From the NCBI GenBank assembly GCA_025353765.1, contig JANXOD010000002.1, positions 62,001 through 126,000 on the forward strand: a stretch of 64,000 nt of DNA, given 5' to 3'. The notes under the pieces were generated by a model. It made no database searches and was not told the DNA's origin. It saw only the letters and a program-made list of their open reading frames with translations. Both the position numbers and the translations under genes were made by a program. This DNA comes from Sphingobacteriales bacterium. Lineage in GTDB: Bacteria > Bacteroidota > Bacteroidia > Sphingobacteriales > Sphingobacteriaceae. Below, piece after piece: positions 1 through 64,000 of the stretch; position 1 is the first letter of the stretch; each line of letters opens with the position of its first letter.

Positions 1-1057
1 CGGCAGCACCCACCATCAGTTTACCTTCACCGGTTAAATTATTGATACCCTGGCAAAGCAGAGAGGTGCCATCATGTGGCCCAATCTGTGTGCCTGCACT
101 GAAGTTAATTACTGCCGGTTTATGTACAGAAGCAGCGTAATTATAAATGTACTGCATGGCATCCATCACTTTAGAAGCGGATATGGTTTCACTATTCCCG
201 TCAAATGATACCATCACAATTTCTGCTTTAGGCGCTATGCCCTGGTATTTGCCGTTTGTCTCCCAACCAGAACCGGCAGCAATTCCTGTGGTATGGGTGC
301 CATGTGTTTCGTCCTGCCCATCGTATAAGTAGAACTTTTTAGCAGGATTTTTATACTCGCTCGTATCAATATTTTTAATGATCTCACCCGGGTTTATGAG
401 TTCCATTCCGTAATTATATCCTGCGGGCGGAGCAAAACCCAGCCCGGCTTGGGCCTCATTATAGGTTTGGTTCCATACCCGGGATATTCTGCATTGTTTT
501 GTAAGCGGGTCATAAAAAGTGGGATGGGTATAATCAAAACCGGCATCAATCATTCCCACTACTACGTTCTCTCCAAAATAAGCATGCGATAGATTAAGCC
601 CCTGGTATACTTCAGCAGCTTTGGTTTCTGTTCGAACCTCGTCCAGCAATAGTTTCATTTTTCCGCCGGTATCTATGGCTTTTATTCCATTCACCTTTGG
701 GAGTTTAGGGAATGAATGTATAGGTACCTGGACTGTCCAGATGTCTCCGGCTTTAGTATTCGTGATCACACCCAGGTTATTCAAAGCTTTGGTATCAATA
801 GACACATAGTCCACTTTGATAAGTGCAGCGATATATGGCACCTGGTTATGATGTATAATGCCCAGTTCCTGCTGTACTTGTGCAGTCATTTCAGGGTTTT
901 TGCCCTTGCCTTGTTTTTCGATGATCTCCAGTACACTTTTTGCACTGGTCGACAAATTATTTTGTGCGCTTGCATAAAAGCATACTTGAACTAAGAGAGT
1001 GGCTATGAACAAGAGCCTTTTGAGACGGGTTTGAGATATTTTAGTAGTGGTCTTCAT
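1..1057 (-). CDS. Subtilisin-like serine protease (S8), C-terminus cut by window edge
   Basis: Exported serine endopeptidase of the subtilase family, read leftward and running off the left edge after about 352 codons. The ATG at 1057 opens a signal peptide (MKTTTKISQTRLKRLLFIAT, then a hydrophobic stretch ending near YASAQ). About 120 residues of propeptide-like sequence follow. The catalytic Asp lies in VVGMIDAGFDYTHP and the catalytic His in DETHGTHTTGIAAGSG, with an oxyanion-region NFSAG further on. The catalytic Ser lies beyond the window, so catalytic completeness cannot be checked. Subtilases of this layout in Bacteroidota often end in a T9SS sorting domain, which is also out of view. 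The gene stands alone, separated by about 350 bp from the next leftward operon. Confidence 0.88.
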   Translation of the reverse strand, partial: MKTTTKISQTRLKRLLFIATLLVQVCFYASAQNNLSTSAKSVLEIIEKQGKGKNPEMTAQVQQELGIIHHNQVPYIAALIKVDYVSIDTKALNNLGVITNTKAGDIWTVQVPIHSFPKLPKVNGIKAIDTGGKMKLLLDEVRTETKAAEVYQGLNLSHAYFGENVVVGMIDAGFDYTHPTFYDPLTKQCRISRVWNQTYNEAQAGLGFAPPAGYNYGMELINPGEIIKNIDTSEYKNPAKKFYLYDGQDETHGTHTTGIAAGSGWETNGKYQGIAPKAEIVMVSFDGNSETISASKVMDAMQYIYNYAASVHKPAVINFSAGTQIGPHDGTSLLCQGINNLTGEGKLMVGAA

Positions 1058-1404
1058 AGAATTTGTTGTTGTTACTTTTCAATAAATAGAAATAACAAAG
1101 AATTAACAATTCCTGTAACAACAGTAAAAAACAATAATTGTTTGTAGGTAAATTATACTTGCAGGTAATTTTGCTCTGTCTGCCTTTATTTGCTTAACCA
1201 GCCTTCTATTGTCTTAAAAAGGGCTTATTAATTTTTGTTAGGAAGCTTTTAACTCTCTTCGGGTATCTTTCTATCCCTTCAGAGTTACTTTTAATCCTCT
1301 CCGAGTGTTGGCATAACGGTGGTATGAGGGTGCATATAATGACTCAGCATGCTAATAGAGGAACAAGAAGTTTTATTAAGAATGGAGTACAGATTTAGTT
1401 GAAA
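1058..1404. other. Intergenic region with tandem 21-bp repeats
   Basis: This 347-bp gap separates the protease start from the end of the small protein gene at 1405. I find no open frame of useful length on either strand and no exact TAnnTTTG box for the protease. Its one clear feature is three contiguous imperfect 21-bp units at 1247-1309, listed separately. Confidence 0.5.
1247..1309. repeat. Three contiguous imperfect 21-bp direct repeats
   Basis: Units lie at 1247-1267, 1268-1288 and 1289-1309 with no spacer. All three begin TTT and share A at column 6, C at 9, T at 12, G at 15 and GT at 17-18. Every remaining column except column 19 agrees in two of three units. The 21-bp period equals two helical turns, so equivalent bases face the same side of the DNA. 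They lie about 190-250 bp upstream of the protease start. A binding array is possible, but this is inference. Confidence 0.5.
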
Positions 1405-1638
1405 TTAACCCGGGTGCCATTGTTCAATGGCCAGACATATATTTTCAAGAAATTCGGGGTCAATAGGATAGTCGTCCATTACCTGCCAGGTGTCATATTT
1501 GTTGGTAATAAAAAAATTAGAGCCGTTTTCATAGACCAGGCGATAGCCTTGTTCTTCCTGGTATTTTTCGGACATGGCCTCTAATTCATGAAGCATGCCG
1601 GTTAAAGGATCTACTACGCTTAATCTCATGATAATCAT
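1405..1638 (-). CDS. Small acidic hypothetical protein (77 aa)
   Basis: Not recognised. The predicted 77-residue protein is cytoplasmic, acidic, and has no signal peptide or membrane segment. It contains an aromatic-rich middle (SNFFITNKYDTWQVMDDYP) and ends LENICLAIEQWHPG. Two starts are possible: ATG at 1638 (MIIMRLSV) and ATG at 1629 (MRLSV). It follows the dienelactone hydrolase-like gene by 24 bp on the same strand and is probably the last gene of the operon that starts at 4835. Its position suggests a stress-related accessory role, but nothing in the sequence shows a function. Confidence 0.6.
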   Translation of the reverse strand: MIIMRLSVVDPLTGMLHELEAMSEKYQEEQGYRLVYENGSNFFITNKYDTWQVMDDYPIDPEFLENICLAIEQWHPG

Positions 1639-1662
1639 TTTTAGGTTATAATGATATTGTAC

Positions 1663-2319
1663 TTAATTTGTTTTTGCTGCCTTTAAATATTTATTAAACC
1701 AGGTAATGGCCATATTAGCAACTTTTTCCAGTTTGCCAGGTTCCTCAAATAAGTGGCTCGCCCCTTCAATAAGTATTAATTCTTTCTCTGATTTGAGCAG
1801 TGAAAATGCCTCTTTATTTAGTTGAATTACCTCCTTATCCAAACTGCCAAGAATAAACAGGGTTGGTGCTGTAACTAACGGCAAATTTGCGGCCAAGTCT
1901 GGCCGTCCTCCCCGGGATACGATTGCTTTTATTTTTCCTCCCAGTGTGGCTGCTGCCTCAAGCGTTGCCGCTGCACCGGTGCTTGCACCAAAATATCCGA
2001 TGCTTAAACCCGCTGTCCCCGGCTCTGTTTGCAGCCATTCTGAAACGGCAAGCAGTCGTTCTCTCAGCAAACTGATCTCAAACCGCTTGGCATAATCTTC
2101 ATCTTCCTTAAGGGTAAGGAGGTCAAACAAGAGGGTTGCAAATCTTGCTTCCTGAAGTAGTTGCGCCACATATATATTCCTGGAACTATGCCTGCTGCTA
2201 CCGCTGCCATGAGCGAATACAATGATCGCTTCTGCATTTTCAGGAACGGTTAACTGACCAGATACCTTTATAGAATCTACAGGGATCTCAATTTCTTCAC
2301 TGATTTGATAATTAGCCAT
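1663..2319 (-). CDS. Dienelactone hydrolase-like alpha/beta hydrolase
   Basis: A 218-residue alpha/beta hydrolase of the dienelactone hydrolase/PRTase-associated type. An HGSGSSRHS loop near residue 37 fits the oxyanion region. The nucleophile elbow GASTG places Ser113, Asp161 lies in LGSLDKEV, and His189 lies in EGASHLFEEPG, giving a complete Ser-Asp-His triad. There is no signal peptide, so it should be cytoplasmic. The natural substrate is unknown. It lies 41 bp downstream of the DUF2267 gene and in one operon with a phosphoribosyltransferase. In other bacteria these two domains occur fused or adjacent (for example mycobacterial Rv0571c), which supports a shared role. Confidence 0.85.
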   Translation of the reverse strand: MANYQISEEIEIPVDSIKVSGQLTVPENAEAIIVFAHGSGSSRHSSRNIYVAQLLQEARFATLLFDLLTLKEDEDYAKRFEISLLRERLLAVSEWLQTEPGTAGLSIGYFGASTGAAATLEAAATLGGKIKAIVSRGGRPDLAANLPLVTAPTLFILGSLDKEVIQLNKEAFSLLKSEKELILIEGASHLFEEPGKLEKVANMAITWFNKYLKAAKTN

Positions 2320-2360
2320 ATTTTCCTGACTTTATTTAATTGCATAATTTTTTTGATCTG

Positions 2361-2780
2361 TTAATTACACTTCCAGAAGGGAGGTTGGTCCTGGATATCC
2401 TCTATCTCACCTTCGGAAACATAGCTTGTAATGGCCCTGAAAACAGCCCGTACCTTTGAACGGGGATTATCTCCAAAATCTCTTTCTGCCGTTTGGCCAC
2501 CATGATCATAAATGGTGGTTAAAAGTGCCTGCGGAGTTTCATATTTTTCTTTCTCTTTTTCTATGTTCCAGCCACTTACATAAATAGCTTTAATGACCAT
2601 GGGCAACTGCGAAATCAAATCTTTTGATTCGGCTATGCTTATCCGATCACGCAAAGCATGCAAAACGGCCCGTGTTACTCTAAAAGCCTGATCCTGGCCT
2701 TCGGGTGCACCTAATTCATCCGCCACCTTTTTAAGGAACAGGTTACCTTCCCGGGCATAATTTTCAAATCGGGATGCCAT
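2361..2780 (-). CDS. DUF2267 family protein
   Basis: A 139-residue all-helical protein matching DUF2267 in length and motifs. It has an N-terminal FENYAREGNLFLKKVADELG, then AFRVTRAVLHALRDRISIAE and a DLISQLPMVIKAIYVSGW segment. DUF2267 proteins have no established activity and commonly sit in stress or dormancy gene sets. No signal peptide or membrane helix is visible. The gene lies 50 bp downstream of the erythromycin esterase-like gene and 41 bp upstream of the hydrolase, all leftward, which indicates co-transcription. The C-terminal tail (EIEDIQDQPPFWKCN) is less conserved-looking. Confidence 0.85.
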   Translation of the reverse strand: MASRFENYAREGNLFLKKVADELGAPEGQDQAFRVTRAVLHALRDRISIAESKDLISQLPMVIKAIYVSGWNIEKEKEKYETPQALLTTIYDHGGQTAERDFGDNPRSKVRAVFRAITSYVSEGEIEDIQDQPPFWKCN

Positions 2781-2830
2781 AAAAACCTCCTTTTAAATTG
2801 AAATGAATTACTACTTATCTCTTATCATCT

Positions 2831-4159
2831 TTAATAATTAAATGGATAGGTTTCCGGTGTTTTATGAATGTCGGGCTGTAAGTGTAAAGCATGTACCGAC
2901 CTGGAAACATCTATGTACATAAATGCATCATACCTGGAATTCAGAACGGTGGGAACATAATTACCATACTTTTCATTCTCCGGGTTATAAACTACCCCAA
3001 TGGCCCGGTGGGGCATGCTGTTTTTGAACCGTTCTTTTTTATTATAGCGATCAAAGATCAGCAGTTTATTTTCGGCAGATTCATGATGCAGTATTTCTTC
3101 TATACTTCCTTTTCGGGCTTTAGGTACGGGCATTATTTCCATAGGTGCGCCCCATTCTTCCCCCGCAACTACCGTTCCCTCGTATGATCCAAATCCTACC
3201 AGCACCACATCTTTTTCCAGATGCTGCTCGCGCACCAATTGACCCACATTGGTCATACCTGCTTTTTGCATATCGGTATATCGGGCATCCCCAATATGGG
3301 TATTGTGTTCCCACACGATACACTTCGCTTCTGGGCCATAAAATTGGAGCAGTCGGTTCAGTGTTTCTACCATGTGGATATCTCTTAAATTCCAGGAATG
3401 GCCATTAAATCCTACCATGCTGCGATAATAGGCTTCGGCATTTACAGCAATATGAGCATTCTGTTGGGTGTTTAAAGCCGCTTCCGGGTCATGGTTGTAA
3501 ATGGGAGATTTTGTTCTGATCTCTTTCAAAAGCTCAATAAGTGGCTCCCTGCAGGAGGATTCGGCCATAAAATAATGAGCTTTAGCGTATTGTTGCCCAT
3601 CTTCTCCAAAAGGTTCAAAACAACGCATTGCTTTTTTAGCCAGTATGGCTGTTGCAATATCTGTTTGTACCAGGTATTCAATAAGAGCCTCCATAGATTC
3701 CCAAAGGCTATATACATCCAAACCATAAAAGCCTACTTTTTCATTAGCCGGAAGCGTTGAGTTATGATCTTTTAACCAGGTGATCAATGCTGCAATTTCC
3801 CAGCTAGCCCACATCCAGGTAGGCCAGCGTTTAAATGTTGTTTGCAGCAGTTCTGCCGGCTTTTTATCATGGTTATCATATCCCTTGATATAACGGTTTA
3901 GTTTATACCAGTCGGGCCAGTCGCCTTCTACAGCAATGAAATTAAATCCTTTTTCTTTAATCAGTCGCTTAGAAATAGCAGTACGCCAGGTATAATATTC
4001 ATGGGTTCCATAAGATGCTTCTTCCAATAATACATGATGCGCATCACCGATTCGCTCTAAAAGCGGATCAAGATCGTTGGAGTTGTTTAAAGGATAGGTT
4101 TTCTCTTTATCTTCATCTGCTGTAAATATCCAGGGATCGTTATAGTGTTTTGTTGCCAT
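2831..4159 (-). CDS. Erythromycin esterase-like hydrolase
   Basis: A 442-residue member of the erythromycin esterase (Ere)/succinoglycan-biosynthesis-associated family. Visible family blocks are VLLEEASYGTHEYYTWR near residues 43-59, VEGDWPDWYKLNRY near 77-90 (acidic active-site residues), and IVWEHNTHIGDARY near 280. No signal peptide is present. Members of this subgroup next to phosphoribosyltransferases are not known macrolide-resistance enzymes, so resistance should not be inferred. The usual GEASHGT block here reads EEASYGT, with the expected His replaced by Tyr. The gene starts 4 bp after the upstream PRTase stop, so the two are very likely translationally linked. Mycobacterial Rv2030c fuses the same two domains. 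Confidence 0.85.
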   Translation of the reverse strand: MATKHYNDPWIFTADEDKEKTYPLNNSNDLDPLLERIGDAHHVLLEEASYGTHEYYTWRTAISKRLIKEKGFNFIAVEGDWPDWYKLNRYIKGYDNHDKKPAELLQTTFKRWPTWMWASWEIAALITWLKDHNSTLPANEKVGFYGLDVYSLWESMEALIEYLVQTDIATAILAKKAMRCFEPFGEDGQQYAKAHYFMAESSCREPLIELLKEIRTKSPIYNHDPEAALNTQQNAHIAVNAEAYYRSMVGFNGHSWNLRDIHMVETLNRLLQFYGPEAKCIVWEHNTHIGDARYTDMQKAGMTNVGQLVREQHLEKDVVLVGFGSYEGTVVAGEEWGAPMEIMPVPKARKGSIEEILHHESAENKLLIFDRYNKKERFKNSMPHRAIGVVYNPENEKYGNYVPTVLNSRYDAFMYIDVSRSVHALHLQPDIHKTPETYPFNY

Positions 4160-4163
4160 AACT

Positions 4164-4835
4164 TTATTCTTTTTTACTTGTTATGCCCTTTTGTTCTTCT
4201 TCGGCTCTTTGTACTAATTTCATTATTTGTGTATCATCACATTCTTCAAAATCTTTATATACCTGCCCTACAGCATAAAAAAATAGAGGTTGCACCAGGA
4301 TTTCAATGGCATCTGCTTCATTGAGGATCTTGTTATACCTTGTGCCCGAAACCGGGGCGGCAATAATAATTTGAGCAACTTCCTTTTTACGGCAAAGTTT
4401 AATAAGCGGAACCAGCGTTACACCGGTTGCAATGCCATCATCAACCAGTATCACGGTGCGGTCTTTCATTTCGGGCAGAAGTTTTCCATGTCGGTATCTT
4501 TTAACCCGTCGGTTGACTTCCTGTATTTGTTCCTCTATGATCTGGTTAAGGGCTTTGGGAGGCAATAGCTGTTTTCCTTCCGGGGAAACGTAAACAGAAT
4601 ATTCTTCTGCCACAGCACCAATTCCATATTCGGGCTGGCGGGGAAGGGGTAATTTTTTTGATACGACCAGGGATAGTTCAGCATGTAACCGGCGGGCAAC
4701 ATAGTATGCCACTTCTATTCCTCCCCTGGGGATGCCGAGCACCAAGGGATGAAGATGTTTATACTTGGGTTCAAGTAAAAGACCCAGTTCTTCACCCGCA
4801 TGTTGCCTGTCTTCAAAAATGAAATAGTTATCCAT
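4164..4835 (-). CDS. Phosphoribosyltransferase family protein, operon head
   Basis: A 223-residue type I phosphoribosyltransferase-fold protein. The PRPP-binding loop VILVDDGIATGVT sits at residues 128-140, and an N-terminal VLGIPRGGIEVA block is typical of the stress-associated PRTase group. The substrate base is unknown, and the group is distinct from the purine and pyrimidine salvage enzymes. No export signal is seen. It is first in a leftward run of five genes (PRTase, Ere-like, DUF2267, hydrolase, small protein). About 15 bp upstream is an imperfect inverted repeat, AGACCT (4846-4851) with AGGTCT (4867-4872), which may act in the leader or as an operator. Confidence 0.87.
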   Translation of the reverse strand: MDNYFIFEDRQHAGEELGLLLEPKYKHLHPLVLGIPRGGIEVAYYVARRLHAELSLVVSKKLPLPRQPEYGIGAVAEEYSVYVSPEGKQLLPPKALNQIIEEQIQEVNRRVKRYRHGKLLPEMKDRTVILVDDGIATGVTLVPLIKLCRKKEVAQIIIAAPVSGTRYNKILNEADAIEILVQPLFFYAVGQVYKDFEECDDTQIMKLVQRAEEEQKGITSKKE

Positions 4836-4950
4836 AAATTTAGAAAGACCTGAATCTTTGATCTTAAGGTCTCTTTAAATTCAACTCCCGAAAAGGTGAA
4901 AAGTTTGAATTGTACGAAATTTTGGAGGGTGATATACTTTGGTTGAAAAA

Positions 4951-4986
4951 ATGATGGGCTTCTTAAATTAATAGAAAGCCCATCAT
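4951..4986 (-). terminator. Intrinsic terminator after DoxX gene
   Basis: An 11-bp stem, ATGATGGGCTT (4951-4961) with AAGCCCATCAT (4976-4986). Read leftward it is followed by six T residues. It lies just downstream of the DoxX gene that ends at 5010 and separates that gene from the stress-type operon starting at 4835. Confidence 0.75.
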
Positions 4987-5009
4987 CTTGAGGTTAATAA
5001 CCGGTATCT

Positions 5010-5402
5010 TTATTTTTCCGGGGATGCTTTCCATGCTACCAATGTGGCGTAATTTTTCCGGTAAGCATAAGCCAGGAATAAATTAGCCAGTAACAGTACT
5101 ATACCCATGGGCACATTTTTAGGATCAACAAATGCATTAAGCAATAAAATATTCAGTATTATCGGAAATATCATTACCGTAGCAAGAGGAACAAAGCGAC
5201 CTGAAATAAGAGCAAGTGCACAAATAAGTTCGATCAATTTTACTGTAGGCATTAAATAAACGGAAGCCTCCATTCCCTGCATAAAAAGTTTAGCGTTGCC
5301 TTGCAATTCTGGTTGCGGCATAAGTTTAAAAAAGAAAGTTACGGATGCAAACAGGAACAATAGTCCCATTAAAATTCGAATAATAGTAACGATGATTTTC
5401 AT
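5010..5402 (-). CDS. DoxX family membrane protein
   Basis: A 130-residue integral membrane protein with four predicted helices, matching the DoxX/DoxX-like family. Segments are IVTIIRILMGLLFLFASVTF, the stretch around VKLIELICALALISG, a central hydrophobic stretch around residues 75-92, and GIVLLLANLFLAYAYR. DoxX-like proteins are linked to redox or quinone-associated functions, but the specific role here is unknown. It is monocistronic: it is followed by the hairpin at 4951-4986, with a VOC gene 38 bp upstream on the same strand that could be co-transcribed. Confidence 0.83.
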   Translation of the reverse strand: MKIIVTIIRILMGLLFLFASVTFFFKLMPQPELQGNAKLFMQGMEASVYLMPTVKLIELICALALISGRFVPLATVMIFPIILNILLLNAFVDPKNVPMGIVLLLANLFLAYAYRKNYATLVAWKASPEK

Positions 5403-5440
5403 ATTTTTTGAATTGAATTTAGGTTTATATTAAAATGATG

Positions 5441-5869
5441 TTATTTATGTTTGCTATAGTCATAGTTTACCATCCATTGGATCCCGAATTTGTCTTTAAA
5501 CATTCCAAAATAGGCTCCCCAAAACATTTTGCCCAGTGGCACCTCTACTTTTCCGCCCGCAGAAAGTGCATTGAATATGCGGGTTGCTTCTTCTTCGCTT
5601 TCTGCATCAACAGAGAGAGAAATATTAGTACCCATGCTTACCCGGTGTCCTGCTGATTCTAAAGCATCAGTACCCATTAACACATTGCCTCCAATGGGTA
5701 AAGCCACATGCATGAGTTTATCCTGGTCACTGGCTGGAATTTTGTCTTTTTCAGGAGTGTCTTTAAAACGTTGTATCATGCTAAACTCTCCGCCAAAAAC
5801 AGATTTGTAAAAGTTGAATGCTTCTTCGGTATTACCCAAAAAGTTTAAATAGGGATTAATTGTTGCCAT
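5441..5869 (-). CDS. VOC family protein, PhnB/glyoxalase-like
   Basis: A 142-residue vicinal-oxygen-chelate fold protein of the PhnB/3-demethylubiquinone-methyltransferase-like type. It starts INPYLNFLGNTEEAFNFYKS and contains DKLMHVALPIGGNVLMGTDA and a C-terminal FGMFKDKFGIQWMVNYDY. The family binds metals and includes glyoxalases and resistance proteins, but members of this subgroup usually lack a known substrate. Cytoplasmic. It may be transcribed with the DoxX gene 38 bp downstream. A second, unrelated VOC protein lies at 5971. Confidence 0.88.
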   Translation of the reverse strand: MATINPYLNFLGNTEEAFNFYKSVFGGEFSMIQRFKDTPEKDKIPASDQDKLMHVALPIGGNVLMGTDALESAGHRVSMGTNISLSVDAESEEEATRIFNALSAGGKVEVPLGKMFWGAYFGMFKDKFGIQWMVNYDYSKHK

Positions 5870-5970
5870 TGCTTTGATTTTAAATTATGGATTGATTTAA
5901 TAAAAATAGCATTAAAAATTATTTATCTATAAATTTCGTCTAAGCATTATAAGTTTAATTACTACTCTTC

Positions 5971-6342
5971 CTAAAGTACTGACAAAATATTCCCAGCCGG
6001 ATCTTTAAACCATGCGATCAAGGGGCCACCAGCCCGAAAAATTCCTTTATCATCCGTTTTAAAATTAGGTTCATTATAGATCTCAAAACTTACACCCCGC
6101 CTGGTTAACTCTTTTACTGCTTCTTCCACATTCTTTACCGGGAAATTAAGAATAGTAAAAGTTGCCGGAATATGATTGGGTTTAGGATATATAATTATTT
6201 TATTTCCGCCCGCAATATGCAGATTTAATATGCCATGCATTCCCTCTGAAACCTCGACTCCGAGTATTTGGCTATAAAATTCTTTCGCCTTTTGGATGTC
6301 ATTTACTGAAAAACCGCTGAAGGCTTTGGTGTCTTTAAACAT
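5971..6342 (-). CDS. VOC family protein, glyoxalase/bleomycin-resistance-like
   Basis: A 123-residue single-domain VOC protein. The N-terminal [21 protein letters not shown] is the classic first beta-alpha unit, and [16 protein letters not shown] is the classic last strand with the DPAGN turn. The likely fold is a homodimeric glyoxalase/dioxygenase-type metal site, but no substrate can be assigned. No signal peptide. It is about 100 bp from the other VOC gene and only weakly similar to it, so this is not a recent duplication. A terminator for the upstream metalloprotease lies at 6495-6526. Confidence 0.85.
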
Positions 6343-6494
6343 AATTTCTCTTTTTATTGGTTATGGAGATTGTTACAAATTTATTGCCATTAATTAATTT
6401 ACAAAGGGCGGTAAATGAGCCATGTATATGGCTATTCCAATTTCTAAAATAAATAAAATTTGCGAAAACAAGTTTAATAAAGAAAGATTAGAAA

Positions 6495-6526
6495 CTATAA
6501 AACCGGAATTAATTCCGGTTTTATAG
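6495..6526 (-). terminator. Perfect 32-bp palindrome, terminator of the metalloprotease gene
   Basis: CTATAAAACCGGAATT (6495-6510) is followed directly by its reverse complement (6511-6526). It lies 33 bp beyond the stop of the metalloprotease gene that ends at 6559. As RNA it forms a long hairpin with a T-containing tail. Position favours termination over an operator. Confidence 0.65.
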
Positions 6527-6558
6527 CAAATTTAATATTGCTTCTGTCCTAAAATTGA

Positions 6559-9084
6559 TTAGGGGTTCAATGCAAAGTTTATCCGTTGTATAGCATCTTG
6601 TAAGTGATATTGGCTTAGTTTATCGGTAGTGTTTGATGAGGCTGAATCAATTTGTGCCAGCAGATCTGTTAAATGGCCCCGTACAATAGATGGGATATCT
6701 GAATTTTTTACATCATGTATTTCTCCAAAAAAGGTGGTTGAATATTTGGAGGTCAATAAACTTAATAAGCAATCAATATATTTCTTTTGCAAATTTCTAC
6801 GACCCATACTTATAGCACTTCCTATTTTTAATTCAGACCATATTCCATTTTCAAGATCAGTTAATAATTCTGAAATGTTATATGTCTCTTCAGTAAACCT
6901 TTTTTCGGCATCCTGCATTGCCAACAACCTGGAGGTAGAAAGCAAGCTGCTTAACAAACTATTTTGTATGCTGGCAATGGTGTCTATTTCCATTGGATCT
7001 GAAATTTTATTTAAGATATCTTTATCAAGTAACCATTCTGGCGTTTGAAATACCTGCTCATGCAACCATTTTACCGCTTCTTTTTGCCTGGCTTTAGGAA
7101 CAGGCTCATATACATCTCCATCTTCTTCTATACTTTTAAATGTTTGGTATCTTCCACCAATATTTGTTAATACATGATTTGAATAGAGGTTAAATTGATT
7201 GACCACCTGGTAATACATTTCTTTTAAATTCTCGTAATTCTCTCCTTCTTCTTTTGTCCATTCCGGTAGCTTTTTTACTATCCGTTTAAGATTTCTAATG
7301 CCATATTCACCGGCTTTCATTGCATTGTCACTTAAATCTTCTGATTGCCTTCTCGGATCGTCAAAGCTTTCACCACCATACCATAACCGTGGATTCTTTT
7401 TTAGCCGGTCTACAATCAAAGTGTTGTCTTCTTTTTTATCCTCATCCTCAGATTTGTCTGTCCATCTATAGCCCCATTCTATAGCCCATTCATCATATTC
7501 TCCTACCCGTGGAAAAATTCCGTTATGTGAAATACTGTCTTCAGGCTGTGCTACATAATTGAAACGTGCATAATCCATAACAGAGGCTGTATGCCCGTGC
7601 TCTTCCAGCCATTTCTTATCTCTCAATTTTTCTACAGGAGTTTTACTGCTGCTGCCCATATTATGCCCTAAACCAAGTATATGTCCAACTTCATGAGAAG
7701 ATGCAAAACGGATCAAATCTCCCATCAAAGCATCATCAAACTTCATTTTTCGAGCTCCCCGATCTACTGCTGCAGCCTGTACAAAATACATGTGCTGCAG
7801 GCGTTGCATAATATTATGATACCAGCCAATAGAGCCTGCCAAAATTTCGCCTGTACGCGGGTCGTGCACATTATTTCCATAAGCATTCTCCTTTTCACTT
7901 GCAAAATATCTTAAAGCAGAATAGTTGGCCGATCCAATGTTTATATTGCTATCTGCAGGCCATATTTTACCCGTTATTGCATTTTTGAATCCTGCCTTTT
8001 CCAATGCTTTTTGCCAATCGTTGATGCCTTGGATTAAATAAGGCCGCCATTTTACAGGAGTGGCAGGATCTATATACAAAACAATAGGTTTTTTAGGCTC
8101 TACCAACTCACCCCGCTTATATTTTTCTATATCTTCCGGCTTAGGTTCCAACTTCCATCTTACGATATAGCTTTTGCTCGTTACCTTTTGAGACTCATCC
8201 AGGAATTCTCTATCATAATCCGACAGATATCCTACTCTGCGATCATAGAAGCGACGCTTCATTGGAACATCTGGTAATTTAATAAAAGATGTATTCATTT
8301 CTATGGTTACAACACCCGCAACAGTGGCTCCAGGTAAAGCCTTTCCTCCCGATCCTGAAGCATTATATGTTTTTATAGTACGCACTTCGGTATTTTCAGG
8401 AAAAGAATGAATGTTTTCGATATAAGAACGATCGTTAGCGATGTTTGTTAAATTTAAGGCACCTCTTGTAAATGAACTCAATGAGACCACCTGGTTATCA
8501 TTTTGAAAAAAATCAGTAACATCAATAATAATCCCATTATTATCTTTACTCCGGGCTTTAATATCAAATACAGCAGCAATAGGGTTTATGTTAGAGTTTT
8601 TTACAGCATTATAAATAGGTTTTGCATTATCGGGTGAAGAAACTAAATTTAGAGTTGTTCTTAAAAAAATTTTATTTCCGAAGCCTTTTTCAAAGCGCAA
8701 AACATTATTATTAGCTTCCTCGCCACCATAATACCGGGCTCCGACTGGTGCACTTACAAAACGGGTTATAGCTAAGAAATCTTTTTCTAATAAGCTATTG
8801 GGAATATCAAAATAATATCTGTCATCCTGCCAAATAACTGTAATCATTCCTGCTTGCATACGTATTTTACGCTCATCAAAAAAATCCTTAAAAGATTTTG
8901 GACCTGGTTTAGCAGAAGTATTCGTTACCGGATTTGCTGATATAGTAATAGGTACTTTAGAGTCAGCCGGGGTTTCTTCCGGCCGAATTGAAGAAGTGTT
9001 TTTTGTAATTTTAGATGTGGTAGAGCACCCTGTTCCAAATAATAATAGAGTAATGGTTGAACTAATAAAAAAGATCATTTTCAT
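6559..9084 (-). CDS. Zinc-dependent metalloprotease lipoprotein (DUF5117/DUF5118 type)
   Basis: An 841-residue secreted zincin. The N-terminus MKMIFFISSTITLLLFGTGC ends in a lipobox (FGTGC), predicting a lipoprotein. The long N-terminal part matches the DUF5117/5118-containing proteases of Bacteroidota. The zinc site is SSHEVGHILGLGHNMGSS, an HExxHxxGxxH metzincin motif, followed by a Met-turn candidate ASVMDYARFNYV. The substrate is unknown. M1 and M3 are alternative starts. It stands alone and is followed by a perfect-palindrome terminator. A second, unrelated zinc peptidase (DUF885) lies across the nei-like gene. Confidence 0.9.
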   Translation of the reverse strand: MKMIFFISSTITLLLFGTGCSTTSKITKNTSSIRPEETPADSKVPITISANPVTNTSAKPGPKSFKDFFDERKIRMQAGMITVIWQDDRYYFDIPNSLLEKDFLAITRFVSAPVGARYYGGEEANNNVLRFEKGFGNKIFLRTTLNLVSSPDNAKPIYNAVKNSNINPIAAVFDIKARSKDNNGIIIDVTDFFQNDNQVVSLSSFTRGALNLTNIANDRSYIENIHSFPENTEVRTIKTYNASGSGGKALPGATVAGVVTIEMNTSFIKLPDVPMKRRFYDRRVGYLSDYDREFLDESQKVTSKSYIVRWKLEPKPEDIEKYKRGELVEPKKPIVLYIDPATPVKWRPYLIQGINDWQKALEKAGFKNAITGKIWPADSNINIGSANYSALRYFASEKENAYGNNVHDPRTGEILAGSIGWYHNIMQRLQHMYFVQAAAVDRGARKMKFDDALMGDLIRFASSHEVGHILGLGHNMGSSSKTPVEKLRDKKWLEEHGHTASVMDYARFNYVAQPEDSISHNGIFPRVGEYDEWAIEWGYRWTDKSEDEDKKEDNTLIVDRLKKNPRLWYGGESFDDPRRQSEDLSDNAMKAGEYGIRNLKRIVKKLPEWTKEEGENYENLKEMYYQVVNQFNLYSNHVLTNIGGRYQTFKSIEEDGDVYEPVPKARQKEAVKWLHEQVFQTPEWLLDKDILNKISDPMEIDTIASIQNSLLSSLLSTSRLLAMQDAEKRFTEETYNISELLTDLENGIWSELKIGSAISMGRRNLQKKYIDCLLSLLTSKYSTTFFGEIHDVKNSDIPSIVRGHLTDLLAQIDSASSNTTDKLSQYHLQDAIQRINFALNP

Positions 9085-9220
9085 GTTATAGTGGTTTTTA
9101 AATGGAAATGGATAATATTAATTTATGGGAAAATGTTTTAGAATATATCAATTTTGTTTCTTGACATTACTGCTTTTTTAGAATAGTTTCTGTTGGCTTA
9201 ATATTTGCAAAATGAAAAAT

Positions 9221-9955
9221 ATGCCAGAAGGACCATCTATTGTAATTTTGAAAGAAGCTGTCCAATCTTTTAAGGGGAAAGAAGTAGTACGAGCTAAGGG
9301 AAATACTAAAAAATTAGATACTGAACTTTTTGTTGGGGATACCATTATTGATTTTAAAAGTTGGGGTAAACATTTCCTTATCTGTTTTCAGAAATATTCT
9401 ATTCGTATACATTTTATGCTCTTTGGCTCCTATCGCATCAATGAGCATAAAGATACACCTGCCCGCTTAAGCCTGCAATTTGCTGACGGGGAATTAAATT
9501 TTTATGCATGTTCTGTACAGTTAATTGAAAAGCCATTAAATGAACTTTATGATTGGACAACGGATGTGATGAGTAATCATTGGAATGCTAATAAAGCGCT
9601 GCTGAAATTGAAGGCTAAACCAGACATGATGGTTTGTGATGCCTTATTGGATCAGCATATATTTTCAGGAGTAGGTAACATTATTAAGAATGAGGTACTA
9701 TTTCGTATTCAGGTACATCCGGAAAGCCGGGTTGGTAAACTACCACTTGAAAAAATAAAAGAATTAGTAAGCGAAGCAGTTAGCTACAGTTTCGAATTTC
9801 TGGACTGGAAAAAGGAATTCACATTGAAAAAGCATTGGCTTGCTCATACTAAAACTATTTGCCCCAGAGATCTTGTTCCTTTTCATAAAGCTTATCTTGG
9901 CAAAACCAATCGACGGAGTTTCTTTTGCACGTTATGTCAGGAGCTGTATATGTAA
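9221..9955 (+). CDS. Fpg/Nei-family DNA glycosylase (endonuclease VIII-like)
   Basis: Base-excision repair glycosylase/AP lyase of 244 residues. An upstream in-frame ATG exists at 9212, but the start at 9221 gives MPEGPSI, the family N-terminus in which Pro2 becomes the catalytic nucleophile and Glu3 the acid. Lys50 in SWGKHFL fits the beta-hairpin lysine, and residues 139-159 carry the H2TH motif (DQHIFSGVGNIIKNE). The C-terminal zinc finger is unusual. C214, C236 and C239 are present, but the second ligand of the first CxxC is Asp217 (CPRD), so only three Cys ligands remain. The gene stands alone between two peptidase genes. Confidence 0.9.
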   Translation: MPEGPSIVILKEAVQSFKGKEVVRAKGNTKKLDTELFVGDTIIDFKSWGKHFLICFQKYSIRIHFMLFGSYRINEHKDTPARLSLQFADGELNFYACSVQLIEKPLNELYDWTTDVMSNHWNANKALLKLKAKPDMMVCDALLDQHIFSGVGNIIKNEVLFRIQVHPESRVGKLPLEKIKELVSEAVSYSFEFLDWKKEFTLKKHWLAHTKTICPRDLVPFHKAYLGKTNRRSFFCTLCQELYM

Positions 9956-10045
9956 AATAATAATATGCGATAGCGTATATGCAAAAATTGCAATCAGAAA
10001 ATATTTTAAATTCTTAGCTTTAAATCTAAATAAGTAAATATAAAA

Positions 10046-11824
10046 ATGAAAAAATTAGCTATTGCTGGCGTGCTTATCTGCATGATAATGGCATGTAAAC
10101 AACAAACTAAACTCAATGGGAGTACTGGCGATAAAAATTTCGCGACTTTATGTGATCGTTATTATGAAGAACGGATTCAGTTATTTCCTCTTGAAGCTAC
10201 CTTTGCCGGAGATGATCGTTATAACGATCTGCTACCAAACGATGGATCTTCGGCTTTCATAAAACAGTCAAAAGATTTTTATAAAAAATACCTTAATGAA
10301 CTGAAAGAGTATGACCGAAATGGACTGAACGATAATGACAAAATCTCTTATGATGTACTTAAAGATCAGCTGGAAGTAGGTTTGGAAGGATTAAATTATC
10401 ATTTTGAATATTTGCCATTCAACCAGATGTTTGCTTTACCTCTAACCATAGGGCAGCTGGGCTCCGGAACTGGGGCACAACCTTTTAAAACTGTTAAGGA
10501 TTATGATAATTGGCTGAAGCGGATTTCTGCTTTTTCGGTATGGGCAGATACAGCTATTGGAAACTTCAAAAAAGGTATTCAGGCAGGTATAGTGTTTCCT
10601 AAATCATTGGTTGTAAAAATTATTCCTCAAATGCAGAGTATGGTTGTAGCAGATCCGAAACGGAGTTTGTTTTACGGGCCTATCAGCACCATGCCAGCTA
10701 GTTTTTCTGATGCAGATAAAAAACGTTTTACAGATGAATACAGCAAGGCCATCATCAATCAAATTATTCCGACCTATAAAAAATTAGGTGATTTTTTACA
10801 GAATGAGTACTTGCCTATAGCAAGAAGTACATCCGGGTTTTCGGCTCTTCCAGGTGGAACAGCAATGTATACTTACTTGGTAAAGCAGCAAACCACCACT
10901 ACTAAAACTCCAGAAGAGATCTATCAAACAGGTTTAAAAGAAGTAGCCCGCATTAGAAATGTGATGGACAGTATTAAAAACAAGGTTGCTTTTAAAGGAG
11001 ATTTAAAGGCATTTTTTGAGTACATGAAAACAGATCCTAAATTCACGCCTTATAAAACTCCTAAAGAGATATTGGATGCTTTTGAAAATATTCATAAACG
11101 AATGGAACCTAATTTGGAAAAGATGTTTAAGAATAAGCCTAAAACTCCTTTTGAAATACGCCAAACAGAAGCGTTTAGAGCGGCTTCTGCGAGTGCAGAA
11201 TATAACCAGGGTTCAGCAGATGGTACAAGGCCGGGTATATTTTATGTTCCTATATTAGATGCTACCAAGTTTAATACAACATCGGGAATGGAATCTTTAT
11301 TCCTTCATGAAGCTATTCCTGGCCATCATTATCAAATTTCTTTAACTCAGGAAAATACATCACTTCCTAAATTTCGTCGTTTTGGCGGTCATAATGCTTA
11401 TGTGGAAGGTTGGGCATTGTATTGCGAATCTTTAGGCAAAGAACTTGGTTTATATACAGATCCATATCAACATATGGGTGCTTTAGGTGACGAAATGCAT
11501 CGTGCCGTACGTTTAGTGGTTGATGTAGCCATTCACACCAAAGGAATGACCCGCGAACAGGCCATTAAGTATATGATGGAAAATGAAGCGATAAGTGAAG
11601 AAGGGGCAACTGCAGAAATTGAACGTTATATGGCAATCCCCGCTCAGGCTTTAGGATATAAAATAGGAGCTTTAAAAATAAGAGAATTACGTACTAAATA
11701 TGAGCAACAATTAGGGGCGAAATTTAACATTGCTGATTTTCATGATCAGATTTTAAAGGATGGATCTTTACCATTAAGTGTATTGGAAACCAAGATGGAT
11801 ACCTGGGCAGAAAAGCAGAAGTAA
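10046..11824 (+). CDS. DUF885 family zinc peptidase-like lipoprotein
   Basis: A 592-residue DUF885 protein. The first 17 residues (MKKLAIAGVLICMIMAC) form a lipoprotein signal with Cys17 as the lipid-attachment site. The family signature HEAIPGHHYQ is present, followed about 40 residues later by EGWALYCESLG, whose Glu fits a third metal ligand. DUF885 proteins resemble M32/thimet-type metallopeptidases, but their substrates are mostly unknown. The C-terminal FHDQILKDGSLPLSVLE is a conserved closing motif. A strong hairpin at 11854-11889 ends the transcript. It is intact and of normal length for the family. Confidence 0.9.
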   Translation: MKKLAIAGVLICMIMACKQQTKLNGSTGDKNFATLCDRYYEERIQLFPLEATFAGDDRYNDLLPNDGSSAFIKQSKDFYKKYLNELKEYDRNGLNDNDKISYDVLKDQLEVGLEGLNYHFEYLPFNQMFALPLTIGQLGSGTGAQPFKTVKDYDNWLKRISAFSVWADTAIGNFKKGIQAGIVFPKSLVVKIIPQMQSMVVADPKRSLFYGPISTMPASFSDADKKRFTDEYSKAIINQIIPTYKKLGDFLQNEYLPIARSTSGFSALPGGTAMYTYLVKQQTTTTKTPEEIYQTGLKEVARIRNVMDSIKNKVAFKGDLKAFFEYMKTDPKFTPYKTPKEILDAFENIHKRMEPNLEKMFKNKPKTPFEIRQTEAFRAASASAEYNQGSADGTRPGIFYVPILDATKFNTTSGMESLFLHEAIPGHHYQISLTQENTSLPKFRRFGGHNAYVEGWALYCESLGKELGLYTDPYQHMGALGDEMHRAVRLVVDVAIHTKGMTREQAIKYMMENEAISEEGATAEIERYMAIPAQALGYKIGALKIRELRTKYEQQLGAKFNIADFHDQILKDGSLPLSVLETKMDTWAEKQK

Positions 11825-11853
11825 GTTTTAAATATATTAAAGCCTATTTATTA

Positions 11854-11889
11854 AAAAACCCGATTTGCCTTATAATAAATCGGGTTTTT
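11854..11889. terminator. Bidirectional intrinsic terminator
   Basis: A 13-bp perfect stem, AAAAACCCGATTT (11854-11866) with AAATCGGGTTTTT (11877-11889), with A-run and T-run flanks. It sits between the rightward DUF885 gene and the leftward lipoprotein gene ending at 11942, so it can terminate both. Confidence 0.88.
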
Positions 11890-11941
11890 ATGTTTAATAT
11901 ATTTATAATAATATGGCTATATTCTATACTTCTCTGAAAGA

Positions 11942-12631
11942 TTAGTTTTTCTTAAACTCGCTTACATTCCCTGCTTTATCAAATCTAAGATTATAGCTTT
12001 CACGTGTACCTTTGATGCCATCAGGTAGTTGGAAAAACCTCATGTTAAGTGCAGGCATATAGCTAAAAGAAATCATATTGCCAACTTTTCCACCTTCCAC
12101 ACCTTTTGCTTTCTCATCTGCAATTTTCATCATATTAGGTATGGCTTTATAATTAATTTCATCCAGATTAGTCAAATTATCGCTTACCTTTCCATCACCC
12201 GATAGATTTATTGGTGCAGGATCGCCCCATGCTCCATTAGTATACTCGTATTGATCTATATTGTCAGGTTTATTAGGGTCTGATATAGAAAGTGTGATTC
12301 GGCCTCCCTGAAAATCATAAAAAGTAATATCCTGAAATACCATGACCTTTTTCCCTTTGAATTTAGGCATTGCTTTTAATGCATCAAAGGCTTTTTCTAT
12401 AGCATCACTGCGAAGAAATTTTCCATCATCCGCTTTTTCGCTACTGCCAGTTGCACTTTTTAAAGCATTCTCTATAATAGCTGAAGCAGAACTCTTGTCA
12501 GTTTTTGCCTCTGATTTGCTAGCGATAGAATCTGCCTGACTAGTTTTCTGTCCTGTCTTGCTTCCACAAGAAATAATAGCCATACTTGCCATTATTAGTA
12601 GTGAAAAGTAAGTTAGTTTTTTCATATTCAT
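11942..12631 (-). CDS. Hypothetical lipoprotein (229 aa)
   Basis: Not assigned to a family. The N-terminus MNMKKLTYFSLLIMASMAII ends in a lipobox (IISC), followed by a Ser/Lys/Ala-rich linker of about 35 residues typical of Bacteroidota surface lipoproteins. The remaining domain has short beta-strand-like stretches (KVMVFQDITFYDFQGGRI, NMRFFQLPDGIKG) and a repeated aromatic pattern. ATG starts at 12631 and 12625 are both possible. It is convergent with the DUF885 gene and divergent from the small membrane protein gene at 12875. Confidence 0.72.
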   Translation of the reverse strand: MNMKKLTYFSLLIMASMAIISCGSKTGQKTSQADSIASKSEAKTDKSSASAIIENALKSATGSSEKADDGKFLRSDAIEKAFDALKAMPKFKGKKVMVFQDITFYDFQGGRITLSISDPNKPDNIDQYEYTNGAWGDPAPINLSGDGKVSDNLTNLDEINYKAIPNMMKIADEKAKGVEGGKVGNMISFSYMPALNMRFFQLPDGIKGTRESYNLRFDKAGNVSEFKKN

Positions 12632-12874
12632 GTTGTTTAGATTTAGGTGTAATTTTTATTCGAAAGTAATATTTCTTATAGGTAATTACAAATATTAAAA
12701 CGCAAGAGTTAAGTATGATATAAATTAATACATAGAGGAAAATTGAAATCAATAGTTAAAAGGTATCTTTAGCGTTTTTAATAGATCTTTATGAATTTGT
12801 AAAATGGCTGTTACATACCTATATTTAAATTGTAATTGCTTTTCGGCGTGAAATAAATGCACTTAATCTAACAT

Positions 12875-13306
12875 ATGAAAAAGAAAATAATTTGGTTTAT
12901 CGTTTTGTACATCGTGTATCTTCCTGTTGCGATGTTTGTAAGTTTTATGATTCCTGCTTTATTGAATATACCGCCTATATTTCCTGGAGTGGTGCTTTGT
13001 ATTTTATTTCTTGGTGGACCAATCATTTATTTCTCTCTTACTTATGATAAGCCCGGCAAGGCAGAAAAACAAATTTTACTGAGCGGAATAGAAGCAATTG
13101 CACAACTTAACTATGTAAAAGATACAGGCATAACTATGAATGGATTTAATAGAGTTGTTGTGTTAGGTTTAACTGTATTTGGCAATGGAGAGAATTTTGA
13201 AGCAGAGGCAGAATCCCAATATAATAAATACATGCTACCTCGTCCCGGGGATAAAATAAAAGTGAAATACGATCCTTCTAATAAAACTAAACTTGTTGTT
13301 TTGTAA
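12875..13306 (+). CDS. Small membrane protein with soluble C-terminal domain
   Basis: A 143-residue protein of unknown function. Two transmembrane helices occupy residues about 4-30 and 33-55 (IIWFIVLYIVYLPVAMFVSF and the stretch around VVLCILFLGGPIIYFSL). A roughly 75-residue soluble tail follows, ending RPGDKIKVKYDPSNKTKLVVL. That ending resembles the small beta domain of DUF3592-like membrane proteins, where a PGDxVxVxYDP motif recurs, so DUF3592-like is a reasonable but unproven label. It stands alone. Confidence 0.65.
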   Translation: MKKKIIWFIVLYIVYLPVAMFVSFMIPALLNIPPIFPGVVLCILFLGGPIIYFSLTYDKPGKAEKQILLSGIEAIAQLNYVKDTGITMNGFNRVVVLGLTVFGNGENFEAEAESQYNKYMLPRPGDKIKVKYDPSNKTKLVVL

Positions 13307-13494
13307 TAGTAATCATACTAAAAATATTCTATTGATATCGCAAAAGGCTATTTCATAATTAAAATGCTCGTCATTAATTAATTTGACCAAAATCTAGTCT
13401 GTTTATTCTTCAATTTTTAAAACTTATAGACTAATAATCTGTTTTTAAATGAAGGTATAGTCAATAAATTTTAACCTTTTAAAAAAACAGAATT

Positions 13495-13872
13495 ATGAAA
13501 AAGATTGCAGTATTACTTGCTCTAGTTTTATGGGTAGGTGTTGTGTTAGCACAAGAAAAACCTGATTCAATTCAGAAGCAGAAAACTAAACCTATACTAG
13601 TGCCTGTACAGGAAGAAAATTATTTGATATTTGATAAAGGGAAACTTTATGAAGTAAAAAAAGAGGCATGGATAGAAGTTAAGGTTCCTGTTACTTTAAA
13701 AAATGGCATTGTGGTTAATAAAGATGGCTCCTACCAAACTCAGGATAAAAAACAGCGTCAATTGAAAAATGGTGAGTATTTAGATTTGAAAGGAAATCAT
13801 TATCCAAATAAGTCCCGGTTTAAAGAACATCGGCCAACGACAGAAAAGGAAATAGAGATTGGGCATCCCTAA
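13495..13872 (+). CDS. Exported DUF6799-like protein
   Basis: A 125-residue exported protein. The signal peptide MKKIAVLLALVLWVGVVLAQ has a clear VLA-Q cleavage site. The mature part carries the pattern typical of DUF6799: DKGKLYEVKK, then VTLKNGIVVNKDGSYQ and LKNGEYLDLKGN, that is, two short beta repeats with an NG/DG turn. No catalytic residues are apparent. Probably periplasmic. It is convergent with tRNA-Ser and shares the terminator at 13908-13941. Confidence 0.7.
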   Translation: MKKIAVLLALVLWVGVVLAQEKPDSIQKQKTKPILVPVQEENYLIFDKGKLYEVKKEAWIEVKVPVTLKNGIVVNKDGSYQTQDKKQRQLKNGEYLDLKGNHYPNKSRFKEHRPTTEKEIEIGHP

Positions 13873-13907
13873 ACTTTGAAAAATTATAGATGTTTCCTTC
13901 CAAAATA

Positions 13908-13941
13908 AAAATCCTTCTAAATTTTTTCTTAGAAGGATTTT
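13908..13941. terminator. Bidirectional terminator between DUF6799 gene and tRNA-Ser
   Basis: AAAATCCTTCTAA (13908-13920) pairs with TTAGAAGGATTTT (13929-13941) across an 8-nt loop. Runs of A and T flank both sides. It lies 36 bp past the rightward gene and 10 bp past the 3' end of the leftward tRNA. Confidence 0.82.
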
Positions 13942-13949
13942 ATTGTTTT

Positions 13950-14037
<88 letters not shown>

Positions 14038-14047
14038 TTCGAAGGGA

Positions 14048-14055
14048 CAAAAGTA
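14048..14055 (-). promoter_or_regulatory. Bacteroidota -7 box for tRNA-Ser
   Basis: Read leftward the sequence is TACTTTTG, an exact TAnnTTTG match. It would start transcription a few bases before the mature 5' end at 14037. No clear -33 TTG element is seen. Confidence 0.55.
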
Positions 14056-14148
14056 TTAAAATTTCATAACTATGAGAAGCTAATTTATGCCTTCCGTCAA
14101 AGTAAAACTTTTTTAATACATCGAGTTAATCATATACTAAACTACTTA

Positions 14149-14445
14149 ATGGCAAATTTTCAGGAAATTATAAATTCAGACAAACCAGTTTTGGTTGATT
14201 TCTTTGCTACTTGGTGTGGTCCTTGTAAAGCTATGCCTTCCATTTTACAAGATTTAAAAAAGAGAATTTCTGATGATGCTACGATACTAAAAATAGACAT
14301 TGATAAAAACCCTCAGGCTGCCTCTGCCTATCATGTTCAAAGTGTACCCACACTAATTTTATTTAAAAATGGCCAAATTAAATGGCGGCAATCTGGAGTA
14401 ATACAAGCGGGAGAATTGGAGCAGATTATCAGGAAAAATTTATAA
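14149..14445 (+). CDS. trxA: Thioredoxin
   Basis: A 98-residue single-domain thioredoxin for disulfide reduction in the cytoplasm. The active site is [13 protein letters not shown] with Cys23 and Cys26. The cis-proline loop is [12 protein letters not shown], and Asp17 is the buried acid. There is no signal peptide, which separates it from TlpA-type exported thioredoxins. It is slightly shorter than E. coli TrxA but complete. Thioredoxin reductase is not in the window. It lies about 170 bp upstream of the polyprenyl synthase gene with no obvious operon partner. Confidence 0.92.
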
Positions 14446-14616
14446 TACCAAAATTATTTATTTCTTTCTCCCTTTTTAGGAATTAATTCTCTCTTTTTCC
14501 TCTGGTGACACTTAATTAGATTCTTCGCAAATGCAGATAAATCCTCTTTTTGATTATGTTTGCATGTGATTTACTATAAGTAACTCTTAGACCAAAAATT
14601 ACGTTTTTAAATATTA

Positions 14617-15588
14617 ATGTTAAGCCTTAAAGAGATTAAAGAACCTATCGCCAAAGAGTTAGACAACTTTGAAAAGAAGTTTAAATCTTCCATGAAGAGT
14701 TCTGTTCCACTACTTGATCGTATTACCCATTATATCGTAAAACGTAAGGGTAAGCAGATTCGTCCCATGTTTGTTTTCTTCTCGGCTAGCTTATGCGGCG
14801 GAATTACAGAAGCTACACACCGTGGAGCAGCATTAGTTGAGTTACTTCATACGGCCACATTGGTGCATGATGATGTAGTAGATAATTCCTACGAACGCAG
14901 AGGCTTTTTTTCTATAAATGCCTTATGGAAAAATAAAATTGCGGTATTGGTGGGCGATTATTTATTATCTAAGGGTCTGTTGCTGTCTATTAATAATGGC
15001 GATTTTGAATTATTAAAAATTGTGTCAGAAGCAGTACAACAGATGAGCGAAGGCGAATTGCTACAAATGGAAAAAGCCCGGAAACTGGATATTGATGAAA
15101 AGATCTATTACGAAGTTATTCGTCAGAAAACGGCTTCATTAATAGCATCCTGTTGTGCCTGTGGAGCGGCTTCTGCTGGAGCAGATAAATCTACTATTGA
15201 AAAAATGCGTTTGTTTGGTGAGAAGATTGGCATTGCTTTTCAAATTAAAGACGATCTGTTTGATTTTGGTATAGATGACGTGGGTAAACCCTTAGGCATT
15301 GACATTAAAGAGAAGAAGATCACTTTACCCTTAATTTACGCTTTAAATAAAGTAAGCACTAATGAAAAACGCCGGATAATTAACCTGGTGAAAAATCATA
15401 ACGAAGAAACAGAGAAAGTTAACGAAGTAATTAGTTTTGTTCATAATAATGGCGGCCTCGCCTATGCCGAACAACAAATGCTGAATTATCAGGCAGAAGC
15501 ATTTGCTATTTTAAATAGCTTTCCGGAACATAGCTCACGTTCTGCTTTAGAACAATTAGTTCGTTTTACAATCGAGCGCAAAAAATAA
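14617..15588 (+). CDS. Polyprenyl diphosphate synthase (trans-type)
   Basis: A 323-residue isoprenyl chain elongase that condenses isopentenyl diphosphate onto allylic diphosphates. It probably makes the side chain of menaquinone. The first aspartate-rich motif DDVVD is at 85-89 in LVHDDVVDNSYERRG and the second DDLFD at 212-216 in QIKDDLFDFG. GKQIRP near 45-50 is the substrate-binding block. Length fits hepta-/octaprenyl synthases (IspB/HepT type), but product chain length cannot be read reliably from sequence. The TerC gene starts 3 bp after its stop, so the two are probably co-transcribed. Confidence 0.92.
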   Translation: MLSLKEIKEPIAKELDNFEKKFKSSMKSSVPLLDRITHYIVKRKGKQIRPMFVFFSASLCGGITEATHRGAALVELLHTATLVHDDVVDNSYERRGFFSINALWKNKIAVLVGDYLLSKGLLLSINNGDFELLKIVSEAVQQMSEGELLQMEKARKLDIDEKIYYEVIRQKTASLIASCCACGAASAGADKSTIEKMRLFGEKIGIAFQIKDDLFDFGIDDVGKPLGIDIKEKKITLPLIYALNKVSTNEKRRIINLVKNHNEETEKVNEVISFVHNNGGLAYAEQQMLNYQAEAFAILNSFPEHSSRSALEQLVRFTIERKK

Positions 15589-15591
15589 AAT

Positions 15592-16641
15592 ATGGGTAAC
15601 GAGCATATATTTTTTGGGAGTTTTCTATTGTTCATTATACTCATGTTATCCATTGATCTGGGGATATTTAATAAAAAAGACCATGTTGTGAATCTCAAAG
15701 AAGCGGCCATCATGAGCTTTATTTGGGTGTCGTTTGCCATCGGGTTTTATTTCCTGCTATTAACAGAAGGACAAATGCTACATGGTATAGAAAATTATTC
15801 TCAACTGGCAGAAATAACTAAGAAACATCTTCACAATATCACTCTTATTCCCGGAAATTTTACCGGAAGCTTAAAGTTATATAACCAAAACCTGGCCTTA
15901 GAATTTCTTACGGGATACGTAGTTGAATATGCTCTTTCCGTAGATAATATTTTTGTAATGGTACTCATATTTACCGCATTTGCAGTGAATGAAAAATATT
16001 ATCGCCGCGTTTTATTTTGGGGAATTGTGGGAGCTGTAATTATGCGTTTCCTGTTTATATTCCTGGGTTCTACCTTAATTACTAAGTTTGGCTGGATAAT
16101 TTACCTCTTTGGTGCATTTCTGGTTTATACCGGAATTGCAATGTTTATCAATCGAAATACGGATGATGAAATTGATCCTGATAATCATAAAATTGTTCGC
16201 TTTGCAGCTAAACACTTCTCTGTATTCCCCAAGTTTGTGGGGAATAATTTTTTTATAAAAAAAGATGGGAAAGGATACGTCACTCCATTATTTATTGTGC
16301 TCTTAATTGTAGAATTTACCGATTTGATATTTGCTGTAGATTCTATACCAGCCATATTTGCAGTTACTAAAGACCCCTATATTGTTTTTTTCTCTAATAT
16401 TTTCGCCATCCTTGGATTAAGATCTATGTTTTTTTTATTGGTAAATGTGATACACAAATTTCATTATCTTAAGGTTGGATTATCTGTTTTGTTGGTATTT
16501 ATTGGAATTAAAATGTTAGGTCATCATTGGCTTACAGAATGGGGATTTACAACTGTTCATTCTTTGTTTGTGATATTAGCTATATTAACCACAAGTGTGG
16601 TGGCATCGCTGATTTTCCCAAAAAAGAAACATCTTGGTTAA
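15592..16641 (+). CDS. TerC family integral membrane protein (Alx-like)
   Basis: A 349-residue TerC/Alx-type membrane protein with about eight to nine helices. Conserved acidic membrane motifs are present: EYALSVDNIFVMVLIF near residue 110 and EFTDLIFAVDSIPAIFAVT near 240. In this family they are linked to Mn2+ or other metal export and tellurite resistance. The loop between residues about 55 and 90 (after TEGQMLHGIENYSQLAE) is longer than in E. coli Alx. It starts 3 bp after the polyprenyl synthase stop. Confidence 0.9.
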   Translation: MGNEHIFFGSFLLFIILMLSIDLGIFNKKDHVVNLKEAAIMSFIWVSFAIGFYFLLLTEGQMLHGIENYSQLAEITKKHLHNITLIPGNFTGSLKLYNQNLALEFLTGYVVEYALSVDNIFVMVLIFTAFAVNEKYYRRVLFWGIVGAVIMRFLFIFLGSTLITKFGWIIYLFGAFLVYTGIAMFINRNTDDEIDPDNHKIVRFAAKHFSVFPKFVGNNFFIKKDGKGYVTPLFIVLLIVEFTDLIFAVDSIPAIFAVTKDPYIVFFSNIFAILGLRSMFFLLVNVIHKFHYLKVGLSVLLVFIGIKMLGHHWLTEWGFTTVHSLFVILAILTTSVVASLIFPKKKHLG

Positions 16642-16669
16642 TATTATCAGCGGGATGGATATTTTGCAT

Positions 16670-17689
16670 TTAGGGATGGGCTTTAATCCACTGATCAAGC
16701 ATAGGGATACAATCAAATTTTACACTGCCATCATCTGATTGAATTTTATCAAAAACTGTATGCAGTTTTTTTATTGCAGGTGTATAATTTACGCCTGAAC
16801 TTTTAAACTTTTCTACCGTTGCCAATATATTTTGAGTTTCTCCATTATATGAATCATGATACAATAGTCCCTCTTTATTACTTTGGATATGTTCTCCGAC
16901 GTTTATAATTCCTGTATTAACAGGTTCTGCAAATAGTTTTTTATCCTCTACTTCATTATCAGCCAAAAATACGAATACCTCACTTGCCCATCCACTTTTT
17001 AATAGTCTGATGAGTTCTTGCTGCCAGTTAGGATTGGTTTTGATTTTAGCAAGGGCTGCTTTGCGTATCTCCTTATCCTGGTATTGGTTTGTATAGCTGA
17101 GAAGAAAAACAAGTGAAGTTAAAACATCTGTATTTTTTATATTTTCTAATTCTTGCTTATTCGATTCTACCTCTGTATTTTGAGTTTCTTTTGCTTCCTT
17201 TACATTTTTTATTTGCTGATCCACTATGTAATAAACTAACATTCCTGCACAAGACAATACACTAATACCAACTACTATCATTAATGGTATTTTCCAGGCT
17301 TTTACAGGTATATCTAACTGTAAAGACTCATTCAACATTACTGCAGTTATAGCTAATAAAACTAATGGAAATACTAGTGCAACAGTTCTATCCAAAACAG
17401 AACCTATAAGGCAGCTAACTAAAACAGCTAATAAACCAAATATAATAACGAGGTTTCTAACAGATGCATCTGAAGAAATCCAGTGAAATCCTCCTTTCTG
17501 GGAAATGGCTATTGTTATAATAATTATGCAGAAAGAAAATGCCAAATTGAAGAAGCCAGCAGTATATGAATATTCAAGTCCGCTATCACCAGACCCGGCT
17601 CTCCCTGCTTGATTTGTAAGTATTAGAAATACGAAAATAAGATAGAAAATAATTGCTATTACGAGGAAGATATTACCTAATGTGGTCAT
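16670..17689 (-). CDS. Hypothetical membrane protein (339 aa)
   Basis: Not recognised. The N-terminal half has five predicted helices: around FLVIAIIFYLIFVFLIL, LAFSFCIIIITIAISQ, LVIIFGLLAVLVSCLIG, VALVFPLVLLAITAVML and IPLMIVVGISVLSCAGMLVY. The C-terminal 170 residues look cytoplasmic, helical and HEAT-like (TDVLTSLVFLLSYTNQYQ, KAALAKIKTNPNWQQELI), ending with DGSVKFDCIPMLDQWIKAHP. It lies 23 bp upstream of the GH3 gene on the same strand and may be co-transcribed with it. Confidence 0.7.
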   Translation of the reverse strand: MTTLGNIFLVIAIIFYLIFVFLILTNQAGRAGSGDSGLEYSYTAGFFNLAFSFCIIIITIAISQKGGFHWISSDASVRNLVIIFGLLAVLVSCLIGSVLDRTVALVFPLVLLAITAVMLNESLQLDIPVKAWKIPLMIVVGISVLSCAGMLVYYIVDQQIKNVKEAKETQNTEVESNKQELENIKNTDVLTSLVFLLSYTNQYQDKEIRKAALAKIKTNPNWQQELIRLLKSGWASEVFVFLADNEVEDKKLFAEPVNTGIINVGEHIQSNKEGLLYHDSYNGETQNILATVEKFKSSGVNYTPAIKKLHTVFDKIQSDDGSVKFDCIPMLDQWIKAHP

Positions 17690-17712
17690 GTTTGTGAGTT
17701 AATGTTCAACTT

Positions 17713-19230
17713 TTACAAAATATTCATCATTTTTAAAATTTCATCCACATAAGTTCTGTCATTCGCCAGGCGTGGTACTTTATGCTGACCGCCTAATTTG
17801 CCGCGTTGTTTCATCCATTTGTAAAACGTACCATCTTTTGCTACATGTATCAAAGGCTTCCGGAGTGCCATGTCTTTAAACCGCTTGGCATCATAATCCG
17901 AGTTCACTTCACGTAAAGTATTATCTAAAATATCAGTGAAATGATCTATCTCATTTGGTTTTTGTTCAAATTCGATGATCCATTCATGGCCACCAGCTTC
18001 ATCATCTTTAAAATAAATGGGACAGGCTGTATAATCACGAATAATCGCATGCGTTTCATTACAGGCTTTTGTCAAGGCTTTTTCTGCATTATCAATAATT
18101 AGTTCTTCTCCAAAAGCATTGATGAAATGTTTGGTACGGCCGGTTATTTGGATGCGATAAGGTGATAAGGACGTAAACTTGATGGTATCACCGATCATAT
18201 ACCGCCACAGCCCGGCATTTGTTGAGATGATCATCGCATAGTTTTTATTTAAGGCTACTTCATCAAGGCCCAGTGTTTTTGGGTCTTCTTTGCCAAAATC
18301 TTCCATGGGCAAAAACTCATAAAAAATGCCATAATCCAGCATGAGCAACATCTCTTCAGAATTTGGCTGATCCTGTATCCCAAAAAAACCTTCGGAAGCA
18401 TTATATGTTTCTAAATAATACATATCATCAGAAGGAATTAACTTTTTAAACTGATCCCGGTAAGGCCTGAAATTTACAGCTCCATGAAAGTATAATTCTA
18501 AATTGGGCCATACTTCCAATAAATTATCCTTGCCTGTAATTTCTAATATACGTTTGGCTAAAACGATATTCCAGGTAGGTACACCGGATATGTTGGTAAC
18601 ATTGACATCAATGGTAGCATGAGCCATCTTCTCAACCTTTTCTTCAAAATTTTCCATCAAAGCGATAGACATATCCGGAGTGCGATAAAACTCGGCCCAA
18701 AAAGGCAAGTTTTTAATCAGCACCGCCGAAAGATCACCATAAAAGGAATCTGTATTTAACTGGTTAATTTGATGACTGCCTCCCAGAACTAAACATTTTC
18801 CAGTAAATATTTTAGTATCAGGCCGATTATCACAATATATTGTTAAAAGATCTTTCCCTCCCTTAAAATGGCATTCTTCCAATGATTCTTCACTGACAGG
18901 AATAAATTTGCTGCGGTCATTTGTAGTGCCCGAAGATTTTGCAAACCATTTGATTTCTGAAGGCCATAAAACGTTTTTCTCGCCCTTCAGCATCTTTTCA
19001 ATATACGGTTTCAGGGTATCGTAATTTTGAAGAGGAACCCGGTCTTTAAATTGTTGCTGATTGTAGATAGATGAATAATCGTAAATTTTTCCCCATTCAG
19101 TATGCTGGGCAGAAGAGATGAGCGTTTGAAACCATTCTTCCTGTACATCATGAGGATACTTGATGAACAGTTCAATTTGGTGCATGCGTTTTTTCATGAT
19201 CCAGGTAAAAATGGAGTTAACTAACGTCAT
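17713..19230 (-). CDS. GH3 family acyl-adenylating protein
   Basis: A 505-residue bacterial member of the GH3 family, ANL-like enzymes that adenylate carboxylates and conjugate them to amines in plants. The ATP-binding motif KSSGTTNDRSKFIPVS covers residues 98-113, and SEGFFGIQDQ and YMIGDTIKFTSLSPYRIQITG are the later family motifs. The bacterial substrate is unknown, so auxin conjugation should not be assumed. No signal peptide. It lies 18 bp downstream of lptB; the arrangement recJ-lptB-GH3-membrane protein, all leftward, suggests one transcription unit. Confidence 0.9.
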   Translation of the reverse strand: MTLVNSIFTWIMKKRMHQIELFIKYPHDVQEEWFQTLISSAQHTEWGKIYDYSSIYNQQQFKDRVPLQNYDTLKPYIEKMLKGEKNVLWPSEIKWFAKSSGTTNDRSKFIPVSEESLEECHFKGGKDLLTIYCDNRPDTKIFTGKCLVLGGSHQINQLNTDSFYGDLSAVLIKNLPFWAEFYRTPDMSIALMENFEEKVEKMAHATIDVNVTNISGVPTWNIVLAKRILEITGKDNLLEVWPNLELYFHGAVNFRPYRDQFKKLIPSDDMYYLETYNASEGFFGIQDQPNSEEMLLMLDYGIFYEFLPMEDFGKEDPKTLGLDEVALNKNYAMIISTNAGLWRYMIGDTIKFTSLSPYRIQITGRTKHFINAFGEELIIDNAEKALTKACNETHAIIRDYTACPIYFKDDEAGGHEWIIEFEQKPNEIDHFTDILDNTLREVNSDYDAKRFKDMALRKPLIHVAKDGTFYKWMKQRGKLGGQHKVPRLANDRTYVDEILKMMNIL

Positions 19231-19248
19231 GTGGGGATGGTATAGGGG

Positions 19249-19983
19249 TTATATTTTTTTCTTGCGGAGTTCAAAGTTCTGACCAAGATAGAATTTTTTA
19301 GCCATTTCATTATTCGCTATCTCGGTTGGAGTGCCGGTAAGCATGATTTTACCTTCAGCAAGTAAATAAGCCCGATCTGTAATAGATAACGTTTCTTGCA
19401 CATTATGGTCGGTTATCAGGATACCAATATTTCTTAATTTTAAACGGGCAACAATGAATTGGATTTCTTCCACAGCAATTGGATCAACACCGGCAAAAGG
19501 TTCATCTAAAAGTATAAAACTTGGATCTGCAGCTAAGGCACGGGCTATTTCGGTTCTGCGCCGTTCGCCTCCCGATAAAAGATCACCTCTATTTTTTCGT
19601 ACTTTATGAAGGCTAAACTCATCAATTAATTGCTCTAATTTGTCCTTCTGTTCCGCTTTGGTTAGTTTAGACATCTCCAAAACAGCTTTCACATTATCTT
19701 CAACGGTAAGTTTTCTAAATACAGATGCTTCCTGTGCCAAATATCCAATTCCCTTTTGTGCTCTGCGATACATCGGATCTGAAGTAATATCCTCATCTTC
19801 TAGGTAAACGTGACCTTCATTTGGCCTTATTAAACCCACAATCATATAAAACGAAGTTGTTTTTCCAGCGCCGTTTGGGCCTAATAAACCCACAATTTCA
19901 CCCTGCGAAACATAAAAGGAAACGTTATTAACAACCGTTCGTTGTTTGTATTTTTTTACAAGGTTTTCTGCCTTTAATATCAT
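19249..19983 (-). CDS. lptB: LPS export ABC transporter ATP-binding protein
   Basis: A 244-residue ATPase that powers LptB2FGC extraction of lipopolysaccharide from the inner membrane. Walker [10 protein letters not shown] is at 35-43, ABC signature LSGGE at 136-140, Walker B FILLDE at 156-161, and the switch His lies in [10 protein letters not shown]. Length and the [15 protein letters not shown] block are diagnostic of LptB rather than other ABC ATPases. LptF/G and LptC are elsewhere. recJ lies about 60 bp upstream on the same strand. Confidence 0.94.
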
Positions 19984-20046
19984 TTGTTCACGTTGTAAGT
20001 GATAAGTATTATTTTTTGGTTAAGCTTAAAGCATTAGTGTTTGATT

Positions 20047-21750
20047 TCAAGTATGCAAACGTATCCCTTTTATGTTAAGCTGAATAGACCTTTTTTCTTT
20101 CCAAACATTCTCTTCGATGGTATAGCATATATCAAATTTTTTACCCTTGTTAATGGCAGGCAAATACTCGCCAAGATTAAATCCGATACAGGCAAAAAAA
20201 GTCGAATCCTGTTGATTAACATTAATTTTTAAATGATTATTGCCTACAATAGATCCTGTTCCGTAATTATAAACATTTTTAGTGATAAAAACCGGAGCCA
20301 TATTTTGTGGGCCAAAAGGTGCAAATTGATTCATAATGCGAAAGAATTTCGGTGTTATTTGCTCAAAATCTAATTCGGCATCTATCAAAATTTGCTGTGT
20401 TAGTTGTTCATCTGTTATGGTTGATGATACAATTTCTTCAAAACGTTGTTGAAAAGCTGTAATATTTTCGGCTTTCATTGTTAAACCTGCGGCATATTTA
20501 TGTCCGCCAAATTGCTCCAGTAAATCACTGCAGGCACTTAGGGCTTCATATAAATCAAATCCTAAAACAGACCGGGCAGACCCAGTTATATGCCCGTTTG
20601 ATTGAGTTAAAACAATTGTTGGACGATAGTATTTTTCGGTTAGACGCGAAGCTACAATTCCAATAACGCCCTTATGCCAATTTTCATTGAAAACTACGGT
20701 GGTTTTACGATTGATCAGGTTGATATCACCATCAATCAATGCCAACGCCTGTTCGGTTATATTACTGTCGTGTTCTTTACGTTCGGTATTTTTTAAGTTG
20801 ATCACCCGGCCTTTTTCAAAAGCAAAATCATGGTTATCAGCAATAAGCAAATTTACAGCATGTTTTGCATCATCAATCCGCCCTGCAGCATTAATACGCG
20901 GACCAATGATGAAGACCACATCGGTTATTGTATAATTGTCTTTCTTGTCGGCAATATCCATCAAAGCTGCTAAACCTTTGCTAGGTTCTGTATTTAATCG
21001 ATGTAAGCCATACCAAGCTAGAACCCGGTTTTCTCCGATTATAGGAACAATATCCGAAGCAATACTTACAGCCACTAAATCCAGGTAACAGCATATTTCA
21101 TCAAATGGAATATTGTTTTTTTGAGCATAAGCCTGAACAAGTTTAAAGCCAATTCCGCAACCGGAAAGTTCTTTGTAAGGATAATCACAATCTGTCCGTT
21201 TGGGATCTAATATTGCACTGGCATCAGGTAATTTCTCTCCCGGAAGGTGATGATCACAGATAATAAAATCTATATTTTTTTTGTTAGCATAATCGATTTT
21301 ATCAATAGATTTTATCCCACAATCCAAAGCAATGATTAATGAAAAACCATGGGTATGAGCATGATCAATTCCCTGGGTAGAAATTCCATACCCTTCTAAA
21401 TAGCGGTCAGGAATATAGAAATCAATTTCGGGATGATATTTTTTTAAAAAGCTATAAACTAAGGCAACCGAAGTGGTCCCATCAACATCATAATCTCCAT
21501 AGACGAGGATTTTTTCATTTGCCGCAATTGCTTTCTCTATTCGGAGAATGGCCTGCTCCATATCTTTCATTAGAAAGGGATCATGCAAATGACCCAGATC
21601 CGGCCTGAAAAAATAACGGGCTTCTTCAAAAGTATGAATGTCCCGGTTCACTAGCAGTTGAGCTAATACTTCATCAATCTGTAAGGATTGCTGCAATTCT
21701 GCTACTATTAAGGGCCTATTTAATACGGGATCTACCCACCTTTTTTGCAT
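20047..21750 (-). CDS. recJ: Single-stranded-DNA-specific exonuclease RecJ
   Basis: A DHH-family 5'-3' exonuclease acting in RecF-pathway recombination and mismatch repair. The open frame extends to a TTG at 21762, but the ATG at 21750 (MQKRWVDPVLNRP) is the better start, giving 567 residues. Catalytic motifs, numbered from the TTG, are DYDVDG at 90-95, ALDCGI near 146-150, DHH at 170-172, ASDIVP near 235 and the DHHA1 segment with GHKYAAGLTM. It diverges from the MBL-fold gene, with about 60 bp between starts. Confidence 0.94.
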   Translation of the reverse strand: MQKRWVDPVLNRPLIVAELQQSLQIDEVLAQLLVNRDIHTFEEARYFFRPDLGHLHDPFLMKDMEQAILRIEKAIAANEKILVYGDYDVDGTTSVALVYSFLKKYHPEIDFYIPDRYLEGYGISTQGIDHAHTHGFSLIIALDCGIKSIDKIDYANKKNIDFIICDHHLPGEKLPDASAILDPKRTDCDYPYKELSGCGIGFKLVQAYAQKNNIPFDEICCYLDLVAVSIASDIVPIIGENRVLAWYGLHRLNTEPSKGLAALMDIADKKDNYTITDVVFIIGPRINAAGRIDDAKHAVNLLIADNHDFAFEKGRVINLKNTERKEHDSNITEQALALIDGDINLINRKTTVVFNENWHKGVIGIVASRLTEKYYRPTIVLTQSNGHITGSARSVLGFDLYEALSACSDLLEQFGGHKYAAGLTMKAENITAFQQRFEEIVSSTITDEQLTQQILIDAELDFEQITPKFFRIMNQFAPFGPQNMAPVFITKNVYNYGTGSIVGNNHLKINVNQQDSTFFACIGFNLGEYLPAINKGKKFDICYTIEENVWKEKRSIQLNIKGIRLHT

Positions 21751-21808
21751 ATATTTACCCAACTAAGTCGTAAAAATAACCATTTACTCCAATAAACAGT
21801 AACAAACA

Positions 21809-22579
21809 TTGAAAGCCACCGCCTTATACGAAGGTTCCTATTCTGTAGATATTTCCAAAAAATTTGTACCGTTTGATGCCTCTATTCATCAGGCTAAAGA
21901 CCGCCCGGCATCTTTGTTCATTTATGTCCAGCCATTCCTGGTAAAAACTGCTAATGATCTGATTGTGTTGGATACCGGTTTGGGATATTCTAATGCAGAA
22001 GGGAAACTAATTTTGCATGAAAATATTCGTAAAGCAGGATATAATCCTGATGATGTTACTTTGGTATTAATGTCGCATTTACATTTTGATCATGCCGGCG
22101 GGATGGTTTATGGGCAGGATGGAAATGTACAAATAAGCTTCCCAAATGCAGAATATGTGATACAACGCGGTGAATGGGAAACCGCTTACAGCAAACCTTC
22201 CAAATCGTATAAAACAGAGATTTTTGATGTGGTACAGCGTAGCGGAAGTGTACGATTTGTGGAAGGGAGCGGACAACTAAACGATGAAATTTCATATCAA
22301 CTTACAGGCGGACATTGCGAATTTCACCAGGTTTTCTTAATTAAAGATGCGGGAGAAATTATTTTTTTTGGTGGGGATATTTTACCTGAACCAGAACAAT
22401 TATTGAGAAAGTTCATTGCAAAATATGATTTTGACGGACGTAAGGCAATGGTACTTAGGCAGGAATATGGTAAGCAAGCCGCTGATGAAAATTGGACTTG
22501 TTTGTTTTATCATGCTAAAAGTAAAGTCATAGCAAAAGTTGGGCTTCACAATGATGCTTTTACTATTTTACCTGTTTAA
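21809..22579 (+). CDS. Metallo-beta-lactamase-fold hydrolase
   Basis: A 256-residue MBL-fold protein. The zinc motif MSHLHFDHAGGM (HxHxDH, residues 90-95) is intact, and later ligands fit TGGHCEFHQ (His) and FFGGDILPEP (Asp). A final His may lie in VGLHNDAF. The only start that keeps the N-terminus is TTG at 21809, preceded by a stop-rich region. The family includes lactonases and RNases. This one lacks the beta-CASP insertion, and N-acyl-homoserine-lactonase-like or other hydrolase activity is possible but unproven. No signal peptide. A terminator lies at 22630-22659. Confidence 0.88.
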   Translation: MKATALYEGSYSVDISKKFVPFDASIHQAKDRPASLFIYVQPFLVKTANDLIVLDTGLGYSNAEGKLILHENIRKAGYNPDDVTLVLMSHLHFDHAGGMVYGQDGNVQISFPNAEYVIQRGEWETAYSKPSKSYKTEIFDVVQRSGSVRFVEGSGQLNDEISYQLTGGHCEFHQVFLIKDAGEIIFFGGDILPEPEQLLRKFIAKYDFDGRKAMVLRQEYGKQAADENWTCLFYHAKSKVIAKVGLHNDAFTILPV

Positions 22580-22629
22580 ATATTCTCAAACTTAGCTTTA
22601 TTATTTTTGCATGATTATATACAATAAAA

Positions 22630-22659
22630 AAGCCTGTGTTAAGTATATAACACAGGCTT
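22630..22659. terminator. Bidirectional terminator between MBL gene and T9SS cupredoxin gene
   Basis: AAGCCTGTGTTA (22630-22641) pairs with TAACACAGGCTT (22648-22659), a 12-bp perfect stem with a 6-nt loop and an A-run on the left. It sits between two convergent genes. Confidence 0.82.
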
Positions 22660-22697
22660 CAGAAATGAATATTTGAGATTTTATATAACTGAGTTAT

Positions 22698-23621
22698 TTA
22701 GTTAACCTGTATTTTGTAAACTTCTTTTACATCCCCTAATGAAAAAGTTGCTATATAAATGCCGGATTCCAGATCGGGTAACATGAGATGAGAGTTATTC
22801 ATCCCGATGGATGCTGTAAGTTGATCTTCAAAAACTAGTTTCCCATTCATATTCTGTAATTTTACGTTCAGTTTCCCATCAACCATAGCAGAATAACTTA
22901 TCATCAAATGGTCTCCTTTGTTTAAGGGATTAGGGGATATGGAGGTAATTAATTTAGCAGATGCTTTTAATTGATTTTTTAGAACCTTGGTATCTGAATA
23001 TTGGGTAGTGCCGTCAAGATCAACTGTAACCAAAGCATAATATAAGAATGGGTCATTTGGCAGGTTATAATCTGTAAAATTATAGGTCTGTTCTTCCGAA
23101 GAATTTCCTGCTGCTTTTATTCTGGCAATTTCTTTAAAATTGCTAGCGCTATTGGACCTGATTATTGTGAAATAATCTACATTTTTTTCAAAAGTCGTTT
23201 TCCATTTAACTTTTGTACCCTCATTACTTAAAGATACATCAAATGAAGTAAGTTTAACAGGTAGCACTACTGGATTTACCGTAAAATTGGCTACCATGCC
23301 CACTAAAACACCATTTTGGAAAAATGCATGGGGTGTGCATTTGTAAAAATAATTTCCTGGTTTTGTAACCGGATACAAGAATGTAGGACTTCCGGGACCG
23401 CTAAATGCATCCCAGCTTGCTGCACCCGAAGGAATAGTGACCGAAGTGGTGGTGTGATTTTCGAGTGGCCCGGTCCATTGAAATTTAATCACATCTCCAA
23501 CATTAGCTGTGAAATTAGTTGGTTTAAATCCCTGGTCCGAGACTTGTACCGTAATTGTAGCAGCGTATAAGCGGCTGATACCTAAAAATAGAACAATGAA
23601 TAATGTGTGTATTTTTTTCAT
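22698..23621 (-). CDS. Secreted cupredoxin-domain protein with T9SS sorting domain (copy 1)
   Basis: A 307-residue protein with three visible parts. The signal peptide MKKIHTLFIVLFLGISRLYA is followed by a plastocyanin/azurin-like copper domain at residues about 22-116. A type A type-IX-secretion sorting domain occupies the last 75-80 residues (ISPNPLNKGDHLMISY, then SGIYIATF and KIQVN). Copper ligands fit His in ENHTTTS and Cys, His and Met in YKCTPHAFFQNGVLVGM, a C-x2-H-x10-M loop longer than in copy 2. The product is probably surface-bound or secreted. It is a tandem paralogue of the next gene, with its own -7 box at 23660. Confidence 0.9.
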   Translation of the reverse strand: MKKIHTLFIVLFLGISRLYAATITVQVSDQGFKPTNFTANVGDVIKFQWTGPLENHTTTSVTIPSGAASWDAFSGPGSPTFLYPVTKPGNYFYKCTPHAFFQNGVLVGMVANFTVNPVVLPVKLTSFDVSLSNEGTKVKWKTTFEKNVDYFTIIRSNSASNFKEIARIKAAGNSSEEQTYNFTDYNLPNDPFLYYALVTVDLDGTTQYSDTKVLKNQLKASAKLITSISPNPLNKGDHLMISYSAMVDGKLNVKLQNMNGKLVFEDQLTASIGMNNSHLMLPDLESGIYIATFSLGDVKEVYKIQVN

Positions 23622-23659
23622 ATTTTGGTAGTTTTAATAAATATTAATTAATTATTTAC

Positions 23660-23667
23660 CAAAAATA
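23660..23667 (-). promoter_or_regulatory. -7 box for cupredoxin copy 1
   Basis: Read leftward it is TATTTTTG, an exact TAnnTTTG match 38 bp before the ATG at 23621 and just after the terminator of the preceding gene. No convincing -33 TTG element is seen. Confidence 0.5.
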
Positions 23668-23689
23668 TGAAAAATACTTATTAAATAGC

Positions 23690-23722
23690 AAATCCTTATT
23701 GATTTTTGATCAATAAGGATTT
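23690..23722 (-). terminator. Intrinsic terminator after cupredoxin copy 2
   Basis: AAATCCTTATTGAT (23690-23703) pairs with ATCAATAAGGATTT (23709-23722). The stem sequence is nearly the same as in the hairpin at 24793-24829, so the terminator was duplicated with the gene. Confidence 0.78.
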
Positions 23723-23790
23723 CAGTAAAAAGTGAGAATTAACTTAAGTATGAATTATTAGTCAAAAATTAATCTGTGCATTTTCCTAAA

Positions 23791-24684
23791 TTAATTAACC
23801 TGTATTTTATGAATTTCTTTTACATCACCTAATGAAAATGTGGCTATATAAATACCCGATTTTAGATCGGGCAACATAAGATGAGAATTATTCATTCCTA
23901 TGAAGGCAGCAATATTATCTTCATAAACTAATTTACCATTCACATTACGAAACTTTATGTTCATTTTCCCATTTATAGTGGCGGCGTAACTGATCATTAA
24001 ATGATCACCTTTATTTAATGGATTAGGAAATATAGAAGTAATTAGCTTCGTTGAAACTGTTAATTTATTTTTAAAAAATTTGATGTCTGAATATTGTTCA
24101 CTTCCGTCTTTATCAACGGTAGCTAATACATAATAGAAAAATGGATCCGTTGTATTTAAAGTTAAATCATCATAACTATAAACCTTTTCTTCCAAAGAAT
24201 TTCCTGCTGCTTTTATTTTAGCTATTTCCTTAAAATCAGCATTGCTATTAGACCTTCTTAACGAAAAATAATCTGCATTTAATTCAGAAGTAGTTTTCCA
24301 GCTGATTTTAGTCCCGTTCTTATTTTCAGACACATCAAAAGAAGTTAACTTAACAGGCAATGCCCCATTTACAGTAAAAGTTCCAACCATGTTAGAATGA
24401 AATGAGCATACATAATTGTATACTCCGGCAGTTGTAATTGTATATGAAAAGGTAGTATTTGAACCATCCATCGGCGCATCCCACGATGCTGCACCAGATG
24501 GGGTAGAAGTAGAAGTGGTAGTGTGAAATCCTGATACCCAGTTAAATTTAACTACATCACCAATATTTGCCGTAAAATTAGCATTTGAGAACTGAAAATT
24601 AGATACATTCACTATATGAGTAGCGGCACATAAGTTATTAATGCTTAGAAAAGCAAGAATGAGTAATAAGTATACTTTTTTCAT
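23791..24684 (-). CDS. Secreted cupredoxin-domain protein with T9SS sorting domain (copy 2)
   Basis: A 297-residue paralogue of copy 1. The open frame reaches 24750, but the ATG at 24684 starts a proper signal peptide (MKKVYLLLILAFLSINNLCA). The cupredoxin domain follows at about 22-105, with His in GFHTTTSTS and Cys, His and Met in YVCSFHSNMVGTF, a compact C-x2-H-x2-M loop. The linker and the type A T9SS domain (SIFPNPLNKGDHLMISYAA to HKIQVN) are very similar to copy 1. Likely cell-surface copper or electron-transfer protein. The duplication carries the terminator with it. Divergence in the copper loop suggests different redox partners or potentials. Confidence 0.9.
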   Translation of the reverse strand: MKKVYLLLILAFLSINNLCAATHIVNVSNFQFSNANFTANIGDVVKFNWVSGFHTTTSTSTPSGAASWDAPMDGSNTTFSYTITTAGVYNYVCSFHSNMVGTFTVNGALPVKLTSFDVSENKNGTKISWKTTSELNADYFSLRRSNSNADFKEIAKIKAAGNSLEEKVYSYDDLTLNTTDPFFYYVLATVDKDGSEQYSDIKFFKNKLTVSTKLITSIFPNPLNKGDHLMISYAATINGKMNIKFRNVNGKLVYEDNIAAFIGMNNSHLMLPDLKSGIYIATFSLGDVKEIHKIQVN

Positions 24685-24792
24685 AAAAATTATTTTGATG
24701 AATTGATTTAAATTGGTAATGAAGATATAAAGTATTATTGAATGAAACAATATTTAAAACCAAGGATGGCAATAAAATTTATTTATAAAATA

Positions 24793-24829
24793 GTAAATCC
24801 TTATTGATTTTAAATCAATAAGGATTTAC
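24793..24829 (-). terminator. Intrinsic terminator after YceI gene
   Basis: An 18-bp stem, GTAAATCCTTATTGATTT (24793-24810) with its complement at 24812-24829. It lies 27 bp past the YceI stop and shares its core with the hairpin at 23690-23722. Confidence 0.78.
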
Positions 24830-24855
24830 AGAATATTTAAAAAGAAATGTTTTGC

Positions 24856-25455
24856 TTATTTCTTAGCTACCAGATTTATAGCTAATTCAAATTCATCTTC
24901 GATGGCTTTATCACCAATGCTGGCAAAAAAGCTTTTAGAGCCATATTTAATATCATATTTAGTGCGATCTACTTTTACACCTTTCGCAACTGCTACAATA
25001 GCATCACCTTGTTTTTTTACAGTAGCAGGAAATGTTAATGGCTGAGTAATGCCTTTAATAGTTAAATTACCGGTAATGTTTACGCGATCAGCACCTGCTG
25101 AAGTAATTTTAGTAATCTCAAATTTAGATGTTGGGTTCTTCTCAACAGAAAAGAAATCATCTGATTTTAAATGCCCGATAAGTTTTTGATTATAGTCACC
25201 TTGTAAATCTGAACAAGCTATGCTATTCATGTCAATAGAAAAAGCACCGTTTTTAATGGCATCACCATTAACTACCAACTGGCCAGATGCAAGTTTAATA
25301 GTACCATTATGCTGTCCGGTAACTTTTTTAGCAAGCCATTCAATAGATGAATGCTGAGTGTCTACTGTAAAAGTTTCATCTTTAACAGGCTTTGTAAATG
25401 CCATAAATAATACCATACCGGTAATCAGGCTAAATGTTGAGATTAGTTTTTTCAT
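24856..25455 (-). CDS. YceI family periplasmic lipid-binding protein
   Basis: A 199-residue exported protein of the YceI family, lipocalin-like beta barrels that bind polyisoprenoids. The signal peptide MKKLISTFSLITGMVLFMAF is followed by the usual FTVDTQHSSIEWLAKKVTGQ, GNLTIKGITQPLTFPATV and VKVDRTKYDIKYGSKSFF blocks. The C-terminal IEDEFELAINLVAKK is the standard ending. Located in the periplasm. It is monocistronic with its own -7 box (25479-25486), an inverted repeat upstream of that box, and a terminator, so it appears independently controlled. Confidence 0.93.
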   Translation of the reverse strand: MKKLISTFSLITGMVLFMAFTKPVKDETFTVDTQHSSIEWLAKKVTGQHNGTIKLASGQLVVNGDAIKNGAFSIDMNSIACSDLQGDYNQKLIGHLKSDDFFSVEKNPTSKFEITKITSAGADRVNITGNLTIKGITQPLTFPATVKKQGDAIVAVAKGVKVDRTKYDIKYGSKSFFASIGDKAIEDEFELAINLVAKK

Positions 25456-25478
25456 ATCTTAAATTTTAATGATTTAAT

Positions 25479-25486
25479 CAAAAGTA
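25479..25486 (-). promoter_or_regulatory. -7 box for yceI
   Basis: Read leftward it is TACTTTTG, an exact TAnnTTTG match 23 bp before the ATG at 25455. Confidence 0.55.
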
Positions 25487-25498
25487 TCCTAAAATATT

Positions 25499-25516
25499 GT
25501 ATGTTGTAACACATAC
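25499..25516. promoter_or_regulatory. Inverted repeat upstream of yceI -7 box, possible operator
   Basis: GTATGT (25499-25504) and ACATAC (25511-25516) form a 6-6-6 inverted repeat over the -30 region of the yceI promoter, a position where a bound protein would block or assist RNA polymerase. The regulator is unknown. Confidence 0.4.
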
Positions 25517-25576
25517 TTAAATTGTAACTAATAATTTACCTTCTTCTGACAGTAAGGATAATTTATGAATATCCTA

Positions 25577-25978
25577 CTAATTCAGTTTTGGATACACTAC
25601 CAACTCCTTATAACCAAATGTAGCATCTAATTCCCGCTTAAACTCTAGGTCTGTTAATTCAGTAATAACCATTTCTGCGGTTGTATATACTTTGCAGCCT
25701 TCCATTAAATGGCCTCCAATAGTTTTTCCGGTTTCATCAGAAATGGAAATATGGATATGGCTGCCGTTGGTGCTTAATGTCCCTGTTAATGAAACTATTT
25801 CGAAATGCCCTGCCATCTTGCTTCCTTCCGGTTGATTAGCAAATCGGATAGTTGCATCTGTTAGACTTCCAACACAAGTTAAAATAGCTCCCGCTTTCAG
25901 ATTATAAGTTTTTACAAAAGCTTCTATTTTTTGTTTTAAATCCTGTCTGGGCTTAATACGAAATGCATACGTTTTCAT
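25577..25978 (-). CDS. PPC/DUF296 domain protein, N-terminal signal peptide frameshifted
   Basis: A 133-residue PPC (DUF296) domain read from ATG 25978 (MKTYAFRIKPRQDL). The domain is complete: ILTCVGSLTDATIRFA, GTLSTNGSHIHISISDE and GGHLMEGCKVYTTAEMVI, including the GxHxH-type metal-site region. The same frame continues upstream into a signal peptide (KKLSFLLCTLSLLSIAQTSSK), but its natural start ATG at 26045 is one base out of frame. That ATG overlaps the gcvP stop as TAATG. One extra base near 26036 (AAGAAAG) explains it. As sequenced, only a shortened version starting at the TTG at 26014 or at ATG 25978 can be made, which would stay in the cytoplasm. Confidence 0.72.
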   Translation of the reverse strand: MKTYAFRIKPRQDLKQKIEAFVKTYNLKAGAILTCVGSLTDATIRFANQPEGSKMAGHFEIVSLTGTLSTNGSHIHISISDETGKTIGGHLMEGCKVYTTAEMVITELTDLEFKRELDATFGYKELVVYPKLN

Positions 25979-26044
25979 TTTAGAGGATGTTTGCGCTATG
26001 GATAATAATGACAAAGTACAAAGAAGAAAAGATAACTTTCTTCA

Positions 26045-28930
26045 TTAAACAATTTCCTCCTCCATATAACTTTCAATCGGCGGACAAGCACAAATTAATG
26101 TTCTATCGCCATGCGTATCATTTACCCGCCCAACGGATGGCCAAAATTTAAATGAAGCCACATAAGTCAATGGGAAAGCAGCTTTTTGACGAGTATATGG
26201 ATGTTCCCATTCATTAGCGGTAACCACTGCAGAAGTATGCGGAGCATTTTTTAACGGATTATTGATTTTATCCCATACACCTGTTTCTACCTCATCAATC
26301 TCTGCACGAATAGCAATCATCGCATCACAAAAACGATCTAGTTCATGTTTTGGTTCTGATTCGGTTGGTTCAATCATTAAGGTTCCTGCAACGGGGAAAG
26401 AAACGGTTGGAGCATGGAAACCATAGTCCATTAATCTTTTTGCAATGTCGGTTACCTCTATCCCAAAAGATTTGAAAGAACGGCAATCTAATATCATTTC
26501 ATGGGCACAACGTCCTTTAGAACCTGTATATAAAACCGGATATGAATTTTCTAAACGGGCTTTCATATAATTAGCATTCAGGATCGCATATCGGGTGGCA
26601 TTCGCTAAACCTTCACCTCCCATCATGGCAATATAAGCATGTGAGATTATCAAAATAGAAGCAGAACCCCATGGAGCAGATGATACTGCATGTATGGATT
26701 TTGCATTCCCAATATTCACAACAGCATGCCCCGGAAGGTAAGGAACTAAATGTTTGGCAACTCCAATCGGGCCCATGCCCGGGCCGCCTCCACCGTGTGG
26801 AATACAGAATGTTTTATGCAAATTTAGATGACAAACATCAGCACCAATAGTAGCCGGACTGGTTAATCCAACCTGGGCATTCATATTTGCGCCATCCATA
26901 TAAACCTGTCCACCATGTTGATGGATAGTTCCACATATTTCAATGATCGATTCTTCAAAAACACCATGAGTGGAGGGATATGTAACCATCAGGCAGGAAA
27001 GATCTTTGCTATGTTCTTCAGCTTTAGCTTTCAGATCAGCAACATCTATATTGCCGCGTTCATCGCATTTTACAATTACTATTTTCATACCAGCCATAGC
27101 TGCTGATGCAGGATTTGTACCATGTGCGGAAGAAGGAATTAAAGCAACATTACGATGGTTGTCACCCCGATCCTGGTGATAGGCACGAATAACCATTAAG
27201 CCTGCATATTCGCCCTGAGCGCCTGCATTGGGCTGCAAACTCATTGCTGCAAAACCAGTGATCTCACTTAGCCATTTGCTCAGTTCGTCAAAAATTTGCA
27301 TGTAGCCCCCAACCTGATCGGCTGGTGCGAAAGGATGCATTTTACTAAATTCTGCCCAAGTTACCGGAACCATTTCTGTAGTTGCATTCAGTTTCATGGT
27401 ACATGAACCCAATGCAATCATAGAATGGCAAAGCGAAAGATCTTTTGCTTCCAGGGATTTAATATAACGCAGCATTTCATGCTCCGAATGACAGGAATTG
27501 AATACCGGATGGGTTAAATAAGCTGAGGTACGCTGTAATGCGGAAGGAATCTGACTTTCGATCTTAGATTTCAAACTATTAACACCCACATCGTTAAAGT
27601 TTTTGCCTTTTACTTTAGCGAATACACTAATTAAAGTTTCTACGTCTTGAGCAGATGTAGTTTCATCTAATGAGATTGTAACAATAGAACCCGAATAGTT
27701 CAGATTTAATTCTTGATTTAATGCTTCAGAGTGAATAGGATTAACCAACTCGCCCAGATCAAGTTTTAAGGTGTCAAAGAAGAATTCATTCTCTTGTTTA
27801 TAACCCAAGCTTTGCAGCGATTTTGACAGCAATACCGTTAAGCCGTGAATACGTTCTGCAATCAGCTTAATACCTTTTGGTCCGTGATAAGCAGCATACA
27901 TACCAGCCATAATAGCCAATAAAGCCTGTGCAGTACAAATATTTGAAGTGGCTTTATCTCTGCGGATATGTTGTTCACGGGTTTGTAGAGCCATACGCAA
28001 GGCATAATTACCTGCATTATCTATACTTACACCAATAATACGGCCAGGCATAGAGCGTTTGTACTCTTCTTTAGTTGCGAAAAAAGCAGCATGTGGTCCG
28101 CCAAAACCCATCGGTACACCAAACCGTTGACTTGTTCCTACCACAATATCGGCTCCCCATTCTCCCGGAGGAGTTAAAAGTGCCAGGCTCATGATATCAA
28201 CAACAACAGTTAGTTTTATTCCTTTTTCATGCCCTTTTGAAGCGAAATCTGCATAATTATAAACAGCACCATTTCCGGCAGGATATTGTACGATGGCTCC
28301 GAACATTTTTTCATTCAATTCCACGGTACGGTGATCGCCAATCTGGATATCAATCCCGTAAGGAGCAGAACGTGTTTTTAGAATATCGATGGTTTGAGGA
28401 AAAACTTCTTTGGAAACAAAAAAAATGGTAGCATCTGCATTTTTACGCATGCTGTATTGCATAAACATGGCCTCTGCCGCTGCTGTACCTTCATCCAGTA
28501 AGGAGGCATTGGCAATTTCCATCCCGGTAAGGTCTATAACCATAGTTTGGAAATTCAATAAAGCCTGCAAACGTCCTTGTGCAATTTCGGCCTGGTAAGG
28601 AGTGTATTGGGTATACCATCCAGGGTTCTCCAAAATATTACGCTGAATTACCCCCGGAACAATCACATCATAATAACCCTGACCAATGTATGATTTGAAC
28701 ACTTTGTTTTTAGAGGCCACCAGCTTTAGATCATTCAGATAATCGAATTCACTTTTTGCGATAGGTAAAGCCAACGGTTTTTTTAAACGGATATTGGCCG
28801 GTATGGTCTGTTCGATCAATTCATCAACAGACTTCAGACCCAAAGTTTGTAACATCTTAGCAGTATCCTGCTCGTTTGGAGCGATATGGCGATGCTCGAA
28901 TTTTTCCTGGAAATCTATGTTTAACTTCAT
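26045..28930 (-). CDS. gcvP: Glycine dehydrogenase (decarboxylating), P-protein
   Basis: PLP-dependent P-protein of the glycine cleavage system, which decarboxylates glycine and passes the methylamine to lipoyl-GcvH. The frame opens at 28975, but the ATG at 28930 ([18 protein letters not shown]) is the family start, giving 961 residues. This is the fused form, with both P-protein halves in one chain. The PLP lysine lies in [20 protein letters not shown], with [13 protein letters not shown] and [16 protein letters not shown] nearby. GcvT and GcvH are not in the window. The downstream DUF296 start overlaps the stop (TAATG). A good Bacteroidota promoter lies at 28956-28986. Confidence 0.96.
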
Positions 28931-28955
28931 TAAAATGGGAGAATATTTGGTGCTG

Positions 28956-28986
28956 CAAAAGTATGTAATTTCCATGCCTTTAACAA
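28956..28986 (-). promoter_or_regulatory. gcvP promoter: TTG-N20-TACTTTTG
   Basis: Read leftward, TTG (28984-28986) is followed after 20 bp by TACTTTTG (28956-28963), both elements of the Bacteroidota consensus at correct spacing. The predicted start site near 28949 gives a leader of about 20 nt. Confidence 0.65.
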
Positions 28987-29146
28987 TGCATAGAAAGGGT
29001 ACTGACTATTTAAATGATATGAAGTAAATTTGCGATCGCATAAATGATTATTTTTGATAATCTATCCTCTATATGACTAACATATTCATTCTAATGAGCC
29101 TTAGGAACAGTGGTTACTTATCCATTTATATTAAATAACGTATGAT

Positions 29147-30076
29147 ATGGATGTTTATTTAAGCCCTCTTCATTTTCTTCCTGAAGGAACCGATATTAAA
29201 GATATTAGTTCTAAACAGCTTTTATTAGCTAAGAAAAAACTACTAGCAGAGATAGAATTAAGTCCTACAAAAACAATCATTTTGAACAAAGTAGTTTGTA
29301 CCCAAAACGATCTATTAAATTTATTTAATGATTTGTCGCAGAATGAAAAACAACTTCATTATCATTTTGCCATATTTAATAATCGTGCTTTACTCGAGTT
29401 TTTGGAGAATCGTTTTGTTGGTATTTTGCCTGTCGCTTTAGAAAATAACCTACTTGAAGATAAAATTTTTATAGATTTTATCTCCCCTTATTTCGAGAAG
29501 GTATATGCTTCTTTATTTATTAAATGTATTAAGCAACTTCGGATTGCTTCAATAAATGTATTGATCGCTAATTCATACTTAATGAATTATGCAGATCGGG
29601 ATAAGAGCGATAAAGCAATAGAACACTATCTTGATAAAGATATTAAGCAGATACTCATTTATACTCAAAAGATTAATACTCAGAAGAGAATCAGTTTTTT
29701 CTATCCTCTTAGTATTCTCAATCTTTTTAACCTTTTCATTCCAAAGAACTATAGAGTTAGTGAATTAAAGCAATATTATAATTCTACTCTTATTGCAATT
29801 TTAAATGTATTACCAGAGAAGTTTAGTAGCATACGTACAGAATATTGCAGAGTTGTAATGAACATGGCGGTAGGTTTACAACGTCATGATTCAAAATTAG
29901 CTTTAAGTATTTTAAAAAAAGTTAGAGTTCTTAAATGCAGTGATTCCATGCACCAAAAGGTAGAAAGCAATTATCGCATTATGTCACCCAAGCTGAAGTT
30001 TGGGCGTTTATTTCTTTATCTTATTGCTGCTTTCATAATCCTAAGGATTCTGGGATTTCTAATCGCACTTATATAG
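29147..30076 (+). CDS. Hypothetical protein with C-terminal membrane anchor (309 aa)
   Basis: Not recognised. The protein starts MDVYLSPLHFLPEGTDIKD with no signal peptide. It is mostly helical, with a basic SKQLLLAKKKLLAEIEL segment near residues 22-38, and ends in one strong membrane helix of about 25 residues (FLYLIAAFIILRILGFLIAL), so it is predicted to be tail-anchored with a cytoplasmic domain. It is convergent with the Hsp70-like gene, with only 25 bp between stops. A link to that chaperone pair is plausible by position only. Homologues are expected in other Bacteroidota, but I cannot test this. Confidence 0.65.
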   Translation: MDVYLSPLHFLPEGTDIKDISSKQLLLAKKKLLAEIELSPTKTIILNKVVCTQNDLLNLFNDLSQNEKQLHYHFAIFNNRALLEFLENRFVGILPVALENNLLEDKIFIDFISPYFEKVYASLFIKCIKQLRIASINVLIANSYLMNYADRDKSDKAIEHYLDKDIKQILIYTQKINTQKRISFFYPLSILNLFNLFIPKNYRVSELKQYYNSTLIAILNVLPEKFSSIRTEYCRVVMNMAVGLQRHDSKLALSILKKVRVLKCSDSMHQKVESNYRIMSPKLKFGRLFLYLIAAFIILRILGFLIALI

Positions 30077-30101
30077 GCAAATACTTATTTTAACCTAATA
30101 A

Positions 30102-32600
30102 CTACCCTATCCCAGTCCCTTTTATCCTATCGTCATCTTTTATCTTATCAGGCAACAGATGATATAATCCGCTAATAGCTACCCATACTTCTTCATAGTT
30201 TTGGCGTTCGAGGGCTTTATCTCCAATCTGTATAAATTGCTGGGCTTTCTTCTGGTCTTTAAAATTTTCAATGGGCTGACTGGCATAATAATGATAATTA
30301 TGAGCTATCACATAGGGCTTATTCCGGCGAACTTCCCATACTAAATCTTCTAACTCTTTAATTTTAGCCTGAATAGAGTATATGCTGTTTGAACCGAGAT
30401 ATTCTTTTTCATGGGCAATAATAGTTTCAAAGCGGTTTAAGCGAGCTGTATCATTTTCTTCCTTCAATTCTCTTTCACAAAAATTCTTTTCTGAAAAATA
30501 TTTTTCTTTAAGTGCCGGGAGTTTTTGCTCTTTGCCGGTAATATCTAATTGCTGGGCCAATTTCCGCTTGCGTTCTTCCCAAAAATATTTTTCATCCGTA
30601 ACATCGTCCTCACCCAATTCATTTACACCCGAATAAGCCTCTTCTAAATCAGAAAGAATGTTCTGAATAGCTATTGCTCTTTCAAACTGTTCTGTTTTTT
30701 CAAACTGATTGAGCTCTTTCCGTGCTTGCTTTAATAGGGTAGAAATTTCATCTTTTAATTTCGTCAGGCTAACCTTACGCACACTGGGATTAAACACATC
30801 AGAATATTCCTGGTCATTGATTAACATGAGGGCTATGATCTTAAGATCACGCGACTCACTTATCTCTAAAGTGATCTCAATATCTGATCCTTTTACCAGG
30901 TCATTTTCTAATCCTTTCCCATTAATCTCAATCACACCTAAGGGAATACAAGATGAAGGAACTGCATACCGATTGCCTTCCAATACATTGATGATAAGGC
31001 TATCAGCCTGATCACGTTTAATGGTTTTTGTAATCTCCTTCAAAATAGTTTTGCGCAAAGGAAGGATCGCATTTTTTTCAAAGATCAATTCCAGCTTAGT
31101 AGTATTCTCTTCCCGGTCATCTATTTCTATACAAATATCATTAGGTAAAGGTTGTCCGTAAACTGTATATTTTCCATGTACTATTTCAATGGGAGTGTAA
31201 GGAATATCTACCAAATTATTACTGCTATCATATACCGAAAAAGTGAAACTGTTATTGGTGTTCTCTACCACTGGCAGCATTTCTGAAATTCGTTCAGCTA
31301 ACTTCTTTAATCCCGAATCATACCCTCCATCATTTCTGATGATACGGTAAAGTAGATTTTCAATTTCTCCGGTAATAGCAGCCGTAAAATATTCTTCCTT
31401 ATCGTTGGTCGCTTTTGCATACGCTGTCCGGATGTTGATATTAGAGCTATTAAAAGGTTTGTCCTGCTCATCCAGAATAGCAAAAGATTTCGTTTTTGAG
31501 CCTGCAAAATAAGCAGCGCCAATAGCCACTGCTGTGGTAGGATCCACGCTTGTATTTACAGCTATACCCAGTTTCTCGGTAATTAACCTCTTTACTAATG
31601 GGATATAAGTACTGCCCCCAATCATAATCACCTCCTGCAAATCAAGTGAAGATAGATTATTACGTTCTAAAATAGATTGGATCAGTTGTATACTATACTC
31701 AATCTTTTCTCTGATGCAATTTTCAAATTCATTCTTAGAAATAGAGAAATAGAGCTCATGTAGCTTATCGTTATCATCTGTAATTTCAAATTCTATTTCG
31801 GCAGTATCCTTATTGGTGAGTTCTATTTTAACCTCTTCCGCTTTTTTCAATAAGAGATAGTATAGTGAATTATATTTTCCTTTAGCGCTGCGTAATTCTT
31901 TGTGCAAATCGCCATTAAAAGTTCCCTGCGAATAGATGTAAGGTAAAATGCACTGCTGTATTAACAGGTTATCAAAATCAACCCCTCCCAAATAATTATC
32001 GCCTTCATGGTCTACTACACGCATCTCACCTTCAATAATTTTTACCAAAGCCACATCAAATGTGCCTCCGCCAAGGTCATATACTAACCATTGACCCTGT
32101 AAGGAAGAGTTTTCATTATTTTTATTTGCAAATGCCAGACTGGCAGCAATAGGTTCTTGCAATAAGGTAACTTCTTTAAAACCGGCTTCATACCCGGCTT
32201 TTTTAGTGGCATTAGATTGTATAGTATCAAAAGAAGCGGGTATAGTGATCACCACAGATTCAATTTGTTCGCCGGTATACACAAAATTCTTAAGCTCTTT
32301 TAAAACTAAGGTTGATAATTCAACCGGTGATTTAAAATTACCAAGGCTGCTAACAAAAAAGTTTTCAGATGTCCCCATTTTTCGCTTAAAGGCACTGAAT
32401 ACATTATTAGGATCTTTTTCGATAAACTCTTTTGCTTTATCGCCTATAATGATCCGTTCGTTACGAAAGGCAACAACGGATGGAAGAGTTTCTTTATGTC
32501 CGGTGGGATTTTTAAATACTTCTACCGAGCCATTGTTCATTTTGGCAATTAAAGAATTGGTAGTTCCCAGATCGATGGCAAAGTTTATCGTTTCACTCAT
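30102..32600 (-). CDS. Hsp70-like chaperone with divergent C-terminal half (832 aa)
   Basis: An Hsp70/actin-fold ATPase, longer than DnaK (about 640 residues) and clearly not the housekeeping DnaK. The nucleotide-binding domain (about 1-380) has phosphate-1 AIDLGTTNS near 9-16, conserved Lys in FKRKMG, connect-1 LQEPIAASLAF at 147-157, phosphate-2 DLGGGTFD at 175-182 and adenosine MIGGSTYIP at 326-334. The DnaK Thr199 position (GDTHLGG) is Asn here (GDNYLGG). A weak substrate-binding-like beta region follows. The last 250 residues are helical and charged, coiled-coil-like, ending without an EEVD or acidic tail. The GrpE-like gene lies 4 bp upstream. No J-protein is visible nearby. Confidence 0.88.
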   Translation of the reverse strand: MSETINFAIDLGTTNSLIAKMNNGSVEVFKNPTGHKETLPSVVAFRNERIIIGDKAKEFIEKDPNNVFSAFKRKMGTSENFFVSSLGNFKSPVELSTLVLKELKNFVYTGEQIESVVITIPASFDTIQSNATKKAGYEAGFKEVTLLQEPIAASLAFANKNNENSSLQGQWLVYDLGGGTFDVALVKIIEGEMRVVDHEGDNYLGGVDFDNLLIQQCILPYIYSQGTFNGDLHKELRSAKGKYNSLYYLLLKKAEEVKIELTNKDTAEIEFEITDDNDKLHELYFSISKNEFENCIREKIEYSIQLIQSILERNNLSSLDLQEVIMIGGSTYIPLVKRLITEKLGIAVNTSVDPTTAVAIGAAYFAGSKTKSFAILDEQDKPFNSSNINIRTAYAKATNDKEEYFTAAITGEIENLLYRIIRNDGGYDSGLKKLAERISEMLPVVENTNNSFTFSVYDSSNNLVDIPYTPIEIVHGKYTVYGQPLPNDICIEIDDREENTTKLELIFEKNAILPLRKTILKEITKTIKRDQADSLIINVLEGNRYAVPSSCIPLGVIEINGKGLENDLVKGSDIEITLEISESRDLKIIALMLINDQEYSDVFNPSVRKVSLTKLKDEISTLLKQARKELNQFEKTEQFERAIAIQNILSDLEEAYSGVNELGEDDVTDEKYFWEERKRKLAQQLDITGKEQKLPALKEKYFSEKNFCERELKEENDTARLNRFETIIAHEKEYLGSNSIYSIQAKIKELEDLVWEVRRNKPYVIAHNYHYYASQPIENFKDQKKAQQFIQIGDKALERQNYEEVWVAISGLYHLLPDKIKDDDRIKGTGIG

Positions 32601-32604
32601 GGTA

Positions 32605-32931
32605 TTATGTTTTTGATTCTACTATTACAACAGCTCTTTGTATAATATTTTTTGAATTGCCAGCCTTTTGGTAAATAATAGGTTTAATTACATTGCTGAT
32701 AAAGAGATTTTGTACCGCATCACCTCCAATTTCTGCTTCGCAATCCGTACGTGTTTCATTATATGATTCGCCAAGCGGATCATGTATAAAAAGGCCGGTT
32801 TCTTCATACATATTCTTAATACGATCTATATTTCGCTGTATCGAATGCATTTCTGCTTTTTGACTTGCTTTTCGTTCAATTTCATATAATTGGTTAATAA
32901 TTTTAATGTTAAACCTAATTGAATCATTCAT
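32605..32931 (-). CDS. Small GrpE-like nucleotide exchange factor candidate
   Basis: A 108-residue protein directly upstream of the Hsp70-like gene (4-bp gap). Residues 1-45 form a charged helix (RFNIKIINQLYEIERKASQK). The rest reads like the beta head of GrpE: GLFIHDPLGESYNETRTDCE, then VIKPIIYQKAGN and IIQRAVVIVES. These resemble the DPxxHEA and VxRPAxVxVxx elements of GrpE. It lacks the long N-terminal coiled coil of typical GrpE (about 190 residues). The GrpE link is inference from motif order and neighbourhood. If right, this is a dedicated mini-exchange factor for the neighbouring chaperone. Confidence 0.6.
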   Translation of the reverse strand: MNDSIRFNIKIINQLYEIERKASQKAEMHSIQRNIDRIKNMYEETGLFIHDPLGESYNETRTDCEAEIGGDAVQNLFISNVIKPIIYQKAGNSKNIIQRAVVIVESKT

Positions 32932-33034
32932 ACAGTTAATATTATTTGTGGGTAAAAATAGGAAGTATATAAAGAATAATGATAAATGATGTTTAAAAAT
33001 TGGATGGGATTGATGTTGGATTAAGTATAATACA

Positions 33035-33067
33035 AACCCTCGGTGGTTTCAAAAACTACCGAGGGTT
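33035..33067 (-). terminator. Strong hairpin upstream of the GrpE/Hsp70-like operon
   Basis: AACCCTCGGT (33035-33044) pairs with ACCGAGGGTT (33058-33067), and the interior GTTT/AAAC can extend it. Read leftward only a weak TTTGTATT tail follows. It lies 104 bp before the GrpE-like start and about 100 bp after the 33164 gene, so it may be a terminator or part of a leader. Confidence 0.55.
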
Positions 33068-33077
33068 AAATTTGTAG

Positions 33078-33139
33078 AACATCGTAAACCTAAATACTTA
33101 TGACACACTTATAAAAAAACCTCCAGGTTTTACGATGTT
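33078..33139 (-). other. Overlapping alternative hairpins (possible attenuator)
   Basis: AACATCGTAAACCT (33078-33091) can pair with AGGTTTTACGATGTT (33125-33139), allowing one bulge. The second arm also carries AAAACCT, which can instead pair with the adjacent AGGTTTT-run (33112-33131) to form a terminator-like hairpin plus T-run on the leftward strand. The two structures exclude each other. The element sits between the 33164 gene and the GrpE/Hsp70-like pair. Confidence 0.4.
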
Positions 33140-33163
33140 TTTACTGTAAGCAGCCTGCTATTT

Positions 33164-33868
33164 TTACACCAATGGCATAATATCCTTGCTCTGTGTATTG
33201 TTGGGAGTATGAACAATACTTTGGTCAAAAAAGTTATTAATCAAATCCGGCTGCCCTTTATTTTCTCGGGCTATAAGCAGCAGATTATCAAATAGCTGAT
33301 TGTCCCAGGCTGCTTCGGCATTTTCGCGGTTAGTAATGCCGGCACTTACCTGGCTTATTTTAGTTAATTGTAAATTTCGAACCAGGGCGTATTGAATTCG
33401 GAATGCTTCGTATTCTGCTAATACGGTTGCCCCACCGGCTACAGCAGGCTGAAGTGTGATTACCTCTACCAGGCGTGTCATGAGTTGTTCTACGTTGCCT
33501 TTATTTACATCGCGGGTAAACTCGGTAACACCTTGCGGAAAAAAGGTTTGATAAACCGGTTGTTTATCTACTTCGGTAGAAATTAAGAAATTGTTCAGGC
33601 GGGTATTACGTTTTTTAAAAGCTTCCATCAGGTGATCAACCGATTCGGTTTGGGCTTTTTGTAAGGCTTTGGTTACCTCTACATTAGTAATGTCACCAAA
33701 TAGGGCAGTTTGTACAGCCGCCGTGTCTACAATGGTCTGGTCATATATATTAGCTGTATTTTGAACAGTAAGATTTACCAAGTGGCTTTCGCCGAATTTC
33801 TTTTTCTTGTCAAGACTGATCTTAGGATCACTGAAAGGATTTTGAAGGAAAGATTCTAGTTGTTTCAT
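33164..33868 (-). CDS. Hypothetical helical protein (234 aa)
   Basis: Not recognised. The start is taken as ATG 33868 (MKQLESFLQNPFSDPKISLD), although the frame extends to a TTG at 33895. It is a mainly helical cytoplasmic protein with no signal peptide. Visible patterns are FGESHLVNLTVQN, DTAAVQTALFGDIT and FFPQGVTEFTRDVNKGN. It ends in a polar tail, SKDIMPLV. No catalytic motif is apparent. It lies 232 bp upstream of the GrpE-like gene on the same strand, separated by two structured hairpins. It could be co-regulated with the chaperone pair by read-through, but this is unproven. Confidence 0.68.
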   Translation of the reverse strand: MKQLESFLQNPFSDPKISLDKKKKFGESHLVNLTVQNTANIYDQTIVDTAAVQTALFGDITNVEVTKALQKAQTESVDHLMEAFKKRNTRLNNFLISTEVDKQPVYQTFFPQGVTEFTRDVNKGNVEQLMTRLVEVITLQPAVAGGATVLAEYEAFRIQYALVRNLQLTKISQVSAGITNRENAEAAWDNQLFDNLLLIARENKGQPDLINNFFDQSIVHTPNNTQSKDIMPLV

Positions 33869-34179
33869 ATTTTCAAAGGTTAAGTTAGCAAGCAAATTAA
33901 TTGTTTATTTTTATACTAACAAGTATTTTATTATATTTTAAGTATTTTAAATAATTTATTTATTATTTATCGCCCCGAAATATAATAGTGTGCAGGATGG
34001 TACTTCCAAAGTTGGAACATAGGCACTGCAGTGTGCGGGATGGTACTGCAAACTTTGGAGGGCGTATTATAACAAACTAATTTTTCTATGAAAGTACTAA
34101 AACATACTGGACCATTCTAAGGTTTATTGTATTCAGGTCATGATATGGCTTGCAAGCTTATTTTAAGTATAAAAATGAT
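33869..34179. other. AT-rich intergenic region with 28-bp repeat pair
   Basis: This 311-bp region between divergent genes has no coding frame I would support. The left half is very AT-rich. The right part contains two imperfect 28-bp direct repeats (33988-34015 and 34031-34058), a GC-richer island in AT-rich DNA, with a GCACTGCAGTGTGC palindromic stretch between them. Confidence 0.5.
33988..34058. repeat. Pair of imperfect 28-bp direct repeats, 43-bp period
   Basis: Copies at 33988-34015 and 34031-34058 match at 23 of 28 positions. The shared core is GTGTGCxGGATGGTACT followed by a CAAAxxTTGG-like half palindrome. Base composition is richer in G and C than the surroundings, which suggests a mobile or dispersed repeat rather than drift. 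Confidence 0.5.
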
Positions 34180-34518
34180 ATGATAAAGAATTTATCTAAT
34201 GTGGGGCATTTCTTTTGGGGAGATAATTGCGAACGATGGGAGTTTTTAATATCGGATGACTTAATCGTGGTACAGGAGAAAATGCCTCCCGGTACAGCCG
34301 AACAGATGCATTTTCATAAAAAGGCGCAGCAATTCTTTTATATACTTTCAGGTATTGCAACGTTTAACGTGGAAGGCCAGTTATTTAAATTAAAAGCGAA
34401 TGAAGGAATTTCTATTCTACCTAATGTGATGCACCAATTTTCTAATCGTGAAGAGGAAGATTTAAATTTTCTTTTAATCTCTCAGCCTACATCAAAAGAA
34501 GACAGATATAATATATAG
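34180..34518 (+). CDS. Cupin domain protein (112 aa)
   Basis: A small cytoplasmic single-domain cupin. The start at ATG 34180 (MIKNLSNVGHFFWGDNCERW) is chosen over an upstream in-frame TTG at 34150. Cupin motif 1 is PPGTAEQMHFHKKAQQFFYI, with two metal-binding His and Gln in the usual Glu position, then GIATFNVEGQ. Motif 2 is SILPNVMHQFSN with one His. The substrate is unknown. A second cupin gene, exported and only distantly related, follows 54 bp later on the same strand. Confidence 0.85.
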   Translation: MIKNLSNVGHFFWGDNCERWEFLISDDLIVVQEKMPPGTAEQMHFHKKAQQFFYILSGIATFNVEGQLFKLKANEGISILPNVMHQFSNREEEDLNFLLISQPTSKEDRYNI

Positions 34519-34572
34519 GTTCAATTCAACATATTTCAAAGCTGTGCTATTTCTATAAATTCTTATAAAACG

Positions 34573-34968
34573 ATGAAAACAATACTTAGTTTTTTAGTGC
34601 TCACTTTACTTTTTAAGAATGCTATGGCACAACAGGAAATAATAAGGAAAGAATTACTTAGTGCAGAAATTGGGAAAAGGATTATTTCAAAAGTAGATGT
34701 ACGAGAAATTAGCTTTGAGCCATTGCAAAGAACAGGTCGCCATAAACATCCTTGTCCGGTTTTTGGATATATAGCAGAAGGACAAATACTATTTCAGGTA
34801 GAAGGCCAGCCGCTACAGATTTTGAAAGCAGGGGAAGCTTTTTATGAACCTGTTGATACCCCGATAGCACATTTTGATAATATTTCCGATAAATATCCGG
34901 CAAAGTTTATTGCCTACTATCTCTTAAATGGAGAAAAGGAGCTTATTGAAATGCTGCCAGAAAAGTAG
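34573..34968 (+). CDS. Exported cupin domain protein (131 aa)
   Basis: A single-domain cupin with a signal peptide (MKTILSFLVLTLLFKNAMAQ, cleavage after AMA). Motif 1 includes RTGRHKHPCPVFGYIAEGQI, with two His, and motif 2 is GEAFYEPVDTPIAHFDN with the third His. The metal-binding site therefore looks complete and would be periplasmic. The function is unknown. Similar exported cupins in Bacteroidota lie near small-molecule or efflux genes, but none is visible here. It is followed by a small exported hypothetical gene 68 bp later. Confidence 0.87.
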   Translation: MKTILSFLVLTLLFKNAMAQQEIIRKELLSAEIGKRIISKVDVREISFEPLQRTGRHKHPCPVFGYIAEGQILFQVEGQPLQILKAGEAFYEPVDTPIAHFDNISDKYPAKFIAYYLLNGEKELIEMLPEK

Positions 34969-35036
34969 AAGAATTTGCAGATAGCTACTAGCTATTAAGT
35001 TCACCAGAATCAAATAAAAACCCTAAACTTGTCTTC

Positions 35037-35579
35037 ATGAAATACACTTTACTCTTTATCGTAATGATGCTAAGTTCGGGGCTTATAAAAGCTCAGAAAG
35101 GAAATAACCAGCTAAAACTGATGGTAGAAATGGGTATAGCCGAACAGCCCAATACTATTGGACCCGGTTTATTTTTAAAAGGCCTATATGGCTTGGGTAC
35201 ATCCTCACAATTTACTCTTACATCAGGATTTTCTATGTTTCAATCAGAGAGTGGTATTGTGGGTTATAGAGCAACAATTACCCATTTGATTCCTGTTTTA
35301 GCAGGGTATAAACAGAATATTCATCAATTTTATATAGAGCCTCAACTCGGTTTTGGAGAATTGGGCGGCAGAATAGATATTGGCGGAGATTATGCTAAGC
35401 CCTCTGTTGGGGCTTTTTTCTGGGCAATAGGTGGAGGCTATGATATGAAGCAATTGAATATAGGTATCCGATACCAAAGTGCACATGGTATAGAGAGTGC
35501 TTCGGCAGGTGATTGGAGTAATAAGAGCTTTCATTACACAGGTATATCTGTTGCTTATAGTATTTTTTATAAGAAATAA
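35037..35579 (+). CDS. Exported beta-rich hypothetical protein (180 aa), outer-membrane-like
   Basis: The signal peptide MKYTLLFIVMMLSSGLIKAQ is followed by a 160-residue mature part with alternating amphipathic strands (LFLKGLYGLGTSSQFTLTSG, IEPQLGFGELGGRIDIGG, NIGIRYQSAHGIESA). It ends in an aromatic residue pattern, ISVAYSIFYKK. This suits a small eight-stranded outer-membrane barrel. There is no named family I can identify. It stands in a rightward run of small genes (34180 to 35983). Confidence 0.65.
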   Translation: MKYTLLFIVMMLSSGLIKAQKGNNQLKLMVEMGIAEQPNTIGPGLFLKGLYGLGTSSQFTLTSGFSMFQSESGIVGYRATITHLIPVLAGYKQNIHQFYIEPQLGFGELGGRIDIGGDYAKPSVGAFFWAIGGGYDMKQLNIGIRYQSAHGIESASAGDWSNKSFHYTGISVAYSIFYKK

Positions 35580-35614
35580 TTTTTAATGCTGTTGAGATAT
35601 CAGCAATAAACAAC

Positions 35615-35983
35615 TTGAGCGAAATAGATAACTTTTATCTGCAAAAAGATGAACCTGTAAAAAGCTGTTTATTAGCCTTGCGGGAAATTATTCTTTCGCA
35701 AGACAAAGACATTACGGATGTCTGGAAATACGGAATGCCTTTTTTCTGTTATAAAGGCAAAATGTTTTGCTATTTATGGGTTCACAAAAAATATCATCAG
35801 CCTTATATTGGAATTGTGGAAGGAAAGCGTTTTGATCATCCCGATCTGATTATTGAAAAGCGTTCGCGAATGAAGATCATGTTAATCGATGCAAGTCAGG
35901 ATTTGCCTATTAAGACAATTGAAATAATCTTACAACAAGCCATCAGTTTTTATAAAACCGGAGAAATAAAGCTGAAAGGTTAA
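35615..35983 (+). CDS. DUF1801 family protein
   Basis: A 122-residue cytoplasmic DUF1801 (YdhG-like) protein. The frame starts at TTG 35615 (translated [10 protein letters not shown]), with no better ATG in frame. Family features are the N-terminal helix then [20 protein letters not shown] and the [12 protein letters not shown] ending. The family has no firm function. It converges with selD and their 3' ends overlap by 4 bp (35980-35983). Confidence 0.82.
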
Positions 35984-37029
35984 CTAATAAAAATCAATTC
36001 TTCACCCAGCTTTTCTTCCAGCCAGCCAAACGCAATAATATTCTTTTCAGGAATTCCATTTTCCTGTAAAACAGATTCAAATTCTTCGGCATATTCCGGT
36101 GCTACAGCTACTAAGAGTCCGCCGCTGGTTTGGGGGTCTGCCAGAATAGTGGTTGCACAACTCAAATCTGCACCGTCCGAAGCCACTTTATGGCCATAAC
36201 TTGCCCAGTTTCTGTGTGTGCCTCCTGGGATGGAATTCTGATCCAGGTATTCATCCAAAATAGTGATCTTAGGAACTTTTTCAAACTCAATATGAGCTTG
36301 CAGATTACTTCCTTCACACATTTCTGATAAATGGCCCAATAAACCAAAACCGGTCACATCCGTCATGGCTTTTACATAGTCTAGTTTGCCCAATGTTTCC
36401 CCGATCTTGTTCAGCATGGCCATGCTTTCAGAAGCAATAAAGGCATGTTCTGATCGTAAGATGCCTTTCTTTTGGGCAGTGGTTAAAATGCCAACTCCTA
36501 ATGCTTTGGTTAAATAGAGTTTGCATCCTGCGGTTGCGGTGGAGTTCTTTTTCAGGTTTTTAATATCTATAATTCCATTCACAGCTAAACCAAAAACCGG
36601 CTCCGGACAATCAATACTGTGTCCGCCTGCAAGCGTGATACCAGCCTGGGCACAAACAGCCCGTGAACCTTCCAATACTTTTTGAGCCACTTCGGGCGAA
36701 AGCTTATCAATCGGCCAGCCTAAAATAGCGATCGCTAAAATGGGTTTGCCACCCATAGCATATACATCACTTATCGCGTTAGCAGAGGCAATGCGTCCGA
36801 AATCGTATGGGTCATCCACAATAGGCATAAAAAAATCTGTGGTAGAAATTAAAGCGGTACCATTACCCAGATCGTAAACTGCAGCATCATCCCGGGTATC
36901 GTTCCCTACCAGTAAGTTTGCGTCTGTTTGATGCTTAATCGGGCTATGTAAAATCTTATCTAAAATAGCCGGACTGATTTTACATCCGCAGCCTGCACCA
37001 TGAGAGTATTGTGTGAGTTTGATATCCAT
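35980..37029 (-). CDS. selD: Selenide, water dikinase (selenophosphate synthetase)
   Basis: Makes selenophosphate from selenide and ATP, the selenium donor for 2-selenouridine and selenocysteine. The 349-residue enzyme carries the N-terminal active site [14 protein letters not shown] with catalytic Cys14, not selenocysteine, and Lys17. It also has [28 protein letters not shown] and [12 protein letters not shown]. It is complete. It starts 1 bp after the DUF2306 stop. mnmH lies 1.5 kb away on the same strand, and no selA, selB or tRNA-Sec is seen in the window, so the likely use is tRNA 2-selenouridine. Confidence 0.96.
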
Positions 37030-37030
37030 T

Positions 37031-37681
37031 TCAGATAAATTTTAAGGATAATTTAGGCTGGTATTTATATATAATATATTCGGCAACGGCCAGATTTAAT
37101 GTCCAGCCTAACCAGGCTACAATACGGTAAACATCCATTGGTGCCGGGTGAAAGAAATAAACAATAACATACTTCCATGCTCGTAAAGTTACAGCAGATA
37201 AGGTTAAGGCAAAGCTGCGGATCATAAATGCTTTATGTTCTACAAACCTTTTTTTTGTAGCACATATCCATGCCCGGGTAGTGAAATATATCCATAATAT
37301 AGCTAATATTCCAAAAGCAAAGCGGGATATTAAGCCTCCGTTTGCATACAAAGCCATAATGAAACTTGCCGGTCCGGTAATGAATAAAATGGCTAATACA
37401 TAAATATAGCCCATAGTGCGATGAAACCTAGGGTATCGCTTTAACAGAAAAGTCCAGAATTGAAAAAATCCCGAAAGAAGGACAAACATACTGCTGAATA
37501 CGTGAATGAAAAAGGCAATTTTCCAGTGAGTGATTGGCAAATATTGTTGTTTGATCTTTAGGAATGCAACATCTGTACGAATGGGAAAATAAGCTAATGT
37601 AATGCGTAATAGTAGAAAGGCAAAGAATAAAAAAATAAGCGATAGAGAAATTTGCTTAAATAAATTTATACTTTTAATCAT
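37031..37681 (-). CDS. DUF2306 family membrane protein
   Basis: A 216-residue integral membrane protein, read from ATG 37681 with an adjacent GTG at 37684. Six or so helices are predicted, among them [40 protein letters not shown] and [19 protein letters not shown], with an [10 protein letters not shown] motif typical of DUF2306 and a polar [19 protein letters not shown] near residue 150. The function is unknown; the family's conserved His residues suggest haem or quinone chemistry. It lies 1 bp upstream of selD and is probably co-transcribed. A -7 box is at 37700-37707. Confidence 0.85.
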
Positions 37682-37699
37682 CACTTTTATACCTCATCA

Positions 37700-37707
37700 C
37701 AAATATA
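37700..37707 (-). promoter_or_regulatory. -7 box for the DUF2306-selD operon
   Basis: Read leftward it is TATATTTG, an exact TAnnTTTG match 18 bp before ATG 37681. The leader would be about 12 nt. Confidence 0.55.
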
Positions 37708-37717
37708 ACAGAAGGCC

Positions 37718-38500
37718 ATGAAGAATATTTATATACTTGCTATTTTAACCATACTGGTATCATGCCAACAATCGAAAAAAGCTTCTAATACTGCAAACGA
37801 TAAGAAAACCGAAGCAACAGATTCTGTTGTGCAACAACAAGGCTTTGTTAAGCAGCAGGAAGTGATAGATAGTGCATTACAGCGCATCATCGGATCATAC
37901 GTTGGAGATTTTGGAAACGATAAAATAAATAGTAATAAAATTACTCTTATTGTATCCGGCCTAAAGAAGGATTCTGTTAGTGGAAGAAGTATTGTTGGAG
38001 GGAACGACAGACCTTTTAAAGGTATATTCAGGTTAGAGAAGGGTGTTTATTTTGTGAAAGCCAATGAGCCTGGTGATGATAAATATGATGGTGTTTTTGA
38101 TTTTTCATTTGATCCGGCCAAACCGGATGTGGTAACGGGTTCATGGACACCAAACCAGAAGGAGCAGAAATCAAAACAGTTTACGCTTAAAAAACGTGCG
38201 TTTGTTTATATGAAAGATGTAGGTAGTTTCCCAATGGCCTCTACGCGTGTGCTAAAAGAAGAAGATGTAGAAAACATGTCTTCTTATGATTTAACCATGA
38301 TGCGTAATGAAATTTTTGCCAGACATGGATATTGCTTTAAGGAGAAAAATATGCGCAGGGTATTTGAGATTAATGATTGGTATGTGCCTAATACGGTGAG
38401 TGTGCTAAAAGATCTTACTGATATTGAAAAAAAGAATATAAAGTTGATCAAGCGTTATGAAAAATACCAGGAAGATGAGGGCGATAGTTATGGCAGATAA
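37718..38500 (+). CDS. YARHG-domain lipoprotein (260 aa)
   Basis: The N-terminus MKNIYILAILTILVSCQQSK contains a lipobox (LVSC), so it is an outer-membrane or periplasmic lipoprotein. A Gln/Lys/Thr-rich linker is followed by a beta-rich middle region (ITLIVSGLKKDSVSGR, GIFRLEKGVYFVKANEPGD). The last 75 residues are a YARHG domain: SYDLTMMRNEIFARHGYCF and NDWYVPNTVSVLKDLTDIE. YARHG is an extracellular domain of unknown role seen near cell-wall genes. It diverges from DUF2306-selD and is convergent with mnmH, with 1 bp between stops. Confidence 0.88.
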   Translation: MKNIYILAILTILVSCQQSKKASNTANDKKTEATDSVVQQQGFVKQQEVIDSALQRIIGSYVGDFGNDKINSNKITLIVSGLKKDSVSGRSIVGGNDRPFKGIFRLEKGVYFVKANEPGDDKYDGVFDFSFDPAKPDVVTGSWTPNQKEQKSKQFTLKKRAFVYMKDVGSFPMASTRVLKEEDVENMSSYDLTMMRNEIFARHGYCFKEKNMRRVFEINDWYVPNTVSVLKDLTDIEKKNIKLIKRYEKYQEDEGDSYGR

Positions 38501-38501
38501 C

Positions 38502-39542
38502 TTAATTAGAGAACGAATGTATTTCTTTAATTAAGTTTAATATATTTTTGGCATTTATAGCAGATGCAGTATTGCCGCATATTACTTCATGTATCGTATC
38601 GGGGATACGTTTACCTTGGCCCAGACGGTAAGTTTTATCATAGTAGAAAAGAACTATCCGGATAAAATCTTTTATTCTCTCTTCTTTAATAGCTAAAACA
38701 GCATCTCTGCATTGTTCGGGGCCAAGACGTTTTGCAATGCGTTCTGTTGAATCTATTAGAAATTGTTTATTAAGTATGCCATATTCCTGAACTAAAAAAT
38801 TGATACGCTCTTCTAGTGGAACTACCATGTTGAAAACAGTTGCCTGTCGCATTTGATGCCATAATGGATTTGGAATGAATCGCTTCCCGATGGTAATACT
38901 TTCATCTTCCAGCCAAACTGGTTTTTCTTTGTCGATTTCATCAAGTTGTGTGGCCAGGTCGTTTTCAAATTGCTCCTGTGTAGGCTGGGTTAACTTATCC
39001 ATTGATCCGTAAGAAGATCCCTGGTGCTGAGCTAAACCCTCCAGATCAATGCTTTGTTCACCCTGCTTTCTTAACTCTTCTAAAACCTGGGTTTTGCCAG
39101 AACCTGTCATCCCGCCAAGAATGAAAATAGGGAATTGCTCTGTAAATTTATCTAATACCCAGCGACGGTATTTTTTATAGCCACCTTCCAGCAAATAAAC
39201 TTCAAATCCATATAAATTAAGCGCCCAGGCCATAGCTCCGCTGCGCATGCCACCACGCCAGCAATGAAGGCCAATTTTTTTATCAGGTGCAATTTCTAAT
39301 GCTTGTTTTATAAATCCCGACCATTTACACCCGGCAAGATCTAACCCCAGTAAAATAGCTTGTTCACGGCCAATCTGTTTGTATGTTGTACCCACCTGAA
39401 CCCGTTCTTCATTACTGAAAATGGGGATATTAAAAGCTCCTGATATATGTCCCTGTTCAAATTCTAAAGGTGTACGGGCATCAGCAACCGGTATCGTTTT
39501 ACCTCTTTGTAAAAACTCAGATATGGAAAGCGTGTTAATCAT
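38502..39542 (-). CDS. mnmH: tRNA 2-selenouridine synthase
   Basis: Converts 2-thiouridine at the tRNA wobble position to 2-selenouridine by way of geranylated intermediates, using selenophosphate from SelD. The 346 residues comprise an N-terminal rhodanese domain with active-site Cys94 in [11 protein letters not shown], followed by a P-loop domain, [18 protein letters not shown], at about 140-157. Length and both signature domains are normal for MnmH/SelU. The start ATG at 39542 overlaps the pdxJ stop by 4 bp (ATGA), so expression is coupled to pdxJ. Confidence 0.95.
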
Positions 39543-40261
39543 GGGATGTTCAATTGCCTCAAATACATTTGTATCGTGTTTTCTAATCCATGATACAAAG
39601 CATCACAAATTAGAGCATGGCCAATACTTACTTCTAATAAACCAGGTATATGTTCTGCGAAATAGCGTAAGTTATGAAGATCCAAATCATGGCCTGCATT
39701 AATACCCAAGCTTAATTGATTGGCAAGTTTTGCCGCTTCTGCATACGGCTTTACGGCTATTTCTTTATTTTGATGATATCCGGTTGCATAAGCCTCGGTG
39801 TACAGTTCAATCCGATCGGTTCCGGTTGTCGCTGCTGCTTCAATTATTTCCTTTACGGGATCAACAAAAATGGAAACCCGTATTCCCGCTGATTGGAATT
39901 CTGCAATGATCTCTTTTAAATAAGATTGATGTTTCAGAGTATCCCAGCCATGATTGGATGTTAATTGTCCTTCGGCATCTGGGACCAGTGTAACCTGAGC
40001 AGGCTTATTTGCTAACACAAGTTCTATGAATTTTTTTTCTGTAGGATTTCCCTCAATGTTGAATTCGGTGCTGATTGCACTTTTTAAATCATATACATCC
40101 TGGTAACGGATATGCCGTTCATCTGGGCGAGGGTGAACGGTGATTCCCTGCGCTCCAAAGCGTTCTGCATCCAAAGCAACTTTAATCAGATCGGGATTAT
40201 TGCCGCCACGAGAATTTCTAAGTGTTGCTATTTTGTTGATATTGACGGAGAGCTTGGCCAT
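39539..40261 (-). CDS. pdxJ: Pyridoxine 5'-phosphate synthase
   Basis: Condenses 1-deoxy-D-xylulose 5-phosphate with 3-amino-2-oxopropyl phosphate to give pyridoxine 5'-phosphate. The frame extends to 40330, but the family start is ATG 40261 ([20 protein letters not shown]), 240 residues. Conserved blocks include [44 protein letters not shown] and [16 protein letters not shown]. Glu and His active-site residues are present. It is first of a two-gene unit with mnmH (4-bp overlap). A TATTTTTG box lies only 4 bp before the ATG. Confidence 0.95.
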
Positions 40262-40332
40262 GCTCAAAAATACAAAACCAAGTATATAATAGATTTTATT
40301 TTTATTAAAACTGAATTGCCAAATCAGCATAA

Positions 40333-40362
40333 AAAAACCCAGGCTTTTAGTCCTGGGTTTTT
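40333..40362 (-). terminator. Intrinsic terminator after OmpA gene
   Basis: AAAAACCCAGG (40333-40343) pairs with CCTGGGTTTTT (40352-40362) with an 8-nt loop and flanking A-run. It lies 22 bp beyond the stop of the OmpA-family gene ending at 40385, just upstream of pdxJ. Confidence 0.85.
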
Positions 40363-40384
40363 ATGAATAATCCTAAGAAATCAA

Positions 40385-42796
40385 CTATTCAATCTTAAAT
40401 TCTACACGTCTATTTTTCTTTTTGCCAGCAGCAGTCTTGTTACTTGCTAAAGGTTTAGTTTGACCATATCCGGCAGTTGTTATTCTACTTGCATCTACAC
40501 TTAGTAGGTCTAAATAGTCTTTAACAGCCTCAGCACGTTTTTGACTTAAAATTAAATTCTTAGCAGGAGTACCAACATTATCAGTATGTCCTGATAAGGT
40601 TAACTTAAACTCAGGATGAGCGAGTAATAAAGTAGCTACCGCTTTTAAACTCGGGAATGATATTTTCTTAATAACCGCTTTCCCTGTTTCAAACTGTAGA
40701 TTTGCTACTGCTTTAGAAATTATTTTTTGTTCAACCTTAGTTAAGGGAGTATTTACTACTACAACTTCAACTGCTTTCTTTAATGGACAACCATTATTTA
40801 CAGCCGGTCCTGCTTCATCCGGGCAAGCATCCTCGTTATCAGCAATGCCATCATTATCTCTATCCGGACAACCTTTTGTGGCTGCTGGTCCAGGTATAGT
40901 TGGACAGGCATCATCTTTATCAAGAATACCATCGCCGTCAGTATCCGGACAACCTTTTGTAGCAATAGGTCCTGCTACGGTTGGACAAGCATCATCTTTA
41001 TCAGGCGTACCATCACCGTCAGTATCTGGGCAACCTTTTGTAGCTATTGGTCCGGCTATAGTTGGACAAGCATCATCTTTATCAGGAATGCCATCACCAT
41101 CGGTATCCGGACAACCTTTTGTGGCAATAGGTCCTGCTACGGTTGGACAAGCATCATCTTTATCAGGAATGCCATCACCATCAGTATCTGGGCAACCTTT
41201 TGTAGCAATAGGTCCTGCTACGGTTGGACAAGCATCATCTTTATCAGGCGTGCCATCCCCATCTTTATCAGGCCATGGGCAACCGAAGTTTTCTATCGGG
41301 CCAAATACCTTAGGGCATTTGTCAAAATTGTCACTTATTTTGTCACCATCTTTATCTTTTAATCGTTTCTTACCAATAGAGAAATTGATGCCGGTATAAA
41401 CGTTTACGGAACTAAATTTGTTGAAGCCTAATACACCACCTAAATCATCAGAACCGATGAAGAAAAATCCGGAACGAATACCTAATCCAAAGTTTACTTT
41501 ATCGTAACGGGAGATGTATGTTACCGGTACTGCCAGTTCAAATATGCGGCTTTCAAAACGTGGGGCAATAGAAGCCATATTTCCGGTTGGAGAAATTGCC
41601 TTTTCAGTATTTATAACACTATGCAATACATTTGCAGCTATATATAGATGATTAGTTATGTTGTAATCTAAATTTAGATTAAGCGATGTAGGCAAATAGG
41701 ATTTATATTCTTTTGTGGATATTACAGCTGAATTACCATATACATTAATTAATGACTGTTCCAGATTGTTAGTGTCAAATTGATCTATGTCTGCCTGAGA
41801 CCAGGTTTTTGTTTGGGGATACTTAATGCCTAAATTTTTACCATTCTTGTAATTAATGCTACCTAAATCAGTAATGGCTGCACCAAATTTTAATTTATAT
41901 TTTACGGCAGACTGGTCCACATTTGTTTTCCCATCCATTTCGTAATTGTATTTTTCGAAATTGGGCCTCCACTCATATTCAAAACCGATATCACCTCCAA
42001 AGCCAGTACCTGAATTATCAAGAAAACTTTTGAAAGAAATATCGCCTGGTGTTAATAGATTGGGGTTAGAGTAGCCTATATTGGCATCTAAGTTTGAGGT
42101 TTCAACATAATTACTTGTATGAGGATCGCCAACAGTGGGTTCTAATACGCTTATAGTTGAGTGGTTATTGAAAGCTTTTGCACTACCTCCACCAAAAATA
42201 TATTTTCCGGTAATACCTACTTTTAAAACATGATTCCCAGAGTTTAAAAGTACCCTTCCGTAGGATAAAGCACCTTCAGCATACACATTGGCATTCACAT
42301 TAACTTTAGCATCATTAATTGTACCAAAAGCCGTATTATCTACCTTGTCTAAACCATCAATTAATACAGAAAGTAATTTTTGAGAAATATCATTTGCACC
42401 AAAGAGTGTTCTGGCCCTCATGGTAAAAGCAATGCTACTTTTGTCGTTTATAGAAGCCACAAAAGATAATGGAATTTTTAACTCTGCAATTAGATCAAAA
42501 TTTTTATTCTTGCCATTATTATCAATTTGTAGAAGATGATTCAAATCATTGGAACTTCCAGCATTGTCAATAATATCTTTTAACGATTTAAAATGACCAT
42601 AATCATTTGCTACATAGGCATTAAATGAAAATAAATTGATCTGAAATTTTTCCCTTGAATCTGCAATCTTAGCAGGATTGAATGTCACGGAATTTAATGG
42701 AGAGTAATTACTATTGTTTAACATAGAATAACCCTGTGCAAAAATATTGCTACTAAATAGCACTATAAAAACAAATAGCGAATAAATTTTCCTCAT
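40385..42796 (-). CDS. OmpA-family outer-membrane protein with DUF5723 and thrombospondin type 3 repeats
   Basis: An 803-residue outer-membrane protein. The signal peptide MRKIYSLFVFIVLFSSNIFA is followed by a DUF5723-type beta-barrel domain to about residue 470. Seven Ca-binding thrombospondin type 3 repeats then occupy about 481-671, with consensus DxDGDGIPDKDDACP and GPIATKGCP. The last about 110 residues are an OmpA peptidoglycan-binding domain (LTLSGHTDNVGTPAKNL, KRAEAVKDYL and GYGQTKPLASN, with the Asp and Arg contacts). The protein ties the outer membrane to the wall. Five repeats are near identical at DNA level, suggesting recent expansion. Confidence 0.92.
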   Translation of the reverse strand: MRKIYSLFVFIVLFSSNIFAQGYSMLNNSNYSPLNSVTFNPAKIADSREKFQINLFSFNAYVANDYGHFKSLKDIIDNAGSSNDLNHLLQIDNNGKNKNFDLIAELKIPLSFVASINDKSSIAFTMRARTLFGANDISQKLLSVLIDGLDKVDNTAFGTINDAKVNVNANVYAEGALSYGRVLLNSGNHVLKVGITGKYIFGGGSAKAFNNHSTISVLEPTVGDPHTSNYVETSNLDANIGYSNPNLLTPGDISFKSFLDNSGTGFGGDIGFEYEWRPNFEKYNYEMDGKTNVDQSAVKYKLKFGAAITDLGSINYKNGKNLGIKYPQTKTWSQADIDQFDTNNLEQSLINVYGNSAVISTKEYKSYLPTSLNLNLDYNITNHLYIAANVLHSVINTEKAISPTGNMASIAPRFESRIFELAVPVTYISRYDKVNFGLGIRSGFFFIGSDDLGGVLGFNKFSSVNVYTGINFSIGKKRLKDKDGDKISDNFDKCPKVFGPIENFGCPWPDKDGDGTPDKDDACPTVAGPIATKGCPDTDGDGIPDKDDACPTVAGPIATKGCPDTDGDGIPDKDDACPTIAGPIATKGCPDTDGDGTPDKDDACPTVAGPIATKGCPDTDGDGILDKDDACPTIPGPAATKGCPDRDNDGIADNEDACPDEAGPAVNNGCPLKKAVEVVVVNTPLTKVEQKIISKAVANLQFETGKAVIKKISFPSLKAVATLLLAHPEFKLTLSGHTDNVGTPAKNLILSQKRAEAVKDYLDLLSVDASRITTAGYGQTKPLASNKTAAGKKKNRRVEFKIE
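40784..41356 (-). repeat. Tandem 81-bp repeats encoding TSP3 motifs
   Basis: Seven in-frame units within the OmpA-family gene encode 27-29 residues each. The five central units are nearly identical at DNA level and the two outer units are diverged. Homologous recombination or slippage could change copy number. They are coding repeats, not a CRISPR array: unit boundaries follow codons and spacers are absent. Confidence 0.85.
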
Positions 42797-42874
42797 AAAA
42801 TGTTATATAAATTGGGATAAAGATAAATTATCTTGTTAAAATTAAGTATAAATTTATAAGAATGTATTATAAAT

Positions 42875-42914
42875 AAAAAGTGCCTTCTTCTAATTATGGA
42901 AGAAAGCACTTTTT
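42875..42914 (-). terminator. Intrinsic terminator after ahcY
   Basis: AAAAAGTGC (42875-42883) pairs with GCACTTTTT (42906-42914), and the interior CTTCTTC/GAAGAA segments also pair. It lies 21 bp after the ahcY stop. Confidence 0.85.
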
Positions 42915-42935
42915 ATTAGCATTACTTAGAGTGAA

Positions 42936-44252
42936 TTAATAACGGTAACTATCCGGTTTAAATGGACCTTGAGGGGTTACGCCAATATATTCTGCCTGGT
43001 AATCATCTAATACATCTAACTCTACGCCAATTTTAGCAAGATGTAAACGTGCCACTTTTTCGTCAAGATGCTTTGGGAGGGTGTATACTTTATTTTCGTA
43101 TTTATCGGTATTAGTCCAAAGTTCTAATTGCGCTAATGTTTGGTTAGTAAATGAGTTAGACATTACAAAAGATGGATGGCCCGTTGCACAACCTAGATTT
43201 ACTAAACGGCCTTCTGCTAAAACGATTACATCCTTTCCATCAATCGTATATTTATCAACCTGTGGTTTGATCTCGACTTTGGTATTTCCATAGTTTTCAT
43301 TTAACCAGGCCATGTCAATTTCGTTATCAAAGTGGCCGATGTTGCAAACAATCGCTTTATCTTTCAATGATTTGAAATGCTCGGGACGAACAATGTTGCA
43401 GTTACCTGTTGCAGTTACTACGATATCGGCTTCTTTGACAGCAGTAGAAAATTTCTTTACTTCAAAACCTTCCATTGCAGCTTGTAAAGCGCAGATCGGG
43501 TCAATTTCAGTAACAATTACGCGTACACCAGCATTACGCAATGAATCTGCAGAACCTTTACCCACATCTCCATAACCGGCAACAACGCCTACTTTACCAG
43601 CCATCATTACATCTGTAGCTCTGCGTATGGCATCTACTAATGATTCCCGACAACCGTATTTATTGTCAAATTTAGATTTAGTAACCGAGTCGTTTACATT
43701 GATTGCAGGAATATGTAATGTTCCGTTTTTCATGCGTTCATATAAACGGTGAACACCGGTAGTAGTTTCTTCCGATAAACCTTTAATTGCAGCAATTAGT
43801 TCAGGATATTTATCAAATACCATGTTTGTTAAATCACCACCGTCATCTAAAATTAGATTTAATGGTTTACGCTCTGGCCCAAAATGCAGAGTTTGTTCAA
43901 TGCACCAATCAAAATCCTCCTCATTTAAACCTTTCCAGGCATATACCTGAATACCAGCAGCAGCAATAGCCGCAGCAGCATGATCTTGGGTTGAGAAAAT
44001 ATTACATGATGACCAGGTTACTTCTGCTCCTAATTCAACAAGTGTTTCAATTAATACGGCAGTTTGGATGGTCATGTGCAAACACCCTGCAATGCGAGCT
44101 CCGTTTAGTGGTTTTGAAGCACCAAATTCTTTTCGAAGCGACATTAAACCGGGCATTTCTGCTTCGGCTAATCCAATTTCTTTACGGCCCCATTCTGCTA
44201 ATGAGATGTCCTTAACTTTGTAAGGAACATAAGTTGTCTCTACTGATGACAT
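42936..44252 (-). CDS. ahcY: S-adenosylhomocysteine hydrolase
   Basis: A 438-residue NAD-dependent enzyme that splits S-adenosylhomocysteine to adenosine and homocysteine in the activated methyl cycle. Visible motifs are the NAD-binding [37 protein letters not shown] (substrate Lys and Asp), and the C-terminal PFKPDSYRY with the essential Lys and Tyr. It is monocistronic with a terminator at 42875-42914. The upstream region is 304 bp, shared with a divergent bacilliredoxin gene; I see no recognisable riboswitch in it. Confidence 0.97.
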
Positions 44253-44556
44253 AGTTCTTTGATTTAAAATGAGCTGTAAAATTAAGTCATTACCTTGTGA
44301 ATTTCAAACTTTTATAGGTTATCTAGTAACCACGATGAGTTAGTTTAAGGAATGAAGGGTTTTGAGCAATAAAATGGGTATTCATAAAACTTTACTTTAA
44401 AACTTATGACATTTAAATGCCCTGAAATTTGGAAGCATAATATTAATGTTCAGTAATTTAAACGTAAAAACGACAGGTTATTACCATTTGCTCTTCGCCT
44501 TTTGATTAACTTTGACATTCGAAAATGTAAATTATCAATTGTAAAATATAATAAAG
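44253..44556. other. Divergent promoter region between ahcY and bacilliredoxin gene
   Basis: 304 bp without a coding frame. A promoter for the rightward gene is visible at 44487-44514. On the ahcY side only a weak TAAAAGTTTG match is seen, and I find no hairpin typical of an SAH or SAM riboswitch. The rest shows nothing I can identify. Confidence 0.45.
44487..44514 (+). promoter_or_regulatory. Promoter of bacilliredoxin gene: TTTG-N16-TAACTTTG
   Basis: TTTG (44487-44490) and TAACTTTG (44507-44514) match the -33 and -7 elements of Bacteroidota promoters, though the 16-bp spacing is slightly short. The predicted start is near 44521, leaving a leader of about 35 nt before ATG 44557. Confidence 0.5.
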
Positions 44557-44967
44557 ATGTATCCAGAATATTTAGTTGCACCCATGCGTCAGGATTTAAC
44601 CAATGCAGGGTTTCAGGATTTAAAAACAGCAGAAGAGGTAGAACAGGCTATTAAAGGTGAAGGAACTGTGCTTGTAATGGTTAATTCGGTATGTGGTTGT
44701 GCAGCAGCAAACGCACGTCCGGCAGCTAAAATAGCTACTCAACAAGAGAAACGCCCCGATAAATTTGTAACCGTTTTTGCAGGTATGGAAAAAGAAGCAG
44801 TCGATAAAGCACGTGCTTATATGTTGCCTTATCCTCCATCATCTCCAGCCATCGCATTATTTAAAGAAGGAAAATTAGTCCACATAATTGAACGCCACCA
44901 AATTGAAGGCCGTCCGGCACAAATGATTGCTGATAATTTGATACAGGCATTTGAACAATATTGTTAG
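44557..44967 (+). CDS. BrxA/BrxB family bacilliredoxin
   Basis: A 136-residue thioredoxin-fold disulfide reductase that removes bacillithiol from protein cysteines. The family active site is MVNSVCGCAAANARPA with Cys46 and Cys48 (CGC), and the family helix AMEKEAVDKARAY-type segment follows. A C-terminal Cys (QYC) is present at 136. The gene implies that the organism makes bacillithiol, which is known in Bacteroidota, though no bsh genes are in the window. It is alone and ends at the terminator 44989-45016. Confidence 0.92.
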   Translation: MYPEYLVAPMRQDLTNAGFQDLKTAEEVEQAIKGEGTVLVMVNSVCGCAAANARPAAKIATQQEKRPDKFVTVFAGMEKEAVDKARAYMLPYPPSSPAIALFKEGKLVHIIERHQIEGRPAQMIADNLIQAFEQYC

Positions 44968-44988
44968 GTATTAAACAAATATAATCTT

Positions 44989-45016
44989 AAACATCCGGCC
45001 ATGGCTGGATGTTTTT
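44989..45016 (+). terminator. Intrinsic terminator after bacilliredoxin gene
   Basis: AAACATCC (44989-44996) pairs with GGATGTTT (45007-45014), with an inner GCC/GGC pair around AT and a T-run after. It lies 22 bp past the stop. Confidence 0.8.
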
Positions 45017-45086
45017 GTTTTAAACAATTTGCAAAGAAATTGTAGCTTAGCTTTTGGAAATACTTAACCAAATAACAGTAACTATT

Positions 45087-47603
45087 ATGAAAAGAATAAA
45101 GATTGTCAGGCTTTTTGCAGCTGCAATAATTAGTTGTTTGATGATTAATCATTCATTTGCGCAACAAAGTATAGTTCAAGATCCAGCGATGAATATTTAT
45201 CGTGAAACTGCGCCTAAAATTAATGATTTGGTGCATACCAAACTGGATGTCCGATTTGATTATGCCAAACAGTTTATGTATGGTAAAGCATGGATTACTT
45301 TAAAACCTCATGCTTATGCAACAGATTCATTAAGGCTAGATGCTAAGGGAATGGATATTAAGAATGTATTTCTTGTTAGCAATGGGAAAAATCAGCCTTT
45401 GAAATATTTTTATGATAGCCTGCAACTTCGTATTAACCTGGATAAAAGTTATCAACCTAATCAGGAATATGTGGTTTATATAGATTACACAGCAAAACCA
45501 AATCAATTGAAAACCCAGGGAAGTGCAGCTATTTCTGATGCGAAGGGATTGTATTTTATTAACCCGGATAGTGCTGTGAAAGGTAAACCGGTTCAGATAT
45601 GGACACAAGGTGAGACAGAAGCCTCTTCAGCGTGGTTTCCAACTATTGATAAATCCAACCAAAAAACAACTTCCGAAATAAGTATGACTGTTCCGTCGAA
45701 ATACGTGACTTTATCTAATGGTAAGTTAGTTTCCCAAAAGCCTAATGGAAATGGTACCAGAACAGATACCTGGAAAATGGATCTGCCTCATGCTCCATAT
45801 TTATTCATGATGGCTGTAGGAGATTTCAAAATTTATAAGGATAAATGGAAAGATAAAGAGGTTAATTATTACCTGGAGCCCGCTTATGCCCCTTATGCGA
45901 AACAAATTTTTGGGAATACCCCGGAAATGATTGATTTCTATTCCAGAAAGCTAGGTGTAGATTTTCCATGGAATAAGTATTCTCAAATTGTTGTGCGTGA
46001 TTATGTAAGCGGAGCCATGGAAAATACAACTGCTACATTGCATGGAGAATTTGTTCAGCAAACTCCCAGAGAATTACTTGATGCAAGCAACGGAGAAGAT
46101 GTAATAGCCCATGAGCTTTTTCACCAATGGTTTGGTGATTATGTTACCGCAGAAAGCTGGAGCAATATAACGGTTAACGAGTCTTTTGCAGATTTTAGTG
46201 AAACATTATGGAATGAGTATAAATATGGTAAAGATGCAGGTGACCGCATAAGTTATAATGCTATGCAGAATTATTTAAACTCTCCAAAAGATGAAAAAAA
46301 GAATCTTGTCCGGTTTCATTATAATGATAAAGAGGATGTATTTGACCTGGTTAGTTATCAAAAAGGCGGACGTATTTTAAACATGATGAGAAGTTATCTT
46401 GGGGAAGATGTATTTTTTAAAGGGTTGAACATTTATCTGAAGCAAAATGCTTTTAAAACCGGTGAATCACATCAGTTGCGTTTAGCCATGGAAGAAGCCA
46501 GTGGAAAAGATATGAATTGGTTTTTTAATCAGTGGTATTTCCGTAGCGGGCATCCATACTTAAAAATTGATTATAAATGGGATGAAACTAAAAAGACAGA
46601 GACCGTGTACTTAAATCAAACTCAAGACGGAGATGCCTTTATCCTTCCAATTTCTATTGATTATTATGCAGGCGGTAAAATGCAGCGCCAGGATGTATGG
46701 ATGAAAAGTAAAACAGATTCATTTACTTATGTTTTACCTGTTAAACCAGATCTGGTAAATGTAGATTCTAAAAAAATATTGTTGGCTAAAAAGGCTGATA
46801 GTAAATCATTAAACGAGTATGTTTTTCAATATTTTAATGCGCCTTTATTTGTAGATCGTACAGAAGCAATTACAGCTGCTATGGCTAAACAGGATGATGT
46901 CGGTGCACAAAAAGTACTCATAGCTGCCTGTAATGATAAATTTTTCCGTTTGCAGATTAAAGCAATTGCGGCATTAAATATGGAAAATGAAGCTATAAAG
47001 AAGGCTGCAACACCTGTATTAAAAGAATTAGTAAAAAGCAGTAAATATACTTTAGTTCAGGCAGCTGCAATAACTGCATTAGCTAAAATGAAGGATGCAG
47101 GTAACTTGGCTTTGTTTAACCAGGCTTTAAAAAGTCAATCTTATAGCGTTCAGGGTGCAGCATTAATGGGTATTTCAGATCTTGATCCTAAAAATGCATT
47201 AGTTCTGGCTAAATCCTTTGAAAAAGGTAGCAAAGGGGCGTTAAATCAGGCTATTGGTGCAATATATGGTAAATTAGGTGGTGCAGATCAACTTCCATAT
47301 GTAAGTAATAAATTTGATAACGGTACTCCCAATGAAAAATTTGGCATGATTGCAGGATATATCAATCTCTTAGCAAATGTGAATGATACTGATCTTTTTA
47401 AATCCAATTTTCAAAAAATAATAGCTTTTATTGATCAGTATAAACAGTATGGAGTGGGACAGCAACTACTCCCTTTATTGAGTAAATTGAGTAATCAGAA
47501 AAAGGAAAAAATTAAAGATGCAAACAGTGAACTTAAAGCTCAATTAACTGCTCAGGCGGAAGTAGTGGATAAAGCCATTGAGGAAATTAAAGGCGGCAAA
47601 TAG
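45087..47603 (+). CDS. M1 family aminopeptidase, exported
   Basis: A zinc aminopeptidase of 838 residues. The open frame starts at a TTG at 45054, but ATG 45087 (MKRIKIVRLFAAAIISCLMI, ending SFAQ) gives a proper signal peptide, so export is likely. The exopeptidase motif GAMEN lies in SGAMENTTATL and the zinc site in IAHELFHQWFGDY, with the third ligand Glu in NESFADF (HExxH-x18-E). The C-terminal 270 residues are an alpha-helical HEAT-like region (ERAP1-C type), with repeated KALAKMKDAG-like helices. It ends with a terminator at 47622-47655. Confidence 0.93.
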   Translation: MKRIKIVRLFAAAIISCLMINHSFAQQSIVQDPAMNIYRETAPKINDLVHTKLDVRFDYAKQFMYGKAWITLKPHAYATDSLRLDAKGMDIKNVFLVSNGKNQPLKYFYDSLQLRINLDKSYQPNQEYVVYIDYTAKPNQLKTQGSAAISDAKGLYFINPDSAVKGKPVQIWTQGETEASSAWFPTIDKSNQKTTSEISMTVPSKYVTLSNGKLVSQKPNGNGTRTDTWKMDLPHAPYLFMMAVGDFKIYKDKWKDKEVNYYLEPAYAPYAKQIFGNTPEMIDFYSRKLGVDFPWNKYSQIVVRDYVSGAMENTTATLHGEFVQQTPRELLDASNGEDVIAHELFHQWFGDYVTAESWSNITVNESFADFSETLWNEYKYGKDAGDRISYNAMQNYLNSPKDEKKNLVRFHYNDKEDVFDLVSYQKGGRILNMMRSYLGEDVFFKGLNIYLKQNAFKTGESHQLRLAMEEASGKDMNWFFNQWYFRSGHPYLKIDYKWDETKKTETVYLNQTQDGDAFILPISIDYYAGGKMQRQDVWMKSKTDSFTYVLPVKPDLVNVDSKKILLAKKADSKSLNEYVFQYFNAPLFVDRTEAITAAMAKQDDVGAQKVLIAACNDKFFRLQIKAIAALNMENEAIKKAATPVLKELVKSSKYTLVQAAAITALAKMKDAGNLALFNQALKSQSYSVQGAALMGISDLDPKNALVLAKSFEKGSKGALNQAIGAIYGKLGGADQLPYVSNKFDNGTPNEKFGMIAGYINLLANVNDTDLFKSNFQKIIAFIDQYKQYGVGQQLLPLLSKLSNQKKEKIKDANSELKAQLTAQAEVVDKAIEEIKGGK

Positions 47604-47621
47604 ATAAAAATTAAAATGATC

Positions 47622-47655
47622 AAGCGAGGTTTCCATTGGAAACTTTGCTTTTTTT
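47622..47655 (+). terminator. Intrinsic terminator after M1 aminopeptidase
   Basis: AAGCGAGGTTTCC (47622-47634) pairs with GGAAACTTTGCTT (47638-47650), with two G-T wobbles, followed by a T-run. It lies 18 bp past the stop. Confidence 0.8.
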
Positions 47656-47656
47656 G

Positions 47657-48448
47657 CTAAAAATCTTTATTGAGAAGCTTCTCTAACTCTGCAAAACTCA
47701 CATTCATTTTTACGCGGCCTTGTTTAGCGTAGGATATTTCCCCTGTTTCTTCCGAGACAATTACAGCAACAGCATCACTCATTTCAGAAATGCCAATTCC
47801 GGCCCGATGTCGTAAGCCAAATTGTGGAGGTAATTTGTCATTTTCTGTTAAGGGAAGAATACTGCTAGCGCATTTAATCCGATTTTCTGCAATAATTACA
47901 GCGCCATCATGCAGTGGACTATGTTTTTGAAATATACTTTCAAGTAAACGCTTAGATATTTTAGACTCAATTATCTCGCCGCTATTTTGATAAAATTGCT
48001 CCTCATAATATTTGGCAAACACAATGAGCGCTCCAGTTTTGCTTTTTTGCATGCTCTTACAGGCATCTATAATGGGCTTAATACGAGTTAAATTATTCTT
48101 TTCAATATCTTTACTACCGAACACAAATGACCACCATGCTTTATTTTTTTGCAAGGATGCATTTCTTCCGATAAGCAATAGAAAACGCCGTATCTCCTGT
48201 TGAAAAACAATAATCAAAGCTATAAATCCAACACTTACAAAATCACCCAATATTTCGGTTAATAGACGCATGTGGGCTTGTTTGACAATTAAATAAACCA
48301 CATAAATGATTACTAATCCCAGTAAAATATTAAAAGCAATGGTTCCCCGAATGAGACTATAGATATAATAAATGATCATAGCCACCAATAAAATGTCTAT
48401 CACATCTAGGAAACGTAAGTTGAGGAAACTAAAGTCGAAGCCTTCCAT
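47657..48448 (-). CDS. cdaA: Diadenylate cyclase CdaA
   Basis: Makes cyclic di-AMP from two ATP. The 263 residues open with three membrane helices (IDILLVAMIIYYIYSL, FNILLGLVIIYVVYLIV, ILGDFVSVGFIALIIVF). The DAC domain follows with the DGA motif in HSPLHDGAVIIAENRI and the RHR motif in LRHRAGIGISE, both intact. It is therefore membrane-bound CdaA/DacA type, not DisA or CdaS. folP lies 64 bp upstream on the same strand, an adjacency common in Bacteroidota. The partner regulator CdaR is not visible. Confidence 0.95.
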   Translation of the reverse strand: MEGFDFSFLNLRFLDVIDILLVAMIIYYIYSLIRGTIAFNILLGLVIIYVVYLIVKQAHMRLLTEILGDFVSVGFIALIIVFQQEIRRFLLLIGRNASLQKNKAWWSFVFGSKDIEKNNLTRIKPIIDACKSMQKSKTGALIVFAKYYEEQFYQNSGEIIESKISKRLLESIFQKHSPLHDGAVIIAENRIKCASSILPLTENDKLPPQFGLRHRAGIGISEMSDAVAVIVSEETGEISYAKQGRVKMNVSFAELEKLLNKDF

Positions 48449-48512
48449 ATTAGGGAAAATTACAAATTTGATTCGGGATTATGTAATTGATTTGGCTTTC
48501 AGGCTTAGCATC

Positions 48513-49376
48513 TCATGCTCGTGACTTTATTTTTTCAACTATTCTCACAGCTTGCATAGCCTCTTTCACATCATGCACACGCAGTATATTTGCTCCTTTC
48601 ATGAGTGCAATTGTATTGGCAACCGTAGTTCCGTTTAATGCATTTTCGGCATCTGTATCTAATAATTTATAGATCATAGATTTACGTGAAATGCCTGCAA
48701 GAATTGGGTGGCCTAACATTTTTAACAGATCGAGTTTGGATAAAAGTTCATAACTATGTTCCGGGGTTTTGGCAAACCCGAAACCGGGATCAATGATCAT
48801 ATCTGTTAATCCCCAACTGATGAGTTTTTTAATTTTTCGAAGGAAATAATTGCAAACCTCGCCAAACAAGTCTTCATAACTTGCATATTGCGGCATAGTT
48901 TGCGGTGTTCCTTTCATGTGCATCAGTATGTATGGAACTTGTAATTGTGCTACGGTTTCAAACATTTTAGCGTCCATTTCTCCGGCAGAAATATCATTAA
49001 TCAAATGTGCACCTTCATGAATAGCTGCTTTTGCAACGTCAGACCGGAACGTATCAATGGAGAGCATGGCATTTGGGAATTCTTTCACTACAGCTTTTAC
49101 TACAGGAATTAACCGGTTTAACTCTTCTTCCTCAGAAATATGTTCTGCTTTTGGCCTGGAGGAATAAGCGCCGATATCAATAAAATGGGCACCTTCTGTT
49201 AAAAGTTGCTCTGTTTTTTTTAAGGCTTCATGGATAATATTATGCCTGCCTCCATCATAAAATGAATCGGGAGTGAGGTTTAAAATTCCCATTACTTTGG
49301 GTACAGATAGATCAACTAATTGTCCGCGAACATTTAATGTTAATTTTTGATGAAAAACTGTATTTTTATCCGTCAT
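48513..49376 (-). CDS. folP: Dihydropteroate synthase
   Basis: Condenses p-aminobenzoate with hydroxymethyldihydropterin diphosphate in folate synthesis, the target of sulfonamides. The 287 residues carry the full set of loop motifs: VMGILNLTPDSFYDGG, DIGAYSSRP, INDISAGEMD, MIIDPGFGFAKTPEHSYELL, AGISRKSMIYKLL and the closing ILRVHDVKEAMQAVR. It is probably co-transcribed with cdaA. The upstream region of about 50 bp is shared with the divergent DUF1599 gene. Confidence 0.96.
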   Translation of the reverse strand: MTDKNTVFHQKLTLNVRGQLVDLSVPKVMGILNLTPDSFYDGGRHNIIHEALKKTEQLLTEGAHFIDIGAYSSRPKAEHISEEEELNRLIPVVKAVVKEFPNAMLSIDTFRSDVAKAAIHEGAHLINDISAGEMDAKMFETVAQLQVPYILMHMKGTPQTMPQYASYEDLFGEVCNYFLRKIKKLISWGLTDMIIDPGFGFAKTPEHSYELLSKLDLLKMLGHPILAGISRKSMIYKLLDTDAENALNGTTVANTIALMKGANILRVHDVKEAMQAVRIVEKIKSRA

Positions 49377-49427
49377 TTAAGAGCAAAATACCACTAAATT
49401 CATTATTTAAACAAATAAAACAACATT

Positions 49428-49976
49428 TTGGCTAATAATACCACAGCGGAGTATGATGCAGTAATCAAGGTTTGTAAAGACCTCTTCCTAAAAAAAACCA
49501 ATGATTATGGAACTGCATGGCGTATTCTGAGGATATCGTCTATCACCGATCAGATTTTTATTAAAGCACAACGTATTCGTACGCTCGAAGAAAAGAAAAT
49601 TTCTAAAGTGGGAGAGAACATCACTTCCGAATATATCGGTATTGTAAATTACTGTATCATCGCTATGATGCAATTAGATTTGCAGGATGAGAAACGTACC
49701 GATCTTCCTATAGAAGAAATTGAAGTACTTTTTGATAAAAAAGTAAACGAAACCAAAGAATTAATGTTTGCTAAAAACCATGATTATGGTGAAGCTTGGC
49801 GTGATATGCGTATCAGTTCTTTAACCGATTTGATATTGATGAAACTGCTTCGCGTAAAGCAAATGGAAGATAATGAAGGCCAAACACTCGCATCAGAAGG
49901 TGTAAAAGCGAATTATCAGGATATGTTAAATTATTCGGTTTTTGCTTTAATTAAATTGAACGATCTAATCTCCTGA
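49428..49976 (+). CDS. DUF1599 protein with two tandem domains
   Basis: A 182-residue cytoplasmic protein. The start is TTG 49428 (translated MANNTTAEYDAVIK), with no in-frame ATG that keeps the domain. The chain is an internal duplication. KKTNDYGTAWRILRISSITDQI (first half) and KNHDYGEAWRDMRISSLTDLIL (second half) share a DYGxAWRxxRISSxTD block. Each half is followed by a Y-rich helix (EYIGIVNYCIIAMMQL and NYQDMLNYSVFALIKL). DUF1599 proteins have been connected with nucleotide modification, but no activity is established. The BT_3928-type gene follows by 5 bp. Confidence 0.87.
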   Translation: MANNTTAEYDAVIKVCKDLFLKKTNDYGTAWRILRISSITDQIFIKAQRIRTLEEKKISKVGENITSEYIGIVNYCIIAMMQLDLQDEKRTDLPIEEIEVLFDKKVNETKELMFAKNHDYGEAWRDMRISSLTDLILMKLLRVKQMEDNEGQTLASEGVKANYQDMLNYSVFALIKLNDLIS

Positions 49977-49981
49977 AGGGA

Positions 49982-51184
49982 ATGGAAATGGATACAATTA
50001 AAGAGGTAAAAACGAATCTTTCTTCGGGCAAGAAGAGTATTATCATAGTTGCAAGAATATTAGTTGGTTTACTTTTCATTTTTTCGGGTTTAATTAAAGC
50101 AAATGATCCGCTGGGATTTGCTTATAAATTGCAGGAGTATTTTGCGGTTTTTCACCTGAATTTCCTATTTGATTATGCTACCGCGATAGCTATTCTGCTT
50201 TGTACGCTAGAAATTGTTTTGGGAGCATTGCTATTACTCGGTTTTTGGGGACGTAAAGTTTCCTGGGGATTATTGCTGCTCATTATCTTTTTTACTTTTT
50301 TAACATTCTATTCCGCGGTTTTTAAAGTAGTCACTTCTTGCGGATGTTTCGGCGATGCCATACCATTAACACCATGGCAATCGTTCAGTAAGGATCTGGT
50401 TTTACTGGCCCTTATCGTCCTGATTTTTATTAATCGAAATACCATAAAACCTATAATTACCTCTCAAAAAAACCAAAAACTAGTCTTATTCATTCTGATT
50501 TTTCTTTCTTTAGGTTTTGGATTATACACGTATAATTTTTTACCCGTAATTGATTTTCTTCCTTATAAAATGGGGAGCAATATTCCTGAATCAATGGCAT
50601 TTCCACCGGGAGCAGCGCAGGATATTTACGAGATCACGTATCATCTTAAAAATAAAAAGACAGGCGAAACTAAGCAAATGACGGATAAAGAGTACCTCAA
50701 AACGGGGATATGGAAAGATAATAATTGGGAGATTGTTGGTGATCCGGAAAGTAAACTGATTAAAAAAGGATACGATGTAAAGATTAAAGATTTAAAAATT
50801 AACGATTCTCAGGGAACAGATTACACTAAAGAAATTATTGAAAACCCGTATTATAATTTAATTATTGTAGCCTACAATCTCGATAAAACAAATAAGCAAG
50901 CAATGGGAGATTTGAATGCCATTGCTATAAATGCTGCACAGGATTTTAATATTCGTACAGTTTTGCTCACCTCTAATTCTGCACAAGATGCCGAAGCTTT
51001 CAGTAAAGAAAATAAATTAGCGATGGAGATATTTTATGCAGACGAAGTTCCTTTAAAGAGCATGGTGAGATCTAATCCCGGAGTTCTGCTACTTAAAAAC
51101 GGTACGATTCTTAATAAATGGCATTATCATAACGTACCATCGTATAATGCACTTTCAAAATCTTATTTTGAAATTAATCCATAA
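49982..51184 (+). CDS. BT_3928-type DoxX/thioredoxin-fold membrane protein
   Basis: A 400-residue protein. The N-terminal DoxX/MauE-like domain has four helices (residues about 15-165), including IIIVARILVGLLFIFSGLIK, YATAIAILLCTLEIVLGALL and the family motif TSCGCFGDAIPL. A fifth helix (KLVLFILIFLSLGFGLYTY) follows. The C-terminal 170 residues look like a thioredoxin fold without a CxxC, so not a classic disulfide oxidase. It is part of a tightly packed run: DUF1599 stops 5 bp before it, and the next permease starts inside its stop codon (TAATG). Confidence 0.85.
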   Translation: MEMDTIKEVKTNLSSGKKSIIIVARILVGLLFIFSGLIKANDPLGFAYKLQEYFAVFHLNFLFDYATAIAILLCTLEIVLGALLLLGFWGRKVSWGLLLLIIFFTFLTFYSAVFKVVTSCGCFGDAIPLTPWQSFSKDLVLLALIVLIFINRNTIKPIITSQKNQKLVLFILIFLSLGFGLYTYNFLPVIDFLPYKMGSNIPESMAFPPGAAQDIYEITYHLKNKKTGETKQMTDKEYLKTGIWKDNNWEIVGDPESKLIKKGYDVKIKDLKINDSQGTDYTKEIIENPYYNLIIVAYNLDKTNKQAMGDLNAIAINAAQDFNIRTVLLTSNSAQDAEAFSKENKLAMEIFYADEVPLKSMVRSNPGVLLLKNGTILNKWHYHNVPSYNALSKSYFEINP

Positions 51185-52242
51185 TGCTGAAATACGCTAT
51201 TCGTAAAATATTATACGGATGGGCTGTTTTGGCAGGAATTATAGTAGTGGTTTTCTTTTTGTTTAATATCCTTCCCGGCGATCCGGCAAGAATGACACAA
51301 GGCCAGCGTTCTGATGTACAATCCTTAGAAGCGGTACGTAAAGAATTTGGTTTAGATAAGCCTATCCCGGTTCAATTCGCTTATTATATTAATGATCTTT
51401 CGCCTCTATCAATTCACGAAGGTGACTCTATAACCCAGGCGAAATATCGTTATCTGAAGCTTTTCCCAGTGAGTAAAGAAAAGTATTTAGTTCTTAAAAA
51501 ACCGTATTTACGTCGTTCATATCAAACCCGGCGAGATGTGAGCAGTATATTAGCAGAAACGATTCCAAACACTTTTATCCTGGCCATAAGCGCCATAATA
51601 TTTGCCACTTTAATAGGGATTTTTTTAGGTGTTGTTTCTGCTGTAAATCAAGATACCTGGATTGATCGTTCGGCTAATGCATTTGCAATTTTGGGTATTT
51701 CGGCACCTTCATTCTTCGCAGGAATTATTATTGCATGGTTTTTTGGTTTTATTTTGGGAGATTATACAGGTTTAAATATGTCGGGCAGTTTATATAATTA
51801 CGATCCTTTTAGGGGCGAAGTGATCACCTGGAAAAACCTGGTTTTGCCTATGATTACCTTAGGTTTACGACCTTTAGCCATTATTGTGCAGCTTACACGA
51901 AGTGCCATGCTGGATGTATTAAGTCAGGATTATATTCGTACAGCCCGGGCAAAAGGATTAAGTGAGCGACGAATTATTTATAAGCACGCCTTAAAAAATG
52001 CTTTAAATCCAGTTATAACTGCAATTTCCGGTTGGTTTGCCTCTCTTCTTGCCGGATCATTTTTTGTAGAATATATTTTTGGTTATAATGGTTTAGGTAA
52101 AGCTACAGTAGATGCGTTAGAGCTTTCAGATTTTCCGGTAGTAATGGGATCTATTCTTTTTGTAGCCTTTATTTTTGTGATCATTAATATTCTGGTTGAT
52201 ATTAGCTATGCTTTTATTGATCCGAGAGTTAAATTAACTTAA
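51184..52242 (+). CDS. Peptide-type ABC transporter permease (DppB/OppB family)
   Basis: A 352-residue membrane permease of the DppB family, normally one of two permeases in a dipeptide or oligopeptide importer. It starts in the previous stop (TAATG). Six helices are predicted. The EAA loop lies in RTARAKGLSERRIIYKHALKN, and the N-terminal IVVVFFLFNILPGDPARM is the family signature. A roughly 60-residue periplasmic insertion after residue 60 is longer than in E. coli DppB. No ATPase, DppC-like partner or binding protein is adjacent, so partners must be elsewhere. Confidence 0.88.
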   Translation: MLKYAIRKILYGWAVLAGIIVVVFFLFNILPGDPARMTQGQRSDVQSLEAVRKEFGLDKPIPVQFAYYINDLSPLSIHEGDSITQAKYRYLKLFPVSKEKYLVLKKPYLRRSYQTRRDVSSILAETIPNTFILAISAIIFATLIGIFLGVVSAVNQDTWIDRSANAFAILGISAPSFFAGIIIAWFFGFILGDYTGLNMSGSLYNYDPFRGEVITWKNLVLPMITLGLRPLAIIVQLTRSAMLDVLSQDYIRTARAKGLSERRIIYKHALKNALNPVITAISGWFASLLAGSFFVEYIFGYNGLGKATVDALELSDFPVVMGSILFVAFIFVIINILVDISYAFIDPRVKLT

Positions 52243-52244
52243 TT

Positions 52245-52688
52245 ATGTTAGCTGATATTATAAAATATACACAAGTTGCAGATGAGCGTATTATAAATGT
52301 GTTCATGAAGTCAACTGTTTCTATCCCGGAAGCGGAAAAGTTATTTAGTCATATACTAACGACACAACACGCTTGGATGAAACGTATTCAAAATCAACCT
52401 GCTGATTTTGGTATTTGGGATATTCATCCGGTAGAAAAATTTGAAAGTATTCATCATCAAAATTTTGTATTAATTAAGGAAGTGTTTGAATCAACGCCTC
52501 TTAACCAGGACGTTACTTATATTAATTCTAAAGGAGATGAGTACACGAGTAAAGTGAAGGATATTATCTTTCACGTGCTCAATCATTCTACCTATCATCG
52601 GGCTCAAGTTGCATCTATTTTTAAACAAAACGGATTAATTCCACCTGTTACAGATTATATTATGCTTAAACGGGATTATTTTTTATGA
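52245..52688 (+). CDS. DinB family protein
   Basis: A 147-residue four-helix protein of the DinB/DfsB-like superfamily, metal-dependent enzymes that include thiol transferases. Metal ligand candidates are His in TTQHAWMKRI near residue 41 and the pair in VLNHSTYHRAQV near 123-127, giving the H-x3-H pattern. It starts 2 bp after the permease stop and overlaps aroK by 4 bp (ATGA), so it belongs to this rightward operon. The substrate cannot be inferred. Confidence 0.87.
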   Translation: MLADIIKYTQVADERIINVFMKSTVSIPEAEKLFSHILTTQHAWMKRIQNQPADFGIWDIHPVEKFESIHHQNFVLIKEVFESTPLNQDVTYINSKGDEYTSKVKDIIFHVLNHSTYHRAQVASIFKQNGLIPPVTDYIMLKRDYFL

Positions 52689-53191
52689 AAGTATTTCTAA
52701 TCGGTTTTATGGGTAGCGGTAAAACCAGTATCGGCAAAAAACTGGCTCATTTTTTAAAGTATGATTTTATTGATCTGGATAAACTTATTGAAGTAAAAAC
52801 TGAAATGAGCATTGCAGAATATTTTGTAAAGTATGGAGAGGAAGCTTTCAGAAAACTAGAACGTGAAGTTTTGCAAAATACTGTTTATCCTGAAAAAATT
52901 ATTGTTGCAACTGGTGGCGGCATGCCTTGTTATTTTGATAATATGGATTGGATGAATAAAAATGGAATTACAGCTTATTTATCGCTGCCTTCTAAAACTC
53001 TGGCGAACCGTTTAGAAAACTCAAAAACAGAACGGCCATTAATCCAAGGCCTAAAAGGAGATGAATTGGTTGAATTCGTCACTCGAAAATTAGCCGAACG
53101 TGAAGTTTTTTATAATAAGGCCAAATTTAGTATTAGCGCAGCAGATCTCACTGCTGAAAAATTTACTGGGTATTTAAATAGTACAGGTTAA
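52685..53191 (+). CDS. aroK: Shikimate kinase
   Basis: Phosphorylates shikimate with ATP in the aromatic amino acid pathway. The 168 residues carry Walker A GFMGSGKTSIGKK at residues 7-19, DLDKLIE (Asp binding shikimate), FRKLEREVL (Arg of the substrate site), and VATGGGMP with the glycine triplet. The lid LENSKTERPLIQG contains the catalytic Arg. It is the last gene of the rightward unit, its ATG overlapping the DinB-family stop. The downstream leftward PRTase gene ends 5 bp past it. Confidence 0.95.
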   Translation: MKVFLIGFMGSGKTSIGKKLAHFLKYDFIDLDKLIEVKTEMSIAEYFVKYGEEAFRKLEREVLQNTVYPEKIIVATGGGMPCYFDNMDWMNKNGITAYLSLPSKTLANRLENSKTERPLIQGLKGDELVEFVTRKLAEREVFYNKAKFSISAADLTAEKFTGYLNSTG

Positions 53192-53196
53192 ATACA

Positions 53197-53706
53197 CTAG
53201 CTCAAGTAAACAGCATCCTCTTCATCTTTTTCATCTAAAACCACATCCACATGTTCTTTTAAAATAGTGGCGAGTTCCAGGCCTGTAAAATCGGGTGAAA
53301 CCGGAAAAATGCGATGGCTTCTATCCACTAAAACTAAAGTTCTCAGTTTTTTTAAAGGAATATCTAAAAATGCTCCTAAGCCATAAACTAAGGTCCGGCC
53401 GCTGTTTAATACATCATCAACTAGAATAACGACTTTATTGGCAACTTCAGAGACGGGTAAATCTGTTTTTGCCTGCAAATGTGTACTCACTTTATCAAGT
53501 TCAATTCTCATCAGAACAATCTTAATTTCAGAGATTTTTTCCAGAATTTTTTTAAGGCGTTTTGCTATAGTGTAGCCACGGCCAACTATCCCTGCCATTA
53601 CCAATTCGGTTTCGTTCAGGTTATCTTCCAGTATTTGATAAGCCATGCGGTCTACCTTTTGCTGGATTTGCTTTTTATCTAAAATGAGTAATTTCTTAAG
53701 AGCCAT
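53197..53706 (-). CDS. Phosphoribosyltransferase family protein (PyrR-like)
   Basis: A 169-residue type I PRTase. The frame opens with TTG at 53721, but ATG 53706 (MALKKLLILDKKQIQQKVDR) is preferred. The PRPP loop is VVILVDDVLNSGRTLVYGL near residues 88-106. The early VMAGIVGRGYTIAKRL block and late GFPVDLVDRSH-type segment (LVLVDRSHRIFPVSPDFTG) are like PyrR/UPRTase. No pyrimidine operon is nearby, so transcription regulation cannot be assumed. It converges with aroK. Its relation to the PRTase at 4164 is only in the fold. Confidence 0.85.
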   Translation of the reverse strand: MALKKLLILDKKQIQQKVDRMAYQILEDNLNETELVMAGIVGRGYTIAKRLKKILEKISEIKIVLMRIELDKVSTHLQAKTDLPVSEVANKVVILVDDVLNSGRTLVYGLGAFLDIPLKKLRTLVLVDRSHRIFPVSPDFTGLELATILKEHVDVVLDEKDEEDAVYLS

Positions 53707-53771
53707 TTTATTGGGATTCAATTGAAAATATGCAATATAAAAGGTATAGAGAAAATCAATTTTAAATCTAA

Positions 53772-54170
53772 TTACTTGTAAGGATAAAATATAAAATTAG
53801 CACCTTCTGGCACAATTACAAAAACACACATAAAATTATGAGAGTTTTTGTATTGTTTAATAAAGCGATCTTTTTTGTCTGGCTGAATAACGCCTTTTTC
53901 TATAAACTCTTCTAAAGTTGAAGCGTGGATGGTCCAGTTTGTATTCAATTCATCTTTATCTAAAATGGGTTCCCCTAACTTAACTTCATGCTGATGGGCA
54001 ATAAAAATAGGATAGGATGAAATTCCTTCCATCATAATTTCTACCGAAACTTCTTTGATAGATTCTTTGTAAAACTTTAAATCGGCTTCTAGGCTTTTTA
54101 AAGGGCTTTCTTTCCCGGGATTTTTCTCCTGATTCGTATTTTCCAGATTTAAGAGGTCATTTAATTCCAT
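53772..54170 (-). CDS. Hypothetical protein (132 aa)
   Basis: Not recognised. The protein is cytoplasmic and acidic, beginning MELNDLLNLENTNQEKNPGK, a low-complexity polar N-terminus. A compact domain follows with EVSVEIMMEGISSYPIFIAH and an ending NFMCVFVIVPEGANFIFYPY. The pattern of alternating hydrophobic strands suggests a small alpha/beta fold. It lies between rlmD, 27 bp upstream on the same strand, and the PRTase gene, so it may be co-transcribed with rlmD. Confidence 0.68.
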   Translation of the reverse strand: MELNDLLNLENTNQEKNPGKESPLKSLEADLKFYKESIKEVSVEIMMEGISSYPIFIAHQHEVKLGEPILDKDELNTNWTIHASTLEEFIEKGVIQPDKKDRFIKQYKNSHNFMCVFVIVPEGANFIFYPYK

Positions 54171-54197
54171 ATTTTAATAAAATAACATATAATAAAA

Positions 54198-55607
54198 TTA
54201 TATGGACAGGGTTAATAAAACTACATTTTCTACATGTTGTGTATGCGGAAACATGTCTACCGGGCGAATACGGCTTACTTTATATTTTTCTTTTAGCAAA
54301 GCAATATCACGGGCTTGTGTTGCAGCATTACAACTCACATAAACAATTTTTTCGGCTTCCATTTCAAGCAATCGTTTTACTACATCTGCATGCATACCTG
54401 CTCTTGGCGGATCAGTAATGACTACATCTGGTTTACCATGCTCGGCCACAAATTCTGTATTTAATATATCTTTCATATCACCTGCAAAAAAGCGGGTGTT
54501 TTTGATATTATTGAGAGAGGAATTAATCCTTGCATCTTCAATTGCTGTGGGAACATATTCTACTCCAACAACTTTTTTTACATCACCAGCCACAAAATTA
54601 GCGATCGTACCTGCACCTGTATATAAATCGTACACGAGTTCATCGCCTTTAAAGCCGGCAAAATCTTTAGCTATTTTATATAATTCAAAAGCCTGATCTG
54701 AATTGGTTTGATAAAATGATTTAGGACCAATTTTAAATTTTAAACCATTCATGTTTTCAAATATATGATCTCGGCCAGTAAATACATGAATATCCTGGTC
54801 AAAAATAGTATCGTTCTTTTTCTGGTTGATGATGTATAATAAGGAAGTAATATCCGGAAAAGTATGCTGTACAAATTCCATCATACCCTGAATTTGCTTT
54901 TCATCTGCATAAGCGAAAACGACGATAATCATTAATTCGCTGGTTGTAGATGTACGAATGATTAGATTTCGCAATGCACCTTCGTGATTTTTAAGATTGT
55001 AAAAGGAAATTCTCTGCACCAAAGCATATTCGCGAACTTTATTGCGAATATCGTTGGACGGATCAGCTTGTAAATAACAGTGTTCAATATCCAGAATTTT
55101 ATCAAACCGGCCAGGAATATGATAACCAAGCGCATTCATTTCCATTTCCTTGTCGCTGTGCATATCACCATCAGTAAGCCAGCGTTTATCTGAAAATGTA
55201 TATTCCAATTTGTTTCTGTAATAACGTGAAGCTTTAGATCCTAAAATGGGTTCTATTCCTGCAACATCAACTTTTGCTAAACGTTCTAAGGCATCTGTAA
55301 CACTCTTCTGTTTGAATTGCAATTGAGCATCATAAGTCATGTGTTGCCATTTGCATCCACCACAAGTTCCAAAATGCTGACAAAATGGTTCTGTGCGATA
55401 TTCTGAAGGCTTTACTAAATTCTGAATCCGGGCTTCATAGAATTTTTTCTTTTTACGCATTAACTCTACATCAACTACATCGCCGGGAATGGCTTTATCT
55501 ATAAAAATGACAAGATCTTCTGATTTACCAACACCTTTACCTTCTTCGGCAATATCAACTACTTGTATATTTTGTAAAAATTTTTTATCTGCGGAGATTT
55601 TTTTCAT
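54198..55607 (-). CDS. rlmD: 23S rRNA (uracil-5-)-methyltransferase, RumA/RlmD family
   Basis: A SAM-dependent m5U methyltransferase, probably for the conserved uracil in 23S rRNA. The start is ATG 55607 (MKKISADKKFLQNIQV), with an in-frame TTG at 55616, giving 469 residues. An N-terminal TRAM domain leads to the iron-sulfur cluster Cys set in EPFCQHFGTCGGCKWQHM. The catalytic domain has DLYTGAGTIANF (SAM), VITDPPRAGMHADVV and the nucleophile in IVYVSCNAATQARDIALL. Members of the TrmA/RlmD/RlmC group differ only subtly, so position specificity is inferred. Confidence 0.88.
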   Translation of the reverse strand: MKKISADKKFLQNIQVVDIAEEGKGVGKSEDLVIFIDKAIPGDVVDVELMRKKKKFYEARIQNLVKPSEYRTEPFCQHFGTCGGCKWQHMTYDAQLQFKQKSVTDALERLAKVDVAGIEPILGSKASRYYRNKLEYTFSDKRWLTDGDMHSDKEMEMNALGYHIPGRFDKILDIEHCYLQADPSNDIRNKVREYALVQRISFYNLKNHEGALRNLIIRTSTTSELMIIVVFAYADEKQIQGMMEFVQHTFPDITSLLYIINQKKNDTIFDQDIHVFTGRDHIFENMNGLKFKIGPKSFYQTNSDQAFELYKIAKDFAGFKGDELVYDLYTGAGTIANFVAGDVKKVVGVEYVPTAIEDARINSSLNNIKNTRFFAGDMKDILNTEFVAEHGKPDVVITDPPRAGMHADVVKRLLEMEAEKIVYVSCNAATQARDIALLKEKYKVSRIRPVDMFPHTQHVENVVLLTLSI

Positions 55608-55929
55608 GAGCCGCAAAATTAGCTAAATTTTATGTGATGAAGCAGGAATGGTAGGATATAGACACAACCGTTTTGAAATCCTGATTTGAGAAAGAAGGAT
55701 TATATACAATAAGCTTGTTTAATCAGCGAAAAAGACTCAATATAAATTGAATAAATCCACGTACCGGTTCTTCAACAAAATCAAACTGCTCATCAATTAA
55801 ATTTGAAAAATCAATTATTTCCCGACTCATGGCCATACGATTATCTTTAATTGCCATAAAAATAGAGATATTTTAGACTAAAAACCGAGGCGGTATAAAT
55901 GGTTTTATTTTTTTACATTAAATTAACTT
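55608..55929. other. Intergenic region containing a possible 44-residue ORF
   Basis: This 322-bp gap holds a leftward open frame of 44 codons (55723-55857), listed separately. The remainder is AT-rich. I see no exact TAnnTTTG box for rlmD and no hairpin with a T-run. Confidence 0.45.
55723..55857 (-). CDS. Possible small protein (44 aa)
   Basis: A short open frame opening at ATG 55857 (MAIKDNRMAMSREIIDFSNL) and closing with TGA at 55723-55725. The 44-residue protein is acidic in the middle (IDEQFDFVEEP) and ends in an amphipathic helix, RGFIQFILSLFR. Codon use is like the neighbours. It has no family I can name and could be a chance frame. Its position, alone between the 55930 gene and rlmD on the same strand, allows it to be transcribed. 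Confidence 0.35.
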   Translation of the reverse strand: MAIKDNRMAMSREIIDFSNLIDEQFDFVEEPVRGFIQFILSLFR

Positions 55930-56820
55930 TTAAAAATTGGCTTCATTCTGTTTATCCAGAATATCAAAATCTTTGAGTTGATTTATATAAGTCTTCTTTT
56001 TATTATTCCAGATTAAATGAGCTTTATAATTTTTGATGATTGTTCTTTTTTTGCCTGCACAACCTTCCTCTTGATTTTTTATTATTTTTCCTTTAATTGT
56101 AATATAAACATCACCAAATAATTTGCCATTATTTTTACTAAAAATATAATATGGTTCTGCTACAAACTCTTCACATTGTGAACGATAATTTAAAATAAAG
56201 AAGCTAAAAACCTCTTTTATTTTATTATTGACTACACAAAAAAGATTACAAGCATTATAACCCTGACTCGAATTATTATGCGTATTCCAGACAGCAACTG
56301 CTTCCTGCCTCCGGCTTAATGGTAAAGTATATTTTGACTTGACTTCTCCTAGTTCAGTCCATCTATCTGATGCAAGATCAACTGCATCCAATAATTGGCC
56401 CGAAGTAGGGTCAAATAACCCCATCACAGTTACCCCACTAGCTATTTCTCCTAAAGGGTGTTCGCCGGATGTAAAGTTAGCATCGCAAATTAATAATAAA
56501 AGGGATTTGCCAGAACTCTTAATAAGCATTTTATTTTGGATAGATATCCTAACAGTGTCTGCAAAACTGGTTTTTGGATACAATCCAAATACATTACGTA
56601 TAGAAATTGTTCCTAAGGCTATCAGATCACCATCTTGATTTTTTTGGATTTTATAGAATATCTTTTTTAATAATTCTATATATGTTGGTTTAAATTGGGG
56701 GTATAGCTTAGTATCCAGTGTATCAATAGAATTATTATACTTTTCTTTAGATAGGTTAGAGCCGAAAAGGAAAGCAGGGTAGACTATAATTAGAAATCCG
56801 ATAAGTACTAGTTTTTTCAT
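55930..56820 (-). CDS. Exported hypothetical protein (296 aa)
   Basis: Not recognised. The signal peptide MKKLVLIGFLIIVYPAFLFG has a plausible cleavage near FGSNLS. The mature protein is beta-rich and basic at the C-terminus, with the recurring ITIKGKIIKNQEEGCAGKKR and a polar tail. Two Cys pairs (ACNLFCVV, QCEEF) could form disulfides in the periplasm. It lies 16 bp downstream of tetR on the same strand and is probably the last gene of the vapBC-pheS-tetR run. Confidence 0.68.
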   Translation of the reverse strand: MKKLVLIGFLIIVYPAFLFGSNLSKEKYNNSIDTLDTKLYPQFKPTYIELLKKIFYKIQKNQDGDLIALGTISIRNVFGLYPKTSFADTVRISIQNKMLIKSSGKSLLLLICDANFTSGEHPLGEIASGVTVMGLFDPTSGQLLDAVDLASDRWTELGEVKSKYTLPLSRRQEAVAVWNTHNNSSQGYNACNLFCVVNNKIKEVFSFFILNYRSQCEEFVAEPYYIFSKNNGKLFGDVYITIKGKIIKNQEEGCAGKKRTIIKNYKAHLIWNNKKKTYINQLKDFDILDKQNEANF

Positions 56821-56836
56821 CGCGTTTAAAGGAAAG

Positions 56837-57412
56837 CTATTTTAACGCTGCTTTTACCAGATAAGGAAGAATTTCTTTCTGAAAACTTATAAAGTTTTTG
56901 CGGACATCCGAATCGGTAACTGAAGTAAAAGCAAATGAAAACACAATGCTTTTACTGGCTTTCACCAGAAAACGTAAACGATCGGAATAATGATCTGCTT
57001 TAAATAATAGGGTTCCATTAAAGGATGATATTAACAGATTTTCCAAATCATCCGAAAGTGTTTTTAGAAATTCTTGTGCATTGGCAGATTCACGTATAAA
57101 TTCCCAGCCAATAAATTCATTACAAACCGTATAAGTAAGTCGGCTTGTTTTAAGAATCATATTGCTTAAATAGGCTTCTTCATCCATATTATTTGTTGGA
57201 TTATGGATAATTTCATGTACACTATGACGGATGTAATCCATCAAAATAGCCTGTAATAGAAGTTCTTTACTTTCGAAATATTTATAAATGGTGGCTTTGG
57301 CTATTTTAGCACGTTTAGCAATTTCATTGACACTTGTTTTATGATAGCCATACTTGCGAAACAGGTCTTGAGCGGCCCTTTTAATACTTTCTTTAATCTT
57401 ATCGATTTCCAT
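56837..57412 (-). CDS. TetR family transcriptional regulator
   Basis: A 191-residue one-component regulator. The N-terminal HTH is GYHKTSVNEIAKRAKIAKAT then IYKYFESKELLLQAIL, in the standard TetR pattern. The C-terminal 140 residues form the ligand or dimer domain and are not assignable. It starts directly at the end of the upstream lipoprotein gene (stop 57413, ATG 57412). Its target is probably outside this unit or its own operon; I see no recognisable operator next to it. Confidence 0.9.
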   Translation of the reverse strand: MEIDKIKESIKRAAQDLFRKYGYHKTSVNEIAKRAKIAKATIYKYFESKELLLQAILMDYIRHSVHEIIHNPTNNMDEEAYLSNMILKTSRLTYTVCNEFIGWEFIRESANAQEFLKTLSDDLENLLISSFNGTLLFKADHYSDRLRFLVKASKSIVFSFAFTSVTDSDVRKNFISFQKEILPYLVKAALK

Positions 57413-57832
57413 CTAATTAACTACCGAAATTTCAAAACTAGTAACAATTACCTGGTATTGTTTTAAAGAATGTTTAGCAGGAGCTTTTACAGGTGTACCA
57501 TCATACAATGAAAATTTTGAACCACTGCATCCATCTGTAACTGTTAAACTAGGATCATCAATACTAACAGCACATTTTTTTTCTGGATTCACAGAGCTGC
57601 ACCGATCAAAAGCTACATAAGCATTATCCGGCCTTCGGTAAATAATTATTCCGGCTACACCGTAACCTGTAATTGCAACAGCTCCGCCTATGCTGTTTAA
57701 AGAGCTTAATCTTGGATCAGTTAAAGGAGCTTTAAAATTTACCGGCACATCAGGTATTAAAGCCTCATTATCTTTATTACAAGATAGAAAAAGCAATAAA
57801 ATAATGAATGCAACTCCTGTATATTTCATCAT
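57413..57832 (-). CDS. Rieske-like lipoprotein lacking cluster ligands
   Basis: A 139-residue lipoprotein with signal MMKYTGVAFIILLLFLSC and a lipobox ending at Cys. The domain resembles a Rieske ferredoxin: VAFDRCSSVNPEKKCAVSID, then DGCSGSKFSLYDGTPVKAPA and LKQYQVIVTS. The Rieske ligands would be C-x-H and C-x2-H. Here the first reads CSS and the second CSGS, so both His are missing and a 2Fe-2S cluster is unlikely. The Rieske origin is inference from the SxFSxxDG and GPA-like spacing. The start ATG overlaps the pheS stop by 4 bp (ATGA). Confidence 0.7.
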   Translation of the reverse strand: MMKYTGVAFIILLLFLSCNKDNEALIPDVPVNFKAPLTDPRLSSLNSIGGAVAITGYGVAGIIIYRRPDNAYVAFDRCSSVNPEKKCAVSIDDPSLTVTDGCSGSKFSLYDGTPVKAPAKHSLKQYQVIVTSFEISVVN

Positions 57833-58869
57833 ATCAATTCGGATTGAAATTGCTTTAAGAAACGAACATCATTCTCTGAAAATAAACGAAGATCTTTTAT
57901 TTGATATTTTAAATTAGTAATACGTTCTATACCCATGCCAAAGGCATAGCCTGTAAACTTTTTACTATCTATTTTGCAGTTTTCGAGTACGTTAGGATCA
58001 ACCATACCACAACCTAATATTTCTACCCAGCCACTATACTTGCAAAATTGACAACCCTCACCTTTGCAAATGGTGCAGGAAATATCCATTTCGGCAGATG
58101 GCTCTGTAAACGGAAAATAAGAAGGCCGGAACCGAACTTTTGTTCCTTCGCCAAATAATTCCTGTACAAAATAAAATAAGGTTTGTTTCAGGTCGGAAAA
58201 GGATACATTTTCATCAATATACAAACCTTCAACCTGGTGAAAGAAACAATGAGCCCGTGCAGAAATGGCTTCATTACGATAAACCCGGCCTGGCATAATA
58301 GCTCTGAAAGGCGGCTGACCAGCTTCCATCATACGTACTTGTACAGATGAAGTATGTGTACGTAAAGCATACGCCTCACCGTCACCTTTTTCAGAACGAA
58401 TAAAGAAAGTATCCTGCATATCCCGTGCAGGGTGCTCTTCGGGGAAATTTAAAGCAGAGAAGTTATGCCAGTCATCTTCAATCTCCGGACCTTCAGCCAC
58501 ATTAAAGCCTAATTTCTTAAATATTTCAATGATCTCTTTCCTAACTAAAGATAAAGGATGGCGTGAACCTAATTCAAAGCCTTCTCCCGGAAGTGTGAAA
58601 TCAGGGTTTAAGTTCTCATTTGAAAGTCCTGAACTATCAACTTGTTCTTTTAGCGTTTGATATTTAGTCTCAGCTAATTGTTTAAACTCATTTAAGACTT
58701 TACCAAATAAGCGCTTATCTTCCGGTGATACCGTTTTAAACTCTTCAAAAAGATCTTTGATAATACCTTTTGTACCTAAAAATTTTATCCGAAAGATTTC
58801 AACTTCTTCGGCATTTTTAGGCTGAAAATCGTTTATTTCGGATGTATATTGATTTATTTTTTGTTGCAT
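57829..58869 (-). CDS. pheS: Phenylalanyl-tRNA synthetase alpha subunit
   Basis: Catalytic subunit of the alpha2-beta2 PheRS that charges tRNA-Phe. The 346 residues have the N-terminal coiled coil (to about residue 95). The class II motifs follow: ARAHCFFHQVEGLYIDEN (motif 2 area), FRPSYFPFTEPSAEMDI and the motif 3 GYAFGMGIERITNL. The start ATG sits in the vapC stop (TAATG), and the lipoprotein gene overlaps its own stop. pheT is not in the window. Expression is therefore tied to the upstream toxin-antitoxin promoter unless an internal promoter exists. Confidence 0.96.
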   Translation of the reverse strand: MQQKINQYTSEINDFQPKNAEEVEIFRIKFLGTKGIIKDLFEEFKTVSPEDKRLFGKVLNEFKQLAETKYQTLKEQVDSSGLSNENLNPDFTLPGEGFELGSRHPLSLVRKEIIEIFKKLGFNVAEGPEIEDDWHNFSALNFPEEHPARDMQDTFFIRSEKGDGEAYALRTHTSSVQVRMMEAGQPPFRAIMPGRVYRNEAISARAHCFFHQVEGLYIDENVSFSDLKQTLFYFVQELFGEGTKVRFRPSYFPFTEPSAEMDISCTICKGEGCQFCKYSGWVEILGCGMVDPNVLENCKIDSKKFTGYAFGMGIERITNLKYQIKDLRLFSENDVRFLKQFQSELI

Positions 58870-59264
58870 TATTTGGACTTTAAATATTGTTCAGCCGTCA
58901 TAACTGGTATTAATGATTTTTTATAATCTTTTAAATTGCGGGTAATAATTATTTTGCAATTGTGCTCAATAGCAGTAAGGTACTGAACTGCATCTTCTAA
59001 ATCTGCAAAATCAGATTGAAAAGCTTTTTTAAACATATTTTGATCAGTTACTAAAATCCTTAAATTGTCCTCCAGTAAACTTACAGAGTTTTTAGCAGCA
59101 TCTTTTCCAATATATTTACACGTATGGTAATAAGCATTTAATAAACATTCAGCTGAAGTACATAACTCCTTATTCAAAGACAACAACCTCAGTGCAAAAG
59201 AATAGTGAGGATTTCTCAATAATACTGCATCCAATAGAATATCAGAATCTATGAAAACACGCAC
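58869..59264 (-). CDS. PIN-domain ribonuclease toxin (VapC-like)
   Basis: A 131-residue PIN nuclease, the toxin half of a VapBC-type pair. It starts with GTG at 59264, sharing one base with the antitoxin stop (TAGTG). The acidic site is present: Asp6 and Asp8 in MRVFIDSDILLDAV, Glu39 in SAECLLNAYY, Asp88/Asp91 in FADLEDAVQYL and Asp113 in RNLKDYKK. The protein looks intact. Such toxins cleave tRNA or rRNA, but the target here is unknown. Its antitoxin gene has an in-frame stop, and its stop codon overlaps the pheS start (TAATG). Confidence 0.88.
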   Translation of the reverse strand: MRVFIDSDILLDAVLLRNPHYSFALRLLSLNKELCTSAECLLNAYYHTCKYIGKDAAKNSVSLLEDNLRILVTDQNMFKKAFQSDFADLEDAVQYLTAIEHNCKIIITRNLKDYKKSLIPVMTAEQYLKSK

Positions 59265-59527
59265 TAGCGAGAGTATTTCTTAATGATATTTTCTCGATAT
59301 TTTTTTTTGTTATCAAAGTCTGGAATTGGCTTATCAGATGCTACCAATTGTTTCACCTAATCAGATATTTCCGGATCATCCTTGTATGATATTTTTTCTT
59401 TATCCGAAATCGACTTTAAATAGTTTTCTATCAATTTTGATAAACTAATATTTTTTTCCTTCGCGATTTTTTTAGCACGGTAAACCACTTCAGGTTCCAT
59501 ACTTAATGTTAATTTAGAAGATGCCAT
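59264..59527 (-). pseudogene. DUF6364-like antitoxin gene with internal amber codon
   Basis: Starts at ATG 59527 (MASSKLTLSMEPEVVYRAKK) and reads 56 residues to a TAG at 59357-59359. The same frame then continues 30 more codons (VKQLVASDKPIPDFDNKKKY and on to KYSR) to a second TAG that overlaps the vapC start. The two parts together make a normal-length antitoxin of about 87 residues. The N-terminal part keeps a ribbon-helix-helix-like DNA-binding region (KNISLSKLIENYLKS). The lost C-terminal part normally binds the toxin. A G-to-A change in a TGG codon would explain the stop. Read-through or suppression is possible, as is a sequencing error. Confidence 0.72.
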
Positions 59528-59537
59528 AACAGTTAGA

Positions 59538-59570
59538 TTATACGTACAAATATAAAAATTTTATACGTAT
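59538..59570 (-). promoter_or_regulatory. Antitoxin promoter with paired TTATACGTA operator boxes
   Basis: Read leftward, TATATTTG (59547-59554) is an exact -7 box. On the + strand TTATACGTAC (59538-59547) and TTATACGTAT (59561-59570) flank it as direct repeats with a 23-bp period. Each includes the palindrome TACGTA. The arrangement is typical of an autoregulated toxin-antitoxin promoter. Confidence 0.6.
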
Positions 59571-60760
59571 TATTTTAACACTTCTAACTCTTTTCCGACC
59601 TTCGTGAATGCTGCAATGGCTTTATCCAAATGCTTCCGGTCATGAGCTGCAGAAAGCTGAACTCTGATCCGGGCTTTTCCCTGAGGAACAACCGGGTAAT
59701 AGAAACCGATTACATAAATTCCTTCTTCTAATAATTTAGCAGCAAATTCCTGAGCTAAATTAGCTTCATAAAGCATAATTGGAACTATGGGATGAATACC
59801 AGGCTTAATATCAAAACCGGCTTCTGTCATTTTTTCACGGAAGTATGTGGTATTACTTTCCAGTTTATCACGAAGCTCTGTTGTTTCGCTTAACATATCT
59901 AATACAGCAATGGATGCACCAACAATAGATGGGGCCAATGTATTAGAAAATAAATAAGGGCGTGAACGCTGGCGAAGCAGACTGATCACTTCTTTTGGTC
60001 CCGATGTGAAACCGCCCGATGCGCCACCTAAGGCTTTACCCAAAGTTCCGGTAATAATATCCACACGTCCCATTACGTTATGATGCTCATGAGTTCCTCT
60101 GCCGGTTTTGCCCATAAAGCCCGAACAATGACATTCATCAATCATCACCAATGCTTTATATTTATCAGCCAGATCGCAAATTTTATCTAATTGAGCAATG
60201 GTTCCATCCATTGAGAAAGCGCCATCAGTTACAATGATCCGATGACGTAAACCTTGAGTTTCCTTCAATTTTCCTTCCAGATCGGCCATGTCATCGTGAT
60301 TGTAACGATAGCGTTGTGCTTTACATAAGCGGACACCATCAATAATTGAAGCATGATTTAAAGCATCAGAAATGATCGCATCCTGTTCATTAAATAAGGG
60401 TTCAAAAACTCCTCCGTTGGCATCAAATGCAGCGGCATATAAAATGGTATCTTCAGTACCTAAAAACTGGGATATCTTTTTCTCTAATTCCTTATGAATA
60501 TCTTGTGTTCCGCAGATAAATCGTACAGAAGACATACCGAAACCATGTGAATCAATAGCTTTTTTAGCAGCTTCAATTACTCTTGGATGAGAGGAAAGAC
60601 CCAGGTAATTATTGGCGCAGAAGTTAATTACTTTCTGTCCGCCCTGTACTTCAATTTCTGCTCCTTGCGGAGAAGTGATAATGCGTTCACGTTTATATAA
60701 GCCTGCTTTTTCGATTTCCGCTAATTCGCTTTCTAATACGGGCTGTAAGATTTTATACAT
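59570..60760 (-). CDS. kbl: Glycine C-acetyltransferase (2-amino-3-ketobutyrate CoA ligase)
   Basis: A PLP enzyme of the alpha-oxoamine synthase family that interconverts 2-amino-3-ketobutyrate plus CoA with glycine plus acetyl-CoA, the second step of threonine breakdown. The 396 residues carry [20 protein letters not shown]-type N-terminal motif ([13 protein letters not shown]), [15 protein letters not shown] and PLP-lysine [13 protein letters not shown]. The partner threonine dehydrogenase gene (tdh) is not seen. Closely related KBL, ALAS and BioF families are told apart by length and the ATP/CoA site, so kbl is likely but not certain. Its stop is beside the antitoxin operator. Confidence 0.9.
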
Positions 60761-60915
60761 AGCTTTTTGGTTTAAAGCTGTAAAATTAGCAATTCTTAAG
60801 AATTGTACTGCTTTTAAAAGGAGTTAACAGTAATTTGCTTTAACATATTTAACTTGCTTGATATGAGACTGTAACCTTTTATGGATAATGGTCATCTATC
60901 AATAAAAGAACCTAT

Positions 60916-63375
60916 ATGAAATTAACCTTTATATTCCTAATTATCTTTGGCATTGCATTAAATGCATCATCTCAAAGTATTATTATTATTAGTGGTAAAA
61001 TAACCGATCAGCAGGGTAAACCCGTATCTTTTGCCAGTGTTTATCTTAAGAATACCACTACCGGAACATCCGCCAATAGCGAGGGCGAATACCGATTAAA
61101 ACTACCTGCCGGGAAGCAGGAGTTGATCTTTAAAGCAATAGGTTATCATCAGGAAAGCCGACAAGTGGACATAATATCAAACCAGGTATTAAATATTATC
61201 CTTGCCAGGGAAGTTTATGAATTAAAAGATGTAGTGATACATGTGGGCGGTGAAGATCCTGCATTTGAGATTATCCGCCATGCGATAAAAAAAAGGAAGA
61301 GCTATTTACACGAAGTAAAATCTTTCACAGCCGATGTATATATCAAAGGCATGCAGAAAATGCTGGCTGCTCCAAAAAAATTTCTGGGTACAGATATTGA
61401 TAAATTAGGCAAAGAAATAGGCCTGGACTCTAATCGTAGAGGCATTATTTATCTTTCGGAATCTGAATCGAAATTAAGTTTTATGGAGCCTGATAAATTC
61501 AGAGAAGAAATGATTTCGTCCAAAGTTTCGGGAAGCAACCGGGCTTTTAGTTTCAATCGTGCTTCGGATGTTAAGGTAAATTTTTATGAAAATTTACAGG
61601 GATGGGAAGGATTGAGTAACCGTCCGTTTATTTCTCCCATTGCCGATAATGCCTTATTCTATTATAAGTATAAATTACTGGGCAGCACCATAGAGAACGG
61701 TCAAATGGTTAATAAAATACAGGTAATACCTCGCAGAAGTGCAGACCCTGTTTTTCGTGGAAATATCTATATATTGGAAGATAGCTGGCGTATTCATAGC
61801 CTTGACCTCTATATAACCAAAGGACCCAACATTAACTTTATGGATACCTTAAATATTAAGCAGGAATTCTTCCCGATAGGAGAGCGGGTTTGGATGCCGT
61901 CATCTGTTAAGTTTGATTATAAAGGCGGCCAGTTCGGGTTTCGTGTTGGCGGATATTTTATTGCCATTTATAAAAATTACAACCTGAATCCTTCTTTGAA
62001 TAAAAAGGATTTAGTAGAAGTATTGCGCATTACCAAAGAAGTAAATAAAAAGGATTCGGTCTATTGGACACAGGCACGTCCTATACCTTTAACGGATGAA
62101 GAAAAGGTGGATTACAAAAAGAAAGAAACCCTGGCAACCAAGCGGGAATCAAAATCGTACCTTGATTCTTTAGATAAAATACATAATACATTTAACCCTT
62201 CTCAATTTATAGCAGGCTCCGGATATAATCTGCGCAATCGCTATAAAAAAGAAGCGTATCATTTTAGCTCCTTAATAAATTCTGTTTTTTATAATACAGT
62301 TGAAGGTTTCGGTATTAATTACATGGTTTCGTATACGAAGAAAACAGATACTGTTACTAATAAGCAGGTATCTCTTTCGGGGAAAATTCGTTATGGGTTT
62401 TCCAGTAAAAATTTGTATGGGAGTTTCTTTGGGGTGATCCCTGTTAAAGAGGCTAGTTTGGGTTTTAATATTGGGGCGGATGTGATAGACTTAAATAGTA
62501 TGGGAACCATCTCTCAATTGGGGAATTCTATTAACTCTCTGCTCTATGAACGGAATTATATGAAATTATATGAAAAGAAGTTTGCTGATCTATCACTTTC
62601 ACAGCGTCTTGCGGGTGGCTTAGTAACTACCATTTTTGCCGAATGGGCCAACAGGAGAAATTTGCAAAATACATCAGATTATAAGGTTAAAGATATAGCG
62701 AACAGGGAATTTACTTCCAATAATCCCTTTAGTCCGCAGCTGGATGGTCCTTTATTCCCAGAAAATCAATCGTTCACAATTGACTTGCGAGCAACCTATG
62801 AATTTAGTAATGAATATGCTACCTACCCAACAGGGAGGGTTTATCAGCCCTCAAAGTATCCCCGTTTAGGAATAAGTTATAGGAAAGGGATTAAAAATAT
62901 ATTAGGTTCTGATGTTGATTATGACCGGTTATCCCTGGATATTTCCAAATCTGATATTAAACTTGGGTTATATGGAAAATTTTCATTTTGGGCAGAAGCA
63001 GGAAAATTTCTAAATACAAATCAGCTCTATTTCACAGATTACAAACATTTTATTGGCACACAAAGTTTAAGTTACATACCCAAAATAAACAATTTTATTC
63101 TTTTAGATTATTATAATTTTAGTACAGCCGATAAATATTTTGAGGGCCATATAGAGCATAATCTTTCTGGTTTTATCACTAATAAACTCCCGCTGATTAG
63201 GAAACTAAAATTGCAGGAAATAGTAGGATTTAATTACCTGACTACTCCGGCTCTTCACAATTACAATGAGATTTATATCGGCTTTCAATACTTAAACTTC
63301 CGCGGGTTATATGGTATGTCCTACCGTGAGGGGAAGCAAGTTGATAAAGGTTTTAGAATTGCTTATGGGTTTTAA
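60916..63375 (+). CDS. DUF5686 outer-membrane protein with carboxypeptidase-like regulatory domain
   Basis: An 819-residue outer-membrane protein of Bacteroidota. The signal peptide MKLTFIFLIIFGIALNASSQ is followed by a carboxypeptidase D regulatory-like (CarboxypepD_reg-like) domain at about 25-110: ISGKITDQQGKPVSFASVYL and SANSEGEYRLKLPAGKQELI. The long rest matches DUF5686, an outer-membrane barrel-like region with strands such as LSGKIRYGFSSKNLYGSFF. It ends in an aromatic (IAYGF). The function is unknown; related proteins affect surface or transport traits. No TonB box or partner SusD is seen. A 14-bp palindrome, ACCTTTAGAAAGGT, lies at 63392-63405 after it. Confidence 0.9.
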   Translation: MKLTFIFLIIFGIALNASSQSIIIISGKITDQQGKPVSFASVYLKNTTTGTSANSEGEYRLKLPAGKQELIFKAIGYHQESRQVDIISNQVLNIILAREVYELKDVVIHVGGEDPAFEIIRHAIKKRKSYLHEVKSFTADVYIKGMQKMLAAPKKFLGTDIDKLGKEIGLDSNRRGIIYLSESESKLSFMEPDKFREEMISSKVSGSNRAFSFNRASDVKVNFYENLQGWEGLSNRPFISPIADNALFYYKYKLLGSTIENGQMVNKIQVIPRRSADPVFRGNIYILEDSWRIHSLDLYITKGPNINFMDTLNIKQEFFPIGERVWMPSSVKFDYKGGQFGFRVGGYFIAIYKNYNLNPSLNKKDLVEVLRITKEVNKKDSVYWTQARPIPLTDEEKVDYKKKETLATKRESKSYLDSLDKIHNTFNPSQFIAGSGYNLRNRYKKEAYHFSSLINSVFYNTVEGFGINYMVSYTKKTDTVTNKQVSLSGKIRYGFSSKNLYGSFFGVIPVKEASLGFNIGADVIDLNSMGTISQLGNSINSLLYERNYMKLYEKKFADLSLSQRLAGGLVTTIFAEWANRRNLQNTSDYKVKDIANREFTSNNPFSPQLDGPLFPENQSFTIDLRATYEFSNEYATYPTGRVYQPSKYPRLGISYRKGIKNILGSDVDYDRLSLDISKSDIKLGLYGKFSFWAEAGKFLNTNQLYFTDYKHFIGTQSLSYIPKINNFILLDYYNFSTADKYFEGHIEHNLSGFITNKLPLIRKLKLQEIVGFNYLTTPALHNYNEIYIGFQYLNFRGLYGMSYREGKQVDKGFRIAYGF

Positions 63376-63426
63376 TAATCCTAATTTTAAAACCTTTAGA
63401 AAGGTATGACCATTAAATCAAAAGTG

Positions 63427-63434
63427 TATTTTTG
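63427..63434 (+). promoter_or_regulatory. -7 box for lpxK
   Basis: TATTTTTG, an exact TAnnTTTG match 16 bp before ATG 63451. The palindrome ACCTTTAGAAAGGT at 63392-63405 lies just upstream and could be an operator or a weak terminator for the DUF5686 gene. Confidence 0.5.
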
Positions 63435-63450
63435 TGGTAGAGTTTTATAA

Positions 63451-64000
63451 ATGAAATTTATCCGACTTATTTTATTTCCAGTATCTCTGCTTTATGGGCT
63501 GGGTGTAATTATCCGCAACAAGGCGTATGATTATGGGTTTGTTAAATCCAGGAAATTTAAAATTCCAGTAATTGCAGTTGGTAATTTAGCAGTTGGTGGT
63601 GCAGGTAAAAGCCCTATGACAGAATATTTGGTAGCCTTATTAAAAGAGAGGTACAAAGTAGCTACATTAAGTCGCGGATATGGCCGGAAAACGAAAGGGT
63701 TTTTGATGGTAAAACTCCAGTCTTTTAGTGAGGAAGTAGGAGATGAGCCTTTGCAATTTAAACAGAAATTTCAGGATGTAACTGTAGCTGTTTGTGAGGA
63801 TAGAATAGAGGGTATTAAACGGTTGAATAAAGATCATGAAGTAATTATTTTGGATGATGCTTACCAACACCGGGCTGTAATTCCCGGATTGAGCATTCTT
63901 CTTTTTGATTATACTAGTTTGTTTAAGTGGCAATGGTTATTGCCAACTGGAAATCTGCGAGAACCATTAACAGGTAGAAAACGAGCAAACTTAATCGTAA
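63451..64000 (+). CDS. lpxK: Tetraacyldisaccharide 4'-kinase, C-terminus cut by window edge
   Basis: Phosphorylates the lipid A disaccharide at 4' in lipopolysaccharide synthesis, at the inner membrane. About 183 codons are visible before the right edge. The N-terminal membrane anchor lies in LILFPVSLLYGLGVIIRN. Walker A is GNLAVGGAGKSPMTEYL, and LSRGYGRKTKG and ILDDAYQHRAVIPGLSIL are the LpxK-specific blocks, including the DDxxQHR motif. The rest of the kinase lies outside the window. Together with LptB it points to lipid A biogenesis genes in this part of the chromosome. Confidence 0.94.
   Translation, partial: MKFIRLILFPVSLLYGLGVIIRNKAYDYGFVKSRKFKIPVIAVGNLAVGGAGKSPMTEYLVALLKERYKVATLSRGYGRKTKGFLMVKLQSFSEEVGDEPLQFKQKFQDVTVAVCEDRIEGIKRLNKDHEVIILDDAYQHRAVIPGLSILLFDYTSLFKWQWLLPTGNLREPLTGRKRANLIV

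Follow-up and report, generated by a model that had tools for sequence, protein, structure and literature searches.

What kind of chaperone system is built around an Hsp70 whose gene lies 4 bp from that of a 108-aa protein, with no DnaJ gene nearby? The question is raised by a 64,000-nucleotide stretch of a Sphingobacteriales bacterium genome (assembly GCA_025353765.1, contig JANXOD010000002.1, positions 62,001 to 126,000), hereafter the window. A first-pass annotation had proposed a specialised chaperone machine, and we retain this as the best reading. The form of it towards which we lean is a three-protein machine, in which a specialised Hsp70 works with a private GrpE-type factor and with a membrane partner replacing the J-protein. 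The annotated reading frames were confirmed: the 832-aa Hsp70 frame (30102-32600, minus strand) is separated by 4 bp from the 108-aa frame (32605-32931, minus strand), and a 309-aa frame (29147-30076, plus strand), which ends in a hydrophobic C-terminal helix, converges on the Hsp70 gene from 25 bp away. The frame further upstream (33164-33895, minus strand) does give the annotated 234 aa from an internal ATG, but it gives 243 aa from a TTG. The features discussed here are, in window coordinates:

28976..35979, no strand, gcvP-selD interval of 7.0 kb containing the module (neighbour comparison in congeners)
29147..30076, plus strand, third component, a 309-aa helical protein with a membrane anchor at its C-terminus (next to the pair in 17/18 near loci; pLDDT 83.2)
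29999..30073, plus strand, hydrophobic C-terminal segment, residues 285-309 of the 309-aa protein, proposed tail anchor (sequence; within model helix 266-308)
30102..32600, minus strand, Hsp70-family protein of 832 aa (Pfam HSP70 1.2e-68; relatives 35-61% identical)
30831..31094, minus strand, stretch resembling the DnaK substrate-binding beta domain, Hsp70 residues ~503-590 (hhalign)
31101..31490, minus strand, family-specific insert, Hsp70 residues ~371-500, replacing the VLLL linker (alignment A3, linker print-out)
31500..32579, minus strand, ATPase (nucleotide-binding) domain, Hsp70 residues 8-367 (K70, D194, T199, D201 and GTTNS equivalents intact)
32148..32168, minus strand, altered J-domain contact site, with DnaK R167, N170 and T173 replaced by T145, Q148 and I151 (alignment and residue table)
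32605..32931, minus strand, stalkless GrpE-fold protein of 108 aa, proposed private exchange factor (predicted model)

The 832-aa protein matches Pfam HSP70 with a best stretch that ends at residue 367. It scores far under the NCBIfam equivalog cut-off for HscA (239.6 against 708.55) and under both of those for DnaK (232.5 against 648; 231.4 against 822.55). Individual residues were compared in a table of 21 family Hsp70s (13 near and 8 distant) aligned through their motifs to the DnaK of the module's genome, in what we take to be E. coli DnaK numbering, with Thr199 as the Thr of GGGTFD; the table omits L002-L005 and L009 (other Chitinophaga loci), L116, L010 and L011 (both truncated by the end of a contig) and L100 (Hsp70 split in two by the annotation). 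The equivalents of K70, D194, T199, D201 and GTT/SNS are intact in 21/21 proteins, in agreement with the annotation of intact ATP-site motifs in the window Hsp70, where the catalytic residue equivalents are all present. The same annotation had described Thr199 as altered, which is not the case, this Thr being intact in the window protein and in all 21 family proteins aligned; the letter that does change lies in GDT, which reads GDN at about position 225, and ordinary DnaKs carry this change too (Geobacillus 2v7y). The genome's own DnaK (L014, G000:C37) reads DCGGGTHD, against D[LFI]GGGT[FL]D in the other Hsp70s aligned.

In the Hsp70s that have been studied well, it is an HPD J-domain that turns the protein on, and we take N170, T173 and E217 of DnaK to be J-domain contacts. 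The loss of DnaJ-contact residues, which the first reading had overlooked, is the stronger point about this Hsp70. Among the proteins of the residue table (13 near, 8 distant), the R167 equivalent is Arg in 0/21, the N170 equivalent is Gln in 20 and Leu in one, the T173 equivalent is Ile or Val in all and the E217 position is also altered in all; the E206 position is variable, and it is a Lys in the genome's second Hsp70 as well. The VLLL linker motif was seen in none of the 21 compared. R167 of DnaK is the residue touched by D35, the HPD aspartate of DnaJ, and DnaJ D35N is suppressed by DnaK R167H, according to passages of PMC8215388 and PMC5519331. Judged by sequence, the J-domain contact point of the module Hsp70 seems lost, and because this is the usual switch-on contact, the protein may respond to another sort of trigger. 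The insert that precedes the beta-domain-like stretch is conserved (alignment A3), and the stretch itself was placed by hhalign in the right register over 81 columns (probability 40, E 3e-4, a score without shuffle control).

The beta head of GrpE is the part that wedges the Hsp70 ATPase cleft. The 108-aa protein had been annotated as a GrpE head without the long stalk, which is right for the predicted fold, a GrpE helix pair and beta head with the long stalk missing. The proposed comparison of this fold with GrpE was run, and GrpE occupies Foldseek ranks 1-10 (best E 0.039 with probability 0.96, none below 0.001), while VIA returned six GrpE chains at Z 7.0-9.1 and a seventh at Z 4.7, the best other fold reaching 3.9. 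Residues 1-107 of the model align to GrpE 85-195 of 1dkg_B. The best model has a pLDDT of 83.8 and a pTM of 0.74 (10-row alignment), and over five models the mean pLDDT goes from 83.8 down to 50.2, two of them being near 50. No match was found to Pfam PF01025 up to E 1, nor to GrpE in NCBIfam or against PDB sequences. Homology to GrpE at the sequence level was also sought by profile-profile comparison with three GrpEs, where the score of 17.6 was at noise level, the highest of 60 shuffles reaching 16.9. Both the lack of sequence similarity and the two models near 50 count against our main reading. Going by its predicted fold, the small protein may be a private nucleotide exchange factor.

The pair formed by this protein and the Hsp70 is conserved, as the check for conservation in other genomes showed. 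Among near loci readable on both sides, the small protein adjoins the same Hsp70 in 18/18. A related-locus search gave 11 loci, seven of them from Chitinophaga, with the pair side by side in nine; in the other two, L010 and L011, the contig stops on the 5' side of the Hsp70. In a sample of 395 genomes across the phylum, the small-protein profile has matches in seven and the Hsp70 C-terminal profile in the same seven and in four distant ones. The pair is adjacent in 8/8 genomes, namely the seven of the profile searches and G061, the module's own genome being included. The small protein occurs in 2/100 relatives, again with its own genome counted; alignment A1 includes the window and L013.

The 309-aa protein is predicted to be mainly helical, and its gene adjoins the pair in 17/18 near loci, the window included, three of these cases being weakly supported. 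Homologues stand beside the pair in L001-L006, L008, L009, L029-L032 and on a Pseudomonas plasmid; the plasmid homologue (E 1e-20, small set) has TPR repeats ahead of the domain. The third gene of L007 is marginal (E 0.005), and those of L033 and L034 were assigned from their position, their hydrophobic C-terminus and a profile-profile comparison, in which a set that also included L094 scored 33.1 and the best of 60 shuffles 23.4. At L035 no third gene lies beside the pair, but one is found on another contig of G061 (E 6e-33), coding for 309 aa with a hydrophobic end. Alignment A8 holds rows from L029-L034, so that hits in those six genomes arise by construction, and G035, G117 and G061 are not part of it; a profile built without these rows picked up the third gene of L029, L030 and L032 and two copies in L031, and missed L033 and L034. 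For L030 the N-terminus was taken from an internal Met (ORF residue 108). The orientation of the third gene varies between convergent, downstream codirectional, upstream codirectional and divergent. It occurs without the pair in G035 and G117 (2/395 genomes), and in G117 it adjoins dprA-like and SPOR-like genes, the same genes being next to the module of the congeneric G292 (by eye). The occurrence of the third gene alone, and the weak cases of L007, L033 and L034, count against our main reading. The protein is fast-evolving and duplicated in Chitinophaga. At the Chitinophaga loci L001-L006 and L009 (~10490-13890) it is extended to ~540-560 aa beyond the membrane segment, and the lengthened form consists of two tandem copies by blastp in the six loci checked.

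The helix order of the 309-aa protein had prompted a J-domain reading, which was rejected: hhalign against 19 J-domains (31 J-domain loci fetched) did not exceed shuffles, 4/60 being as high. The sequence contains no HPD and has no Pfam DnaJ match. This lack of J-domain similarity is a further point against our main reading. No J-domain appears among the structure comparisons listed, but these mainly cover residues 107-295, so its absence there says little. The first-pass annotation had put forward both flanking proteins as clients or cofactors. The 309-aa protein is supported as a third component of the module; the 234-aa protein is not conserved and was dropped as a component, with no match at E<=1e-3 (loci including L001-L009) or at E<=1e-2 in L029-L035, its own genome excepted.

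The genome has four Pfam-HSP70 matches, which are DnaK, a second full-length protein that we label HscA-like, the module Hsp70 and a partial one. One ordinary GrpE is encoded on a contig other than the window's, and three J-domain genes (PF00226) are spread over contigs C35 and C32; the window is part of C23. Since the housekeeping DnaK, GrpE and J-domain genes are on other contigs, the module is extra to the housekeeping set; the absence of a nearby DnaJ noted earlier holds for the whole window, which contains no J-domain gene. Gain or loss of the module was followed in 12 congeners with gcvP, for 11 of which the locus was obtained: gcvP and selD are neighbours in eight of the 11, one has another neighbour and two have none on that side. 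As the two genes are contiguous in most congeners, the module was either gained here or lost in many relatives. The Pseudomonas plasmid, conjugative by PLSDB typing, carries the three module genes in a row, with an Hsp70 43.4% identical over 98% and a small protein 43.1% identical over 94%. Its Hsp70 falls inside the near clade of the tree (94/88) and pairs with L030 (93/91), neither node being fully supported. A phage origin was rejected, no relative of the Hsp70 C-terminus being found in phage records by tblastn, and pattern-limited scans of viral contigs gave neither the Hsp70 nor the small protein.

Similar Hsp70s are encoded at four distant loci of the phylum and at plasmid loci of Haliscomenobacter, Aminobacter, Shewanella, Vibrio, Aeromonas and Polaromonas (of eight long plasmid matches, H2-H9, seven were fetched and H5 was left out). 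The gene just upstream of the distant Hsp70 codes for a small protein or a membrane protein, and in L049, L051 and L096 it is a membrane protein with a small-protein-like end. By sequence, the connection with the small protein of the near loci is weak (E 3e-4 for L051, 4e-3 for L049 and 8e-5 for L096, in small sets), and unconvincing for L048, L050 and L097-L099. One protein, picked by eye in each of the 8/8 distant loci translated, has an NPFxxLG-like start without HPD. As a group these proteins score 24.3 against DnaJ J-domains, with a shuffled maximum of 12.2 in 60, over 21 columns and at a probability of 33, and they have no Pfam DnaJ match; that of L048 shares a cysteine-rich stretch with the third protein of L030 (E 2e-6, pairwise). 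Pam16/Magmas is a J-like protein without HPD that works beside the J-protein Pam18. The distant relatives of the module resemble it in having an HPD-less, weakly J-like partner, whereas no resemblance to J-domains was seen in the near third protein. In the tree, the canonical Hsp70s stand apart on a long branch (100/100), and the near and distant groups are each whole, the distant one weakly supported (81/87). The branching order of the near, distant and canonical groups is unsettled, and that near and distant systems form one class is thus something we infer.

Downstream in the distant operons lie kinase-AAA genes in L049 and L051 (Pfam), and AAA or ATP-binding genes follow in the plasmid operons (annotation), with a TerB gene in L096. 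The annotated neighbours of distant Hsp70 operons include brxL and pglZ (BREX), zorA (Zorya) and Tn7-like tnsD/tnsE, and BREX, Zorya or Tn7-like surroundings were observed for the plasmid operons L096 (4366-16292), L116 (140-12647), L098 and L100. These plasmid operons, with their Hsp70, GrpE-like or small, AAA and J-like genes, are a candidate for an unnamed defence-associated system. PADLOC-DB 2.0.0 gave no match for the four window proteins at E<=1, and of eight proteins taken from relatives a single one matched, marginally, PbeC (E 0.0058). No defence gene was recognised by eye among the window's own neighbours, and any defence link would come from the neighbours of distant relatives. Inspected by eye, a protein with DUF4062 and formylglycine-enzyme-like domains lies beside the operon of L049 (7531-10533) and a TIR-like protein beside that of L050 (5766-6263), both labels being our presumption.

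Our best reading describes the module as a mobile specialised Hsp70 machine, with exchange activity, trigger and function as the conjectural parts. Going by its intact residues, the Hsp70 would bind and hydrolyse ATP in the ordinary way, and the small protein, given its predicted fold, would open the ATPase cleft so that ADP and client are released. Since docking residues and linker motif are lost, ordinary HPD J-proteins would probably not drive the machine. The tail-anchored protein, constantly associated with the pair, may stand in for the J-protein, tethering the Hsp70 to the inner membrane on its cytoplasmic side and either presenting a client or triggering hydrolysis. The patchy gain and loss of the module and its plasmid-borne wider kin would make an envelope or conflict-related client likelier than bulk unfolded protein. 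A wider proposal, about which we are doubtful, is a J-less Hsp70 class with a stalkless or membrane-anchored GrpE and an HPD-less partner, which plasmids and Tn7-like elements carry between phyla and which serves anti-phage defence as a threshold switch powered by ATP.

Other readings of the same genes have to be weighed. The tail-anchored protein might be a guarded effector, for example a membrane-disrupting client kept inactive by Hsp70 and exchange factor until phage or stress overload, which we regard as unlikely. Its membrane anchor fits, as do its rapid evolution and its duplication in Chitinophaga, the location of distant kin within Tn7-like elements and next to BREX and Zorya genes, and the dependence of phage sensing by bNACHT25 on a chaperone, stated in part of PMC12169576. 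A toxic effector, however, should not allow the third gene to occur without the pair, as it does in two of 395 genomes, and neither a PADLOC defence family for the window proteins nor a recognisable defence gene among the window's neighbours was found. It is quite improbable, in our judgement, that the Hsp70 is an ordinary paralogue served by housekeeping J-proteins, with the contact changes tolerated and the third protein an unrelated membrane client. Three J-domain genes are at hand in the genome, and in L029 (7321-8514; G113) a CbpA-like J-protein gene and a CbpM-like gene adjoin the module (by eye), where the CbpA-like protein could be the module's J-protein, against our main reading; but R167, N170 and T173 are replaced in all 21 proteins, the linker motif is absent from all of them and the third gene is linked in many arrangements. 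Last, a small protein that is GrpE-like in fold yet acts as an adaptor or structural subunit would account for the missing stalk and GrpE sequence signature; we give this very little weight, given the beta head that is kept and the strict pairing with the Hsp70 in near loci.

Under the three-protein reading, the module resembles DnaK-DnaJ-GrpE in its catalytically intact ATPase domain and in the adjacent gene for a GrpE-fold partner. It differs in that this partner lacks the long stalk and any sequence similarity, in that the Hsp70 lacks J-contact residues and VLLL linker and has an insert before the substrate-binding part, and in that no HPD J-protein belongs to it. As with HscA-HscB and HscC-DjlB/DjlC, a specialised Hsp70 exists alongside the housekeeping DnaK; according to parts of the review PMC8215388, HscA and HscC each retain J-proteins of their own and are considered to work without GrpE, and the HscC system is taken to serve membrane proteins. 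The module looks like the reverse, with the GrpE fold kept, the J contact lost and an Hsp70 of 832 aa versus ~550-620. A search of the open-access literature, with subscription papers and preprints outside it, found no description of the module. The nearest described theme is the HSP70 and GrpE of the GAP1-N2 GTPase systems, predicted conflict loci with extra genes for both; their DO-GTPases, GAP1 and FNIII proteins, often DnaJ-fused, are found mainly in actinobacteria and firmicutes (sections of PMC7159879). Unlike in those systems, no DO-GTPase, GAP1 or FNIII gene was seen in the near loci, whose neighbours were inspected by eye.

On our best reading, the genome carries an Hsp70 motor separate from its ordinary folding machinery, with a miniature release factor and a membrane-anchored partner. 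The lineage looks like HscA/HscC in reverse, the GrpE fold being kept and miniaturised and the J contact lost, and such an arrangement would offer a natural experiment on what the Hsp70 cycle can do without. The mobile relatives beside BREX and Zorya genes suggest a chaperone-based stress or immune switch, unnamed by the family libraries used. Several near loci have further neighbours, noted by eye. A small TerB-like protein follows the Hsp70 in L030 (4905-5363; G307), comparable to the TerB gene of the distant L096, and an 845-aa protein with a PP2C-phosphatase-like start is encoded upstream of the pair in L035 (2305-4842; G061). In L031 (4090-11527) and L032 (3697-11128), from two genomes of a single genus, the module is immediately adjoined by gldN, gldM, gldL and gldK-like genes, presumably those for gliding motility and type IX secretion.
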